Source of the DNA: Halomonas sp. GD1P12
GTDB lineage: Bacteria; Pseudomonadota; Gammaproteobacteria; Pseudomonadales; Halomonadaceae
Assembly (NCBI RefSeq): GCF_025725645.1
Contig: NZ_CP107007.1
Location: 2,914,001-2,978,000, forward strand
Direction: 5' to 3'
Length of the DNA stretch: 64,000 nucleotides
Shown here piece after piece: positions 1 through 64,000 of this stretch. The notes under the pieces were generated by a model, which saw nothing but the letters and a program-made list of their open reading frames with translations, was not told the DNA's origin and did no database searches. Within the stretch, counting starts at the first letter, position 1; every line of letters begins with the position of its first letter. Both the position numbers and the translations under genes were made by a program.

Positions 1-120
<120 letters not shown>

Positions 121-145
121 GGCCTGATGGGAAACGCGAGGCAAT

Positions 146-182
146 GCGCTATAAGCCGAAACGAGCGCTCGGCTTATAGCGC
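146..182. terminator. Bidirectional hairpin terminator between SDR and deacetylase genes
   Basis: A perfect 14-bp inverted repeat (GCGCTATAAGCCGA at 146-159 and its complement at 169-182) with a 9-nt loop sits between two convergent genes. It overlaps the TAA stop (174-176) of the minus-strand gene. There is no long T-run on either side, so efficiency is uncertain. Confidence 0.6.
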
Positions 183-1199
183 CTCTACCATTAGTCCTTC
201 AAAGAAACTTACCGCGTTCGCTTCGAGCCCTTCCAGGTAATACCCACCTTCCTGCACCACCAGTGTCGGTAGGTTCAGCGCCGCGATTTGTCGGCCCAGC
301 TCATGAAAGCCTTGTGTGGAAACGGCGACTTTGGCCTGGGGGTCGCGCTCAAAGATATCGAAGCCGAGCGCCAGCACCAGGGCGTCGGGTTCGAACAGGC
401 GAATGGCCTGACGGGCCTGCTCCAAACGCTCGAAGAATACCGACTCAGTAGAGCCATGCGGCATCGGAAGGTTGAGGTTGTAGCCGAGCCCTTCGCCTTC
501 ACCGCGCTCGTTCTCGAAGCCGCTGACCGCCGGGTAGAAGTTGGTGGTGTCGCCGTGAATCGAGATGTAGAACACGTCATTACGAGAATAGAAAATTTCC
601 TGGATGCCCTGGCCGTGGTGCATGTCGGTATCGAGAACCACGATGCGCGGGTAGCGCCTGGTCAGGTGCTGCGCGGCGATGGCGGCGTTATTGAGAAAGC
701 AGAAGCCGCCGGCGGAGTCGATGCCCGCATGGTGGCCCGGCGGGCGGGAAAGCGCGTAGGCGAAGCGCTCACCGCTCATCAGCGCCTCGGCGCCGGCCAC
801 CGCGCTCTGGGCCGACCAGTAGGCGGAGTGCCAGGTGTGCTGACCCACCGGGGCGCTGCCGTCGGCCAGGTAGCGGGCGGCCTCGGCCAGAATGCCCTGC
901 AAGGCGTTGGGCGAGCGCACGAAGATGTTGGAAATCACTTCTTCGCCCCAGTCCTCGCCCACGGCGTGCCAGCGGGCATGGGCGCTTTCCAGAAAGCGCA
1001 GGTAGGCCAGTGAGTGCACCGCTCTAAGAGGGCCAACGCCGTAATCCTTGGGCGGCGATAGTTCGAACCCCAGCCGGTCAGCGGCGGCCAGCAGGTGAGT
1101 GGCGCGCAGGGCGACCTCCTGGGGTGTGCGCATCTTGCCGCGTGAAAAGTAGGTTTGCGGCTGATGCCATTTCTGATCGTCGTGAAAGAACGTCTGCAC
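174..1199 (-). CDS. Histone deacetylase family protein, acetylpolyamine amidohydrolase-like
   Basis: A 341-residue arginase-fold zinc amidohydrolase. Visible motifs are RPPGHH (about 152-157, catalytic His pair), DTDMHH with zinc ligands D190 and H194 region residues, GFD with D281 as the third zinc ligand, and EGGYY with the transition-state Tyr at about 320. The 341-residue length matches Mycoplana acetylpolyamine amidohydrolase, and the family removes acetyl groups from acetylated polyamines or acetyl-lysine-like substrates. The open frame extends upstream to 1418, but a GTG start at 1197-1199 preceded by GGAGACC gives the family N-terminus (MQTFFHDDQ). It lies 64 nt downstream of the GntR gene, probably in one transcript. 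The exact substrate is an inference. Confidence 0.88.
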   Translation of the reverse strand: MQTFFHDDQKWHQPQTYFSRGKMRTPQEVALRATHLLAAADRLGFELSPPKDYGVGPLRAVHSLAYLRFLESAHARWHAVGEDWGEEVISNIFVRSPNALQGILAEAARYLADGSAPVGQHTWHSAYWSAQSAVAGAEALMSGERFAYALSRPPGHHAGIDSAGGFCFLNNAAIAAQHLTRRYPRIVVLDTDMHHGQGIQEIFYSRNDVFYISIHGDTTNFYPAVSGFENERGEGEGLGYNLNLPMPHGSTESVFFERLEQARQAIRLFEPDALVLALGFDIFERDPQAKVAVSTQGFHELGRQIAALNLPTLVVQEGGYYLEGLEANAVSFFEGLMVEAL

Positions 1200-1263
1200 T
1201 GCCAGGTCTCCTCGTTTCGTGCCATGAAAGCGCCATACAATCGCTCGGTAGAAACGCACGCGA

Positions 1264-1968
1264 TCAACGCGTGCCGCCCTCCTCCTGCGCGCCCGCGTCG
1301 TTGATGCCGCGCACCACGGAATCTCTCGCCACACCGATGTGGTAGTCGATCGCTTCCCGGCAGGCCGGGCCGTTTTGGCTCGCCAGCGCTTCCAGCAGTT
1401 GATAGTGGCTGGTCGCAATGGTTTCCGGCGCTTCGTGGGTCCGCGTGATCAAGGTGATGCACAGGCGCAGCTCGTGCGCTAACCCCTCGAAGGCGCGCAG
1501 TAGCCGCTCATTGCCGGCGTAGTGCAGCATCAGGCGGTGAAACTTCAAATCCTCTTCGATACGCCGCGTGCCGCTATCGCTCGTAGCCGCCTCGCAAAGC
1601 ACGTCCACCTGTCGTTCGAGCGCGTTTCTGGCCTCAGGGGTGTAGCGCTGAGCGAGGCGCTCGATGGCGTGGCGCTCCAGGCACAGGCGCAGGTCGAACA
1701 CGTCCTGTAGCTCGACCGCGTCGAGCGCCTTGACGAAAAATCCTCGCCGCGGGCGCGAAACCAAAAGACCACGGCTTTCGAGGAGCCTGGCTGCCTCGCG
1801 CACCGGTGCGCGGCTGACGCCCAAATCCCGTGAAAGCTGCACTTCCGAGAGCCGCTCGCCGGGCATGAAGCGCTGTTCGATCACACCTTGAGTAAGAAAA
1901 TCGGCCACTTGCTCGACCAGATTCTTTTGCTGGATCAACCCCTGGGGAGCCATGGGTAACAAGGCCAT
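1264..1968 (-). CDS. GntR family transcriptional regulator, FCD subfamily
   Basis: 234 residues. An N-terminal winged helix (about 15-80, with the GERLSEVQLSRDLGVSRAPV recognition region) is followed by an all-helical FCD ligand-binding domain carrying the usual metal-site pattern (EEDLKFH, a later SHYQLLEAL and DYHI). I start it at the ATG at 1966-1968 because GGGAGGTG lies just upstream; the open frame continues to 2091 without a better site. FCD regulators usually respond to small carboxylates or amino-acid derivatives. It is divergent from the ABC-transporter operon and upstream of the deacetylase gene, so it probably controls both. Confidence 0.9.
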   Translation of the reverse strand: MALLPMAPQGLIQQKNLVEQVADFLTQGVIEQRFMPGERLSEVQLSRDLGVSRAPVREAARLLESRGLLVSRPRRGFFVKALDAVELQDVFDLRLCLERHAIERLAQRYTPEARNALERQVDVLCEAATSDSGTRRIEEDLKFHRLMLHYAGNERLLRAFEGLAHELRLCITLITRTHEAPETIATSHYQLLEALASQNGPACREAIDYHIGVARDSVVRGINDAGAQEEGGTR

Positions 1969-2043
1969 GGGCACCTCCCTTTGTAAATTGTTTTCGACGT
2001 TCAGTATGACGCAAATAAGGGCAGTGTCGATAAACGACTGCCG

Positions 2044-2055
2044 ACTGTCGACAGT
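2044..2055. promoter_or_regulatory. Candidate GntR operator, perfect palindrome
   Basis: ACTGTCGACAGT is a perfect 12-bp palindrome in the divergent region between the GntR gene and the solute-binding-protein gene. Its size and position suit a FadR/FCD-type dimer. Assignment to this regulator is inferred from position only. Confidence 0.4.
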
Positions 2056-2185
2056 TAAAAAGAGCGGTGCTATGGTCAAAAAGGCCCTCAAAAACCTATT
2101 TCAACGGGCTCTCCAGCACCACGCCTCGCTTGCTAAAAAGACAAAACATCACGTTATTGACGTGAATAACCGAGGAGTAGGAACA

Positions 2186-3742
2186 ATGAAAACACCTTTG
2201 GCTCTCGCGATTTCCGCAGCGGCCCTGGCCGTTTCTTGCGCAGCGATGGCGCAGGAACCCAAAACCGGCGGCACCATCGATACCATCATTCAGCCCGAAC
2301 CGCCGGGCCTGGTACTGGGCATGATCCAGAACGCCCCCACCCGTACCGTCGCGGGTAATATCTACGAGGGACTTCTACGCTACACCACCGACCTGGAACC
2401 GATGCCGCAGCTAGCCGAGTCCTGGGACGTGAGCGAAGATGGCCGAGTCTATACCTTTCATCTGCGCGATGATGTGACCTGGCACGACGGCGAGGCCTTC
2501 ACCGCCGACGACGTGGTGTTCTCCGCAGACGTTTTTCACCGTGAACTCAATCCCAGCGCCCGCGCCGTGCTCGAGCACGTCGAAAGCATCGAAGCGACCG
2601 ATGATTACACCGTAGTCTTCACGCTGGCCGAACCCTTCGGGCCGTTTTTGCTCTCCTTCGAGGCGGGTACGTTCACCATGGTGCCGGAGCATCTCTACGC
2701 AGGCACCGATTTCCGCAATAACGAGCACAACGACCACCCCATCGGCACTGGCCCGTTCAAGTTCTCCAATTGGGAACGCGGCACGGTTATCGAGCTAGTC
2801 AAAAACGAAGACTATTACGAAGAAGGCCTGCCCTACCTGGACGGGGTAAATTGGCACATCATTCCCGACGGCGGCTCCCGGGCCGTGGCCTTTGAAAACG
2901 GCACCGTCGACGTGCTGCCCAGCGGCACCGTGGAAAATTTCGACATCCCGCGTCTTTCCGGGATGGACGGTGTCTGCATGACCGAGCAGGGCCATGAGTA
3001 CTTCAGCCCCTTCGCCATGCTGTGGATGAACAACCGCGAAGGCCCCACCGCCGACAAGCGCTTTCGCCAGGCGGTGATGTACGCCATGGACCGTGAGTTC
3101 GCCCGCAACGTGCTCTGGAACGGGTTGGGTAACGTCCCGCTCTCCGCCTTCGGTTCCAATGCGCGTTTCCAGGACGACGATTTGGAGCCCTACGACTACG
3201 ACCCTGACCGCGCCCGCGAGCTGCTGGATGAAATGGGCTACGACGGTGAAGAGATCAGACTGTTGCCACTGCCCTACGGCGAAACCTGGACCCGCTGGGC
3301 CGAGGCCGTACAGCAGAATCTGCGCGAAGTAGGCATCAACGTCAGCACCCAGGCCACCGACGTGGGCGGCTGGAACCAGCGCCTGGGCGACTGGGATTAT
3401 GATCTGGCCTTTACCTACCTCTTCCAGTACGGCGACCCGGCGCTGGGCATCTCGCGCACTTACCTTTCGGACAACATTGCCAAGGGCTCGCCCTGGAACA
3501 ACGTGGAAGGCTACGAAAACGCCGAGGTCGATGCGCTTTTCGACGAGGCGGCTACGGCCTATCCGGACGCCGAGCGTGAAGCGCTTTACCAGCAAGTGCA
3601 GGAGATCCTTCACGAGGATGTGCCGGTGGGCTGGCTGATGGAGCTTGGTTTCCCCACGATCTACCGCTGCGACGTCAACGACCTGGTGACCTCCGGTGTC
3701 GGCGTCAACGACGGCTTCCGGGATGCCTGGCTCGACCGCTAA
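2186..3742 (+). CDS. ABC transporter substrate-binding protein, peptide/opine type (SBP_bac_5)
   Basis: 518 residues, with a signal peptide (MKTPL, an Ala-rich hydrophobic stretch, cleavage near AMA-QEP at about residue 22). The body is a family 5 extracellular solute-binding protein: TIDTIIQPEPPGL near the start, then NIYEGLLRYTTDLEPMPQLA, DVTWHDGEAFTADDV, and RQAVMYAMDREF. This family delivers peptides, opines, glutathione or similar amino compounds to an inner-membrane permease. The start at 2186 follows an AGGAGTAGGAACA ribosome site; upstream ATGs in frame would put non-signal sequence in front. It is the first gene of the importer operon. The ligand cannot be read from the sequence. Confidence 0.92.
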   Translation: MKTPLALAISAAALAVSCAAMAQEPKTGGTIDTIIQPEPPGLVLGMIQNAPTRTVAGNIYEGLLRYTTDLEPMPQLAESWDVSEDGRVYTFHLRDDVTWHDGEAFTADDVVFSADVFHRELNPSARAVLEHVESIEATDDYTVVFTLAEPFGPFLLSFEAGTFTMVPEHLYAGTDFRNNEHNDHPIGTGPFKFSNWERGTVIELVKNEDYYEEGLPYLDGVNWHIIPDGGSRAVAFENGTVDVLPSGTVENFDIPRLSGMDGVCMTEQGHEYFSPFAMLWMNNREGPTADKRFRQAVMYAMDREFARNVLWNGLGNVPLSAFGSNARFQDDDLEPYDYDPDRARELLDEMGYDGEEIRLLPLPYGETWTRWAEAVQQNLREVGINVSTQATDVGGWNQRLGDWDYDLAFTYLFQYGDPALGISRTYLSDNIAKGSPWNNVEGYENAEVDALFDEAATAYPDAEREALYQQVQEILHEDVPVGWLMELGFPTIYRCDVNDLVTSGVGVNDGFRDAWLDR

Positions 3743-3752
3743 GCCAAGCCTT

Positions 3753-3778
3753 GCCCGGCTGGCGTGCTCCGGCCGGGC
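3753..3778 (+). other. Intercistronic stem-loop downstream of the binding-protein gene
   Basis: GCCCGGCTGG and CCGGCCGGGC pair over 10 bp (one G-U) around a 6-nt loop between the binding protein and first permease genes. No T-run follows (TAAAAAAAC). Such elements commonly stabilise the 3' end of binding-protein mRNA or partly attenuate transcription, giving more binding protein than permease. The function here is inferred. Confidence 0.45.
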
Positions 3779-3802
3779 TAAAAAAACGTCAGGAATTCCA
3801 TC

Positions 3803-4780
3803 ATGGTCTATGCCCGCTTGATTGCCATGCGGCTCATCAAAGCCGTCATTGTGCTATTTCTCATCGTCATTTTTAACTTTTTGCTGATCCAGCTTGCCCC
3901 CGGCGACCCGGCCTCCATTCTGGCTGGCGAAGCCGGCGCGGCGGATCAGGAGTTTCTCAACCAGCTACGCGAGCGCTTCGGGCTCGACCAGCCCATGTAC
4001 GTGCAGCTGTGGCGCTACGTTTCGGGCATCGCCATGCTCGATTTCGGCTACTCCTACCGTTTGGGCGTTCCGGTGTTCGACTTGATCATGGCCCGCCTGC
4101 CCGCCACGCTGCTGCTGACCGGCACGGCCTTCGTACTGTCACTCTTTTTGGGCATCGTGGCCGGCTCCATGGCCGCCGCCCGGGTGAAAAAACCATCCGG
4201 CTCGCTGATCATGGCGCTGGCACTGGTGTTTTACGCAACGCCGCTGTTCTGGGTAGCGCTGATGTCGGTGGTGGTGTTCTCGGTCTATCTGGGCTGGCTG
4301 CCCGCCTACGGCCTCTATACCGTGGGCGCGGGCCATACGGGCCTTGCGCTGGTGTGGGATGTCGCCCAGCACCTGGTGCTGCCCGCCACGACCCTGGCGC
4401 TGTTTTTCATGGCGATCTACACCCGCATGACGCGTACCTCGATGCTCGAAGCCGCTCAGCAGGATTACGTCAAGACCGCTCGCGCCAAGGGCTTGAAGCC
4501 GCGCATCATTCAACGCCGCCACGTGCTGCGTAACGCACTCCTGCCGATCATTACGTTGGCCGGCTTGCAGGCGGGGCAAATGGTCGGCGGGGCGATCCTC
4601 ACCGAGACCGTATTTGCCTGGCCCGGCATTGGCCGGCTGATGTTCGAGGCGCTTCAGCAGCGCGACTATAACCTGCTGCTGGGGATCTTCTTTTTCTCAG
4701 CCGCGCTGGTCATCGTCTTCAACATCATGACCGACCTGGTCTACCGCCTTGCGGATCCGCGCATCAAGGGGGCTTCATGA
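3803..4780 (+). CDS. ABC transporter permease, DppB/OppB type
   Basis: 325 residues of a BPD_transp_1 inner-membrane permease. The N-terminal membrane helix (about 9-29) is followed by the conserved QLAPGDPA and then a periplasmic segment typical of DppB. The EAA loop that contacts the ATPase is seen in DYVKTARAKGLKPRIIQRRHVLRNALLP (about 221-248). About six membrane segments are expected. The start is ATG 3803 with AGGAATTCC upstream. The stop overlaps the next permease start by 4 nt (ATGA), indicating translational coupling. Confidence 0.93.
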   Translation: MVYARLIAMRLIKAVIVLFLIVIFNFLLIQLAPGDPASILAGEAGAADQEFLNQLRERFGLDQPMYVQLWRYVSGIAMLDFGYSYRLGVPVFDLIMARLPATLLLTGTAFVLSLFLGIVAGSMAAARVKKPSGSLIMALALVFYATPLFWVALMSVVVFSVYLGWLPAYGLYTVGAGHTGLALVWDVAQHLVLPATTLALFFMAIYTRMTRTSMLEAAQQDYVKTARAKGLKPRIIQRRHVLRNALLPIITLAGLQAGQMVGGAILTETVFAWPGIGRLMFEALQQRDYNLLLGIFFFSAALVIVFNIMTDLVYRLADPRIKGAS

Positions 4781-5610
4781 GCTTTTTCGCACGCTTTGCC
4801 CAAAACCGCGGCGCTTTAGTGGGTCTTATCATTCTGGCGCTGATCATCGTCATGGCGATACTTGCGCCGCTTTTATTTCCCGAGTCGCCCTGGCGCATGG
4901 TACAGCGCCCGTTTCTGCCGCCTCTCGCGCAGGATGGCTTTATACTGGGCACCGACACCATGGGCCGTAACGTGGCCGCAGGGCTGATGCACGGCGCCTG
5001 GGTGTCGCTTCTGATCGGACTGGTCTCCACCAGCGTGGCGCTTTTGATCGGCGTACCGATGGGCGCTATCGCCGGCTACTACGGTGGCCTGATCGACGAC
5101 GTGCTCATGCGCTTCACCGAGTTCTTCCAGACCATTCCCAACTTCGCCCTGGCGATCGTACTGGTCGCGATCATGCAACCCAGCGTCACCTCAGTCGTGC
5201 TGGCGATCGCGCTGGTGAGCTGGCCGCCGGTGGCGCGTCTGGTGCGCGCCGAGTTCATGTCGCTGCGTCACCGTGAATACGTCGAAGCCGCACGGCTGGT
5301 AGGCCAGACCAATACCACCATCATTCTCAAGCAGATTCTGCCCAACACGCTCTCGCCGATCATCGTGCTGGCCTCATTGATGGTGGCCACGGCCATATTG
5401 CTGGAGTCCGGGCTTTCGTTTCTCGGGCTGGGCGATCCCAACGTGATGTCCTGGGGCTACATGATCGGCGCGGCGCGCACCGTGATCCGTCAGGCGTGGT
5501 GGCTCAGTTTCTTTCCAGGCGTTGCCATCCTGCTTACCGTGCTGGCGCTGAACCTGGTGGGCGAAGGCCTCGACGATGCGCTGAACCCCAAACTGTCCCG
5601 CGAGCGCTAG
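4777..5610 (+). CDS. ABC transporter permease, DppC/OppC type
   Basis: 277 residues with the OppC N-terminal membrane helix (about 9-31, NRGALVGLIILALIIVMAIL), then the LGTDTMGRN motif and a BPD_transp_1 core. The EAA loop reads EYVEAARLVGQ with ILPNTLSPI. It is shorter than E. coli DppC (300 residues) only at the N-terminus. It overlaps the upstream permease gene by 4 nt, and the ATPase gene begins 9 nt after its stop. Confidence 0.93.
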   Translation: MSFFARFAQNRGALVGLIILALIIVMAILAPLLFPESPWRMVQRPFLPPLAQDGFILGTDTMGRNVAAGLMHGAWVSLLIGLVSTSVALLIGVPMGAIAGYYGGLIDDVLMRFTEFFQTIPNFALAIVLVAIMQPSVTSVVLAIALVSWPPVARLVRAEFMSLRHREYVEAARLVGQTNTTIILKQILPNTLSPIIVLASLMVATAILLESGLSFLGLGDPNVMSWGYMIGAARTVIRQAWWLSFFPGVAILLTVLALNLVGEGLDDALNPKLSRER

Positions 5611-5619
5611 GAGAGAGAC

Positions 5620-7266
5620 ATGACGCAATCGAATCCATCCCAGGCGCCGGGCGAGGCGGTACTTCGCATTCGTGACCTGAGCGTGGCGCTGCCCAAGGGC
5701 GCGGATCGCGCCCTGGCGGTAGAGAACGTGAGCTACGAGGTGAACCGCGGCGAGATCATGTGCATAGTGGGTGAATCCGGGTCGGGCAAGTCCATGGCAG
5801 CCAATACGGTAATGGGGCTTCTGCCCAAGGGCGTACGCCCGGTACAAGGCGAGATCACCTTCGAGGGCCAGAACTTGCTCGCGCTTACCGAGAAGCAGCA
5901 CATGGCGCTGCGCGGGCTCAAGATCGGCATGATTTTCCAGGAGCCGATGACCGCCCTGAACCCGCTGATGCGCGTGGGCGCCCAGATCGCCGAGGTGTTC
6001 GAGGCCCACGGCCGGTTGACCCCTTCCGAGCGCCAGGCACGCGCGCTGGAGCTGTTGATCGAGGTGGGCCTGCCGCAGCCGGAAAAGGCGATTCGCGCCT
6101 ACCCCTTCGAGCTTTCCGGCGGCCAGCGTCAGCGGGTAATGATCGCCATGGCCCTGGCGCTCGAGCCGGTGCTCTTGATCGCCGATGAGCCGACCACTGC
6201 GTTGGATGTCACGACCCAGGCGCAGATCCTCGAGCTGATTCGCGATCTGCAGCGCCGCCGGGGGATGGCGGTGATGTTCATTACCCACGACTTCGGCGTG
6301 GTGGCCGAAATTGCCAACCGTGTCTGCGTGATGCGCCACGGCAAGATCGTCGAACTCGGCGACGCGGATGAGGTGCTCGGCAACCCGCAGCACGAATACA
6401 CCCAGGCACTGATCGCCGCGATCCCGAGCAACGCCGTACCGCCCCACCGAGAGGCGCGTGAGCCCGCAGCGCTTCTGGATATCAAGCATCTCAACAAGGT
6501 GTTTCGCTCTCGCGGAGGCTTTTTGAAACCAGCGCGCGAAGTGCGTGCGCTGGACGATGTTTCGCTTTCGCTTGCTCGCGGCGAAACCGTTGGCATCGTC
6601 GGCGAATCCGGTTCGGGCAAGTCGACGCTTGGGCGCTGCGTCGTACGTCTGGAGCATCCGGACGACGGCGAACTGCTGCTCGACGGCGTGAACCTGTCAA
6701 CGCTCAAGGGTGATGCCTTGCGCCGCGAGCGCCACCGGGTGCAGATGATTTTTCAGGATCCTTATGCCTCGCTCAACCCGCGCACCAAAGTGGGCATGGC
6801 GATCGCCCAGGGGGCGATCGCCAACGGCACACCCAAGGCAAAGGCGTTGGCGCAGGCGGGTGAACTCCTGGACATGGTGGGCCTGGGCGCCAGCGCTCTG
6901 GATCGCTTTCCCCACGAATTTTCCGGCGGCCAGCGCCAGCGTATCGGCATCGCTCGGGCGCTGGCGCTCAATCCGGAACTGATCGTAGCGGACGAGGCCG
7001 TCTCGGCGCTTGATGTCTCCATTCAGGCCCAGGTGCTGGAACTGCTCGAGGAGCTCAAGCAGCGCCTGTCGCTATCGCTATTGTTCATCACCCACGATTT
7101 ACGTGTGGCCGCGCAGATCTGCGATCGCATCGTGGTCATGCAGCATGGTCGCATCGTCGAGCAGGGAAGCGCAGAGCAGATATTTTTACATCCCCGCGAG
7201 GCCTATACCCGCTCGCTGCTGGAGGCCATTCCCGGGCGTGAGGCGCCAGTGGCAGCCAGCGCCTAA
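5620..7266 (+). CDS. ABC transporter ATP-binding protein, fused DppD-DppF type
   Basis: 548 residues holding two complete ABC ATPase modules in one chain, as in GsiA and YejF. Module 1 has Walker A GESGSGKS at 51-58, signature LSGGQRQR, Walker [13 protein letters not shown] and the ITHDFGVV switch. Module 2 has a second [29 protein letters not shown] and ITHDLRVA. Between them lies the oligopeptide C-terminal region ([15 protein letters not shown]), repeated at the end as [15 protein letters not shown]. One gene thus supplies both nucleotide-binding subunits of the importer. Ribosome site GGAGAGAGAC lies before ATG 5620. Confidence 0.94.
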
Positions 7267-7352
7267 AGCGCGATGTAAAACATGATATTGTTTCGCATGC
7301 ATTTTTTTAACACGAGCGCCTGCCAGCCGTCTCGTCATCGAAAGGAATATGA

Positions 7353-8750
7353 ATGAAGATCACCCTGGAGGCCCTACGCGCAATCGTAGGCCCTAACCAT
7401 GTCTTGACTGGCAGCGATGTGACGAGCCGGCAGGAAGATTGGATGACCGGCGCGCCGTGTCAGGCCGGTGCCATCGTTCGACCAGCCAGTACCGAGGAGC
7501 TTTCAGCGGTGATGCGCGCCTGCTTCGAGTGCAAGCAGACCGTGGTGACCCACGGCGGGCTAACGGGACTTGTTCACGGTACTCAAACCAGCCCTGACGA
7601 TCTTGTCATCTCGCTGGAGCGTATGACCGCCATCGAGAGCGTCGACCCGGTAGGCGCCACGCTGACGGTTCAGGCCGGCGCGCCGCTGCAGCGCGTGCAG
7701 GAAACCGCCGAGGACATCGGGCTACAGTTTCCGCTGGATTTGGGCGCGCGGGGCAGCTGCACCATCGGCGGCAACATCGCCACCAACGCGGGTGGCGTGC
7801 GGGTGATTCGTTACGGCATGATGCGCCAGCAGGTGCTGGGGCTCGAAGCGGTGATGGCCGACGGGCGCGTGGTTAGCTCGATGAACCACATGCTCAAGAA
7901 CAACGCCGGCTTCGATCTCAAGCAGCTGTTCGTGGGCACCGAAGGCGTACTGGGTATCGTGACCCGCGCGGTGCTACGCCTGCAACCGCCTACGCCGAGC
8001 GAACACACCGCCATGGTCGCCTGCCCTTCTTTTGAGGCCTTGACGGCGCTGCTCGCTCAGATGGGTAAGACGCTGGGCGGCGGGCTCGGGGCGTTCGAGG
8101 TGATGTGGCAAAACTACTACCAGCTGCTGACAGAAACCTTGGGACGGCACACGCCCCCGATTTCTACAGAGCACCCTTACTACGTGATCATCGAGTGTCT
8201 GGGGAGCGACGACGCCCGCAGTGAGGCTCAGTTTCGCGATGCGCTGGAACAGGCCATGGAAGCGGAGCTGATCATCGATGCGGTTATCGCGCAGTCCAGC
8301 ACCCAGCGTGACGGCCTGTGGGCGATACGGGAAGATATCGAAGGACTCAAGGAAGGGCTGCACCCGGTACTGACCTTCGATGTGAGCCTGCCGATCGCCG
8401 ACATGGAGCGTTACACCCAGACGCTCGAAGCGAGGCTTGAAGCGTCGTGGCCCGACCCGCAGTTGATCGTGTTCGGCCATCTGGGCGACAGCAATCTGCA
8501 TATTTCGGTCGGCGTGGGTAGCAAGGAGCCCGCAGTCCGCCGCGCCGTGGAAGCACTGGTCTATGAGCCACTGACGGCGCTGGGCGGCTCCATCTCTGCC
8601 GAGCACGGCATCGGTCTTGAAAAGCGTGCCTGGCTTGGAAGCTGCCGCAACGAGGCGGAGATCGAGTTGATGCAGACGCTGAAAAAGTCGCTCGACCCTT
8701 TTGGGCTGCTCAACCGCGGCAAAATACTCGACGAGACGCTTTTTGAGTAA
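7353..8750 (+). CDS. FAD-binding oxidoreductase, D-2-hydroxyacid dehydrogenase (GlcD/D2HGDH family)
   Basis: 465 residues. The N-terminal FAD_binding_4 domain shows the PP-loop region VVTHGGLTGLVHGTQ (about 64-78) and GARGSCTIGGNIATNAGG. The C-terminal FAD-oxidase_C domain carries FGHLGDSNLHISV and SAEHGIGLEKR, which supply the His-His-Glu metal site of D-2-hydroxyglutarate dehydrogenase and D-lactate dehydrogenase. It probably oxidises a D-2-hydroxyacid to a 2-oxoacid, passing electrons to a carrier. AAAGGAATATGA precedes ATG 7353. It is 86 nt downstream of the ATPase gene in the same direction. The substrate is not identifiable. Confidence 0.88.
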   Translation: MKITLEALRAIVGPNHVLTGSDVTSRQEDWMTGAPCQAGAIVRPASTEELSAVMRACFECKQTVVTHGGLTGLVHGTQTSPDDLVISLERMTAIESVDPVGATLTVQAGAPLQRVQETAEDIGLQFPLDLGARGSCTIGGNIATNAGGVRVIRYGMMRQQVLGLEAVMADGRVVSSMNHMLKNNAGFDLKQLFVGTEGVLGIVTRAVLRLQPPTPSEHTAMVACPSFEALTALLAQMGKTLGGGLGAFEVMWQNYYQLLTETLGRHTPPISTEHPYYVIIECLGSDDARSEAQFRDALEQAMEAELIIDAVIAQSSTQRDGLWAIREDIEGLKEGLHPVLTFDVSLPIADMERYTQTLEARLEASWPDPQLIVFGHLGDSNLHISVGVGSKEPAVRRAVEALVYEPLTALGGSISAEHGIGLEKRAWLGSCRNEAEIELMQTLKKSLDPFGLLNRGKILDETLFE

Positions 8751-8795
8751 GCCGCCAGCCTCTTACTATTCAGTTATTACTTTCAGGATACCGTT

Positions 8796-9905
8796 ATGCC
8801 CCGCTACCCCGATCACCTGACCGGCGAAGGTCCGGTTAACCCGTTCCCCGGCATCAAGGTGCTGGAGAGACGCATCGGCCGCGAAATCCCCCATCGACTG
8901 GGTTCCAATGAAGGGCTCGATATGCCTCACCGGGCGCTGCGTGAGCATTTCGGCGATGCCGCCACCGAGCACGCCTACTGCTATGGCGATGCCGAAGCGC
9001 TGGGCGTGCGCCAACGTCTTAGCGATCAGCAGGGTATCAAGCTCGACGAGCTGCTGGTGGATGCCGGTGCCGACAGCCTGATCGCGCTTTCATTACGAAC
9101 CACCTGCATGGCCGGCGACACGGTGATCAGCACCGCGGGCACCTACCCCACCTTTGGCTATTTTGCGAAAGGCCAGGGCTGCCGGCTGGTGGAACCGCCC
9201 TACTTTGAAGCACCCGGCGTACTCGCGCCGAACCTCGACGCATTGGCCGAAGCTGCGCACCAGGAAAACGCGCAGCTGGTGTATCTTGCCAATCCGGATA
9301 ACCCAAGCGGCTATCTGCACGACGACAGCGCCATTTTGAAGCTAAGAGAAGCACTGCCCGATCACTGCTGGCTTCTGCTCGACGAGGCCTATGGCGATTT
9401 TCGCGACGATGCGGGCAGCGACTTTGCCGCTCGGGCGCTTCCCGGCGTCATTCGTTTGCGCACACTATCGAAAGCCCACGGAATGGCTGGGCTGCGTATC
9501 GGCTACGCCATTGCTGACCCTGCCGTGCTCGCCATGATGATGAAAGTGCGTATTCATTATGCGGTCTCGGCGTTCACCCAAGCGGCAGCGGAAGTGGTGC
9601 TGGATAACATGGACGAGGTCAATCAACACGTTCGTGACGTGAAAGCGCGCCGGGAGCGCCTCGCCGAGCATTTTCGCGCACTGGGGGCCGATGTGCTGCC
9701 AAGTGCCACTAATTTCATCGGTATTCGGCTGGCCAGCAGCGAGCTGGCCGAGCGCGTCAACCGCGAGCTGCTCGAAGATGGCCGGCTGATCGCCCGCCCG
9801 GCGCACCCGGCACTCGGCCACGTGCTCCGGGTGACTGCCGTGGCGGATGCGCTAAAACCCGGGCGGCTGGCCATTCTGGAGCGGGCGATCAACGCGTCCG
9901 CCTGA
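8796..9905 (+). CDS. PLP-dependent aminotransferase, class I/II (HisC-like)
   Basis: 369 residues of a fold-type I aminotransferase. Visible residues are NPDNPSG at 166-172, DEAYGDF at 196-202 and the Schiff-base lysine K226 in LRTLSKAHGMAGLRIGYAI. It resembles histidinol-phosphate aminotransferase, but its place after the importer and the FAD enzyme argues for a catabolic transamination rather than histidine biosynthesis; no other his genes are nearby. The start at ATG 8796 follows a weak AGGATACCGTT site. It probably ends the plus-strand operon. Confidence 0.88.
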   Translation: MPRYPDHLTGEGPVNPFPGIKVLERRIGREIPHRLGSNEGLDMPHRALREHFGDAATEHAYCYGDAEALGVRQRLSDQQGIKLDELLVDAGADSLIALSLRTTCMAGDTVISTAGTYPTFGYFAKGQGCRLVEPPYFEAPGVLAPNLDALAEAAHQENAQLVYLANPDNPSGYLHDDSAILKLREALPDHCWLLLDEAYGDFRDDAGSDFAARALPGVIRLRTLSKAHGMAGLRIGYAIADPAVLAMMMKVRIHYAVSAFTQAAAEVVLDNMDEVNQHVRDVKARRERLAEHFRALGADVLPSATNFIGIRLASSELAERVNRELLEDGRLIARPAHPALGHVLRVTAVADALKPGRLAILERAINASA

Positions 9906-9919
9906 CGCTCCCAAGCCGA

Positions 9920-9937
9920 GCCCGCCGTTAGGCGGGC
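9920..9937. terminator. Hairpin between convergent aminotransferase genes
   Basis: GCCCGCC at 9920-9926 and GGCGGGC at 9931-9937 form a 7-bp GC stem with a GTTA tetraloop between the two convergent aminotransferase genes. The stop of the minus-strand gene lies in the loop. No T-run is present. Confidence 0.45.
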
Positions 9938-10884
9938 GTCAGCCAGTGCTTAAACTCATCAAGCTCTCCGCGTACCGCTTGGCGATACAACTGCTGCAAC
10001 CGGGCAGTCACGCTCTCATGGCTGATCGGTTCACTGACCGGCGGCGCGCCGGCGCGGGTGCCGATATGACGCCCATCGAGCTCGCGCAGTGGCAAAATCT
10101 CCGCGGCGGTGCCGGTCAAGAACGCCTCGTCGGCGGTGTAGAGTTCGTCGCGGGTGATGCGCCGCTCGCGTACCTCCAACCCGAGCACTTGGCGGGCCAA
10201 CTGAATCACGCTGTCCCGCGTGATGCCCTGCAGGCACGAGGTCACCTCGGGCGTGTGCAGTACGCCGTCGCGCAGCAGAAAGACGTTGGCTGCCGAGGCT
10301 TCGGCCACGTAGCCTTCGGGGTCGAGCATGATGGTTTCGTCGAAGCCCGCCTTCACTGCGGTATTCAGCGCCAGTATCGAGTTGACGTAGTGGCCGCTGG
10401 TCTTGGCGCGGCACAGGCTAATGTTGACGTGGTGGCGTGCCCAGGAGGAGGTCAGCGCGCGAAGCCCGTGCGTGGCCGCCTGGGGCGAAATGTACGGCCC
10501 CAGATCCCAGGCGGCGATCATCACATGCGTTTGCAGCCCCTGAGCGCGTAACCCTAAACCTTCGGCGCCGAGAAACACGGTCGGTTTGAGATAGGCATCC
10601 GTTAGCGCGTTTCGCGCCAGGCAAGCGCGCTGGGCTGCGATCAGCGCTTCTTCGCTGAACGACAGCGGAATATCCAGCGAGTGGGCGCTTTCCACCAGCC
10701 GCCTGGTATGCTCCGCCGCCCGAAAGATATGCGTCCCGCCCGCTCCGTCGTAGGCGCGCACGCCTTCGAAGCAGCCCATGCCATAGTGCATGGTATGGGT
10801 GAGCAAGTGCATTTTCGCGGCTCGCCATTCAAGCCATTCACCATCCTGCCAGATCCAGCCGTCACGGTCGTATAGCGGTGTCAT
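9928..10884 (-). CDS. Branched-chain-type aminotransferase (class IV PLP, IlvE-like)
   Basis: 318 residues of fold-type IV. The family pattern is clear: HYGMGCFEGVRAYD (about 33-46), catalytic lysine K161 in AKTSGHYVNS, and the cofactor-binding E195 within GYVAEASAANVF. The length is close to E. coli IlvE (309). I start it at ATG 10884 because that ATG overlaps the TGA of the upstream deacetylase gene (ATGA); the open frame runs to 10962 inside that gene. Tight coupling to a deacetylase suggests that it handles an amine or amino acid released by deacetylation rather than bulk Val/Leu/Ile synthesis. That role is inferred. Confidence 0.88.
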   Translation of the reverse strand: MTPLYDRDGWIWQDGEWLEWRAAKMHLLTHTMHYGMGCFEGVRAYDGAGGTHIFRAAEHTRRLVESAHSLDIPLSFSEEALIAAQRACLARNALTDAYLKPTVFLGAEGLGLRAQGLQTHVMIAAWDLGPYISPQAATHGLRALTSSWARHHVNISLCRAKTSGHYVNSILALNTAVKAGFDETIMLDPEGYVAEASAANVFLLRDGVLHTPEVTSCLQGITRDSVIQLARQVLGLEVRERRITRDELYTADEAFLTGTAAEILPLRELDGRHIGTRAGAPPVSEPISHESVTARLQQLYRQAVRGELDEFKHWLTPA

Positions 10885-11987
10885 CGGTGGTTGCGCTCCC
10901 ACTCCGTTTGCCAATGGTCGATCAGCGCGCACTGATGCGGCTGTAATGCCTGGTAACCCCAAGCGGCGATCTCGTCGTTTTGCGGGTCGGGTACGGCAGT
11001 ATGGCTACCCGCCAAGGCCTGCAGCGTGGCGTGGCCACAAAGCGGTGCGTATCCTTCCGAGTAGCCACCTTCATGAACCAGCACGAGCCGGCCCTGGCAG
11101 CAGCGCTCGGCCAAAGCCTTGAGCCTTGACGTCATATCGGCAAAGGCCTGGCTGTTGAGCAGCATCTTGCCCAGCGGGTCCTTGGCGCAGGCATCATATC
11201 CGCAGGCGACAACGATCATCTCCGGCGCGAAGGCCTCGATAGCCGGCAGTACCAAGCGCTCGAACGCATACTCGTAGGCCCCAATACCGCACCCGGGCGG
11301 CAGGGGCAGGTTGAGATTGGCGCCCAGGCCCTCGCCTTCGCCCTGCTCGTCGAAACCACCGCTATCAAGCGGGTAGTTGGCCGCCTGGTGGATCGAGACG
11401 GTGAGCACGTCGGGCTCTTCATAGAACGCAGACTGCTGGCCATTGCCGTGGTGCACGTCCCAGTCGAGAATCGCGACCCGTTTGATTTGACCCAGCGCAC
11501 GCGCGCGCATGACCGCCACCGGAATATTGCCCAGCAGGCAGAAGCCGCGGCCCTGGTCAGCTTCGGCGTGATGGCCCGGCGGGCGGCAAAGGGCGTAGGC
11601 GTTATCGAGTGCACCGGTCGCAACCGCCTCGACAGCAGCGATGGCAAGTCCCGCCGATTGAGTCGCCGCCGCCCAGCTACCCGGCGTGTAAGGGGCGCAG
11701 TCGCCGCCATTTCCGCCCATGCCTTGATCACCGGCTTGCAGCGCGTCCAGATAGCGCCGGCTGTGAAACCGCTCGAGATCTTCACGGGCCGCCGGGGCAG
11801 GTTTGACGACGTGAAGTTCGTCGATCAGCCCGCTGACTTCGAGAATGTTCTTGAGACGCCGCTTGCTATCCGGGCTTTCTGAAGCGGGTTGAGGCTGAAG
11901 GAACTCGCCAGGGGCGGAAAACACGCCGATGGCGCCCTGGTCGTGCCAGAAGCAGCGCTCGTGCCAGTAAAAACCGGTTTGGCTCAT
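10881..11987 (-). CDS. Class II histone deacetylase family protein (HDAH-like)
   Basis: 368 residues, close in length and pattern to the Alcaligenes/Bordetella-type amidohydrolase HDAH (369). Motifs are RPPGHHAEADQGRGFCLLGN (H139/H140), DWDVHHGNG with zinc ligands D177 and H179, GYDACAKDPLG with D265, and EGGYSEGY with catalytic Y309. All catalytic residues appear intact. It differs clearly from the deacetylase at 174-1199, so the region holds two subclasses rather than a recent duplication. ATG 11987 follows AAAGGGAGAAACG. It overlaps the aminotransferase gene by 4 nt. Confidence 0.9.
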   Translation of the reverse strand: MSQTGFYWHERCFWHDQGAIGVFSAPGEFLQPQPASESPDSKRRLKNILEVSGLIDELHVVKPAPAAREDLERFHSRRYLDALQAGDQGMGGNGGDCAPYTPGSWAAATQSAGLAIAAVEAVATGALDNAYALCRPPGHHAEADQGRGFCLLGNIPVAVMRARALGQIKRVAILDWDVHHGNGQQSAFYEEPDVLTVSIHQAANYPLDSGGFDEQGEGEGLGANLNLPLPPGCGIGAYEYAFERLVLPAIEAFAPEMIVVACGYDACAKDPLGKMLLNSQAFADMTSRLKALAERCCQGRLVLVHEGGYSEGYAPLCGHATLQALAGSHTAVPDPQNDEIAAWGYQALQPHQCALIDHWQTEWERNHR

Positions 11988-12079
11988 CGTTTCTCCCTTT
12001 TAAAGTTGTTCGCCGGGACCTGGATTAACGTTCCCATCGTCGATGTAATAGCCAACGCGGCCAATCGTAAGCGCCCAGG

Positions 12080-13024
12080 CTAAGCCTCGGCACCCGACAG
12101 CGTCTCCCACACCTCGACCGCCGCGGCGAGATCCTCGAGGGAGGCGCCGACGGACTTGAACAGCGTGATCGCCTCACGCGAGGAGCGCCCGGGATGCTCG
12201 CCGCTGAGCACCTCCAAAAGATCGGCCTGAATGTCATCAAAGCGAAACGCCCCTTCGTCGATGGCCTGCAGAATATCGCCCGCCTCGCCTTTCGCGCCGG
12301 CGTAGGTGTCCACGAACACCTCGCTCAGGCGCAGGCACTCGGCATCGGTTTCGCGCATCTGCGGGCGAAAGGCACCGATCAAGTCCAGGTGAGTGCCCGG
12401 CGTGAGCCATTCGCCCTTGATCAACGGCTGGGTGGAGAGCGTGACGCAGCTGACGATGTCCGCCGCGGCCACTGCCTCGGCCAAATCCTCGACGGCGCGG
12501 GTCTCGAACCGGTCGGCGTAATCCCGGGCAATCGCGGCGGCCTTGTTCGGGTTTCGCCCCCACACCAGCACCCGTTTGATGGGCCGCACGCTTGCGTGGG
12601 CTTCGATCACCATGGGGGCGAGCTTGCCGGTGCCCACGACCAGCAGCGTCTCGGCGGTGTCGAGTGAGAGCTTGCGGGCCGCCAGCGCGGACGCCGCCGC
12701 GGTGCGACGCCGGGTCAGTTCGCTGCCGTCGATACACGCCAAGGGCTGGCCGTGTTTGCCTTCGCTGAGCAGATAAAGCCCGGAAATCGCCGGCACGCCG
12801 GCCTCGGCGTTCTGGGGAAAGACGTTCACCATTTTCACACCGATGTAGCCGGCGGCTTCCCAGGCGGGCATCAGGAGCATCGTGGCTTCGCCGTCGGGGC
12901 GATGCATGGCGTGATGGTGACGCGGCGGTGACTCCACGCCGTTGAGGAAAGTTCGTTCGAGTCGTTCGATCAGGCCTCTCCATTCAAGGTGACGGGCCAC
13001 CTCCTCGCTCGAAATCACTCGCAT
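12080..13024 (-). CDS. Ornithine cyclodeaminase / pyrroline-2-carboxylate reductase family protein
   Basis: 314 residues of the OCD/mu-crystallin family. An N-terminal dimerisation part (MRVISSEEVARHL) contains MLLMPAW and the substrate-site KMVNVFPQN (about 64-72). A Rossmann NAD-binding segment reads ETLLVVGTGKLAPMVIEAH (about 125-143). The family includes ornithine and lysine cyclodeaminases, Δ1-pyrroline-2-carboxylate and ketimine reductases and alanine dehydrogenases, so the reaction is not fixed by sequence alone. GGAGAGGCGAT precedes ATG 13024. It lies 92 nt upstream of the deacetylase gene on the same strand and may share its transcript. Confidence 0.85.
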   Translation of the reverse strand: MRVISSEEVARHLEWRGLIERLERTFLNGVESPPRHHHAMHRPDGEATMLLMPAWEAAGYIGVKMVNVFPQNAEAGVPAISGLYLLSEGKHGQPLACIDGSELTRRRTAAASALAARKLSLDTAETLLVVGTGKLAPMVIEAHASVRPIKRVLVWGRNPNKAAAIARDYADRFETRAVEDLAEAVAAADIVSCVTLSTQPLIKGEWLTPGTHLDLIGAFRPQMRETDAECLRLSEVFVDTYAGAKGEAGDILQAIDEGAFRFDDIQADLLEVLSGEHPGRSSREAITLFKSVGASLEDLAAAVEVWETLSGAEA

Positions 13025-13156
13025 ATCGCCTCTCCGTTCGGGTTGTCAGTCATGAGCCTTGCGCTTACGCGCACGCCCCACTGCGCTCAGTGGCCCCATG
13101 GAGTTTACCCAAAAACAGCGACTCTTCGCATACCTCAATAATGGGCGCACTCAACG

Positions 13157-13184
13157 AAAAACCCCGGCGGGCGCCGGGGTTTTC
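13157..13184. terminator. Rho-independent terminator downstream of the RidA-family gene
   Basis: AAAACCCCGGCG at 13158-13169 pairs with CGCCGGGGTTTT at 13172-13183. Read on the minus strand, the stem is followed by a T-run, which fits the end of the RidA-family gene; it would also work on the plus strand. Confidence 0.85.
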
Positions 13185-13211
13185 TAAAGCGGGGATCAAA
13201 CGAGCGATGGA

Positions 13212-13568
13212 TCAGCCGTTGGCCAGTGCCGCCACGACCATGATTTCGACCTTCCACTCGGGCTTGGCCAGTTTGGCTTCAAGGGCGGCACGCACCGGCG
13301 GGTTGTTCGAACCGATCCAGGCTTCCCAGGCGACGTTCATCGCATCGAACTCGGCCATATCGGTGACCCAGACCTGGGCGGAGATCAAGTGCGCTTTCGA
13401 GGAACCCGCTTTTTCCAGCAGCTCGTCGATGCGCGACAGCACCTGCTCGGTCTGGCCTTTCATATCGGCGGTGGCGTCGGCCGGTACCTGGCCTGCCAGA
13501 TAAACGGTGCCGTTGTGAATGGCGATTTGGCTCATGCGGGCGTTGCTGTCGTGGTAGGTCACGCTCAT
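13212..13568 (-). CDS. RidA family protein (reactive enamine/imine deaminase family)
   Basis: 118 residues of the YjgF/YER057c/UK114 fold. The N-terminal half has IHNGTVYLAGQVP, and the conserved arginine region reads PPVRAALEAKLAKPEWKVEI (about 92-111). RidA proteins hydrolyse enamine/imine intermediates released by PLP enzymes, which fits a locus with two aminotransferases and an OCD-family enzyme. ATG 13568 has GGAGAAACACC directly upstream; the open frame extends to 13709 but without a ribosome site. Subfamily (RidA proper or Rid1-7) is not certain. Confidence 0.9.
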   Translation of the reverse strand: MSVTYHDSNARMSQIAIHNGTVYLAGQVPADATADMKGQTEQVLSRIDELLEKAGSSKAHLISAQVWVTDMAEFDAMNVAWEAWIGSNNPPVRAALEAKLAKPEWKVEIMVVAALANG

Positions 13569-13681
13569 GGTGTTTCTCCGTGCATTAAATAAAGAACGCC
13601 CCGAGACTACGACATACGCGGCAAAAATGCTTGCTCGACGTGATGAAAACCGTCTCGTTGATTGAAAAAACACAATGAACC

Positions 13682-13993
13682 TCAGTAGTTGGCAAGAAAC
13701 CCAAGCCACAGCACGAGGTAAATGAGCCCAACCACCAGCACGGTCAGTAGCGCGCCAATGACCAACGACACCAGCGTAATGCGTGCACTCTCCTTGCCTG
13801 AAAGCGGCGACGTGCCGTCTTCACGCTTGTTTCGATTAGGGATCAGCGCAATGACGATAATCCCCCAGAGAGGTAGGAGAATCCCGATTAAAATGCCCAA
13901 AACAGTCGGGTAGCCTTTCTTTCTGGCAAAGACCGTATTCAGAATAATGCCGGTTACAGCGATGAAGACCCACCCGACGAGCGTGTAGTCCAT
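13682..13993 (-). CDS. Small membrane protein of unknown function
   Basis: 103 residues from ATG 13993 (MDYTLVGW). Three hydrophobic stretches are seen: VGWVFIAVTGIILNTVF, VLGILIGILLPLWGIIVIAL and a C-terminal ITLVSLVIGALLTVLVVGLI segment running to the end. A short charged loop (NRNKREDGTSPLSGKE) lies between the second and third. I recognise no family. A TTG-initiated start at 14014 is possible. It is isolated between the RidA-family gene and the tRNA, with no evident partner. Confidence 0.6.
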   Translation of the reverse strand: MDYTLVGWVFIAVTGIILNTVFARKKGYPTVLGILIGILLPLWGIIVIALIPNRNKREDGTSPLSGKESARITLVSLVIGALLTVLVVGLIYLVLWLGFLANY

Positions 13994-14035
13994 AGCGCCC
14001 CCAAGCGGCTCCAAAAGCCGGTAGTAGAAGCCAAT

Positions 14036-14069
14036 AAAAAAGGCCTAGCGAAAACGCTAGGCCTTTTTT
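14036..14069. terminator. Strong terminator downstream of tRNA-Leu
   Basis: GGCCTAGCG and CGCTAGGCC form a 9-bp stem with an AAAA loop, flanked by A-runs on the left and T-runs on the right. This gives an intrinsic terminator in both directions. On the minus strand it ends the tRNA transcript; it also separates the tRNA from the small membrane protein gene. Confidence 0.85.
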
Positions 14070-14076
14070 AACAAGA

Positions 14077-14163
14077 TGGTACCGGTGGCCAGACTCGAAC
14101 TGGCACGCCTGTTACAGCGGCGGATTTTGAATCCGCTGCGTCTACCAATTCCGCCACACCGGC
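14077..14163 (-). tRNA. tRNA-Leu, anticodon CAA
   Basis: 87 nt on the minus strand including an encoded CCA (complement of TGG at 14077-14079). The acceptor arm GCCGGTG pairs with CACCGGT (one terminal G-U). The anticodon arm GCGGA-TTCAAAA-TCCGC gives CAA, reading UUG leucine codons. The long variable arm and the T-arm GTTCGAGTC are present. Class II size agrees with leucine. Confidence 0.96.
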
Positions 14164-14275
14164 AATGGCTGGGCATTATACGGAGAATCGCTGCCGGGTC
14201 AATCGCATCGACTGACTTTATCGTGTGAAAGCGCTATCCTAGGGCGCCTGTTCGACCACCCACAAGAGCCCTTTA

Positions 14276-16482
<2,207 letters not shown>

Positions 16483-16509
16483 TAAAAAGCAGCGATACCT
16501 GATTGATCG

Positions 16510-16533
16510 CCACTCGCGTGCGCGAGTGGTTTT
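16510..16533 (+). terminator. Terminator-like hairpin between tgt and yajC
   Basis: CCACTCGCG at 16510-16518 pairs with CGCGAGTGG at 16521-16529, followed by TTTTATC. It would end the queA-tgt transcript at least partly before yajC. Confidence 0.7.
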
Positions 16534-16581
16534 ATCCCATTTTCCATCAACCTCAACGTCATTAACCCAGGAGCTCGCTCG

Positions 16582-16908
16582 ATGCTGGATTTCTTCATCT
16601 CGCCGGCGCATGCCGAAGGTGCCGCCGGCGGCGGCGGTATTGCCCAAATCGTCATGCTGGTCGGTTTCGTACTGATTTTCTACTTCCTGTTGTGGCGCCC
16701 GCAGGCCAAACGCGCCAAGCAGCACAAGCAGCTGGTCACAAGCCTGGATAAAGGCGATGAAGTGGTCATCGGCGGCGGTCTGGTCGGTCGCGTCACCAAG
16801 GTCAGCGACGAATTCCTGACCCTTGAAGTCTCCGAAGGCACCGAAGTGAACGTGCAGAAAAACGCCGTGGCCGCGGTACTGCCCAAGGGCACTATCAAGT
16901 CCATCTAA
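16582..16908 (+). CDS. yajC: Preprotein translocase accessory subunit YajC
   Basis: 108 residues. One membrane helix (about 20-41, IVMLVGFVLIFYFLLWRPQ) is followed by the cytoplasmic β-rich YajC domain, with KGDEVVIGGGLVGRVTKV and a TLEVSEGTEV core. YajC associates with SecDF at the inner membrane. The order tgt-yajC-secD-secF is the standard one. ATG 16582 follows CAGGAGCTC. Confidence 0.96.
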   Translation: MLDFFISPAHAEGAAGGGGIAQIVMLVGFVLIFYFLLWRPQAKRAKQHKQLVTSLDKGDEVVIGGGLVGRVTKVSDEFLTLEVSEGTEVNVQKNAVAAVLPKGTIKSI

Positions 16909-16979
16909 TCTTCGCGCCCCACCCTGCCGACACGTGCCAGCCACCCCGGCACGGGTGAGATGGTCGATGATGGTAAACG

Positions 16980-17010
16980 TTGCCGTACGCGGGCTGCCCG
17001 CGTACGGCAA
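16980..17010 (+). other. Perfect 14-bp hairpin in the yajC-secD leader
   Basis: TTGCCGTACGCGGG at 16980-16993 and CCCGCGTACGGCAA at 16997-17010 are exact complements separated by CTG. The hairpin ends 29 nt before the secD start, and no T-run follows. It could be an RNA processing or attenuation element that sets secDF expression relative to yajC; this is inference. Confidence 0.6.
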
Positions 17011-17039
17011 TTCCGTATGTCATTGAAGGCAGGGCTTAC

Positions 17040-18893
17040 ATGCTCAACCGTTACCCCCTGTGGAAGTATCTGCTGATACTGGTCGTTTTGATCGTTGGCC
17101 TTATCTATTCGCTTCCCAACTTATTTCCCGCCGATCCCGCCATTCAGATTAGTAGCGCCCAGGGCGATGCCCTGAGCGAGCGCGACGTGTCCCGCGTACG
17201 CGATGCCCTCGATGAGCGCGATATCGCCGTCACCGGCGTCGAGCAGGAGAACGGCCAGTGGCTGATTCGCCTGGCAAGCGACGACGACCAGCTCGACGCG
17301 CGCGACGCGGCAACCGAAGTGCTGGGCGGCGATGCCACCGTGGCGCTGAACCTGGCCGATGCCACCCCTGGTTGGCTACAGGCGTTCTCCGCCTCGCCGA
17401 TGACTTTAGGGCTCGACCTTCGCGGCGGCGTGCACTTCCTTTTGGAGGTGGACATGGACGCGGCGATCACCCAGCGCCTGGAAGTCAACGCCAGCGCCAT
17501 GCGCGAGCTTCTGCGCGGCGAACGTATTCGCTATCGCAATACCGAGATCGATGGCCAGACCCTGTCGCTCGATTTCGCAAGCTCGGAAGACCGCGACGAC
17601 GCCCGCCAGCTGATCAGCCGCGAGTTTCCGGACTTCGATTACGCCAGCAACGGCAGCGGCCGCTCGGCAAGCCTGGCCATGACGCTCAGCGACCAGGTCG
17701 TGAGCGAAATCCAGGACTACGCCACCAACCAGAACCTGACCACGCTGCGTAACCGGGTCAACGAGCTGGGTGTCGCCGAGCCGATGGTACAGCGCCAGGG
17801 GCCGAACCAGATCGTGGTGGAGCTGCCGGGCATTCAGGACACCGTGGCCGCCAAGCGCATCGTCGGCGCCACCGCGAACCTGGAGTTCCGCCTGGAAGCG
17901 CGGGGCGACACGCCGGAGATGGAAACCGAAAGCTTCGGGTTTCGTAACAACGACGGCCGCAGCGCGCAGCTGATGCGCGATGTGATCATTACCGGCGACA
18001 GCGTGTCGAGCGCGAGCAACAGCTTCGATGAGAACGGCCGCCCCCAGGTCAACATCAACCTGGACGGCACCGGCGGTACGCTGATGAACCGCGCCACGCG
18101 CACCAACATTGGCCGCAACATGGCGGTCCTGTTCATCGAGCACAAGAGCGAAGACACGGTGGTCACCGACCCGGAAACCGGCGAGCAGACCATCGAGCGT
18201 GAGCCCTACACCGAGCGCGGACTGATCAGCCTGGCCACCATTCAAAGCGCGCTGGGCAACAGCTTCCGCATCACCGGGCTCGACTCGCCCACCGAAGCGA
18301 GCGAACTCGCGCTACTGCTGCGTTCGGGCTCGCTTGCCGCGCCCATCTACTTCGTGCAGGAGCGCACCATCGGCCCAAGCCTTGGCGCCGAAAACATCGA
18401 GCGCGGGCTTTTGTCGGTCCAGCTGGGTCTTTTGCTGGTCGTGCTGTTCATGCTCGCCCGTTACAAGGTCTTCGGCGTGTTCGCCACCGTCGCGCTGGGG
18501 CTGAACCTGACGCTGCTGGTCGCGGTGATGTCGATGCTGGGCGCCACGCTCACACTTCCCGGCATTGCCGGTATCGTGCTCACGCTTGGCATGGCGGTGG
18601 ACGCCAACGTGCTGATCTTCGAGCGCATCCGCGAAGAACTCAAGAACGGGCTGTCGATCCAGCAGGCCATTCACGCCGGCTACGAGCGCGCCTTCACCTC
18701 GATCGTCGATGCCAACATCACCACCCTGCTGGTGGCGGTGATCCTGTTCTCGATCGGTACCGGGCCGGTGAAAGGCTTCGCCGTGACGCTCTCGATCGGT
18801 ATTTTGACGTCGATGTTCACCGCGCTGATGGTGACGCGCGCCATGGTCAACCTGACCTACGGCAGCAAGCCCGTTAAAAAGCTATGGATCTGA
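17040..18893 (+). CDS. secD: Protein translocase subunit SecD
   Basis: 617 residues. N-terminal membrane helix MLNRYPLWKYLLILVVLIVG, large periplasmic P1 domain including LGLDLRGGVHFLLEVD (about 123-138), then five C-terminal membrane segments beginning GLLSVQLGLLLVVLFMLARY. The conserved GMAVDANVLIFERIREE block carries the RND-family residues that couple proton flow to late export steps. The open frame reaches back to 16980 through the hairpin, but ATG 17040 (after AGGCAGGGCTTAC) gives the standard N-terminus. Confidence 0.97.
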   Translation: MLNRYPLWKYLLILVVLIVGLIYSLPNLFPADPAIQISSAQGDALSERDVSRVRDALDERDIAVTGVEQENGQWLIRLASDDDQLDARDAATEVLGGDATVALNLADATPGWLQAFSASPMTLGLDLRGGVHFLLEVDMDAAITQRLEVNASAMRELLRGERIRYRNTEIDGQTLSLDFASSEDRDDARQLISREFPDFDYASNGSGRSASLAMTLSDQVVSEIQDYATNQNLTTLRNRVNELGVAEPMVQRQGPNQIVVELPGIQDTVAAKRIVGATANLEFRLEARGDTPEMETESFGFRNNDGRSAQLMRDVIITGDSVSSASNSFDENGRPQVNINLDGTGGTLMNRATRTNIGRNMAVLFIEHKSEDTVVTDPETGEQTIEREPYTERGLISLATIQSALGNSFRITGLDSPTEASELALLLRSGSLAAPIYFVQERTIGPSLGAENIERGLLSVQLGLLLVVLFMLARYKVFGVFATVALGLNLTLLVAVMSMLGATLTLPGIAGIVLTLGMAVDANVLIFERIREELKNGLSIQQAIHAGYERAFTSIVDANITTLLVAVILFSIGTGPVKGFAVTLSIGILTSMFTALMVTRAMVNLTYGSKPVKKLWI

Positions 18894-18942
18894 TCGCCAT
18901 GTTCCAGACCCTCGCGCTTCGCCCCGACTTCAAGAGGTGGTC

Positions 18943-19869
18943 ATGAAACCCCTATCACATCTGTACATCGACTTCATGGGCCGGCGGAACCTGGCGTTCA
19001 TCGCCTCCGCCGTCATGCTGGTCGTGTCGATCGTCGCCATTGCCGCGTTCTCGCTCAACCTTGGCCTGGACTTCACCGGCGGCACGCTGATCGAAGTACG
19101 CTACGGCGCGGCGCCCTCGCTCGACGCCGTGCGCCAGCTGCTGGAAAATAGCGGCTTCCAGGACGTCTCGGTGCAAACCTTCGGCGCCTCCACCGAGGTG
19201 CTGATTCGCCTGCAGCAGGCGTTTGATCCGGACGTAGGTACCAATGTCGTCAATCTACTGCGTGAAAGCGGTGACAGCGTCGATCTGGTCCGCGCCGAGT
19301 TCGTCGGCGCCCAGGTGGGCGATCAGCTGCGTGATCAAAGCGGCATGGGCCTGATGGTCGCGCTCGGCGTGGTGATGCTGTATGTGGCGCTGCGCTTTCA
19401 GTACAAGTTCGCCATCGGGGCGCTTTTGGCGCTGATTCACGACGTCATCATCGTGGTCGGCGTGTTCGCGCTGTTCCAGCTCGACTTCGATTTGACGGTG
19501 CTGGCGGCGATCCTGGCGGTCATCGGCTACTCGCTCAACGATACGATCGTGGTGTACGACCGTATCCGCGAGTCGATTCGCACCTCGCGCATCGACGACA
19601 TGCCGCAAATCTTCAACGAAGCGATCAACGCCACGCTCTCCAGGACGCTGGCGACCTCCGGCACGACCATTCTCGTGCTACTGGCGCTGCTGGTGCTCGG
19701 CGGCGACATGATCCAGAACTTCGCCATTGCGCTGCTGGTCGGCATCGGCGTGGGCACCTTCTCCTCGATCTATATTTCCGGAGCGCTGCTGCTGCCGCTG
19801 AAGCTCTCGCGCGAGGATCTGATCCCGACGAAGAAGGCACTCGACGAAGAGGAAGAGGAGCTGCCGTAA
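18943..19869 (+). CDS. secF: Protein translocase subunit SecF
   Basis: 308 residues. First membrane helix at about 17-37, then LGLDFTGGTLIEV, a short periplasmic domain and five further helices with GYSLNDTIVVYDRIRES and TLSRTLATSGTT. It partners SecD in protein export. An AGAGGTG ribosome site just upstream selects ATG 18943 over the in-frame GTG at 18937. The gene follows secD after 49 nt. Confidence 0.97.
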   Translation: MKPLSHLYIDFMGRRNLAFIASAVMLVVSIVAIAAFSLNLGLDFTGGTLIEVRYGAAPSLDAVRQLLENSGFQDVSVQTFGASTEVLIRLQQAFDPDVGTNVVNLLRESGDSVDLVRAEFVGAQVGDQLRDQSGMGLMVALGVVMLYVALRFQYKFAIGALLALIHDVIIVVGVFALFQLDFDLTVLAAILAVIGYSLNDTIVVYDRIRESIRTSRIDDMPQIFNEAINATLSRTLATSGTTILVLLALLVLGGDMIQNFAIALLVGIGVGTFSSIYISGALLLPLKLSREDLIPTKKALDEEEEELP

Positions 19870-19900
19870 GGCGCTTTTCAACCACGGGCTTTCGAGTCAC

Positions 19901-19939
19901 AAAAAAGCCCCTGCCGGGTAACCGGCAGGGGCTTTTTTT
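19901..19939. terminator. Bidirectional terminator between secF and suhB
   Basis: GCCCCTGCCGG (19907-19917) pairs with CCGGCAGGGGC (19922-19932) around GTAA, flanked by six A and seven T. It serves both convergent genes. Confidence 0.95.
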
Positions 19940-19983
19940 GTTCGCCACTTACTATTCGCGACTCACCAATGACTCATCATTCT

Positions 19984-20778
19984 TCAAACGTGCGGCGCCA
20001 GCTGCTTGATCAGCGCCTTGTAAAGGCGCGGGCCGGCGGCCATCAGCTGGCCTTCGGGCTTGATCGCGGGCTGGCCCTGCAGGGTGCCGACCAGTGCGCC
20101 CGCTTCTTTCAGAAGCAGCGTGCCGACCTGCAGGTCCTGCTCTTCGAGCCCCAGCACGAAAGCGCTGTCGACGCGCCCGCAGGCGAGCTCGCAAATATCC
20201 AAAAGGCCGCTGCCGGTGGCGATCAGGGTGTCGGTTTGCGGGGCGATGTGCTGCGCCACGCTCAGGTACGCCGGCAGGTGCGCTTCGCGCAGCCAGGACG
20301 GCGGCAGGCTCATCGCCATGCGGGTACCGGGGAGCGCGGTGGACTTGCTCACGCGCATGCGCTTGTCGTTGTGCTGGGCGCCGCTGCCGCGGCTGACGAT
20401 GTACTCGTCGTCGCCAAACGGGGCGATGATGACGGCGTGCTCGGGCCGCCCCTTGATCAGACACACCACTGTGAGTGCAAAGCCTTTACCCGCCACGGAT
20501 ACGTTGGAGTAGCCGTGAAGCGGTTCAATCTTCCAGAGGGTCTCGGCGCCGTCGCCTTCGCCCGCTTTATGCGCGGTGTAGCGACCGGTCACGCCGTGCT
20601 GCGGATAGCCGCGCTCGAGCTGGTGCACGATCGTGGCTTCGGCCTTGCGCGCGGTATCTTCCAACAGGCGCTCGAGGCTGGATTCCTCGTGGGCGTTTTC
20701 GATACGTTCGCGAACGCGTAAGAATTGTTCGGCGGCGCCACGCGCGGCGCGCAGCGCAAACTGGACCATCGGATTCAT
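19984..20778 (-). CDS. suhB: SuhB-like inositol monophosphatase family protein with degenerate catalytic site
   Basis: 264 residues, aligning by eye end to end with E. coli SuhB (MNPMVQFALRAARGA; GYPQHGV; GRVDSAFVLGL; LLLKEAGALVG). The metal-binding motifs are altered. The GEESG region reads GRYTAHK, the DPLDGTTN motif reads EPLHGYSN (about 85-92), and the WDxAAG motif reads EQDLQVG. Phosphatase activity is therefore unlikely. E. coli SuhB also binds NusA and acts in rRNA antitermination without needing catalysis, so that role may be what is kept here. The ATG at 20778 has AAGG at proper spacing; 20784 is an alternative. Confidence 0.88.
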   Translation of the reverse strand: MNPMVQFALRAARGAAEQFLRVRERIENAHEESSLERLLEDTARKAEATIVHQLERGYPQHGVTGRYTAHKAGEGDGAETLWKIEPLHGYSNVSVAGKGFALTVVCLIKGRPEHAVIIAPFGDDEYIVSRGSGAQHNDKRMRVSKSTALPGTRMAMSLPPSWLREAHLPAYLSVAQHIAPQTDTLIATGSGLLDICELACGRVDSAFVLGLEEQDLQVGTLLLKEAGALVGTLQGQPAIKPEGQLMAAGPRLYKALIKQLAPHV

Positions 20779-20956
20779 GATCAAACCTTGTCACAGTGAT
20801 GTTAAAGAACGTTGGGCCGCCCGGATAAAACCAGGTAACGATTCCAGGTAAGGATGGGGGTGGGCGAACCTTTGGCGCGCAATTCTAACAGAGCCCCCTC
20901 GGGCTTGCTATCGACTCATGCTAAACTGCGCGTTTTCATCATTACCGAGCCTTTTC

Positions 20957-21715
20957 ATGCTTGAGCGCATTCGCATCGTTCTTATCGGCACCAGTCATCC
21001 TGGCAACATTGGCGCCGTGGCCCGCGCCATGCACAACATGGGCCTGGCAGATTTACGTCTGGTCGCGCCGCGCTGCGAAGTGATCACTCAGGAGAGCATT
21101 TCGCGCGCCTCCGGCGCGGATCACCTGCTGCACAGCGCCCAGGTGGTCGAGACGCTGGAAGAGGCAGTGGCGGATGCCACTCTGGCCGTAGGCGCCAGCG
21201 CCCGCTCGCGCACCCTCCCCTGGCCGATGCTCACCCCGCGTGAGCTCGGTGGCCGGCTTTCGGGCGAGTGCCGGGCCGACAACGCCCGCGTGGCGCTGGT
21301 ATTCGGCCGCGAGGATAGCGGGCTGACCAACGCCGAGCTTCAGCGCTGCCACGCCCACGTGCACATTCCCACCAACGCGGAGTTCAGCTCGCTGAACCTG
21401 GCGGCGGCGGTGCAGGTCGTGGCCTACGAGTGCCGCCTGGCCTGGCTCGACGGCAAGCCAAGCGCCTGCCCCCAGAATGAGGCTGAGCTGGATACCGAGA
21501 CCGAGCTCGCCACCCACGAGGAGCTCGAGCGCTACTTCGAGCACCTGGAGCGCACGCTGATCGCAATCGACTTTCACGACCCGGCCAAGCCGCGCCAGCT
21601 GATGGCCAGGCTTCGAAGGCTCTACCTGCGCGCCCGGGTCGAGAAGATGGAGATGGGCATCCTGCGCGGCGTGCTCACCGCGACAGAAAAAGCGGCCGCT
21701 GACAAGGCGCGCTAA
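20957..21715 (+). CDS. trmJ: tRNA (cytidine/uridine-2'-O-)-methyltransferase TrmJ
   Basis: 252 residues of the SpoU/TrmH knotted methyltransferase superfamily. TrmJ 2'-O-methylates position 32 of tRNA. The three SPOUT motifs are visible: [18 protein letters not shown] (about 13-30), [17 protein letters not shown] (about 114-130) and [19 protein letters not shown] (about 141-159). A C-terminal helical dimerisation tail follows. ATG 20957 gives the family N-terminus. It is divergent from suhB and upstream of cysE, as in Pseudomonas. Confidence 0.95.
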
Positions 21716-21795
21716 ACTACCTGTCAGACTCGAATTCGAATGCGGCTACGTTAGAGCTCGAAGCGCCGCGCCGTCGCCAGGACGAAGGACCCTAC

Positions 21796-22656
21796 ATGTT
21801 TGAACGTTTGCGTGAAGATATTAACAGCGTGTTCGACCGCGACCCGGCGGCGCGCAACTTCCTCGAAGTGCTGACCAACTACCCAGGGCTTCACGCGCTG
21901 CTGCTACACCGTGGCGCCCACTGGCTCTGGAAGAAGAACCTCAAGTGGTTGGCGCGCAGCATTTCGACCTTCGGGCGCTGGCTCACCGGTATCGAGATTC
22001 ATCCGGGGGCGACCATCGGGCGGCGCTTTTTCATCGACCACGGCATGGGCGTGGTGATCGGCGAGACGGCCACGGTCGGCGATAACGTCACTCTGTATCA
22101 GGGTGTAACCCTGGGCGGCACCAGCTGGAACAAGGGCAAGCGCCACCCGACCCTGGGCGACGGCGTGATCGTCGGGGCCGGTGCGAAAATTCTGGGCCCG
22201 TTCACCGTCGGCGCCGGGGCGAAGGTGGGCTCCAACGCGGTGGTCACCAAGGAGGTGCCCGCCGGCGCCACGGTCGTAGGCATTCCCGGCAAGGTCGTCC
22301 AGCGCCCGGACCCGGACGTCGAAGCGGCACTCGAGGTCGACCCGGCCCGGCGCGAGGCGATCTGCCAGAAATTCGGCTTCGATGCTTATGGCGTGAGCCA
22401 GGACATGCCCGACCCCGTCGCCCGCTCGATGCAGGCGATGCTCGATCACATGCACGCCGTCGACGGACGCCTGGAGCGCATGTGCGCCACCCTCAAAAAG
22501 CTCGATGCCGGCTACCGCGAGGGAAAGCTCCCCGAACTCAACAGCGACGACTTCGCCGACGTGCTCGACGAGCCCACCCCGGGCTGTGAAAGCGTCGACG
22601 CCGCCCATACGCGCGCACGTTCGAACAGTCCAGAGAGCGAAACGCCCCGGCACTGA
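21796..22656 (+). CDS. cysE: Serine O-acetyltransferase
   Basis: 286 residues. SAT makes O-acetylserine from serine and acetyl-CoA, the carbon skeleton for cysteine. It is the short EpsC-type form without the long E. coli N-terminal domain, but has the left-handed β-helix: [20 protein letters not shown] (about 63-82), [20 protein letters not shown] and [20 protein letters not shown]. The catalytic His sits in FIDHGMG. The C-terminal tail after GIPGKVV is long, charged and probably flexible. The place next to iscR-iscS links cysteine supply to sulfur mobilisation. Confidence 0.95.
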
Positions 22657-22710
22657 CTCGACCGCCCGTTGATCCGACCGCGCCAGGCGGCGCGGGCCAT
22701 GCGCGCCACA

Positions 22711-22735
22711 ATAGTTGACCAAAGTACTCGGGATT
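22711..22735 (+). promoter_or_regulatory. IscR type 1 binding site
   Basis: ATAGTTGACC followed by AAAGTACTCGGGATT closely matches the E. coli type 1 IscR site in front of iscR. It overlaps the -35 element of the iscR promoter, as expected for repression by the [2Fe-2S] form. Confidence 0.8.
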
Positions 22736-22744
22736 TCCCATAAT
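22715..22744 (+). promoter_or_regulatory. iscR promoter
   Basis: TTGACC (22715-22720) and CATAAT (22739-22744) are separated by 18 nt and lie 48 nt upstream of the iscR ATG. The IscR site covers the -35 box. Confidence 0.65.
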
Positions 22745-22792
22745 GGTCCCACACTTTCGTCCGTGCGCTCATGACCAGCACCGGGATACCCT

Positions 22793-23260
22793 ATGCGTTT
22801 GACCACCAAAGGCCGTTACGCCGTGACGGCGATGCTCGATCTGGCGCTGCACGCCGAGCAGGGCCCGACGTGTTTGAACGATATTTCCAAACGTCAGGAA
22901 ATTTCGCTTTCCTATCTCGAGCAGCTCTTTGCCAGGCTGCGCCGGGCGGGGCTGGTCAAGAGCGTACGTGGCCCCGGCGGTGGCTACCTGCTGGCCCGCG
23001 GGCTCGACGACATCAGCGTGTCTCAGGTGATCGATGCAGTCGACGAGCGTGTCGACGCTACGCGCTGCCAGGGCATGTCGGATTGCCAACAGGGCGATAT
23101 CTGCTTAACTCACTATCTATGGTGCGAGCTCTCCAACCAGATTCGTCAGTTTCTCGATGACGTCACTCTGGCAAAGCTCGCCAGGCGCCCGGACGTGCTG
23201 CAAACGGCCACCCGTCAGCGCCACCGCGTCGATGCGAGCATTCTCGCCTCGTCGCAATGA
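22793..23260 (+). CDS. iscR: Fe-S cluster assembly transcriptional regulator IscR
   Basis: 155 residues of the Rrf2 family. N-terminal winged helix ([41 protein letters not shown]) and the cluster-binding Cys/His set in [16 protein letters not shown] (about 93-108), equivalent to C92, C98, C104 and H107 of E. coli. It senses [2Fe-2S] and represses its own operon. It overlaps the proposed iscS start by 4 nt. Confidence 0.96.
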
Positions 23261-24477
23261 CCGCCCTTTTACCATTTGATGAGCCGCTGGACACCATGCC
23301 GACAACCTCCGCTCCCCCGCTCCCCGTTTATCTGGACTACGCCGCCACCACGCCGGTGGACGAGCGCGTGGCCGCGGTCATGCAGCGCTATCTGACGGTG
23401 GATCAGCTGTTCGCCAACCCGGCCTCGCGTAGCCACATGCTTGGCTGGCAGGCAGAGCAGGCCGTCGAGCAGGCGCGCCGCCAGGTCGCCGATGCGATCA
23501 ACGCCGACCCGCGGGAAATCGTCTGGACCAGCGGCGCTACCGAAGCCGACAACCTGGCGCTGACCGGCTTCATGCGCGCCAATCGCGAACGCGGCATGCA
23601 CCTGGTGACCTCCACCATCGAGCACAAGGCAGTGGTGGATACCGCCAGAGCGCTCGAAAGCGAGGGTTTCGAGGTCACCTGGCTCACGCCGGGGCCGGAT
23701 GGCCGCGTTACCCCCGAGCAGCTTGAAAGCGCGCTTCGCGACGACACCACGCTGGTATCGTTGATGGCGGTCAACAACGAGCTTGGCACCGTCAACGACC
23801 TCAAGGCGCTGGCTGACACCGCCCACGGCTTCGGCGCGGCGTTTCACACCGACGCCGCTCAGGCGGTGGGGCGAATCGAGCTTGACGTGGCCGCCCAGCA
23901 GGTGGATTTGATGTCGCTATCGGCGCACAAGGCCTACGGGCCGAAGGGAATCGGCGCGCTTTATGTGAAACGCCACCCGGATATTCGTGTCGAAGCCTTG
24001 ATTCACGGCGGCGGCCACGAACGCGGCATGCGCTCCGGCACCCTCCCCACTCATCAGATTGCGGGCATGGGCGAGGCGTTTGCGCTGATGAACGAGGTCG
24101 GCGAGGCTGACCGCGCCCATATCGACGCGCTCAAGGCGCGCTTCATGGCCGGGCTTGCCGATATCGGCGGCGTGCACGTCAACTCGCCAACCAAACATAG
24201 CGTGGCGAGCATCGTCAACGTGGCGTTCGAAGGCGTGGACGGCGAGGCGCTGTTAATGGCGCTGCGCGATGTGGCGGTATCGACGGGTTCGGCGTGCAAC
24301 TCGGCAAGTGTAGAGCCCTCTTATGTGCTGCTGAATATTGGCGTGCCGCGGGCGCTGGCCCACTCGTCGCTGCGTTTTAGCTTTGGGCGCTTTACCACCG
24401 AACACGATATCGATCACGCGCTCGGTCTGATGCGTCACGCGCTTGGCGGGCTTCGCACCCCGCAAGCCTCGAACTGA
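23257..24477 (+). CDS. iscS: Cysteine desulfurase IscS, short C-terminus
   Basis: 406 residues from ATG 23257, or 393 from ATG 23296. PLP enzyme that takes sulfur from cysteine as a persulfide. The PLP lysine is in [18 protein letters not shown] and the active-site cysteine in [17 protein letters not shown]. The core is close to E. coli IscS, but it ends [10 protein letters not shown] and lacks about the last 20 residues, the tail through which E. coli IscS binds IscU. An extra 17-residue N-terminus precedes [13 protein letters not shown]. No iscU follows. Confidence 0.94.
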
Positions 24478-24527
24478 TCTTCATCGGACGGCTCTACTCA
24501 AGACCGACACTTTCAAGGAGCATGCCA

Positions 24528-24854
24528 ATGGCAACCCTCACGATTACGCCCAACGCCGCCAAACAGATCCGTCACGTGCTGGACGAGCGTGGTCAGGGGC
24601 TTGGCCTTCGCGTCGCCGTCAAGCCCAGCGGCTGCTCGGGCTACAGCTACGTGCTGGACTTCGCCGATGAAGCGAAAGCGGACGAAGTCCGTTTTGAAGA
24701 GCACGGTGCCTGCGTGTTCGTCGACCCTGAAGCGCTTGCGATGCTCAACGGCAGCGAAGTCGATTACGTCAGCGAAGGGCTCAATCGCTACTTTCGCTTC
24801 AACAACCCCAACGTCAAGGACGAGTGCGGCTGCGGCGAGAGCTTCACCGTTTAG
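24528..24854 (+). CDS. iscA: A-type Fe-S carrier IscA
   Basis: 108 residues. The three A-type cysteines are present: one in [14 protein letters not shown] (about 36) and two in [10 protein letters not shown] near the C-terminus. The [15 protein letters not shown] ending is IscA-like rather than ErpA- or SufA-like. The AAGGAG ribosome site selects ATG 24528, not the ATG at 24522. It follows iscS directly; the iscU gene normally found between is absent. Confidence 0.94.
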
Positions 24855-24886
24855 CCGAATCGGTATTCATCCCCGGTGGGAGGCGC

Positions 24887-24892
24887 TATAAT
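24887..24892 (+). promoter_or_regulatory. Candidate -10 element of an ndk promoter
   Basis: A perfect TATAAT lies 105 nt upstream of ndk in the iscA-ndk gap. The matching -35 (TATTCA at 24864-24869, 17-nt spacing) is poor, so this is tentative. Confidence 0.35.
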
Positions 24893-24997
24893 CGCGCCCA
24901 CTTTGCCGGGCGGGCGCCGTACCGGCTTTTGATCACCTTGTGCGCCGCTTCGCAAGAAGCGGCACTTTCTGTTTTAGACCCCCAAAGGAGTTACACC

Positions 24998-25423
24998 ATG
25001 GCGACTGAACGCACTCTGTCCATCATCAAGCCCGACGCCGTTGCCAAGAACGCGATCGGCGAGATCATCGCCCGTTTCGAAAAGGCCGGCCTCAAGGTCG
25101 TAGCCGCCAAAATGCAGCACCTTAGTGAGGAGAAAGCCGGCGGTTTCTACGCCGAGCACAAGGAGCGCCCGTTCTTCAAGGATCTGGTCGGCTTCATGAC
25201 CTCCGGGCCGGTCGTGGTACAGGTACTCGAAGGTGAAGGCGCGATCGCCAAAAACCGTGACCTGATGGGCGCGACCAACCCGAAAGAAGCCGAAGCCGGC
25301 ACCATCCGCGCCGATTTCGCTGAAACCATCGATGCCAACGCCGTTCACGGCTCCGACTCTGCCGAGAGTGCCGAGCGCGAGATCGCCTACTTCTTCGGCA
25401 ACGACGAGATCTGCCCGCGCTAA
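24998..25423 (+). CDS. ndk: Nucleoside diphosphate kinase
   Basis: 141 residues, standard Ndk length. It transfers the γ-phosphate between nucleoside triphosphates and diphosphates through a phosphohistidine. The active-site His lies in [12 protein letters not shown] (about 117), and [12 protein letters not shown] opens the fold. ATG 24998 follows AAAGGAG. The ndk-rlmN-pilF order is conserved in gammaproteobacteria. Confidence 0.97.
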
Positions 25424-25458
25424 GAGCGCCGACTCGAACCGCGTTGCTGGCCATTTTC

Positions 25459-25482
25459 GCGGGGGCTCGCCCCCGCCCTTTC
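25459..25482 (+). terminator. GC hairpin downstream of ndk
   Basis: GCGGGGGC (25459-25466) pairs with GCCCCCGC (25469-25476) and is followed by CCTTTCC. The T-run is weak, so it is perhaps a leaky terminator or a 3'-end stabiliser. Confidence 0.45.
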
Positions 25483-25495
25483 CAAGCGCTGAGCC

Positions 25496-26680
25496 ATGAC
25501 CACCACCGTAGCCCAACACACGCCCGAGGCGAACGCCGCCACTCAATCCACGCCAAGCGACTCGACCGCCCCGGCACGGGAAAACCTGCTGGGGCTTTCG
25601 CGCGCGCAGATGGAGGCGTTTTTCCTCTCCATCGGCGAGAAGAAATTTCGCGCCGCCCAGTTGATGAAGTGGATTCACCAGGAAGGCATCGATGACTTTT
25701 CCGCGATGACCAACCTCTCCAAGGCGCTGCGTGAAAAGCTCGCCAAGGTGGCGGAAATCCGCGGGCCGGCGGTGGTCTACGAAGGCACCTCCTCGGACGG
25801 TACCCGCAAGTGGGTACTCGAGGTGGAAGACGGCAGCTACGTGGAAACGGTCTTGATCCCGGCGGAAAACGGCAAGCGGCGCACGCTCTGCGTGTCGTCG
25901 CAGGTGGGCTGTTCGCTGGACTGCAGCTTCTGCTCCACGGGCAAGCAGGGCTTTCAGCGCAACCTCACCGCCGCCGAGATCATCGGCCAGGTGTGGGTCG
26001 CGCAAAGAAGCGTCGGCCCGCGCCGCGATACCGCCAATCGTCCGGTGACCAACGTGGTCATGATGGGCATGGGCGAGCCGCTTTTAAACTTCGACAACGT
26101 CGTGCCGGCGATGAAGCTGATGCTCGACGACAGCGGCTACGGGCTTTCCAAGCGCCGGGTGACGCTCTCGACCTCCGGCGTGGTCCCGATGCTCGACAAA
26201 CTCGGCGACGAGATCGACGTAAGCCTGGCGATTTCGCTGCACGCAGCGACCGACGAGCTTCGAAACGAACTGGTGCCGATCAACCGCAAGTACAACATCC
26301 GCTCGCTTCTGGACGCCTGCCATCGGTATCTCGCTAAGTGCCCGGAGAACCGGCAGGTCACCATTGAGTACACCCTGATCAAGGATGTGAACGATCAGCA
26401 GGAGCACGCCGAGCAGCTCGCCGCGCTTTTGAAAGAGCTCGCTTGCAAGATCAACCTGATCCCGTTCAATCCGTTCCCGAATTCCGGCTACGAGAAGCCG
26501 TCTCGTAACCAGGTCATGCGCTTTCAGCAGTGGCTTTATGATCTTGGCTACAACGCCACCGTGCGCATGACCCGCGGCGACGACATCGATGCCGCCTGTG
26601 GGCAGCTGGTGGGTCGCGTGAAAGACCGCACCAAGCGCAGCGCACGCTACATTCAGTCGGTCCAGCTCGACGCCGACTAA
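25496..26680 (+). CDS. rlmN: Dual-specificity rRNA/tRNA (adenine-C2) methyltransferase RlmN
   Basis: 394 residues. A radical-SAM enzyme that methylates A2503 of 23S rRNA and A37 of some tRNAs. The [4Fe-4S] motif CSLDCSFC is at about 139-146. The methyl-carrying cysteines are the one in [11 protein letters not shown] near the C-terminus and the usual partner in the core. [12 protein letters not shown] is the SAM-binding region. A Thr/Ala-rich N-terminal extension of about 28 residues precedes the conserved [13 protein letters not shown]. Confidence 0.96.
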
Positions 26681-26833
26681 CGCGCCTTGACTTCCGTTTC
26701 ACACAGCGCTTTGATGAACCCTGTTTTAACCCGGCATAATGACGCAATTACTGCCCGGGCCCGGCGAAAGCCGCCGTTTTATCAAGGACCGGCGCCCATG
26801 GCGGCGGGTTAATATTCACTCACGAGGGCGACC

Positions 26834-27580
26834 ATGATTGGCTACGGTAGGCGCACCACCTTCCTTCGAGTACCGGCGCTGTCCATTATAATGGGCAGCA
26901 TGATACTCGCCGGGTGCGCCACGCAAGGCCCCAGCCCCTCGTCGCAAACCGGTCAGGACGCCGCCGACGCTTACAGCCAGCTGGGCGTGGCCTATCTGGA
27001 GCGCGGCAACCTGTCCCGGGCGCTCAACGCGCTCGACCGCGCCATCGAAATCGACCCCCGCCACGCCGAGGCGCTTCAAGGCATGGCGCTTGTGTATCAG
27101 CAGCAGGGCGAAACTCAGCTGGCCACCCGCTATTTTGAAGAGGCCGTCAGCGCCGCCCCCTCCTTTACTCGCGCGCGTAACAACTACGCGGCGTTCTTGT
27201 ATCAGCAGGGCCAGTACCGTCAGGCCTGCGAACAGCTGGAAATCGCATCGACCGATGCCCAGTACGCCAACCGCGCCCAGCTTTTCACCAACCTGGGGCA
27301 GTGCTACATGGCGCTCGACGATGTCAGCCGCGCGCGCGAGCGCTTCGTGCGCGCCCAGAGTATCGACCCGCGGAGTCCGCGCGGGTATTTGATGTTAGCC
27401 GAACTGGAAGTTTCTCAGGGCAATTTCGAGCGCGCCTGGGCGCCGCTGCAAAGTTATCTGCAGCTGGCAGGCCCGGACCGGCAGGCACTGACGTTGGCCG
27501 CCTCTGTTGCCCGCGCTCGGGGCGACGAACAGGCCGCCGCCGAGTATCAGCGTCAGTCGATGGCCGCAAGCGCCCCCTGA
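26834..27580 (+). CDS. pilF: Type IV pilus biogenesis lipoprotein PilF
   Basis: 248 residues. A lipobox LAGC (Cys about 28) follows a hydrophobic signal. The mature part is a row of TPRs: SQLGVAYLERGNLSRALNAL, GMALVYQQQGETQLATRYF, FTNLGQCYMALDDVSRARE and later repeats. PilF/PilW pilotins help PilQ secretin assembly in the outer membrane. The gene order rlmN-pilF-rodZ matches Pseudomonas. The CDS is followed by rodZ after 28 nt. Confidence 0.9.
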   Translation: MIGYGRRTTFLRVPALSIIMGSMILAGCATQGPSPSSQTGQDAADAYSQLGVAYLERGNLSRALNALDRAIEIDPRHAEALQGMALVYQQQGETQLATRYFEEAVSAAPSFTRARNNYAAFLYQQGQYRQACEQLEIASTDAQYANRAQLFTNLGQCYMALDDVSRARERFVRAQSIDPRSPRGYLMLAELEVSQGNFERAWAPLQSYLQLAGPDRQALTLAASVARARGDEQAAAEYQRQSMAASAP

Positions 27581-27608
27581 TCACCTAATTATTGAAGGAT
27601 GCTCAGCC

Positions 27609-28526
27609 ATGAGCGACATGCATTTACACGAGAATACCGCGACCACCACCGCCTCACCCGGCGAGCTCTTGAGCCGTCAGCGTGAACAGCTCGGCGTGGC
27701 GCTCTCCGACGCCGCCCGGGCGCTCAATTTGCGCCCGGCCGTGGTCGAAGGCCTGGAGCGCGACCAGTACGACGAAATTCCCGTGGCCGCTTATCGCCGC
27801 GGCTATCTGCGCGCCTACGCCAAGTATCTGGGCATGGACGAACACCTGGTGCTCGACGCTTACAAGGCACGCTTTGGCACTGCCGAGGCCGAGCGCAAGG
27901 TGGCGCCGGTCACGACCTCGCGCCCGCCTTCGCGCGTCGGCGCCTGGCTTTTCAAGCTGGTCACGCTATTGGTGATCGCCGGGTTGATCGGCGTGACGGT
28001 GATGTGGTGGCAAAGCCGCGGCGGCAGCGAGCCGCCGAGTATGGGAGCGGCCCCCTCCGCCGAAGAGCAGAGCCAGCTCGACGCCGCCAATCAGAACGCA
28101 GCGCTGCCCGATACGCCGGTCTCCGCCCCGGCCCCCTCTGATGCGGCCACCGGCCAGGCCGGTGGCACCGACGTCAACGACAGCGCCGCGCTGGAGGCCG
28201 CCGCCGAGCCCGAGCCGGTAGAACTTTCCGAGACCGCCATCGACGCCGCGCTTGCGCTGGTCGAGGCGCAAAACCAGGGCGATGCCAATACCCTCGAGCT
28301 GAGCTTCGCCGAGCAGTCCTGGACCGAAATTTTCGATGCCAACAACCAGCGCGTGTTCGTGGGCCTGCAAACGCCGGGCACCACGGCAACGGTTGAAGGC
28401 GAGCCGCCTTTTCGACTCACCATTGGTAACGCGACCGGCGTGACGCTTGACTACATGGGCGAATCCGTCGATCTCGCTCAGCGCGCCGGTGCCAATAACG
28501 TTGCCCGCTTTACTCTAGGAGAGTGA
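27609..28526 (+). CDS. rodZ: Cytoskeletal regulator RodZ
   Basis: 305 residues. Domains in order: N-terminal cytoplasmic HTH_25 (about 16-85, with [19 protein letters not shown]), one membrane helix (about 110-132, [21 protein letters not shown]), an Ala/Pro/Glu-rich periplasmic linker and a C-terminal DUF4115 domain ([19 protein letters not shown]). RodZ links MreB to the cell-wall machinery. AAGGATG lies before ATG 27609. Its end overlaps a possible alternative ispG start. Confidence 0.93.
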
Positions 28527-28534
28527 TCCGTCCC

Positions 28535-29650
28535 ATGCACGCCCCTTCTCCAATCAAGCGCCGCCCTTCCCGTCAGATTCACGTCGGCAAGGTCGCGGTC
28601 GGCGGCGATGCCCCCATCGCCGTACAGAGCATGACCAACACCAACACGCTGGATGTCGACGCCACCGTCGGCCAGATCCAGCAGTTGGAAAAGGCCGGTG
28701 CCGATATCGTGCGCGTCTCGGTGCCGGACATGGACGCCGCCGAGGCGTTCGGGCGCATCAAGCAACGCGTTGACGTGCCGCTGGTCGCGGACATCCACTT
28801 CGACTACAAGATCGCGCTGCGCGTGGCCGAACTCGGCGTTGATTGCCTGCGCATCAACCCGGGCAACATTGGCCGCGAGGACCGCGTCAAGGCGGTGGTC
28901 AACGCCGCCCGCGATCACGGCATTCCGATTCGCATCGGCGTCAACGCAGGTTCGCTCGAAAAGGATCTGCAGAAGAAGTACGGCGAGCCGACCCCGGCGG
29001 CGCTGGTGGAATCCGCCATGCGCCATATCGACTACCTCGACCGGCTCGACTTCCAGGAGTTCAAGGTCAGCGTTAAGGCCTCGGACGTGTTCATGGCGGT
29101 CGCCGCCTACCGTGATCTCGCCGCGCGCATCGAGCAGCCGCTGCACCTGGGGATCACCGAGGCGGGCGGGCTGCGTTCGGGCACGGTAAAATCCTCGATC
29201 GGCCTCGGGATGCTGTTGATGGACGGCATCGGCGACACCATTCGCGTGTCGCTGGCCGCCGACCCGGTCGAGGAGATCAAGGTCGGTTTCGACATGCTCA
29301 AGAGTCTGAAGCTGCGTGCCAAGGGCATCAACTTCATCGCCTGCCCGAGCTGCTCGCGTCAGAACTTCGACGTCATCGACACCATGAACCAGCTCGAAGA
29401 GCGTTTGGAAGACGTCATGACGCCGCTCGACGTCTCAGTGATCGGCTGCGTGGTCAACGGCCCGGGCGAAGCCAAGGAGACCGATATCGGCCTGACCGGC
29501 GGCTCACCGGCGAATCTGGTCTACATCGACGGTAAGCCCGCGAGCAAGCTTCGCAACGAGCACCTGGTCGACGACCTGGAAGCCCTGATTCGCGAAAAGG
29601 TTCGCCTCAAACAGCAGCAGCAAGACGCCGTTATCACCAAAAGCGTATAA
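28535..29650 (+). CDS. ispG: 4-hydroxy-3-methylbut-2-enyl diphosphate synthase
   Basis: 371 residues, same as E. coli IspG (372). It acts at the penultimate step of the MEP isoprenoid pathway. The [4Fe-4S] ligands are in [11 protein letters not shown] and [10 protein letters not shown]. The N-terminal TIM barrel has [11 protein letters not shown] choose ATG 28535, about 11 nt after GGAGAG; an in-frame GTG at 28523 overlaps the rodZ stop. Confidence 0.96.
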
Positions 29651-29700
29651 CGTCGCGCAAGACGGGAAGCCTGGCTTTTCGTGCTTACAAGGAGTTTTCA

Positions 29701-30996
29701 TTGAGCAAGTCCGGTACCAAAAAGATCCAGGCGATCCGCGGGATGAACGATCTACTGCCCAGCGACAGCCCCCGCTGGCAGTTTTTCGAAGCGAAAGTGC
29801 GCCAGATCATGCAGCGCTACGCCTTCGATGAAATCCGCATGCCCATCGTCGAGCAAACGGCACTCTTCGCCCGCTCGATTGGCGAAGTGACCGATATCGT
29901 CGAAAAAGAGATGTACACCTTCGAGGACCGAAACGGCGATAGCCTGACGCTGCGCCCGGAGGGCACCGCAAGCTGCGTACGCGCGGCCATGGAGCATGGC
30001 CTGCTCTACAACCAGACCCAGCGGCTCTGGTACCAGGGGCCGATGTTTCGCCACGAGCGCCCGCAGAAGGGCCGCTACCGCCAGTTCCACCAGGTCGGCG
30101 TGGAAGCCTACGGTTTCGAAGGCCCGGACATCGACGCCGAGGTGATTCTGCTCTCGGCCCGGCTCTGGAAGGAGCTGGGGCTTTTCGAGCACGTGACCCT
30201 CGAGCTCAACTCACTCGGCTCGCTTGAGGCGCGCGCGGCCTACCGCGATACGCTGGTGGCCTACTTCAACGAGCACTTCGAGCTTCTCGACGAGGACTCC
30301 GTGCGTCGCCTTGAAAGCAATCCGCTGCGCATTCTGGATTCCAAGAACCCGGCCATGGCCGAGATGCTCGACGCCGCGCCGCAGCTTTTGGATCACCTGG
30401 ACGAGGCTTCCATCGAGCACTTCGAGTCGCTGAAAGCCATGCTCGACGCCGCCGGTATCGGCTACGTGGTCAACCCGCGCCTCGTTCGCGGGCTCGACTA
30501 CTACTCGCGCACGGTGTTCGAGTGGACCACCACCGCGCTTGGAAGCCAGGGCACGGTATGCGCCGGCGGGCGCTACGACGGCCTGGTCGAGCAGCTCGGC
30601 GGCAAGCCCACCCCGGCGGTGGGCTTCGCCATGGGCATCGAACGGTTGATTCTGCTGCTCGACACCCTCGATCTCGTCCCGGATGAGGCGCTCGGCAAAA
30701 GCGACGTCTACCTGATGGCAATGGACGACACCGCCACCACCGCCGCGCTGACGCTGGCCGAAACGCTCAGAGCCGAGCTTCCCGCGCTGAAGCTGCAGCT
30801 ACACTGCGGCGGCGGCAGCTTCAAAAGCCGCATGAAGAAGGCCGACAAGAGCGACGCGGCCATCGCCCTGCTACTGGGTGAAGACGAAGTGGCCAACCAG
30901 ACGGTCACGCTCAAGTTCTTGCGCGACGATCGCGAGCAGCAGAGCGTCGCGCAGGCAGCGCTTGTTGCAACGCTTGATGAGCTGATCATCCGCTAA
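29701..30996 (+). CDS. hisS: Histidyl-tRNA synthetase
   Basis: 431 residues from a TTG start at 29701, well placed after AAGGAG, with no closer ATG. It is a class II synthetase: motif 1 region [19 protein letters not shown], motif 2 [25 protein letters not shown] block, the histidine signature [15 protein letters not shown], and motif 3 [13 protein letters not shown]-terminal anticodon-binding domain follows. Confidence 0.97.
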
Positions 30997-31064
30997 CCCG
31001 ATCAATCGTGTCGGTTCCCGAGGCTTGTCCCGGGGCCCGCCATGCCCGAACAAGGAGACCGCCC

Positions 31065-31721
31065 GTGGCGGAGCTGAGAAGCGAAGAAGAGCAGCTTGAT
31101 GTGATCAAGCGCTGGTGGAAAGAGAACGGCACCTCGCTGATCGCGGGGGCAGTGATCGCCGCGGCCGGTGTGTTCGGCTGGCACGCCTGGCAAGACTACC
31201 AGGAAGGCCAGGCAGCGGCGGCGTCCGTGCGCTACCAGCAGCTTCTGACCATCGCCAACCTGCCAGAGCAAGGCGCCGAGCAGCTCGATAGCGCCAAACA
31301 GCTGGTCAATGAGCTCAACGACGACTACGGCAGCACGCTCTACGCCGAGCTCGGTTTGCTGCTCGAAGCGCGCCTGGCGGTGGGTCAGAACGATCTCGAT
31401 GGCGCCCGGGAGGCGCTCGAGCGCGCCGCCGACGGTGCCTCGCGCGATTACGTTAAGAGCCTGGCCTGGCTTCGCCTGGCGCGTATCGAGATTGCCCAGG
31501 GCAACCCGGAGCAGGCGCTAGAGCTTTTGGACGAGCCGATCGTCGACGCCCTGGCCGCTCAGCGGCTCGACGTTCGCGGCGATGCCTACGCCGCCCTTGG
31601 CGATCGCGACAACGCGCGCCAGGCGTGGCAAGAGGCGCTGGCCGCCGACGGGCAGAGCCAGTCACTTTACGGCATACAGTTTAAGCTAGACGACCTTGGC
31701 GCCAAGGAGGCGACCTCCTAA
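31065..31721 (+). CDS. yfgM: YfgM family tetratricopeptide protein (SecYEG-associated)
   Basis: 218 residues from a GTG start at 31065 after AAGGAGA. It has a short cytoplasmic N-terminus (EEEQLDVIKRWWKENG), one membrane helix (about 20-40, SLIAGAVIAAAGVFGWHAW) and a periplasmic TPR_21 domain. E. coli YfgM is an ancillary SecYEG subunit acting with PpiD. It overlaps the bamB start by one base, in the standard hisS-yfgM-bamB-der order. Confidence 0.92.
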   Translation: MAELRSEEEQLDVIKRWWKENGTSLIAGAVIAAAGVFGWHAWQDYQEGQAAAASVRYQQLLTIANLPEQGAEQLDSAKQLVNELNDDYGSTLYAELGLLLEARLAVGQNDLDGAREALERAADGASRDYVKSLAWLRLARIEIAQGNPEQALELLDEPIVDALAAQRLDVRGDAYAALGDRDNARQAWQEALAADGQSQSLYGIQFKLDDLGAKEATS

Positions 31722-32902
31722 TGACGATCAGCCTTTCCCAACCGTTGATTTCCAAAACGCTGCTGCGCACCGCCCTCGGCGCGGCAGCGTTGGCACTTCT
31801 GGCCGGCTGCGCGAGCAAGGGTGAACCCACCAACGCGCCGACCCCGCTGACCAGTTTCAACGAGACCACGACGGTGTCGAACGTGTGGCGGCAAAACGTC
31901 GGTGACGGCCTGGGCCGCGCCCGCTACCCGATCGCGCCCGCCCGCGAAGGCAATACCGTGTTCGCCGCCGACGCCCAGGGCGTGGTCATGGCGCTGAATG
32001 CGACCAACGGCAACCGCCAGTGGCGTATCGAGCTCGACACGCCGCTTTCCAGCGCCCTGAACGCCATTGCCGGCCAGCTCTATCTGGGCACGCGCAACGG
32101 CGAAGTGATCTCGATCGATCAAAGCGATGGCAGCATCAACTGGCGCTCGCGGGTTTCCAGCGAAGTGCTGGCCGCCCCCCAGGCTAACCCGCAGCTTCTG
32201 ATCGTGCAGAGCGTGGACGGCCAGGTCACCGCGCTCGACCGCGCCACCGGCCAGGAGCGCTGGGTCTATACCAGCAACCAGCCGGCGCTGACCCTACGCG
32301 GCACCGGCACGCCCATGGTGATCGAGCCGGTCACCTTCGTCGGCTCTGCCAACGGCCGTTTGACGACGCTGGATAACCGCAGCGGCCAGCCGCTTTGGGA
32401 TCAGCAGATCGCCACGCCCCGCGGGCGCAGCGAAGTCGAGCGGCTGGTCGATCTGGCCGGTCAGCCGGTACTCAGCCAGGACGGCCGCCTGTTCGTGACC
32501 AGCTACAACGGCCGCGTCGTGGCGCTCGAGGCCACCCAGGGCGGCGTGCTGTGGGAAACCAATCTCTCCAGCCGTCATACACCGGTGCTGGTCGGCAACG
32601 CGCTGTTCGTCGTCACTGACGACAGCCAGATCGTGGCCCTCGATGCCAACAGCGGCCAGGAGATCTGGCGCAACTCGGCGCTCGAAGATCGTCAGCTGAC
32701 CGCTCCCGCCTTCGTCGATGGCCGCCTGGCCGTCGGCGATTTCGAAGGCTACGTACACCTGATCGACGCCCGCGAAGGTTCGATCGTTGGCCGCACGCGG
32801 GTGCATAAATCCGGTATTACCCTGCGCCCGGTCAGCGAAGGCAGCACCCTCCATGTACAGGCCAACAATGGCCGGCTGCAAACGTTGGAAATCGCTCCAT
32901 GA
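31721..32902 (+). CDS. bamB: Outer membrane assembly lipoprotein BamB
   Basis: 393 residues. Signal peptide with lipobox LLAGC (Cys about 30). The mature part is an eight-bladed β-propeller made of PQQ-like repeats ([59 protein letters not shown]). BamB supports BamA in outer-membrane protein insertion. The stop overlaps der by 4 nt. Confidence 0.95.
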
Positions 32903-34302
32903 CACCCGTCATTGCATTGGTCGGTCGGCCCAACGTGGGCAAATCGACCCTGTTCAACCGCCTGACGCGCTCTCGCGATGCGCTGGTGGCCGACTTTCCC
33001 GGCCTCACCCGTGATCGCAAGTACGGCAACGGCCTGCTGGGCAACAAGGCCTACACCGTTATCGACACCGGCGGTATCAGCGGTGACGAGGAAGGTATCG
33101 ACGCGGCGATGGCCGAGCAGTCGCTGGCCGCCATCGACGAAGCCGACATCGTGCTGTTTCTGGTCGACGGCCGCGCCGGGCTCAACGTCGCCGACGAGGC
33201 GATCGCCAACCACCTGCGGGTCAATCAGAAAAAGACCTGGCTGGTGGTCAACAAGACCGACGGGCTCGAAGAGCACTCGGCCATGGGCGATTTCTGGGGC
33301 TTGGGCATCGGTGATCCCTGGCCGATCGCCGCCGCCCACGGGCGCAACGTCTCGCAGTTGATCGACATCGTGCTCGCGCCGTTTCCCGAGCGCGACGCCG
33401 ACATTCCCGCCGACACCGGCACCAAGGGCATTCGCATCGGCGTCATCGGTCGACCCAACGTGGGTAAATCCACCCTGGTCAACCGGCTGCTCGGCGAGGA
33501 GCGCGTGGTGGTGTTCGACGAGGCGGGCACCACGCGTGACGCCATCGAGATTCCCTTCGAGCGTCGCGGCAAGCCCTACGTGCTGGTCGATACCGCAGGC
33601 GTGCGGCGGCGCAAGAACGTCAGCGAGATCGCCGAGAAGTTCTCGATCATCAAGACGCTGGACGCGATCAAGGAGTGCCACGTCGCCATCATGGTGCTGG
33701 ATGCGCGAAGCGGGCTGGTCGAGCAGGACTTGCACCTGTTGGACTACGTGCTGACCACCGGCCGGGCGCTGGTGCTGGCGGTGAACAAGTGGGACGGGCT
33801 CGAGCATGAAGCCCGGGAGACGATGCGCAGCCAGATCAAGCGCCGGCTGGGCTTTGCCGACTACGCCGAGATGCACTTCATCTCGGCGCTGCACGGCACC
33901 GCCGTGGGCGATCTCTACCCCTCGATCGAGCGCGCGTTCGACGCCGCCAACGCCCACTGGTCGACCAACCGCCTGACCACGCTCTTGCAGGATGCCGTCA
34001 GCCAGCACCCGCCGCCCATGATCAACGGCCGGCGCATCAAGCTGCGCATGGCCCACCAGGGCGGCAGCAACCCGCCGATCATCGTGGTCCACGGCAACCA
34101 GACGAGCTCGCTGCCGGAAGCGTACCGGCGCTACCTGACCAATACCTTCCGCAAGGTACTCAAGGTGCGCGGCACGCCGATGCGCTTCGAGTTCCGTTCC
34201 GGCGACAACCCGTACGACAACATGGCCGGCGCCAGCGACAAGGAAAAGGCCAAAAAACGCGAACTGGGCCGCACGAAAGAGGCGCGTCAGAAACGCCGCT
34301 GA
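32899..34302 (+). CDS. der: Ribosome biogenesis GTPase Der (EngA)
   Basis: 467 residues. Two tandem G domains each show GRPNVGKST (about 8-16 and in the second half), with DTGG and DTAG switch motifs and NKTD/NKWD specificity motifs, followed by the C-terminal KH-like domain ([16 protein letters not shown]). It acts in 50S subunit maturation. It ends the pilF-to-der block and is followed by a strong terminator. Confidence 0.97.
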
Positions 34303-34324
34303 GCGTGCCTCCCCCGCCCGAACA

Positions 34325-34353
34325 AGCGCCCGTCTCGAGACGGGCGTTTTTTT
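34325..34353 (+). terminator. Terminator downstream of der
   Basis: CGCCCGTCTC and GAGACGGGCG (34327-34346) form a perfect stem, effectively with a TCGA loop, followed by seven T (34347-34353). Confidence 0.92.
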
Positions 34354-34370
34354 AGCTTCTCGCTCACCCC

Positions 34371-34413
34371 GGCAGCGCTTTGCGCTGCATCGCTGGCTAG
34401 CGCCTGCTCCTAC
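34371..34413 (-). repeat. REP-like element, minus orientation
   Basis: Read on the minus strand it begins GTAGGAGC, continues with an imperfect palindrome and GATGCAG, and ends with a GCAGCGC-AAA-GCGCTGC hairpin. This matches the architecture of the element at 34445-34486 and faces it head to head. Confidence 0.6.
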
Positions 34414-34444
34414 AACGACCCAGTGGTATAAGCGCACGTCAACC

Positions 34445-34486
34445 GTAGGAGCCGAATTCATTCGGCGATGGCGGCGGCAAGCCGCC
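34445..34486 (+). repeat. REP-like element, plus orientation
   Basis: Begins GTAGGAGC, then CCGAATTCATTCGG (hairpin) and GATGGCG, and ends with a GGCGGC-GGCAA-GCCGCC-type hairpin. The GTAGGAGC/GAATTCATTC signature resembles REP sequences spread in Pseudomonas-like genomes. With the minus-oriented copy it makes a BIME-like pair separated by 31 bp. The 304-bp gap 34303-34606 otherwise holds only the der terminator and the next ribosome site. Confidence 0.65.
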
Positions 34487-34606
34487 CTTGCTCGACGGCT
34501 CGCGCGATCTCTGGCCTGGCATGCAAACCAGTTGACAAAGCACGGCGCGCTACCTCAAATAGCCCCACTCCAGCGGTTTTATCGTTGGCTCTTTTCAGGA
34601 GGTCTC

Positions 34607-35221
34607 ATGCGTTACTTACGTGCTCGCGTTCGCTGGCTCGCGCTTTTGAGCGTCACCGTGTGGCTTGCCGGCTGTATGGCCATGCCGCAAACCGCCTTCA
34701 ACGCTTTTCGCCTGTCGGTGACCTCGGCCACCGTCGAGAACGTGCGGGTCGGTTCGTTCGATTTGAACCGCGGGCTCGATACCGCAAGCCTTCCCGCCAT
34801 GCTGGCCTCGAGCGTGCGCTCAGGAAGCCTGCCGATTCAGGCCACCCTCGCACTCGGGTTGGATCTGCCGCGGGGCATGCCGGCGGTGAACATGGCGGGC
34901 TTCAACTGGGCACTCGATATGCCCGGGGCGGACCCTGTCACCGGGCGCTACGGTGAAACCGTGTCGCTGACGCCGGGCGCGGGGCCGAACCTTCGCCTGC
35001 CGCTGTCGCTCGACGTGCTCGCCAGCGACCCGCAGCGCCTGCGCCCGATGATCGACCTGGCCCGTGAACTGGCTGCCCGCGGCTCGCTGCCCCAGGGAAG
35101 CGAGCTTGCGATCACGCCGGGAAGCCTGAGTGGGCTGGGCGTGACGCTGCCCGCCGGGGTACTGACACCGACGCTGCGCTTCAACGTCGGCCCCGACGGT
35201 CAGCTCTCTCAAATACGCTAG
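34607..35221 (+). CDS. Lipoprotein of unknown function, possibly LEA14/WHy-like
   Basis: 204 residues. A signal peptide ends in the lipobox LAGC (Cys about 23), with Met at +2 of the mature protein. The body has alternating β-like segments with VENVRVGSFDLNRGLD, MAGFNWALDMPG and VSLTPGAGPNLRLPLSLDV. This pattern recalls LEA type 2/WHy domains, but the match is weak and I do not claim a function. CAGGAGGT lies just before ATG 34607. It stands between the REP pair and the M48 gene. Confidence 0.7.
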   Translation: MRYLRARVRWLALLSVTVWLAGCMAMPQTAFNAFRLSVTSATVENVRVGSFDLNRGLDTASLPAMLASSVRSGSLPIQATLALGLDLPRGMPAVNMAGFNWALDMPGADPVTGRYGETVSLTPGAGPNLRLPLSLDVLASDPQRLRPMIDLARELAARGSLPQGSELAITPGSLSGLGVTLPAGVLTPTLRFNVGPDGQLSQIR

Positions 35222-35382
35222 CTCACGCACGCCAGCGTTGGCGGCGCGGCCCCAAGCGTGCAGTCTGGCGAATTCGCCGCCCGCATTTGCCCGATCGCTG
35301 CGTTATGATAAAACTACTCGAAACGGGTCGTTTTGAAACGGATCATTCACCTTCATATGGCTTTTGCCGACAAGGAATTTTT

Positions 35383-36183
35383 ATGCGCTGGCTTCGCCCT
35401 TTCGCCGTTACCGCGCTGTGCGCTTCGCTCGCCGCCTGTAGCACCTCGCCCACTGGCCGCTCGCAGCTATTGCTGTTATCGGATGCCGAGCTGAATCAGA
35501 TGGGCCAGCAGGCGTTTTCCCAGTATCAGCAGGACGTGCCGATGGGTGATCAGGCGAGCCTGCGCTACGTGCAGTGCATCACCAATGCCATCGTCGACGT
35601 GCTGCCGGAGCGCCAGCGGAGCATGGACTGGCAGGTGCGCGTGTTCGAGTCCGAGCAGCCCAACGCCTTCGCCCTACCCGGCGGCTACATGGGGGTGAAC
35701 ACCGGCATGCTCGATATCGCTACCAGCCAGGACCAGCTCGCCTCGGTCGTGGGCCACGAAATCGGCCACGTGCTGGCCAACCACGCCAACGAGCGCGCCT
35801 CGACCGAAAGCGCGACCTCGCTGGGGCTGTCGGTGATCTCCAGCGCCGCGGGCCAGTCCGCTGGCGGCCAGCAACTCATGGGCGTGCTGGGAATGGGCGC
35901 GCAGTACGGCATCGCGCTGCCGTTTTCGCGGACTCACGAAAGCGAGGCGGACACCATCGGTCAGAACCTGATGGCCCAGGCCGGTTTCGACCCGCGGGAA
36001 GGCGTGACGCTGTGGGAGAACATGCAGGCGGCGTCCAGCGGCGGCGCGCCGCCCGTGTGGCTTTCGACCCACCCAAGCCAGGGCCAGCGTATCGAAGGGC
36101 TGCAGGCCACCATGGCCCAGGCCGTGTCGCTCTACGAGCAGGCCAGAAGCCAGGGGCGCACGCCGAACTGCCCGCGCCCCTGA
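35383..36183 (+). CDS. M48 family metallopeptidase, LoiP/YggG-like lipoprotein
   Basis: 266 residues. The lipobox LAAC (Cys about 19) directs it to the outer or inner membrane. The zinc protease motif is HEIGH (125-129), within VVGHEIGHVLANHANER, with the third ligand glutamate in THESEADTIGQNLM. The length and AFALPGGYMGVNTGML block fit the LoiP/BepA-like periplasmic proteases that degrade damaged envelope proteins. ATG 35383 follows AAGGAATTTTT. Confidence 0.9.
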   Translation: MRWLRPFAVTALCASLAACSTSPTGRSQLLLLSDAELNQMGQQAFSQYQQDVPMGDQASLRYVQCITNAIVDVLPERQRSMDWQVRVFESEQPNAFALPGGYMGVNTGMLDIATSQDQLASVVGHEIGHVLANHANERASTESATSLGLSVISSAAGQSAGGQQLMGVLGMGAQYGIALPFSRTHESEADTIGQNLMAQAGFDPREGVTLWENMQAASSGGAPPVWLSTHPSQGQRIEGLQATMAQAVSLYEQARSQGRTPNCPRP

Positions 36184-36226
36184 GCGCGCAGGACTTTCTT
36201 CAAGTACCTTTCTTGAATCCCTTCGC

Positions 36227-36253
36227 GGTCAGGCGCGTCCTACGCGCCTGACC
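36227..36253. other. Hairpin between convergent M48 and aroE genes
   Basis: GGTCAGGCGCG (36227-36237) and CGCGCCTGACC (36243-36253) make an 11-bp stem with a TCCTA loop. It is well placed for a bidirectional terminator but lacks T-runs. Confidence 0.5.
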
Positions 36254-36263
36254 GGGCAGGCGC

Positions 36264-38931
<2,668 letters not shown>

Positions 38932-38932
38932 G

Positions 38933-39490
38933 TCAGGCGCGCAGCACCTCGTTGGTCACCAGATCGCGAATGGTGCTGGGCCGGGTCTGGCCACCGAGTT
39001 CGCCATCGAGCATGGCATCGAGCTCGTCGCCGAAAATGGCGCGTACCTCATCAGCGCTCATGGCCGGCGGCTCGGCGGCGCGGTTGGCGGAGGTCGACAC
39101 CAGCGGCCCGCCGAAGGCCTCGCAAAGAGCCCTCATACCGGGGTGGTCGGTCACCCGTAGCGCCACGCTCTGATGGGCGCCGCGCACGAGGCCGTGGCTG
39201 CGCCCGTTATCCGGCACAAGCCAGGTGTGCGGGCCGGGCCAGCTCGCGGCGAGCGGCGCGTGCAGGGCCAGCGGCAGCGACTCGAGCCAGGGGCCGAACT
39301 GCTGGATGCTGGCGGCGACCAGAATGACGCCCTTGGCCGGGTCGCGCTCTTTCAGGCGCATCAGGTGCGCCAGCGCCTCATCGTTGTCCGGGTCGCAGCT
39401 CAGCCCCCATACCGCCTCGGTCGGGCAGGCGATTACGCCGCCCTGGCGCAGGGTCTGGACCACGCGTTGAAGATTGTCCATCGAAGTCAT
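38933..39490 (-). CDS. tsaC: L-threonylcarbamoyladenylate synthase (TsaC/YrdC)
   Basis: 185 residues, matching E. coli TsaC (190). It makes the activated threonylcarbamoyl group for t6A in tRNA. The GGVIACPTEAVWGLSCDPDN region (about 17-36), KERDPAKGVILVAAS and PLVSTSANRAAEPP are the family blocks that bind RNA and ATP. AGGAGG at 5 nt selects ATG 39490 over GTG 39493. The gene lies between dprA and hemF-aroE, a conserved neighbourhood. Confidence 0.94.
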   Translation of the reverse strand: MTSMDNLQRVVQTLRQGGVIACPTEAVWGLSCDPDNDEALAHLMRLKERDPAKGVILVAASIQQFGPWLESLPLALHAPLAASWPGPHTWLVPDNGRSHGLVRGAHQSVALRVTDHPGMRALCEAFGGPLVSTSANRAAEPPAMSADEVRAIFGDELDAMLDGELGGQTRPSTIRDLVTNEVLRA

Positions 39491-39574
39491 CACGGCCTCC
39501 TGTGAATGCGCGGCGCTGCCACGGATCGAATTGCCATCTTACCACGCTCGAGGGTTACCCCGGCTTGATCAACG

Positions 39575-40699
39575 CTACCCCAGGCGCACCCAGCCGCCCG
39601 CTTGCTGAGCCACGCGGCCCTCGAGTTCGAGCATGAGAAGCCTTTGCTGGCACTCGCCTACGCTCTGGTCGGTGTACTGCACCAACAAATCGATCGGCGT
39701 GGGAGTCGAGGAGAGCGCGGCGAGCAGCGTATCCGGCGTATCGAGCGTAAGCGGGTCACTCATCTGGACCGGGGCGGATGTGATGGGTTCCGCAAGGGCC
39801 TGCCCGGCCGTTGGCAGGTACGCGCCGGCCCAGTGGCCGAGCTCCTCGAGGATATCGTCGACGTGGCGGGTGAGAATAGCGCCGCTTTTCAGAAGCGACA
39901 GGCACCCGGCGGCCTGCACGTTATAAAGCGAGCCCGGCAGGGCGAACAGCTCACGGCCCTGCTCCACGGCAAGGCGCGCGCTCACGAGGCTGCCGCTTTT
40001 TTCCGTGGCCTCGATGACCAGCGTGCCAAGCGAAAGCCCGGTGACGATGCGATTACGCCGCGGAAAGTATGCCGGCCGCGCCCGGGTGCCCGGCGGGTGT
40101 TCGGAGAGCACCAGTGCCCGCGGCGTTTGGGTGAGCTTTCGATACAGCGCGCGGTGGCTCGCCGGGTAGATGACATCCACCCCCGAGCCCAGCACCGCCA
40201 CCGTGGCGCCGCCTTCATCGAGGGCGGCCTGCTGGGCCAGGCCGTCCACACCCAGCGCCATGCCGCTGACCACGCACCAGCCGCGACCGGCAAGCGCCCG
40301 GGCAAACTCCCGAGCGTTGCGCCCACCCTCTGCGGTCGGCTTGCGCGTACCCACCATGGCCAGGCGCGGCCCAATCAGCGCGTCGAGATCCCCCAGAGCC
40401 CACAGCACCGGCGGCGGGTCCGGCAGCTCGTCGAGAAGCGCAGGCCAGCGCGGGTGGCCTGGATACAGCACGTGGCGGTGGGGGCCGGCCTCGCACCAGC
40501 CGCGGCTGGCGTCGATCTGCGCCTGAAGCGGGCTTTTATTCGGATGGTCGAGCCAGAGCCTGAGTGCGCTTGCCGCCGGCGCCGGGAGTGCGGCGAGCCA
40601 CCCCTGGGGCCAGTCGGGCGCCTGATCATAAAGCGTCTTGAGCCGGTGCGCGCCCATGTTGGGCAGCGCGGCCAGGGCTAGCCACGCGTTGGCATCCAT
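39575..40699 (-). CDS. dprA: DNA processing protein DprA
   Basis: 374 residues. An N-terminal SAM-like part is followed by the Rossmann DNA-binding domain with LAMVGTRKPTAEGGRNAREFA (about 114-134), GMALGVDGLAQQAAL and FPRRNRIVTGLS, ending in a DML1-like winged helix (LLAALSSTPTPIDLLVQ). DprA loads RecA on incoming single strands in transformation. AGGAGGCGGGT precedes ATG 40699. Confidence 0.95.
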   Translation of the reverse strand: MDANAWLALAALPNMGAHRLKTLYDQAPDWPQGWLAALPAPAASALRLWLDHPNKSPLQAQIDASRGWCEAGPHRHVLYPGHPRWPALLDELPDPPPVLWALGDLDALIGPRLAMVGTRKPTAEGGRNAREFARALAGRGWCVVSGMALGVDGLAQQAALDEGGATVAVLGSGVDVIYPASHRALYRKLTQTPRALVLSEHPPGTRARPAYFPRRNRIVTGLSLGTLVIEATEKSGSLVSARLAVEQGRELFALPGSLYNVQAAGCLSLLKSGAILTRHVDDILEELGHWAGAYLPTAGQALAEPITSAPVQMSDPLTLDTPDTLLAALSSTPTPIDLLVQYTDQSVGECQQRLLMLELEGRVAQQAGGWVRLG

Positions 40700-40757
40700 A
40701 CCCGCCTCCTTTTTAGCTTAAGCTTTTCACCCCGGGCTGTTGGTCCCGATCGTTTCA

Positions 40758-41801
40758 TCAAGGCCTGGGCGTGCGCACCTCATCGCCTATCGCCAGTACG
40801 TTGGAGGCCTGCATCACCAGAGCGTAGCTCATGCGGCTGTAGGGCTTGAAGACCATCAGGAGCCCGCCTTCGGTATTGGGCAGCTGGAACAGCTCCCCGG
40901 TGCGCGGGTCGTTGATGAGTTCGCCCTGCTGATCGACGCGCAGCACGTGCCCGGGCTGAAGGCCATCCTGGGTACCAAGGTCGATGGCGACGACCTGCAG
41001 CCGGCCGATGAAGCGCACCCCGCCGGGGGCGGCAATGATATGGCCGGCCACCTCGGCCTGAGGCGCGCGCGGTTGGAAATCCGCCTCGATTCTGTCATCG
41101 AGCGCGATCACGATGTCGTCGTTGCGCACTTCCTGTCTGGCGCTGAGCGCCTCGACCCGGGCGATCTCGCCCTGCTGATCGATCAGGCGCGCCTCGCCGA
41201 TAAAGACCAGCTCGCGGCCCAACACCTCGCCGCTGGCGGACAGGTAGGGCTCGCCGGGACGATAAAAGCCAAGCGCAACGCCCGTGGGCAGCACACCGCG
41301 CACGTAGAGCGTGTCGCCGGCGCCGCTGATGAAGCGCTGATTCTCGCCACCGACCACGTAGCCAAGCTCCCCCAGCGCCCGGCCCGCCTCCAGAAAGCGA
41401 TGCTGGCGCAAAAACACCTCGACCACGTCCATCGGCAGCGCCCACACCGCCTCGCGCGGCTCGATGGTGCGCACGCGCGGCGAAAGCTTCACCACCGGCT
41501 GGCCGGTTTCCAGCGCAAAGCAGGGAGCACCGGCGCAGTCGCGCAGAATCAGCGTGTCGCCGGGGTAGATCAAGTGCGGATTGCGAATCTGCGGATTGGC
41601 TTCCCAAAGCGACGGCCACTGCCAGGGGTTTTGCAAAAAGCGCGCGGCGATGCCCCAAAGCGTGTCGCCTTTGACCACTACGTAGCGCTCGGGGGCGTCG
41701 CTTCGAATACGCTCCCAGCCCTCGGCGGCGTTGGCGAACGCGGCGACACTCAGCAGCAGCGCGGCGAGGGCACCCAGGCGAAAGGTTTTGTGCACGACCA
41801 T
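40758..41801 (-). CDS. LysM peptidoglycan-binding domain protein
   Basis: 347 residues. A signal peptide (MVVHKTFRLGALAALLLS, cleavage near ANA-AEG at about 25) is followed by one LysM domain (about 38-88, YVVVKGDTLWGIAARFLQNP to YPGDTLIL). The long C-terminal part, with GDTLYVRG and a VVAIDLGTQDGLQPGHVLRV barrel-like segment, has no function I can name. This gene type is regularly found between dprA and def in gammaproteobacteria, divergent from def. The 218-bp gap to def holds both promoters. Confidence 0.88.
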   Translation of the reverse strand: MVVHKTFRLGALAALLLSVAAFANAAEGWERIRSDAPERYVVVKGDTLWGIAARFLQNPWQWPSLWEANPQIRNPHLIYPGDTLILRDCAGAPCFALETGQPVVKLSPRVRTIEPREAVWALPMDVVEVFLRQHRFLEAGRALGELGYVVGGENQRFISGAGDTLYVRGVLPTGVALGFYRPGEPYLSASGEVLGRELVFIGEARLIDQQGEIARVEALSARQEVRNDDIVIALDDRIEADFQPRAPQAEVAGHIIAAPGGVRFIGRLQVVAIDLGTQDGLQPGHVLRVDQQGELINDPRTGELFQLPNTEGGLLMVFKPYSRMSYALVMQASNVLAIGDEVRTPRP

Positions 41802-42019
41802 GGCAGATCCTAAAGCAGTGGCAGCGGCCAACGACACGCCCGCGTGCATGCCCAGAAGTACCGCCAGCGTGATATAGTGGCTTATAGTAAAGCACAGGGT
41901 CGCCCTCGCCCATTGCAACGCGAGCGCGACTTTTTGGCTCCTTTTTCAACCCTACCGCGTTTGAAGCGCCGGGACTCCCCGTTTCAAACCGCAGATTCAA
42001 CAACGGTGATTGTAACGCC

Positions 42020-42532
42020 ATGGCCAAACGTCCCATTCTCGAATTCCCCGATGAGCGCCTGAGAACCAAGGCGAAGCCGGTGGAGACCGTTGACGATGAA
42101 GTTCGAAGCCTGGTCGACGACATGCTGGAGACCATGTACGACGCCCGCGGCATCGGCCTTGCCGCCACCCAGATCGACGTTCACCGCCGCGTGGTGGTGA
42201 TGGACGTCTCCGAGGCGGGCGACTCGCCGCTGGTCATGATCAACCCGCGCTATGAGCCGATCGGCGAAGAGAAGGAGCCGATGTCCGAAGGGTGCCTGTC
42301 GATCCCCGAGCACTACGCCGACGTGCCACGCTTTTTGAAAGTGAAGCTGAACGCTCTGGATCGTCACGGCGAGGCGTTCGAGCTCGAAGCGGACGGGCTG
42401 CTCGCCCACTGCATCCAGCACGAGTACGACCACCTGGAAGGCGTGCTCTTCGTCGATTATCTCTCCGCGCTCAAACGCGATCGCATCCTGAAGAAAATGC
42501 AAAAGCGCCACAAGCTGATGCAGGACGCCTAG
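42020..42532 (+). CDS. def: Peptide deformylase
   Basis: 170 residues. It removes N-formyl groups from nascent proteins. The three motifs are GIGLAATQ (44-51), EGCLS (90-94, metal ligand C92) and HEYDH (134-138, ligands H134 and H138, catalytic E135). def-fmt-rsmB is the conserved order. Confidence 0.97.
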
Positions 42533-42540
42533 ACGCCGTC

Positions 42541-42564
42541 AAAGCCGCCCGCAGGCGGCTTTTT
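42541..42564 (+). terminator. Hairpin with T-run between def and fmt
   Basis: GCCGCC (42544-42549) and GGCGGC (42554-42559) with a CGCA loop, followed by TTTTT. A compact intrinsic terminator or attenuator inside the usual def-fmt operon. Confidence 0.8.
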
Positions 42565-42616
42565 CACGCTCGTTTATCCGGCCGCCCCCTCCACCGTCTT
42601 TCGAACAGGTAGATCC

Positions 42617-43630
42617 ATGCCCTCACTGCGCGTCGTCTTTGCAGGCACTCCGGAGTTCGCCGAATCCCACCTCGCCGCTTTACTAAAAAGCGACCACCAG
42701 GTGGTGGGCGTTTACACCCAGCCCGACCGCCCGGCCGGGCGCGGGCGAAAGCTCACCCCGAGCCCGGTCAAACGCCTGGCGCTCGAACATGAGCTGCCCG
42801 TGTACCAGCCGCAAAGCCTGAAGGACCCTGCCGCCCAGGCCGAGCTGGCCGCACTCGATGCCGACATCATGGTGGTGGTCGCCTACGGACTCTTGCTACC
42901 GCAAGCGGTGCTCGACACGCCGCGGCTGGGCTGTATCAACGTTCACGCCTCGCTCTTACCGCGCTGGCGCGGCGCCGCCCCGATTCAGCGGGCAATCGAA
43001 GCCGGCGACGCCGCATCCGGCGTCACCATCATGCAGATGGACGCCGGCCTCGATACCGGCGACATGCTGCTCGAGCTCAAAACGCCGATCACCGAGCAAA
43101 CCACCGGCGGCCTGCTTCACGACCGGCTGGCCGAGGATGGCGCCAAAGCGCTGATCGAGACCCTCGACGCTCTGGCGGAAGACGGGCTGACCGCCACGCC
43201 TCAGCCGGTCGAAGGAGTGACCTACGCCGCCAAGCTGAGCAAGGCTGAGGCCGAGCTCGACTTTCGCCAGGATGCCTCTACGCTTGCGCAGAAGATTCGC
43301 GCCTTCAATCCCTGGCCGGTCGCCTGGTGCGCGCTTGGCGACGAGCGCCTGCGCCTTTATATGGCCCGCGCCGAAGCGCGCGCAAGCGAAAGCCCCTCTG
43401 ATCTCGTCGAGGCGGATCGCGTCGCGCCGGGCACGCTGCTCGCCCACGGCGGTGATCACCTGCGCATTTCCTGCGGCGACGATGGGCGCGAGGTGCTGTG
43501 CGTCAGCCACGTTCAGCTTCCCGGCGGCAAGCTGCTGCCGGTCAGCGCGCTGCTCAACGCCCACCCCCCACGGCTTGCGCCCGGCAGCCGCCTGGGCTCA
43601 CCCTTGATACAACAGGAAGAGAGTTCATGA
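42617..43630 (+). CDS. fmt: Methionyl-tRNA formyltransferase
   Basis: 337 residues, slightly longer than E. coli Fmt (315) because of the C-terminal part. It formylates initiator Met-tRNA. It shows FAGTPEFAESHLAALL at the N-terminus, the catalytic block NVHASLLPRWRGAAPIQRAI (about 111-130) and DTGDML. The C-terminal OB-like domain includes RAFNPWPVAWC. The rsmB ATG overlaps its TGA. Confidence 0.96.
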   Translation: MPSLRVVFAGTPEFAESHLAALLKSDHQVVGVYTQPDRPAGRGRKLTPSPVKRLALEHELPVYQPQSLKDPAAQAELAALDADIMVVVAYGLLLPQAVLDTPRLGCINVHASLLPRWRGAAPIQRAIEAGDAASGVTIMQMDAGLDTGDMLLELKTPITEQTTGGLLHDRLAEDGAKALIETLDALAEDGLTATPQPVEGVTYAAKLSKAEAELDFRQDASTLAQKIRAFNPWPVAWCALGDERLRLYMARAEARASESPSDLVEADRVAPGTLLAHGGDHLRISCGDDGREVLCVSHVQLPGGKLLPVSALLNAHPPRLAPGSRLGSPLIQQEESS

Positions 43631-44958
43631 GCGCCAAACGCCCCCAGGAAGGCAGCGGCCAGGAAGTGCGCGCTGCCGCCGCTCGCGCCCTCGCCCCGGT
43701 TCTCAGCGAGCAGGGCTCGCTTTCCGGGCTCGACGAGCACAGCGTCATTGCCCGCGACCGCGGCCTGCTCAAGGAGCTTTGCTATGGTAGCTGCCGACGC
43801 CTGCCGCGGCTCGAGGCGATCGCCGGCAAACTGCTGAAGCAGCCGTTCAAGAAGCGCGACCAGGACGTCAACGCGCTGTTATTGATCGGCATCTACCAGC
43901 TTTTGTACATGCGCATTCCCGCCCACGCGGCGGTAGGAGAAACCGCGGGGGCGGCCAGACTTCTAAAAAAGGAGTGGGCCACGCGGGTATTGAACGGCTG
44001 CCTGCGCCGCCTGCAGCGCGAAAGCGAGACGCTCGTTGCCGAGGTCGACCGCGATGAGAGCGCAGCACTCGAGCACCCGGCCTGGCTTTTGAACGCGCTC
44101 AAGAGCGCCTGGCCCGAGCAGTGGCGCGACGTGGTCGCCGCCAACAACGAGCCGGGGCCGATGACGCTGCGGGTGAACCAGCGCGTCAACGACCGCGAAG
44201 CGTATCTGGCCAGGCTCATGGACCAGGGGCTCGAGGCGCATCTGTGCCTTCACGCGCCGGACGCCATCACGCTGGAAACGCCCTGCGACGTCTCGCAGCT
44301 CCCCGGCTTTGAGCAGGGCCATGTCAGCGTGCAGGACGAGGCGGCCCAGCTCAGCGCCGCGCTATTGGGCCCGGCGATCGCCCCGCGCCCCGGCGCCCAG
44401 GTGCTGGACGCCTGCGCCGCTCCCGGCGGCAAGACCGCCCACCTGCTCGAGCAGTTCGACATCGCGTTAACGGCGCTGGATAGCGACAACCAGCGCCTGG
44501 CGCGGGTCGACGATACGCTTGGCCGGCTCAACCTGAGCGCCAACCTGATTCATGCCGACGCCGCCGAGCGCGACTGGTGGAGCGGCACACTCTTCGATGC
44601 TATTTTACTCGATGCGCCGTGTTCGGGAACCGGCGTGATTCGCCGTCACCCGGACATCAAGAAGCTGCGCCGGCAAAGCGATATCGGCCAACTGGCCAGG
44701 CTTCAGGCGGCGATTCTGGACAATCTCTGGGGGCTTTTACGCCCGGGCGGCACGCTGTTGTACGCCACCTGCTCGGTGCTTCCCCAGGAGAACGCGAAAC
44801 AGATCGACGCGTTCGTGGCGCGCACCCCGGACGCCCGCGTGACGACCCCGACAGACGTCGCCTGGGGCACGGCCAGCGGCCACGGTCGGCAGCTCTTTTC
44901 GCAACAAAACAGTCACGATGGCTTTTTTTATGCCAGGCTGGAAAAGCAACCGGCGTGA
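43627..44958 (+). CDS. rsmB: 16S rRNA (cytosine-967-C5)-methyltransferase RsmB
   Basis: 443 residues. An N-terminal NusB-like domain (about 10-135) is followed by a SAM-dependent methyltransferase domain with LDACAAPGGKTAHLLE, the DAPCSGTGVIRR cysteine and the catalytic-loop YATCSV cysteine. ATG 43627 overlaps the fmt stop and follows GGAAGAGAG; the frame is open upstream only inside fmt. Confidence 0.96.
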   Translation: MSAKRPQEGSGQEVRAAAARALAPVLSEQGSLSGLDEHSVIARDRGLLKELCYGSCRRLPRLEAIAGKLLKQPFKKRDQDVNALLLIGIYQLLYMRIPAHAAVGETAGAARLLKKEWATRVLNGCLRRLQRESETLVAEVDRDESAALEHPAWLLNALKSAWPEQWRDVVAANNEPGPMTLRVNQRVNDREAYLARLMDQGLEAHLCLHAPDAITLETPCDVSQLPGFEQGHVSVQDEAAQLSAALLGPAIAPRPGAQVLDACAAPGGKTAHLLEQFDIALTALDSDNQRLARVDDTLGRLNLSANLIHADAAERDWWSGTLFDAILLDAPCSGTGVIRRHPDIKKLRRQSDIGQLARLQAAILDNLWGLLRPGGTLLYATCSVLPQENAKQIDAFVARTPDARVTTPTDVAWGTASGHGRQLFSQQNSHDGFFYARLEKQPA

Positions 44959-45006
44959 CGCGAGCGTCGCGCCACATCGCCAACTATCGACAAGGATGAG
45001 ATGACC

Positions 45007-45213
45007 ATGAGCGATCATGTTTACAAGCACGTAGAGATTACCGGTTCTTCGGAAAAAAGCATTGAAGACGCGGTGCAAAAAGCGCTGGCCAAGGCGTCCA
45101 AAAGCATCGACAACATGCGTTGGCTCGAGGTGGTCGACACCCGCGCCCATCTTGAAAATGGCCAGGTCGCCCACTGGCAGGTGACCGCCAAGGTCGGCTT
45201 CACCCTCGAGTAA
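45007..45213 (+). CDS. Dodecin family protein
   Basis: 68 residues from ATG 45007 ([15 protein letters not shown]), with AGGAT 9 nt upstream; ATG 45001 would add two residues. The sequence [35 protein letters not shown] is the dodecin core, including the Trp that stacks on flavin. Dodecins are 12-subunit flavin storage particles. Its place between rsmB and trkA is not obviously functional, and it has its own terminator. Confidence 0.93.
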
Positions 45214-45229
45214 TTCCCCACTGCTTTTC

Positions 45230-45265
45230 GACGGCGGCTGGTTTACACTGGCCGCCGTCTTTATT
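45230..45265 (+). terminator. Terminator downstream of the dodecin gene
   Basis: GACGGCGGC (45230-45238) pairs with GCCGCCGTC (45251-45259), followed by TTTATT. Confidence 0.75.
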
Positions 45266-45321
45266 GCAGCGCCCTTCTTGTTTGACCATACCGCCGGCGC
45301 TTTCAACGGATTCGATTCACC

Positions 45322-46695
45322 ATGAAAATCATCATTCTTGGCGCCGGCCAGGTCGGCGGTACGCTGGCCGAACACCTCGCGCGCGAAGAGAACGATATCA
45401 CCGTGGTCGACACCAACACGGCCAAGCTCCGCGAGCTTCACACGCGTCTCGATATCCGCACCGTCACCGGCGCCGGCTCCTACCCCATCGTGCTGCGCCA
45501 GGCCGGCTGCGAGGACGCCGACATGCTGATCGCCGTCACCAACTCCGACGAAGTCAACATGATCGCCTGCCAGGTGGCGCATACGCTGTTTCGCACGCCG
45601 ACCAAGATCGCCCGGGTGCGCGCTACGCCCTATCTGACCCGCAAGGGCCTGTTCGCCCACGAAGCGATTCCCATCGATGTCTTGATCAGCCCCGAGCAGG
45701 TGGTCACCGATCACGTGCGCCGCTTGATCGAACACCCGGGGGCGCTGCAGGTGCTGGAATTCGCCGGTGGGCTCGTCCAGCTCGTGGCGGTCAAGGCGTT
45801 CTACGGCGGCCCGTTGGTGGGCCAGGACCTCGCCTTTCTGGGGCGCCACATGCCCAACGTCGACACCCGCGTAGCGGCCATCTACCGGCGTAACCGGCCT
45901 ATCATCCCGCGCGGCGATACGGTGATCGAAGCCGACGACGAGGTGTTCTTTCTCGCCGCGCGGCGCGATATCCGCGCGGTGATGAGCGAGCTCAGGCGCG
46001 TCGAGCGCGGCTTTCGCCGGGTGGTGATCGCCGGCGGCGGCAACATCGGCGAGCGCCTGGCCGAGCATCTCGAGCACAGCCATCAGGTCAAGATCATCGA
46101 GCACAGTCTCGAGCGCTGTACCACGCTCTCCGAGCGGCTCGACCGTACCGTGGTGCTCCACGGCAGCGCCACCAGCAAGCGGCTGCTCGAGGAGGAGAAC
46201 ATCGAGGATTGCGACATCTTCTGCGCGCTGACCAACGACGACGAGGTCAACATCATGTCGTCGCTTCTGGCCAAGCGGCTGGGGGCCAAGAAGGTGCTGA
46301 CGCTGATCAACAACGCCGCCTACGTGGATCTGGTGCAGGGCGGCGAGATCGATATCGCCATTTCACCCCAGCAGGCGACCATCGGTAGCCTCTTAACCCA
46401 CGTGCGCCGGGGCGATATCGTCAACGTGCATTCGCTCAGACGCGGGGCTGCCGAAGCGATCGAGGCGATCGCCCACGGCGACAAGCAGTCGTCGAAAGTG
46501 GTGGGCCGGGCGGTGCGCGACATCGACCTGCCCGAGGGCACGACCATCGGGGCGATGGTGCGCGGCAAGGAGGTCATTATCGCCCACGGGGACGCCACGG
46601 TGGAAAGCGGCGATCACGTGATTCTGTTCGTGATCGACAAGCGCCGGATTCGCGACGTCGAGCGGCTATTCCAGGTCGGTTTGACGTTCTTTTAA
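45322..46695 (+). CDS. trkA: Trk system potassium transporter peripheral subunit TrkA
   Basis: 457 residues made of two repeats, each a TrkA_N Rossmann domain ([18 protein letters not shown] at about 3-20; [18 protein letters not shown] at about 234-251) and a TrkA_C domain. It binds NAD(H)/ATP and gates TrkH/TrkI potassium uptake, important for osmoadaptation in halophiles. trkH follows 45 nt downstream. Confidence 0.96.
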
Positions 46696-46740
46696 GCGCC
46701 CCATGTCATTACAAACATTGGCCAGGAGCTGCGGGATTCC

Positions 46741-48189
46741 ATGAGTTTGAGGGTCATTTTACGCATTCTAGGGCTGCTCTTGATGCTGTTCAGCCTCACC
46801 ATGCTGCCCCCGATGCTGATATCGCTCTGGTTTCGCGACGGTGTCTGGTACGCCTTCGCCAGCGGCATCGCCATTACCGTGATCACCGGCCTACTGTTGT
46901 ACCTGCCCAACCGGCGCGCGCGCAAGGAGCTGCGCATTCGCGACGGGTTCATCATCGCGGCGATGTTCTGGACGGTGCTGGCGTTTTTCGGCTCGATTCC
47001 GCTGATGCTCTTCGGTCCGAGTGCGCTGCACTTCACCGACGCGGTGTTCGAGTCGTTTTCCGGGCTCACCACCACGGGGGCGACGGTGATCACCGGCATC
47101 GATTTTCTACCGGAATCGATTCGCTACTACCGCCAGCAGCTGCAGTGGCTCGGCGGCATGGGGATCGTGGTGCTGGCGGTGGCGATCCTGCCGACGCTCG
47201 GCGTCGGCGGCATGGCACTTTACCGCACCGAAATCCCCGGGCCGCTCAAGGACTCCAAGCTCACCCCGCGCATCACCGAAACCGCCAAGGCGCTCTGGTA
47301 CATCTACGCCACGCTGACCATGGCGTGCCTGGTGGCTTACATGCTGGCGGGCATGAGCTGGTTCGACGCGCTCGGCCACAGCTTTTCGACCGTGGCGATC
47401 GGCGGCTTCTCCACCCACGATGCCAGCATCGGCTACTTCAATAGCCCCGCCATCGAGCTGATCTGCGTGGTCTTCATGCTGGTCTCGGCGTTCAGCTTCA
47501 GCCTGCACTTCATCGCCTGGCGCGAAAAACGCCTGCTGCACTACTTCGAGGACCCGGAGGCGCGTTTTTTAATGCTGTTTCTGGTGGGGCTGGTGCTGAT
47601 CGCCGCTTTCACGCTCTGGTTTACCGACACCTACGATACGCTGCACAGCCTGCGCCATGCGCTGTTCGAGGTGGTATCGGTGGCGACCACCGCGGGCTTC
47701 GCCGTGGCGGATTTCTCCGCCTGGCCGGGGGCGCTGCCGTTCATGCTGTTCGTGGCGGCCTTCATCGGCGGCTGCTCCGGCTCCACGGCCGGCGGTATGA
47801 AGGTGATCCGTATCATCCTGATTTTGAAACAGGGCATGCGCGAGGTCATGCGCCTGATCCACCCCAACGCGGTGATCGCGGTGAAGGTCGGTAAGGTCAG
47901 CGTGCCGGACAGCATCGCCCAGGCCGTGTGGGGCTTTTTCTCCGCCTACGTGATGCTGTTCTTTTTGATGCTGGTCGGCGTCATGGCCACCGGAGTGGAT
48001 CAAATCACCGCCTGGTCCACCGTGGGCTCGGCGCTCAACAATCTGGGCCCGGCTCTGGGCGAGGCCAGCGAGCACTACGGCGACATGCCCAACCTCGCCA
48101 AATGGATTCTGGTCGTGGCGATGCTGCTGGGCCGCCTGGAAATCTTTACCGTACTGGTTTTATTCACTCCCGCATTCTGGCGCCGCTAG
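46741..48189 (+). CDS. trkH: Trk system potassium uptake membrane protein TrkH
   Basis: 482 residues with about ten membrane segments. Selectivity-filter loops are visible as FSGLTTTGATVITG, FSTVAIGGFSTHDAS, VATTAGFAVAD and LNNLGPALGE. GCSGSTAGGMKVIRI is the conserved intramembrane block. It moves K+ with H+ or Na+ under TrkA control. Whether it is TrkH or the TrkI paralogue of Halomonas cannot be told without an alignment; linkage to trkA favours TrkH. Confidence 0.94.
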   Translation: MSLRVILRILGLLLMLFSLTMLPPMLISLWFRDGVWYAFASGIAITVITGLLLYLPNRRARKELRIRDGFIIAAMFWTVLAFFGSIPLMLFGPSALHFTDAVFESFSGLTTTGATVITGIDFLPESIRYYRQQLQWLGGMGIVVLAVAILPTLGVGGMALYRTEIPGPLKDSKLTPRITETAKALWYIYATLTMACLVAYMLAGMSWFDALGHSFSTVAIGGFSTHDASIGYFNSPAIELICVVFMLVSAFSFSLHFIAWREKRLLHYFEDPEARFLMLFLVGLVLIAAFTLWFTDTYDTLHSLRHALFEVVSVATTAGFAVADFSAWPGALPFMLFVAAFIGGCSGSTAGGMKVIRIILILKQGMREVMRLIHPNAVIAVKVGKVSVPDSIAQAVWGFFSAYVMLFFLMLVGVMATGVDQITAWSTVGSALNNLGPALGEASEHYGDMPNLAKWILVVAMLLGRLEIFTVLVLFTPAFWRR

Positions 48190-48226
48190 CGCCGCCCGGG
48201 GGCCACCTTATGTTAGCGAGATACTC

Positions 48227-49477
48227 ATGACGCACGACGCTCCCCCCCCGATGGGCCGCGAGTTCGAGACGCTGCCCGCGACCAGCGGCCCGCTGAAGGC
48301 CATCGAGATCGAAGGCACCCGCTATACGCTACTGGGCACCGCCCACGTGTCGGCCCAAAGCGCCGACGACGTGACGCGGCTTCTCGACAGCGGCGCCTTC
48401 GACGCCGTGGCGATCGAACTTTGCGACGCCCGCCACCACAGCATGACCAACCCGGACGCCATGGGCGAGCAGGACCTTTTTCAGGTCTTCAAGCAGGGCA
48501 AGGCGGGCATGGTGGCGGCAAGCCTGGCGCTGGGCGCGTTTCAGCAGCGCATCGCCGAGCAGTCCGGCATCCAGCCCGGCGCCGAGATGCGCGCCGCGGT
48601 TGAGGCCAGCCAAACCCACGCGCTGCCGCTTTTGATGATCGACCGCGACGTCGGCGTGACGCTCAAGCGGATCTATCGCAACGTGCCCTGGTGGCAGCGC
48701 ATGTCGCTGTTCACCGGGCTGATCGGCAGCGTCATGTCGCGCCAGGACGTCTCGAAGGAGGAGATCGAGAAGCTCAAGGAGGGCGACATGCTGGAGGCGA
48801 CCTTTAGCGAGTTCGCCAATGAGTCGGAGAACCTCTACACGCCGCTGATTCGCGAACGCGACCGCTACATGGCGCTGCGCCTTGCCGAGCAAGCCCCACC
48901 CGGGCGCTACAAGAACGTGCTGGTGGTACTCGGCGCCGGGCACCTGAAAGGCACCGCCGAGCACCTGGAGGCGCCGCTGCCGAAGAACCCGACCACCGAG
49001 CGCGAGGCGCTCGAGCATACGCCGCCGCCGTCGAAGCTCTGGAAGGCACTGCCCTGGCTGATCACCGCGCTGGTCATTACGGGCTTCGCGATCGGCTTTT
49101 CGCGCAACACCGAGCTTGGCTGGCAGCTGGTGCTGGAGTGGTTCTTGATCAACGGTATTCTTTCCGGTGGGGCGACGATTCTGGCGCTGGCTCACCCGGT
49201 CACGATCATCTCCACCTTCTTCGCCGCCCCGCTGACCTCGCTCAACCCGACCATCGGCGCCGGGTTCGTGGCCGCCGGGGTCGAGCTTTACATGCGCAAG
49301 CCCAAGGTGCGCGACTTCTCCTCGCTCAGACACGATGTCACCGCGCTCAAGGGGTGGTGGAAAAACCGCGTCTCGCGCACGCTGCTGGTGTTCATTCTGG
49401 CCACCCTCGGCTCGGCGGTGGGTACCTGGGTGGCGGGCTTTAGAATCGCCGGGGCGCTGTTTGGAAGCGCGGCGTGA
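48227..49477 (+). CDS. TraB/PrgY family protein
   Basis: 416 residues. The N-terminal TraB domain contains LLGTAHVSAQSADDV (about 36-50), AIELCDARH and the second conserved block VLVVLGAGHLKGTAEHL. The C-terminal third has four hydrophobic segments (ALPWLITALVITGFAIGF; LVLEWFLINGILSGGATILAL; VTIISTFFAAPLTSL; LLVFILATLGSAVGTWVAG). Related proteins inhibit sex pheromone in enterococci (PrgY) or are predicted metallopeptidases related to TIKI. The role in proteobacteria is unknown. It overlaps the DMT gene by 4 nt. Confidence 0.88.
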   Translation: MTHDAPPPMGREFETLPATSGPLKAIEIEGTRYTLLGTAHVSAQSADDVTRLLDSGAFDAVAIELCDARHHSMTNPDAMGEQDLFQVFKQGKAGMVAASLALGAFQQRIAEQSGIQPGAEMRAAVEASQTHALPLLMIDRDVGVTLKRIYRNVPWWQRMSLFTGLIGSVMSRQDVSKEEIEKLKEGDMLEATFSEFANESENLYTPLIRERDRYMALRLAEQAPPGRYKNVLVVLGAGHLKGTAEHLEAPLPKNPTTEREALEHTPPPSKLWKALPWLITALVITGFAIGFSRNTELGWQLVLEWFLINGILSGGATILALAHPVTIISTFFAAPLTSLNPTIGAGFVAAGVELYMRKPKVRDFSSLRHDVTALKGWWKNRVSRTLLVFILATLGSAVGTWVAGFRIAGALFGSAA

Positions 49478-50379
49478 ATAGAATCGAGCGTGCGCCCTGG
49501 CAGGCGGATGCCTTGCTGCTGCTGGTGACGCTCATGGCCGCCGGCGGCTGGATCTTTTCCAGAGAAGCGCTTGCCGGCATGCCGCCGCTTCTGTTCATCG
49601 GCAGCCGCTTTCTGCTTGCCGGACTGATCCTACTGGGCTTTGCCTGGCCTTCGCTTTCGCGCCTGCCCGCCCGGCGGGTGCGGCGAAGCCTGTTCGTTGG
49701 GCTGCTGTTCAGCCTGGCGACCGGTTTCTGGATCATGGGACTAAGCGTCTCCTCGCACCTGGGCGAAAGTGCCTTTATCACGAGCCTGGGGATTTTGATG
49801 GTGCCGGTGCTCGGCATGTTGTTTGGCGACACGCCCCCGCGCACGACCTGGATCGCGCTGCCCGTGGCGCTGGCAGGCTTTGGGCTTTTGTCACTCAACG
49901 CAGGCTTTCGCGTCGAGCTTAGCCAGCTTTTGATGGTGTGCGCCGCACTCTGCTTTGCGCTTTTGATCAACGTCAACACGCGAGTGGTGCGCAACGTGGC
50001 GGCCCTTCCGCTGACCACGCTGCAGCTTCTGGCGGTAGGTGCGGTGCTGACGCTGGTTTCGCTAATCTTCGAGCGCCAGCCCATGGCGCTGAGTACGCCG
50101 GTGCTGGGCTGGTTTTTGGCAAGCGTGGTGCTGGCAAGCTCGCTTCGCTACTTCCTGCAGATCAAGGCCCAGGGCATGACGACGCCGAGCCACGCCTCGG
50201 TCATCCTGATGCTCGAAGCCGTGTGGACCGCGCTGATCGCCGCCTGGTGGCTCAATGAAACCATGACCCCGCTACAGCTTTCGGGCTGCGCGCTGATCTT
50301 TCTGGCGCTGCTGATCAACCGCTGGTACTGGGTACGCAAGGTGCTGCGCCGCTGGCTGCCGGCGCAAACAAGCGCTTGA
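49474..50379 (+). CDS. DMT family (EamA) transporter
   Basis: 301 residues from GTG 49474, overlapping the TGA of the TraB-family gene. Two EamA repeats give about ten membrane helices, with FIGSRFLLAGLILLGFAW in the first and FLQIKAQGMTTPSHASVILMLEAVWTALIAAWWLNE in the second. The substrate is not identifiable; the family exports amino acids or metabolites. Confidence 0.88.
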   Translation: MNRIERAPWQADALLLLVTLMAAGGWIFSREALAGMPPLLFIGSRFLLAGLILLGFAWPSLSRLPARRVRRSLFVGLLFSLATGFWIMGLSVSSHLGESAFITSLGILMVPVLGMLFGDTPPRTTWIALPVALAGFGLLSLNAGFRVELSQLLMVCAALCFALLINVNTRVVRNVAALPLTTLQLLAVGAVLTLVSLIFERQPMALSTPVLGWFLASVVLASSLRYFLQIKAQGMTTPSHASVILMLEAVWTALIAAWWLNETMTPLQLSGCALIFLALLINRWYWVRKVLRRWLPAQTSA

Positions 50380-50394
50380 AACCGGTTCACCCCT

Positions 50395-51141
50395 TTAAAT
50401 ATCCGCCCGTTTGGCCAATAGCCGCTCCATGGCGGGCGTCGGCTCGTCGATTTTGCGATAGAAACGGCTCGCCGCGTAGCTTTCGTTGAACACGTCGAAG
50501 TAGTCGTCGAGCACGTTTGCCGCTTCAATATCGCCGCCCTGGCGCAGAAGCTCGGTGGCCACTTCAGCGGTGCATAGATGCGCTTTCGAGGCGGGCTTTC
50601 TAAGGCGGTAGCGGGTTTCACGCTCGGTGCGAAGCGGCAGTACCGGCAGGCCATCGAGATAAGGGCTTTTACGAAACATGCGCCGCGCCTGACGCCAGGT
50701 ACCGTCGAGAATCACGTACACCGGTATCCGGTCGCAGGCCTTTACCGCGTGCACCGCGTCCATTCCCACCACGCGGTCGGCGTAGTCCGGCTGGTCGTCG
50801 GGAAAGATCAGAAACGGCGCGTAGCGCGCATCCTGCAGTAGCGCTTCAAGCTCGGGGTCGAGCCCGGTGCGCGCCCAGGTGAAAACGCGGGTTTCATTTA
50901 GCACGTCCCCAATCAGCCGCCCGGTGTTGGTGGGTTTCAAGTGCTCGAGCGAGTGGGTCAAAAGCCACACCTGGGCGTAACTCTCCACGCTCACCTTGTA
51001 GGGGCAGAGGCAGTTGAGTTTGGGCAGGTTGCACCCTTCACAGCGAATCACGAAGCTGCCGCGCGCCTTGAACTCGCGCCGCGGCGGGCGCGAATGCTCG
51101 GCAGACGAAGCCAATTCAGAGGGAGTATCAGAGGCAGACAT
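50395..51141 (-). CDS. tapT: tRNA-uridine aminocarboxypropyltransferase (DTW domain, TapT/YfiP-like)
   Basis: 248 residues. The zinc-type cysteines are in IRCEGCNLPKLNCLCPYK (about 33-50), and the DTW-domain motif reads LDGTWRQARRM. DTW proteins such as E. coli TapT form acp3U at position 47 of tRNA. The start ATG 51141 has GGGTG upstream; a TTG at 51153 is also possible. It converges with the DMT gene with only 15 bp between. Confidence 0.88.
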   Translation of the reverse strand: MSASDTPSELASSAEHSRPPRREFKARGSFVIRCEGCNLPKLNCLCPYKVSVESYAQVWLLTHSLEHLKPTNTGRLIGDVLNETRVFTWARTGLDPELEALLQDARYAPFLIFPDDQPDYADRVVGMDAVHAVKACDRIPVYVILDGTWRQARRMFRKSPYLDGLPVLPLRTERETRYRLRKPASKAHLCTAEVATELLRQGGDIEAANVLDDYFDVFNESYAASRFYRKIDEPTPAMERLLAKRADI

Positions 51142-51291
51142 CGGCGCACCCAAACGATCAAAGGGCGCAGAGTATAAAGCAGCGCCGCTCGCGTGACGAA
51201 CCCGCGAGCACCAAGCGCAAGCGGGCTCGCCGTTTTCCCATGGGGTCAGCGCTGAACCGATGCCAGCACGCCGGGTGCGCTCTGGCCGAAT

Positions 51292-52350
51292 TCACTCGGC
51301 CAGGGCTTCCACGCAGGAAGTATCACGCAGATGGGCGTAGCTTGCGGCGTAGCGGGCGAACTTGTGCGCGCCACTAGCGTAAGGGGCGTAGCGCGGCGGG
51401 ACGCTTTCGCTCGTACAGCTTGGTAGTACCTCGACCATGGCCTCAAAATCGAGATCGAAGAAGAACGGCAGCGAGTAACGCTGCCGGCCGCTGGTGTTGA
51501 CCACCCGGTGCAGCGTCGACACGTAGCGGTCATTGGTGAGGGTCTGCACCAGGTCGCCGATATTGACCACGAAAGCCCCGTCGATGGGCGGCGCGCTGAT
51601 CCAGGTACCGTCGCAATGGCGAATCTGCAGACCACCTACGGCGTCCTGCGCGAGGATGGTCAAAAGCCCGTAGTCGGTGTGGGCGCCGATACCGATCTCC
51701 TCTTCACCGATCGCGCCGGCCTGGCTTGGGTAGTGCAGCAGTCGCTGAATCGCTATGGGCCGTTTCTGGCGCGGCGCGAAGTAATCCTCACAAAGCCCAA
51801 GACTCAGCGCGATGGCCCCCACCAGGCGATGACCCAGCGTCAGCATCTCGGCGTAGTAGCGCTCGAACACCGCCTTGAACGCCTCGGGTTTGGCCGGCAT
51901 CCGGTTGGGCCCACGAAACGGCGACACCTCGGCCTCATCGAGCCCCAGATCGAAGCACTCTTTCAAGTCGCGACTTTTGTTTGGGTCGACGTTTTCACCA
52001 AACAGTGGCGTGTAGCCGCGCAGAGAGAGCCCCGAGCCGACGATATTGAGCGCCTCCTTTTCCGCCAGGGGGCGCGCAAAGAAACCGGCCGCCATCGTAA
52101 ACGCCTGCTCGACGAGCCCGGGGTCGATTCCGTGCCCGCGCACATAGAAAAATCCGGTGCGTTCACACGCCTGACCAATCGCGTTGGCAACGCTCATCGG
52201 GTCGCTCTGATCGAGCAACGGGCCCAGGTCGATGACGGGAATTTGTGCCGGCGCCAGTGTGCGCGTCGTCAGGGAAGGCGCCAGGGTAAAGCGCGCGCGC
52301 TCGGCGTTTTGATGGTCCAACACCTCGAGGTCCGTGGTGTCATCGCTCAT
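51292..52350 (-). CDS. 2-oxoglutarate/Fe(II)-dependent oxygenase, isopenicillin N synthase family
   Basis: 352 residues. DIOX_N domain at about 37-130 (IPVIDLGPLL; TGFFYVRGHGI) and a 2OG-FeII_Oxy domain with iron ligands H224 and D226 (GAHTDYGLLTIL) and H281 (STLHRVVN). R291 in RYSLPFFFD binds 2-oxoglutarate. The substrate is unknown; bacterial members oxidise diverse amino acids and small molecules. GGAACCACTAC precedes ATG 52350. It lies 71 nt after the sirtuin gene, last in the eutBC-sirtuin-oxygenase run. Confidence 0.88.
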   Translation of the reverse strand: MSDDTTDLEVLDHQNAERARFTLAPSLTTRTLAPAQIPVIDLGPLLDQSDPMSVANAIGQACERTGFFYVRGHGIDPGLVEQAFTMAAGFFARPLAEKEALNIVGSGLSLRGYTPLFGENVDPNKSRDLKECFDLGLDEAEVSPFRGPNRMPAKPEAFKAVFERYYAEMLTLGHRLVGAIALSLGLCEDYFAPRQKRPIAIQRLLHYPSQAGAIGEEEIGIGAHTDYGLLTILAQDAVGGLQIRHCDGTWISAPPIDGAFVVNIGDLVQTLTNDRYVSTLHRVVNTSGRQRYSLPFFFDLDFEAMVEVLPSCTSESVPPRYAPYASGAHKFARYAASYAHLRDTSCVEALAE

Positions 52351-52421
52351 GTAGTGGTTCCTTGTTACCTTTAGCTGATCGCTGTCACAGCGGTGCTGCT
52401 TTATCGCGGCTTCCGGCCAAC

Positions 52422-53171
52422 TCAGTCAAGCGCTAGACTTCGCTGTTGGCGCCAGCGCTCGACCAATGCCGGCACCCCTTCCCCGGCGGTGGTGTTGATC
52501 GCCAGCACCCCCGGGGGCGTCAGCGCATCGGCGTCCGGGTCGATCAGCGCGCAGGGCGTGTCCACACCGATATAAGACAACAGCGAGGCGGCGGGCATCA
52601 CGGCAAGTGAGGTGCCCACGACCAGAAAGAAGTCTGCCTGGCTTGCAAGCTCACAGGCCTGCTCGAAAAGCGGTACCGACTCACCGAACCAGACCACGTC
52701 CGGGCGCAGCTGGCTGCCCTTGTCGCAAAGATCGCCCAGGGTCATATCGCCGGCCACCGGGTAGCGAAGGCTCGCGTCAACGCTGGAGCGCGCTTTCAAA
52801 ATTTCGCCGTGAAGGTGCAGCACGTAGCGCGAGCCCGCCCGTTCGTGCAGATCGTCGATGTTCTGGGTGATGATCGAGACGTTAAAGCCGTCCTGCTCGA
52901 GCGTGGCCAGCGCCTTGTGTGCTGCGTTGGGCTGGGCGCGGCGAATCTGCGCTCGGCGCTGGTTGTAGAAGGCGAGCACGCGTTCGGGGTCGGCGCGAAA
53001 GCCTTCCGGGGTCGCCACCTGCTCGACCGGGTGCTCCTCCCAGAGGCCATCGCTGGCGCGAAAGGTCTTGATACCGCTTTCGACGCTGATGCCGGAGCCA
53101 GTGAACACTACCAGGTGCGGCGGCGTGCCAGCGTTTGGGTGGCGCTCGCCCACGGGTTCGCCTGTCAACAT
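52422..53171 (-). CDS. SIR2 family NAD-dependent protein deacylase, class III type without zinc cysteines
   Basis: 249 residues. NAD-binding motifs TGSGISVESGIKTFR (about 24-38; Ser in place of the usual Ala of GAGIS) and TQNIDDLHERAG (102-113), with catalytic H121 in HLHGEIL. FYNQRR (68-73) keeps the Tyr and Arg that recognise succinyl or malonyl lysine in CobB/SIRT5. The four zinc cysteines are missing: the segment from 122 to about 155 has only one Cys before KGSQLRPDVVWFGES. It is probably a desuccinylase-like enzyme of a zinc-less clade. Confidence 0.88.
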   Translation of the reverse strand: MLTGEPVGERHPNAGTPPHLVVFTGSGISVESGIKTFRASDGLWEEHPVEQVATPEGFRADPERVLAFYNQRRAQIRRAQPNAAHKALATLEQDGFNVSIITQNIDDLHERAGSRYVLHLHGEILKARSSVDASLRYPVAGDMTLGDLCDKGSQLRPDVVWFGESVPLFEQACELASQADFFLVVGTSLAVMPAASLLSYIGVDTPCALIDPDADALTPPGVLAINTTAGEGVPALVERWRQQRSLALD

Positions 53172-53240
53172 GACGCTCTCCTTGTCAGATCACGTCCCGT
53201 TGTAGCCCGTGTCGCGCGCGGTGTAAAGCGCCTGGCCGCC

Positions 53241-54101
53241 TCAGTCGGCGACCAGAAAATTGCGGGTCGAGCCAATGCCCTCGACCACGTCGTCCTCGCT
53301 TCGGTCCTTGAGCTTGACCCCGGAAAGCTGTCGCTCGCGCGCCTCCTTGAGCAGTAGCAGGAGTTTACGTGCCGCCTGGCCGGCCTCGAGCCCCGCCGGG
53401 CGCACGTTGGAGATACAGTTGCGCCGGTCGTCTCTAAGCCCCACCTCCGGCGCCCAGGTCATGTAGAGCCCGAGGCTGTCCGGCGAGCTGAGCCCGGGGC
53501 GCTCACCGATCATCACCAGCACCGCGCGGGCGTTCAACAGCGCGCCAATCTCGTCGCCGATGGCCACGCGGCCCTGCTCGACGACGGTCACCGGCGCCAG
53601 GCGCCAGTCGTTAGTATCCTGCTTCAACGCCTGGTCGAGCGCCTTCAGAAACGGGGCACCGTTCTGCTGTACCGCCAGCGCCGAGAGGCCGTCGACGATG
53701 ACGATGGCAAGATCACTGGGCTCGGTGCTGTCCGTCTGCGCCTCGAGGCGCTCGCGATCCTCGTCGCTCAACCGGCGGCCGTAGTCCGGGCGCTGCAGGT
53801 AGGTGGCGCGGTCCGTCGCCCGGCTTTTCAGCAGTAGTGGCTCGGCGTCGAGATCAAGCGCCTCTTTCAGCGACGCCTTCAGCGCGTCGATGTCCAGCGG
53901 GCAGTGCACCGCGTCCTGGGCCTGGGCGTGGGCGAGCTGAAACTCCAGCAGTTTATGGGTAGGTAGACTCACCCCGGCGCGACCGAGGCCGATGCGCGCA
54001 TCGGTGAAAGCGCGAAGCGTCGCCCAGGGGTTGTCGACCACGCCGGCGTCGCGGCCCTGCTCCGTAGAGGAGCGTGGCGTTGGTGTGTGATCACTGCTCA
54101 T
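53241..54101 (-). CDS. eutC: Ethanolamine ammonia-lyase small subunit
   Basis: 286 residues. It forms, with EutB, the adenosylcobalamin enzyme that converts ethanolamine to acetaldehyde and ammonia. Conserved stretches are TDARIGLGRAGVSLPTHKLLEFQLAHAQA (about 33-61), the VIVDGLSA block, GDEIGALLNARAVLVMIGERPGLSSPDSLG and the C-terminal NCISNVRPAGL. It overlaps eutB by 11 nt. Confidence 0.95.
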   Translation of the reverse strand: MSSDHTPTPRSSTEQGRDAGVVDNPWATLRAFTDARIGLGRAGVSLPTHKLLEFQLAHAQAQDAVHCPLDIDALKASLKEALDLDAEPLLLKSRATDRATYLQRPDYGRRLSDEDRERLEAQTDSTEPSDLAIVIVDGLSALAVQQNGAPFLKALDQALKQDTNDWRLAPVTVVEQGRVAIGDEIGALLNARAVLVMIGERPGLSSPDSLGLYMTWAPEVGLRDDRRNCISNVRPAGLEAGQAARKLLLLLKEARERQLSGVKLKDRSEDDVVEGIGSTRNFLVAD

Positions 54102-55506
54102 GGCTCGCCTCCCCGGGTAGACGGCGCAGGCTTTTCGCGAACGCCTTCGGGACGTGGTCGTTTAGCCGGTGGGTATCGACATCCTCAAAAATCTGCATGC
54201 GCGCAAGCCACTGCTCGAACTCGGGAGCGGCCTTGAGGCCCAGCGCCCGGCGCGCGTAGAGCGCATCGTGAAACGAGGTGGTCTGGTAGTTGAGCATGAT
54301 GTCGTCCGAGCCCGGAATGCCCATCACGAAATTGCAGCCGGCCACGCCCAGAAGCGTGAGCAGGTTGTCCATGTCGTTCTGGTCAGCCTGGGCGTGGTTG
54401 GTGTAGCAGACGTCGCACCCCATGGGCACGCCCAGAAGCTTGCCGCAGAAGTGATCCTCGAGCCCGGCGCGAGTGATCTCCTTGCCGTCGAACAGGTACT
54501 CCGGGCCGATGAAGCCGACCACGGTATTGACCAAAAGCGGGTTGAACTTGCGCGCCACGGCGTAGGCGCGCGCCTCGCAGGTCTGTTGGTCGAGGCCATG
54601 ATGGGCATCGGCGGAAAGTGCGCTTCCCTGGCCGGTCTCGAAATACATGACGTTGCGCCCGACCGTGCCGCGGTCAAGCGACTGTGCCGCGGATTCGGCC
54701 TCGGCCAGGGTGGCAAGATCGAAGCCGAAGCTCTTGTTCGTGGCCTCGGTGCCGCCGATCGACTGAAAGACGAGATCCACCGGCGCGCCCTGCTCGATCG
54801 CCTCCAGCGTGTTGGTCACGTGGGTGAGTACGCAGGACTGGGTGGGGATCTCGTACTTCTGGATCACCTCGTCCATCAGGCGCATCAACTTCACGCTCTG
54901 GGCAACGTTGTCGGTGGCCGGGTTGATGCCGATCACCGCATCACCACTGCCGTACAAAAGCCCGTCGAGAATGCTCGCGGCGATCCCGGTGACATCGTCG
55001 GTCGGGTGGTTGGGCTGCAGTCGAGTGGAAAGCCGGTTGGGCAAGCCGATGGTGTTGCGAAAGGCGGTGACAACGCGGCATTTTTTCGCTACCAGAATCA
55101 GATCCTGGTTGCGCATCAGCTTGCTCACCGCTGCGGCCATTTCTGGGGTAATGCCAGCGCGCACACGCGCAAGCACCTCGGGGGTGGCCTGATCCGATAA
55201 CAGCCAGTTGCGAAAATCGCCGACCGTCAGGTGGCTGATCGGCGCGAAGGCGGCGGCGTCGTGGTCGTCGATGATCAGCCGAGTGATCTCATCGTCTTCG
55301 TAGGGCACCAGCGCTTCGTTGAGAAAGGTGGAAAGCGGAAGCTCGGCCAGCACCATCTGGGCGACCACGCGCTCTTCGGCACTTTCTGCCATGACGCCGG
55401 CCAGCCGGTCACCAGAGCGGGCCGGCGTGGCCCTGGCCATCAGCTCGGCCAGATTCGAAAAGCCGTAGCGACGACTCCCTACCTGGGTATGGTAAGCCCT
55501 GGTCAT
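54091..55506 (-). CDS. eutB: Ethanolamine ammonia-lyase large subunit
   Basis: 471 residues, close to E. coli EutB (453). It is the catalytic TIM barrel. Recognisable stretches are LPNRLSTRLQPNHPTDD, INPATDNVAQSVKLMRL, FQSIGGTEATNKSFGFDL, MYFETGQGSALSADAHHG and the C-terminal MGIPGSDDIMLNYQTTSFHD. No ethanolamine permease, EutA reactivase, aldehyde dehydrogenase or microcompartment genes are beside it, and I see no cobalamin riboswitch in the 166 bp upstream. Confidence 0.96.
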   Translation of the reverse strand: MTRAYHTQVGSRRYGFSNLAELMARATPARSGDRLAGVMAESAEERVVAQMVLAELPLSTFLNEALVPYEDDEITRLIIDDHDAAAFAPISHLTVGDFRNWLLSDQATPEVLARVRAGITPEMAAAVSKLMRNQDLILVAKKCRVVTAFRNTIGLPNRLSTRLQPNHPTDDVTGIAASILDGLLYGSGDAVIGINPATDNVAQSVKLMRLMDEVIQKYEIPTQSCVLTHVTNTLEAIEQGAPVDLVFQSIGGTEATNKSFGFDLATLAEAESAAQSLDRGTVGRNVMYFETGQGSALSADAHHGLDQQTCEARAYAVARKFNPLLVNTVVGFIGPEYLFDGKEITRAGLEDHFCGKLLGVPMGCDVCYTNHAQADQNDMDNLLTLLGVAGCNFVMGIPGSDDIMLNYQTTSFHDALYARRALGLKAAPEFEQWLARMQIFEDVDTHRLNDHVPKAFAKSLRRLPGEASHEQ

Positions 55507-55672
55507 GATTGCCCCCTGTGCGCTTGACCCCGCCGGCGGGCGCCGACGCCGTGTGTGGTCTCTATTCTGTTCACCTTAGCGGCAACCAGGCGCTTCGCCT
55601 ATCAAGTTTCGGCAAATCCGACGTGAGTAAAGAGAGTTGACGCGTTAAAGGGGGCGAACGTTGGGTACGCGT

Positions 55673-58477
55673 TCAAAGCCAGCGCGTTGCGAACTGTGAC
55701 GCCGTGAGCGGCCGGTCGAACAGATAGCCCTGCCCTTGCGTGCAGCCCATCTCGAGCAGCGGCTCGATTTGCGCCTGGCTTTCGATCCCTTCGGCGATCG
55801 TTTCGAGCCCCAGGGTATGGGCCATGGCTATGATGGTGGCGACGATAATGCGGTCGTTTTCGCTGACCAGCATGTCGCGGATGAAGGAGATATCGATCTT
55901 GATCTTGTCCACGGCGAAGCGCTTGAGATAGGCAAGCGAGGAGTAGCCCGTGCCGAAGTCGTCGATGGCCAGGCCCATGCCCTGCTCCTTGCAGTAGCGG
56001 GTGATCGCCACGGCCTCTTCCGGGTTGACCATAATGCCGCTTTCGGTCAGCTCCAGACTCAGCATCGAGGGGGTAATATGATAGCGGCTGCAGTTTTCGA
56101 ACAGCGTGTCGATCAGGTCGTTGTCGTCGAACTGATCCGCCGCCACGTTGATCGCAAGCTGCCCGCAAAGCGAAAGCCCCTGGCCTTTCCACTGGGCGAG
56201 CTGCTGGCACGCCTTCTCGATGACACAGCGCCCAAGCGCGACCATCATGCCGCGCTCCTCGGCCAGCGGGATGAAATCACCCGGCGAGACGAAGCCCAGC
56301 ACCTCGTCCTGCCAGCGACAAAGCGCCTCGGCGCCGATCAACTCGCGGGTGTGCAGGTTCACCTGGGGCTGGAAGTTCAGGGTCAGCGTCTTGTGTGCGA
56401 TGGCGATGGCAAGCCGCTTGGCCATGTCGAGCTTTTCGCGCATGGCCTGCTCCATCCACGGCTCGAACAATCGCGCGCTCGACGGTGCTCGCTTGGCCTG
56501 ATGCATGGCGATATCGGCGTATCGAAGGAGCCCCTGGGCGGTGCGCGCCTGGTCGGGGCACACCGATACGCCGACGCTTGCGCTGACGTCCGCCGTATGC
56601 TGCTCGACGACCACGGGCGCCACGAGCGAGTCCTGAAGCCGGGTGGCGATCTCGATCGCTTCATGCTGGCCGGCGTCAAGACACAGCACCACAAACTCGT
56701 CGCCGCCCAGTCTTGCCAGATAGTGGCGCTCTTTCAGCACCGTCGAGAACCGCTTGGCGACCTCTTTAAGCACCAGATCGCCGACATAATGGCCGGCGAT
56801 ATCGTTGATTTCCTTGAAATGGTTAAGGCCCAGCAGCAGTAGCGCCAACGAACGCGGTGGTGTCTGTCCCACGTGCTGCACCAGTCGCTGCATGAAATCC
56901 GCCCGGTTGGGCAGGCGCGTGCCCTCGTCGCGGTAGGCCAACTCGCGAATGCGGCTCTCGTCCTGCTGACGCGAAAGCTCCGAGGCGACCCGTGCGGCAA
57001 AAATCTGCAGCACCGTGCGAGCGATGTGGGTGTCCTCCAGGGGCTGTTCGAACATGACGCCGACAACGCCGATCGGTTGCCCCTGGGCATCGTCCAATCG
57101 GCGACCGATATAGCCGTTGACCCAGTCGAGCTCGCCGTTGGACTCGGCGGGCATACGGATGGCGGCATTTTCGAGCACCACGCACTCTTTGTGATTGACA
57201 ACGTCTTCACAGGGCACGCCGGCTATTCGATAGCGAATGCCAGGCTGCTCTTCGCCTCTGATATTGAGCGACGCCATCGACGCCACGCCTGGCTCCATTG
57301 CGTCGAGCCGAGCGATGAACCCCACCTGGGCATCGAGCGCCGTCGCCATGTGGGCGGTGAGCTGAGACAAAAACGCCTCGCCGTGGTTGGCCGACACCGC
57401 CGTGGCCACGTGGGCCACCGCGTGCTGAATGCGCTGCTCGTTTTGTCGGCGCACGATGCTGTCCAGTCCAAAGGCGATATCGTTGGCCAAATCGCCCAGG
57501 ACCTTACGCTCTTTTTTGGAAATGCACGTTTCCTGAGCGTGGTAGCAGCTGAGCACGCCCAAAGGCGTATCGCGAAACATCAACGGCAGCGCGATGAATG
57601 CTTTAACCCCCAGAGAGCATAAGGTGGAGGCGACCGTTTCGTTGACGCCACCGGTCTGGCCTGGCTTTGTGATAAAGACCGGCTTGCCGGTCGCGAATGC
57701 GGTCTGGGTCAAGGCCCGGCTGTAGCGCTTGATCATCAGCTGGCGCGGACTGCACCAGGCGATCTCCTGGCCGTCCCGGTCGGCCATCGTCCTCACACTC
57801 AGCGAATCGGCGCGGCCCAGAGGACCCGGGCGGCTGATCCAGGCAGCGGCGTAGCCGCCAGTGTCGACGGCCACATCACAGCAGCTCTGCATGAGCGCCG
57901 TTTCATCCTGGGCATTGAACACCGCCTCGCCGCCTTCGCTTAAAAGCTTGAGCGCCCGGCGCTGGCCGGCGATACGCACATTGGCGTTGGCGCCAGCCAA
58001 ACGGCGAGAGAGTTCGAAACTTGCAAGTGACGCCGCGATTCTCAGCGTATCGACGGCGAAATCGGGAAGCGTCAATGGCGAGGAGTGAATCAGCGCGATC
58101 AGCCCGAGCCAGTTGCCATCGGCATCCAGCATGGGCACCCCCAGATACCCCTGGGCATCAAGCGCGGCCAGCTGCGTATCATTGGGAAAGCGGGAACAAA
58201 TGCCCGCCTCGGCAAAGAACTCACTGCTCGGGCTCACTTGGCTGCAGGCGGTTCCCTTGATCGGGAACGGCGCTTGATGAAGCCACTGCCCGTTGGAGTA
58301 GAGCGTTACCGGAGAAACGAGGCTTTGATGCGCATCGATGCGCGCGACCAGCACGTGATCGACGCCCAGAAGCGCTGACAACGAGAGGGTCAACTGCTCG
58401 AAGAACTCTTCACGGCTGCTGCGAAGAAGGCTTCTGGAGAGCTGCTGCAGGATACTGGGCGCAGAGTCTGAGAGCAT
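55673..58477 (-). CDS. GAF-GGDEF-EAL cyclic-di-GMP signalling protein
   Basis: 934 residues without membrane segments. Three GAF-like sensory regions lie at about 15-165, 180-335 and 345-500 (GVPMLDADGNWLGLIALIHS; FIALPLMFRDTPLGVLSCYH; GQPIGVVGVMFEQ). A GGDEF domain at about 520-680 has an intact GGDEF active site (about 590), and an EAL domain at 690-930 has EAL (about 715) with LSLELTESGIM and IDDFGTGYSSLAYL. Both cyclase and phosphodiesterase motifs look intact, so net activity cannot be predicted. It is monocistronic. Confidence 0.93.
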   Translation of the reverse strand: MLSDSAPSILQQLSRSLLRSSREEFFEQLTLSLSALLGVDHVLVARIDAHQSLVSPVTLYSNGQWLHQAPFPIKGTACSQVSPSSEFFAEAGICSRFPNDTQLAALDAQGYLGVPMLDADGNWLGLIALIHSSPLTLPDFAVDTLRIAASLASFELSRRLAGANANVRIAGQRRALKLLSEGGEAVFNAQDETALMQSCCDVAVDTGGYAAAWISRPGPLGRADSLSVRTMADRDGQEIAWCSPRQLMIKRYSRALTQTAFATGKPVFITKPGQTGGVNETVASTLCSLGVKAFIALPLMFRDTPLGVLSCYHAQETCISKKERKVLGDLANDIAFGLDSIVRRQNEQRIQHAVAHVATAVSANHGEAFLSQLTAHMATALDAQVGFIARLDAMEPGVASMASLNIRGEEQPGIRYRIAGVPCEDVVNHKECVVLENAAIRMPAESNGELDWVNGYIGRRLDDAQGQPIGVVGVMFEQPLEDTHIARTVLQIFAARVASELSRQQDESRIRELAYRDEGTRLPNRADFMQRLVQHVGQTPPRSLALLLLGLNHFKEINDIAGHYVGDLVLKEVAKRFSTVLKERHYLARLGGDEFVVLCLDAGQHEAIEIATRLQDSLVAPVVVEQHTADVSASVGVSVCPDQARTAQGLLRYADIAMHQAKRAPSSARLFEPWMEQAMREKLDMAKRLAIAIAHKTLTLNFQPQVNLHTRELIGAEALCRWQDEVLGFVSPGDFIPLAEERGMMVALGRCVIEKACQQLAQWKGQGLSLCGQLAINVAADQFDDNDLIDTLFENCSRYHITPSMLSLELTESGIMVNPEEAVAITRYCKEQGMGLAIDDFGTGYSSLAYLKRFAVDKIKIDISFIRDMLVSENDRIIVATIIAMAHTLGLETIAEGIESQAQIEPLLEMGCTQGQGYLFDRPLTASQFATRWL

Positions 58478-58863
58478 GAAGTTGAACGCCTTGAAGTTGA
58501 TCCATTAACGGCGTCGATACCGATGCCTCTTCACCCACAGTGAGGACCGTCAGCCTCAGTGCGGTGCTATCTTTTTACAACATATGGCTAATACGAATAT
58601 AACAATTTAACTGTGCAGCTGGCACGAAAGTTCTCATTGACGACTCACCCGCCCTACATTCCCGCGCAACATCATTCCCACTCGGCATCATTCCCACTCA
58701 ACATCATTGGAAGCTATATCGGCTTCTTGCGCCCGTTCTTGACCCTGAACGTGACGACTTTACCGCAGCATTTGTGCAAGGACCGCCCACGCCTCGGCAC
58801 GCCCCACATAGCCAGCGCCAATGATTTGATTCGACAAATTTAATTATCGTCTACCAACCTCTT
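58478..58863. other. Long intergenic region with a short tandem repeat
   Basis: Non-coding by my reading, with an AT-rich stretch at about 58565-58612. At 58670-58708 a 16-bp unit starting CATCATTCCCACTC occurs twice exactly and a third time in part (CATCATT). A 76-codon frame at 58613-58843 spans it but has low-complexity content and no ribosome site. Confidence 0.5.
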
Positions 58864-58880
58864 GAGTTGATACTCAACTC
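58864..58880. promoter_or_regulatory. Inverted-repeat operator upstream of the XRE regulator gene
   Basis: GAGTTGA-TAC-TCAACTC is a perfect 7-bp inverted repeat with a 3-bp centre, 60 bp upstream of the regulator start. It is typical of a dimeric XRE binding site and suggests autoregulation. Confidence 0.5.
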
Positions 58881-58940
58881 GCTTAGTCCTTCATGTCAAC
58901 AGGTGGGTCCTTAACCATTCTTTATCATTGGGAGGGCAAC

Positions 58941-59303
58941 GTGACGAAAAAAGAACGGGAACATATCGCCAGTCACATCGGCGGTGCAATCGCCAAACGG
59001 CGCGTAGGCTGCCAGATGACCCAGGAAGAAGTGGCTGAGCGGCTGGGGATCGGTAACGAAGCCGTCTCCCGTATCGAGCGGGGGCGAGTGATTCCCAACG
59101 TGATACGTCTGGTACAGCTATCCGCGATTTTCAACTGCGAGACCGCCGAGTTGCTGGGTGAAGTGAGTCTTCAAACCGACGATCAGGCGAGCCGAATGAA
59201 AGACCTGCTGGCGCCGCTCGAGCAGCAGGATCGTAAGCTCATCCTCGATATCACCGAAAGTCTGGCGGCGCGCCTTCATCAAAAGGCGCCGAACGAAAAG
59301 TAA
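58941..59303 (+). CDS. XRE family transcriptional regulator
   Basis: 120 residues from GTG 58941, with GGGAGGGC just before it. An HTH_3 domain at about 12-68 shows RVGCQMTQEEVAERLGIGNE and AVSRIERGRVIPNVIRLVQL. The C-terminal half (about 70-120) is charged and helical, without a known domain. Its targets may include the gene at 59453, but that is only proximity. Confidence 0.85.
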   Translation: MTKKEREHIASHIGGAIAKRRVGCQMTQEEVAERLGIGNEAVSRIERGRVIPNVIRLVQLSAIFNCETAELLGEVSLQTDDQASRMKDLLAPLEQQDRKLILDITESLAARLHQKAPNEK

Positions 59304-59347
59304 CCCCTGGCGTCCAGGCGAACGCAGCACCGCGGATCGTGTCCAAG

Positions 59348-59406
59348 CAAGCAGCTCCAAACAACAAGCAGTTCCAAACAAGCAGTTCCAAACAAACTTG
59401 TCCAAA
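59348..59406 (+). repeat. 14-bp tandem repeat, four units
   Basis: CAAGCAGTTCCAAA occurs twice exactly in tandem (59365-59378, 59379-59392). One copy with a single change and a 3-nt spacer lies before them (59348-59361) and one degenerate copy after (59393-59406). It lies between the XRE gene and the TIGR03643 gene. Confidence 0.75.
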
Positions 59407-59452
59407 CAACCAGTTGTGATCCTGACCACCGTAATTCTGGAAGGTATGCCCC

Positions 59453-59731
59453 ATGGCCAAAGCGTCCGTCGAACGTTTCAAGCGACTTCCCGAAGAAGAC
59501 CGCTCCCGCGTCATCGAAATGGCCTGGGAGGATCGTACCCCGTTTGAAGCCATTGAAGGCCTGTACGGTTTGGGCGAGCACGATGTCGTCGATGTCATGC
59601 GCCACGCGCTCAAACCCGGCTCGTTCAAACTCTGGCGCCGACGCGTTAGTGCTCGAGCAACCAAACACCGCGCGCTTCGCTCGCCCGCCATTCAGCGCGA
59701 CTACTGCCCGACCCAGTACAAACGCTTCTAA
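59453..59731 (+). CDS. TIGR03643/DUF2805 family protein
   Basis: 92 residues. VERFKRLPEEDRSRVIEMAWEDRTPFEAIEGLYGL, then a HALKPGSFKLWRRRVSARATKHRALR block, are the conserved parts of this small basic family of unknown function (the family name is from memory). It resembles a helix-turn-helix and ends in PTQYKRF. ATG 59453 is preceded by GAAGG. It probably belongs with the XRE gene or stands alone. Confidence 0.8.
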   Translation: MAKASVERFKRLPEEDRSRVIEMAWEDRTPFEAIEGLYGLGEHDVVDVMRHALKPGSFKLWRRRVSARATKHRALRSPAIQRDYCPTQYKRF

Positions 59732-59807
59732 TCCCCCTGCCCCCGCGGGGGCATTCCACAGCACCATGACCAGATCACGTTGAGCAAAACATATTTCAAC
59801 TCTCTTT

Positions 59808-59830
59808 TAATTGATATAGTATAACGTAAC
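59808..59830 (+). promoter_or_regulatory. Zur-like box upstream of the G3E GTPase gene
   Basis: TAATTGATATA-G-TATAACGTAAC agrees with the enterobacterial Zur consensus (GAAATGTTATA-N-TATAACATTTC) at 16 of 22 half-site positions by hand count. It ends 22 nt before the GTG start. Zinc control is inferred from this and from the family. Confidence 0.5.
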
Positions 59831-59852
59831 ATTAAAAGTAGAGAGATCGACC

Positions 59853-61076
<1,224 letters not shown>

Positions 61077-61144
61077 TCGGTCGTATTACGGGCAGTGGGG
61101 ATTGATTAAACATTGAGAATATTCGCGAGTGACGCGTGAATAAA

Positions 61145-61164
61145 ACCAGTGGCCTGACACTGGT
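61145..61164 (+). terminator. Weak hairpin downstream of the G3E GTPase gene
   Basis: ACCAGTG and CACTGGT pair over 7 bp with a GCCTGA loop, followed by CTTATCT. A poor T-run makes it a tentative terminator. Confidence 0.4.
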
Positions 61165-61241
61165 CTTATCTACCTACGCCCCACCGCTACCTTGGGGCCC
61201 TCCTGTCAGCTATCGCTGGCCGGCCCGCTTAAACATAAAAA

Positions 61242-61298
61242 AAGAGCCGTTCGCCTTCTACCGCTGAAAGAGATCAGCGTGTAGGACGAACGGCTCTT
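61242..61298 (-). terminator. Large two-tier hairpin terminator downstream of the WbpM-like gene
   Basis: AAGAGCCGTTCG (61242-61253) pairs with CGAACGGCTCTT (61287-61298). Inside it, CTAC/GTAG and CGCTGA/TCAGCG (61262-61267 with 61274-61279) form a second stem with an AAGAGA loop. On the minus strand the outer stem is followed by a run of seven T, giving an intrinsic terminator for the minus-strand polysaccharide gene. Confidence 0.75.
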
Positions 61299-61359
61299 GA
61301 GGTGTTGTCGGTTAAATCGATGCGCTATTCAAGCCTATCGGCGCTTCGCGCGTTAAAAT

Positions 61360-63348
61360 TTAAGCGACGCTGTGCAAAGCCGGGCCGCTGTCGAAGTCAC
61401 CATGCCTGGCGGTCAGAACGGCCTCCTTGCGTACCGGACACTGCCACAGGTGATCCACCAGCTCGCTGTTGGGGGCATAGCCCAAGGGCGCATCGATCAA
61501 CAGCTGCTGAAGGCGTCGAGAATCACTGCTCCGGCATGCACGCATCAGTTCGCTCATCAAGCGCTCGGTTTCCTCGAGGGACAGCGATACTTCGTTAGCC
61601 GACATGATGCGCGGGTGGGCCGTATTTCGCACGCGCTCGCCAATGAGAAGCTCCTCGTAGAGCTTCTCCCCCGGGCGCAAGCCGGTAAAGCGAATCTCGA
61701 TATCGCCATTGAGCGAGTGTTTCGTCTGGTTCGGCTCCGTCACGTAGGGGTCGAATCCGGACAGACGCACCATTTTGGTGGCAAGGTCGGTGATTTTGAT
61801 GGGTTCGCCCATATCCAGCACGAATACGTCGCCACCCTTGGCCATTGCTCCGGCCTGGATGACCAATTGGGCAGCCTCGGGGATGGTCATGAAATAACGC
61901 GTAATCTCAGGATGAGTAACGGTGACCGGCCCGCCCGCGGCAATTTGACGACGGAACATGGGCACAACCGAGCCGCTGGAGCCCAGCACGTTGCCAAAAC
62001 GTACCATGCAAAAACGGGTGTTACTTTGTGCGCTAGACATGGCCTGACACACAAGCTCTGCCAGCCGCTTGGTCGCCCCCATCACGTTGGTCGGCCGCAC
62101 GGCCTTGTCTGTAGAAATCAGCACAAAGTCGCTGACACCGCTGGCGACGGCTGCCCGCGCGCAGTTGAGCGTGCCAATGGCATTGTTGACCAACCCCTCT
62201 TCCACGTTGTGCTCGACCATGGGCACGTGCTTATAGGCCGCCGCGTGGTAAACCGTCTGCACCTGGTAGTAGGTCATGACGGATTGAAGGCGCTCGGTGT
62301 GCTGCACCGATCCCAATAACGCCAGTACCTCTACATGCTCCAGCCCTTCTTCCTGGGCAAGGCCACGCAGGTCCTGCTCGACGCAGTACAGGTTGTATTC
62401 AGACACTTCCAAAAGCAGCAGCCTGGTAGGATGCTGGCGTAAAATTTGCCGACACAGTTCGCTACCGATCGATCCACCCGCCCCGGTGACTAGTACCACC
62501 TTATCGGAGATATTGGCACCAATCAGGTCAGGGTTGGGCGGTACCGGGTCGCGCCCCAGCAGGTCCTCGACGGCCACATCGCGAATTTCTGTGGTCTTGG
62601 CCTTGCCAGTAATCACATCGGCCATGCCGGGAACCGTTTGTACCGGGACCGTCACGTCTTCCAGTGACTCGAGAATTTCCCGACGGCGCGCGTGGCTCGC
62701 GCTGGGCAGCGCCAGCAGAATTTTTTCAACCCCATAAACATCGATCAGGCCTTGAACGGCGCGGGGATGATGAACCTTGAGCCCCTGGATAGTGGAGCGC
62801 TGTACTTCGCTGTCATCATCCACGAAGCATACGGGCTCGTATTCGTTCCCACTACGAAACGACACGACCAGCTGTCGCCCAGAGCTGCCCGCGCCATAAA
62901 TCAATACACGCGTTTTGTAACGTACCTGACCGCGAGAGTAGAGTGATCTCAATACCGCTCGTACGCCGCCGATGGTCAACATGGCGAGCATGGCGTAAAT
63001 GAAAGGTACCGAACGAGGAATAGGTAAAAGCGCGACGTAGTTGACCACGATCAGTACCATCGTGGATGCTAATACGCCGGCTAGAACGGTCGTCGCCGCC
63101 TGCATGTCCATGAAGCGGATGATTGCTCGGTAGAATCCCAGTCGCGCAAAGATGAAAAGACTAATAGGAATAATGGCAGGTAAGACCAGCCAGACGTTGG
63201 AGTTGGACACAAAGGACCAACCATCTAGCCGCAAGAACATGGCCAGCAGAAAGCTAACCGTTATCAGCCCGGCATCAACCACTAACTGAATCAGGCGTTT
63301 TTGAGGTCTTGGCAGACGAAATAAGGGGTGCAATAAGCGCGATAACAT
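61360..63348 (-). CDS. Nucleoside-diphosphate-sugar 4,6-dehydratase/epimerase, WbpM/FlaA1/CapD family
   Basis: 662 residues. Four or five N-terminal membrane helices (about 18-130) precede a CoA-binding-like Rossmann region (VLIYGAGSSGRQLV) and the C-terminal SDR domain. That domain has the NAD loop VTGAGGSIGSELCRQIL and active-site ISTDKAVRPTNVMGATKR, in which Met replaces the usual Tyr as in WbpM. Such enzymes make UDP-4-keto-6-deoxy sugars for O-antigen or capsule. I choose ATG 63348; TTG 63363 is an alternative. Confidence 0.93.
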   Translation of the reverse strand: MLSRLLHPLFRLPRPQKRLIQLVVDAGLITVSFLLAMFLRLDGWSFVSNSNVWLVLPAIIPISLFIFARLGFYRAIIRFMDMQAATTVLAGVLASTMVLIVVNYVALLPIPRSVPFIYAMLAMLTIGGVRAVLRSLYSRGQVRYKTRVLIYGAGSSGRQLVVSFRSGNEYEPVCFVDDDSEVQRSTIQGLKVHHPRAVQGLIDVYGVEKILLALPSASHARRREILESLEDVTVPVQTVPGMADVITGKAKTTEIRDVAVEDLLGRDPVPPNPDLIGANISDKVVLVTGAGGSIGSELCRQILRQHPTRLLLLEVSEYNLYCVEQDLRGLAQEEGLEHVEVLALLGSVQHTERLQSVMTYYQVQTVYHAAAYKHVPMVEHNVEEGLVNNAIGTLNCARAAVASGVSDFVLISTDKAVRPTNVMGATKRLAELVCQAMSSAQSNTRFCMVRFGNVLGSSGSVVPMFRRQIAAGGPVTVTHPEITRYFMTIPEAAQLVIQAGAMAKGGDVFVLDMGEPIKITDLATKMVRLSGFDPYVTEPNQTKHSLNGDIEIRFTGLRPGEKLYEELLIGERVRNTAHPRIMSANEVSLSLEETERLMSELMRACRSSDSRRLQQLLIDAPLGYAPNSELVDHLWQCPVRKEAVLTARHGDFDSGPALHSVA

Positions 63349-63867
63349 AGCAGTCGACTCCAATTCAGCTCAACGAGCGCTCGAATTCACGAGCTGTCGA
63401 TACGGCATTCACCGTTTACTACGGTGTTTGGAGCAGTTTTACGTACTGTTTCGGATTAGTTTTATCATACCTTTGCCTACATCCTTGTACTATTGAGCAG
63501 TTTAAAATCAATGCTGTCCACACGCAGATAAATGTGTTGATGGCTTAAATTCAGCAAGTTACCTGCATATTAAAGTATGCAGCGTAGACATTATTCGTGC
63601 CCATTAAGGCGAGCTGATAAGATAAGTATCAGGAGGGCATTTCTTTATACCGGACCCAGTATGACAACAGCATTACATCCAGCGAAGAGCGCTTGATCGT
63701 TCAAGCCGACGCGACAAGTATTATAATTTCTATAGCCTTTATTTTTTATAAATTATCGTATGATTTTTCTAGTCAAACCATTGCCTTTTAAGTAGCAAAA
63801 AAACGGCCATTAATCGCAATTTATTACTTTTTTTTTCAAAACCAATCCAGGTTAAAAAAATGACGTA
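63349..63867. other. AT-rich intergenic region at the edge of a polysaccharide locus
   Basis: 519 bp with much lower GC than the rest of the window and no convincing ORF on either strand. Poly-A/T tracts occur near 63745-63860. It probably holds the promoter for the WbpM-like gene. I find no JUMPstart/ops element. Confidence 0.5.
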
Positions 63868-64000
63868 TTATTCGGCAGTTGTTTTCAAAGACGTTTTGAA
63901 AGGCTCTTTAGAATGTGCATGACGGTTTACAACGGCTGCCACGCACACCACCAACCAAACCCAATAGGCAGCCAGTACTATCGGATAGGCGAAGAAGGCA
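63868..64000 (-). CDS. C-terminal end of a membrane protein (partial)
   Basis: On the minus strand an open frame enters from the window edge and ends at TAA (63868-63870), coding 43 residues. A hydrophobic segment AFFAYPIVLAAYWVWLVVCV is followed by a basic tail ending NRHAHSKEPFKTSLKTTAE. It looks like the last membrane helix and cytoplasmic tail of an integral membrane protein. Next to a WbpM-type gene a WbpL/WecA-like transferase or other polysaccharide membrane protein is plausible, but the piece is too short to tell. Confidence 0.5.
   Translation of the reverse strand, partial: AFFAYPIVLAAYWVWLVVCVAAVVNRHAHSKEPFKTSLKTTAE

Follow-up and report, generated by a model that had tools for sequence, protein, structure and literature searches.

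SuhB of the Halomonadaceae is probably a natural separation-of-function Nus factor. Comparisons of its sequence indicate that it is encoded at the ancestral suhB locus, that it has lost catalytic residues, and that it keeps the residues reported to contact NusA. Judging from the alignments and trees, the enzyme site was lost long ago in this lineage and again independently elsewhere, rather than being missing from the protein analyzed here alone. The Nus factor SuhB and its noncatalytic role in E. coli were already known; described here is a natural, repeated, and lineage-wide loss of the active site.

The suhB locus and its host genome

In the window, by which we mean the whole 64-kb stretch of DNA that was analyzed, the gene and its surroundings are as follows.

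18937..19869, plus strand: secF, syntenic neighbor (Pfam SecD_SecF_C)
19984..20778, minus strand: suhB orthologue, predicted catalytically degenerate Nus factor SuhB, 264 aa (similarity, motifs, Pfam, and fold model)
20918..21715, plus strand: trmJ-like SpoU methylase, syntenic neighbor (Pfam), used as an anchor for finding the locus without SuhB bias
21796..22656, plus strand: cysE-like serine acetyltransferase, conserved context (Pfam)
22793..23260, plus strand: iscR-like Rrf2 regulator, conserved context (Pfam)
23257..24477: iscS-like open reading frame after the iscR-like gene, named from its sequence

The neighborhood of trmJ, secDF, and cysE/isc around suhB is conserved, and on the sequence evidence the window gene is suhB at its syntenic position in a Vreelandella/Halomonas genome. 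Its 264-aa open reading frame starts with ATG at 20778, and a TTG lies in frame at 20784. The host genome comprises 3.78 Mb on one contig and is 99.45% complete; the nearest named genome is that of Halomonas sp. S3-1-1 (98% for the window SuhB), among Vreelandella/Halomonas. A tRNA on the minus strand (14080-14163) was the sole Rfam match in the 64-kb window at the gathering threshold, and no rrn leader was found among the Rfam matches there.

The host genome contains three PF00459 matches, namely, the window suhB and two further genes that we call L001 and L002. L001 is IMPase-like, has a complete site (DPIDGTVN and WDFAAG), and lies away from the suhB locus, while L002 scores above an NCBIfam CysQ cutoff. 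The second, intact IMPase gene that the sequence-only reading had proposed to look for has a complete-site candidate in L001, in addition to the CysQ represented by L002.

Altered catalytic residues in a conserved fold

The best solved relatives of the window protein were SuhB proteins (E. coli, chain of 2qfl, E = 4.4e-34; P. aeruginosa, chain of 8wdq, E = 3.5e-46), with similarity over the full length, as had been claimed before any database search. Pfam returned only Inositol_P (PF00459), at 83.6 bits, above the gathering cutoff of 27 bits, compared to 188.6 bits for the paralogue in this genome whose site is complete. For the NCBIfam model NF008027 (inositol-1-monophosphatase, SuhB type), the window protein scored 132.4 bits, below a cutoff of 332 that is narrow, with two complete-site members of the order also falling below it (321.1 and 242).

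The enzyme-site ligands E67, D84, D87, and D212 (E. coli numbering) are R, E, H, and D in the window protein, which leaves the set incomplete. D44 and T89, which we take from human IMPase to have a part in activating the catalytic water, have become A and Y; both losses lie beyond the three altered motifs that the sequence-only reading had described. The sequences it quoted (GRYTAHK, EPLHGYSN, and EQDLQVG) are all present, but the third motif was only partly lost, since WD has become QD and the metal-ligand D212 is kept. Equivalent ligands at shifted positions had also been considered; as judged by the alignment, there is no acidic residue at aligned position 44, 67, 87, or 89. The codons concerned, with counts from the core rows of the family alignment described below, are the following.

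20650..20652, minus strand: A43, for E. coli D44 (catalytic region); A in 193/203 and G in 10/203 core rows
20581..20583, minus strand: R66, for E67 (metal ligand); R in 201/203 core rows, 1 H, 1 gap
20524..20526, minus strand: E85, for D84 (metal ligand); E in 199/203 core rows, 2 Q, 2 D
20515..20517, minus strand: H88, for D87 (metal ligand); H in 203/203 core rows
20509..20511, minus strand: Y90, for T89; Y in 191/203 core rows
20353..20361, minus strand: R140-x-R142, for R139 and R141; jointly present in broken and complete SuhB, nearly absent from paralogues
20134..20139, minus strand: Q214-D215, for W211-D212, with the Trp gone and the metal-ligand Asp kept; Q211 in 192/203 core rows, and at 212, D in 199/203 and E in 4/203
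20008..20019, minus strand: K254...I257, for K251 and L254 (L to I in the alignment), a NusA AR2 contact reported for E. coli in PMC6614801

An AlphaFold2 model of the window SuhB, built from a 60-row alignment (pLDDT, 96.1; pTM, 0.92), predicts that the protein keeps the SuhB fold. The solved folds closest to the model were those of P. aeruginosa and E. coli SuhB, including chains from the rrn antitermination complex and from the SuhB-AR2 complex, in a ranking where Z differences under 1 count as ties.

Loss of the site throughout the Halomonadaceae

A suhB-type match (E ≤ 1e-25) was present in 275/275 genomes of the GTDB family f1 (Halomonadaceae), representing 24/24 genera. D44, E67, D87, and T89 were each kept in 0/210 distinct full-length Halomonadaceae-type sequences (one row has a gap at 67), these being the rows left from 240 after removal of 5 sequences under 240 aa and 25 duplicates; the 240 rows combined loci from part of the f1 genomes with database proteins picked by similarity to the window protein rather than by taxonomy. 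The loss is thus clade-wide in the family alignment, a possibility already raised by the sequence-only reading, and chance, a single Halomonas oddity, or one bad genome is ruled out as the explanation by the same numbers. The replacements are themselves conserved in the 203 core rows (H87 in 203, R67 in 201, E84 and D212 in 199 each, Q211 in 192, and Y89 in 191). Seven rows from four deep genera (g14, g16, g20, and g23) differ from the core at several of these sites. R139 and R141 were each found in 210/210 full-length family rows.

In two low-completeness assemblies (L078 and L081; G021 and G031), suhB appears interrupted or in two pieces, probably as a result of sequencing errors.

Distribution across the Pseudomonadales

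Confinement of the loss to the Halomonadaceae was ruled out by broken loci in other families of Pseudomonadales, where the loss recurs. Counting distinct rows, one per genome, the suhB locus had a broken site in 79 genomes (10 families, with f1 supplying 39) and a complete site in 50 genomes (29 families), in a nonrandom sample that was chosen by hand to span families, in part mainly for weak SuhB matches, and that favors odd families. The families f1, f6, f7, f15, f20, f27, f37, and f38 had broken sites, as did f39 genus g99 and the f44 genera g67 and g85; f44 g131 had a complete site, as did every other f39 genus and every other family that was read. By similarity to named database proteins, f20 is Marinobacter, f37 includes the Neptuniibacter/Amphritea/Marinobacterium/Pokkaliibacter group, and f38 includes the Thalassolituus/Oceanobacter/Bermanella group. 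Family f37 represents a halfway state, with D87 and often E67 still present but D44, D84, and T89 gone. The f15 copy (L224) counts as doubtful owing to its strong divergence.

Where the stretch also contained trmJ or secF, 78 rows were broken and 48 complete; where it contained neither, 1 was broken (L339, an f37 suhB) and 49 were complete. As an order-wide proxy, 195/293 genomes had a gene matching E. coli SuhB at E ≤ 1e-60, a count that mixes states, as at least 6 of the 195 are f37 genomes with a broken site and f36 g80 is unread.

Three f36 genomes (G521, G345, and G464; L225, L228, and L229) have no IMPase-like gene beside the best trmJ match and carry their SuhB match elsewhere. The locus may be rearranged in them; for G345 and G464, another possibility is that the weak trmJ match represents a different SpoU gene. 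The database protein P0304 carries the label 'Pseudomonas sp. HK3' and shares 76.5% identity with a broken SuhB of the Bermanella type, suggesting that the label names the wrong organism.

Number of losses

RpoB was found in 64/71 genomes, of which 63 entered the tree and 61 were scored, G288 and G345 being without a state. The RpoB tree united f1, f6, f7, f15, f20, f27, f37, and f38 in one clade (SH-aLRT, 92; not starred), so that most broken copies may descend from one ancient loss. Overall, this tree needs at least three changes, and two if G376, which has a very long RpoB branch, is left out. Placing all broken genomes in one clade was rejected by an AU test (P = 0.0024) made on a quick RpoB tree that had been viewed before the test, and a single loss for all broken copies is ruled out on that basis.

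A tree of SuhB itself was built from 107 rows with the catalytic columns removed; 16 near-duplicate loci were left out by hand, as were loci without a family label (including L224), and the window row was represented by its 98%-identical orthologue L005. SuhB and paralogues (four in the tree) were split with a support of 100, L005 falling on the SuhB side. Fifty-two broken rows formed one clade (94), and the broken f44 rows grouped with complete f44 rows. Taken alone, the masked tree needs two changes, and its starred branches force only one because the very long branch of f39-g99, which is not placeable, falls beside f44. We do not consider regain of the whole site likely.

Spare inositol monophosphatase genes

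A close relative of L001 (E ≤ 1e-40) was present in 260/275 family genomes. Of the 15 family genomes without one, 11 carry one or more further PF00459 genes; in each of these genomes, the gene that was read has a complete site. Broken SuhB is the sole PF00459 match in G059, G072, G180, and G186, three of which are under 90% complete. The firm case is G186, a Halomonas-type genome (L285 and L340) that is 99% complete and has no IMPase-type or CysQ-type gene among the matches listed. A rule that loss requires a spare intact IMPase is unsupported, given that G186 has broken SuhB alone.

An additional IMPase-like gene with a complete site (E ≤ 1e-20 against E. coli SuhB) was found in 7/11 broken-locus versus 1/16 complete-locus genomes (Fisher P = 0.0025, kinship ignored). 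This comparison drew on 30 genomes, from which G276 and G285 were excluded for poor assemblies and G288 for an unread locus; with G288 taken as broken, the P value was 0.0012.

Residues kept for the Nus role

For E. coli, PMC6614801 gives a dissociation constant of 94 nM for SuhB and the AR2 domain of NusA, rising to 141 μM when K251 and L254 are changed. The same paper reports that SuhB is recruited to the rRNA complex without a need for AR2 and that partial binding of full-length NusA remains in the K251/L254 variant, from which it follows that the Nus role involves more than these two residues.

K or R at 251 together with a hydrophobic residue at 254 was found in 73/79 broken SuhB, 46/50 complete SuhB, and 0/47 complete-site paralogues (73/79 versus 0/47, Fisher P = 2e-28, kinship ignored). 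A cruder, alignment-free pattern for the same positions gave 68/79, 48/50, and 3/47, respectively. R139 and R141 occurred together in 79/79 broken SuhB, 49/50 complete SuhB, and 1/47 paralogues. At the catalytic positions, the 79 broken SuhB proteins kept D44 in 4 cases, E67 in 7, D84 in 13, D87 in 19, T89 in 1, and D212 in 44; because the groups were defined by these columns, the 100% of the complete groups there holds by construction, and only the noncatalytic counts are independent. Two C-terminal AR repeats of NusA were present in 61/63 genomes, the exceptions being the f39-g99 genomes, with one repeat each. In the host genome of the window, the two repeats lie at 3320141-3320515 (G000:C1).

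Some observations count against this reading. Position 254 is V, I, L, M, or A and not strictly L. R184, present in 92% of complete SuhB and in 0% of broken SuhB, counts against a simple story and indicates that surfaces beyond the metal site have changed too.

The SuhB copies of the f39-g99 genomes (L226 and L227) are strongly diverged and broken, and one of these genomes has a very long RpoB branch. Four further residues, E112, H113, E124, and R129 (E. coli numbering), are found in 85 to 96% of broken and complete Pseudomonadales SuhB and in 0 to 23% of paralogues; E. coli SuhB differs at 113 and 124.

The AR2-contact residues, the AR repeats of NusA, and purifying selection (see below) support in silico the separation of functions first proposed from the sequence alone, including a role with RNA polymerase that we infer. 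The Halomonadaceae would have inherited SuhB at the ancestral suhB locus and lost its inositol-monophosphatase catalysis. Broken SuhB would retain the fold and the residues by which E. coli SuhB contacts the AR2 domain of NusA in the rRNA antitermination complex. It would bind NusA and nut-like RNA, and the role under selection would be the one described for the E. coli protein in rRNA transcription and 30S maturation.

Interpretation of the altered pocket

In core Halomonadaceae, R67 and H87 may replace the metals and pair with E84 and D212, giving a pocket that would be stable without Mg2+. The four ligand positions together carry a charge of -1 or 0 in 66/79 broken proteins (-2 in 8 and -3 in 5) versus -4 in complete ones, which fits R67 and H87 standing in for metals. 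To judge by the title of PMC2080633, Mg2+ can matter for SuhB assembly. We tentatively extend this idea to a wider scenario that we would rate as possible rather than probable. In a clade of at least seven GTDB families, including the Halomonadaceae, Marinobacter, and the Neptuniibacter/Amphritea/Marinobacterium and Thalassolituus/Oceanobacter groups, and at least one or two separate times besides, SuhB would have left metal-dependent phosphatase chemistry. R67 and H87 of core Halomonadaceae would be built-in cations for the Mg2+ sites, and fold, assembly, and rRNA synthesis would then be independent of Mg2+, Li+, and inositol phosphates, with selection maintaining the Nus role and not catalysis. 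Against the main reading, weak metal binding may persist, as suggested by the kept D212 and the D84-to-E change, and the pocket shows a conservation in core Halomonadaceae that would not be required of a remnant with a structural role alone.

Such conservation might mean that the old site of the Halomonadaceae was rebuilt as a ligand-binding or sensory pocket, a second function besides the retained Nus role, and the conserved set in the core (R67, E84, H87, Y89, Q211, and D212) indeed varies in other broken families. We nevertheless regard this as unlikely, since the neighbors suggest no ligand pathway, the context being the ancestral secDF/trmJ/isc, since the seven deep-genus rows (g14, g16, g20, and g23) differ at several of these sites, and since a salt-bridged, metal-free pocket explains the conservation equally well. 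We give very little credence to a weak or altered phosphatase that remains active with one metal on E84 and D212. The kept D212 and the Glu at 84 in core Halomonadaceae would agree with it, but E67, D87, D44, and T89 are gone, R and H occupy two metal-ligand positions, and other broken families lose different subsets.

The separation-of-function reading is further consistent with the estimates of selection. In comparisons with 50 named Vreelandella/Halomonas loci, the median dN/dS for suhB was 0.123 (41 pairs with dS of <1.5), and the same comparison gave 0.115 for trmJ (37 pairs) and 0.075 for secF (36 of 45). By this measure, suhB is under purifying selection similar to that on trmJ. Decay into a pseudogene, of which the lost catalytic residues and the split match in G021 and G031 might be signs, is scarcely credible and is ruled out by the dN/dS of about 0.12 and the match in 275/275 family genomes, with R139 and R141 each in 210/210 rows and a confident fold model also speaking against it, unless selection acts on DNA alone.

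Significance and comparison with known systems

SuhB has lost its enzyme site, and apparently kept the surface for its RNA job, in a large set of marine and salt-loving bacteria; nature seems to have split the two roles. For E. coli, PMC4807359 notes that the growth defect caused by suhB loss is not associated with IMPase-defective mutants, that there is no obvious need for IMPase, and that a link between the phosphatase and the rRNA role is possible. Lineages with broken SuhB are natural experiments that bear on such a link, with repeated site loss and NusA-facing residues kept. Their proteins are ready-made candidates for separation of function, and R139, R141, and K251 are possible requirements for the transcription role. 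Public records call broken SuhB an 'inositol monophosphatase family protein,' a name that is probably wrong on function. No description of natural SuhB active-site loss was found among the literature titles and abstract openings listed (at most 8 to 20 papers per listing, out of several hundred or more hits in some cases), a search covering few subscription journals and no preprints, or in passages of PMC5516325.

E. coli SuhB, which is both a Nus factor and an inositol monophosphatase (PDB 2qfl, 6ib8, and 6tqn), has a complete site and IMPase activity shown according to PMC4807359. The window SuhB, in contrast, has lost D44, E67, D87, and T89 and carries E in place of D84. P. aeruginosa SuhB (PDB 8wdq and 8wip) likewise has complete catalytic residues, and 8wdq is titled as a complex with D-myo-inositol-1-phosphate. 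Within the host genome, L001 shares the PF00459 fold with the window SuhB and is 28% identical to it, yet it has a complete site, lacks K or R at 251, and lies at another locus. Other pseudoenzymes, as a general class (PMC10211241 and PMC5106787), likewise keep a fold and a noncatalytic role with catalysis presumed lost.
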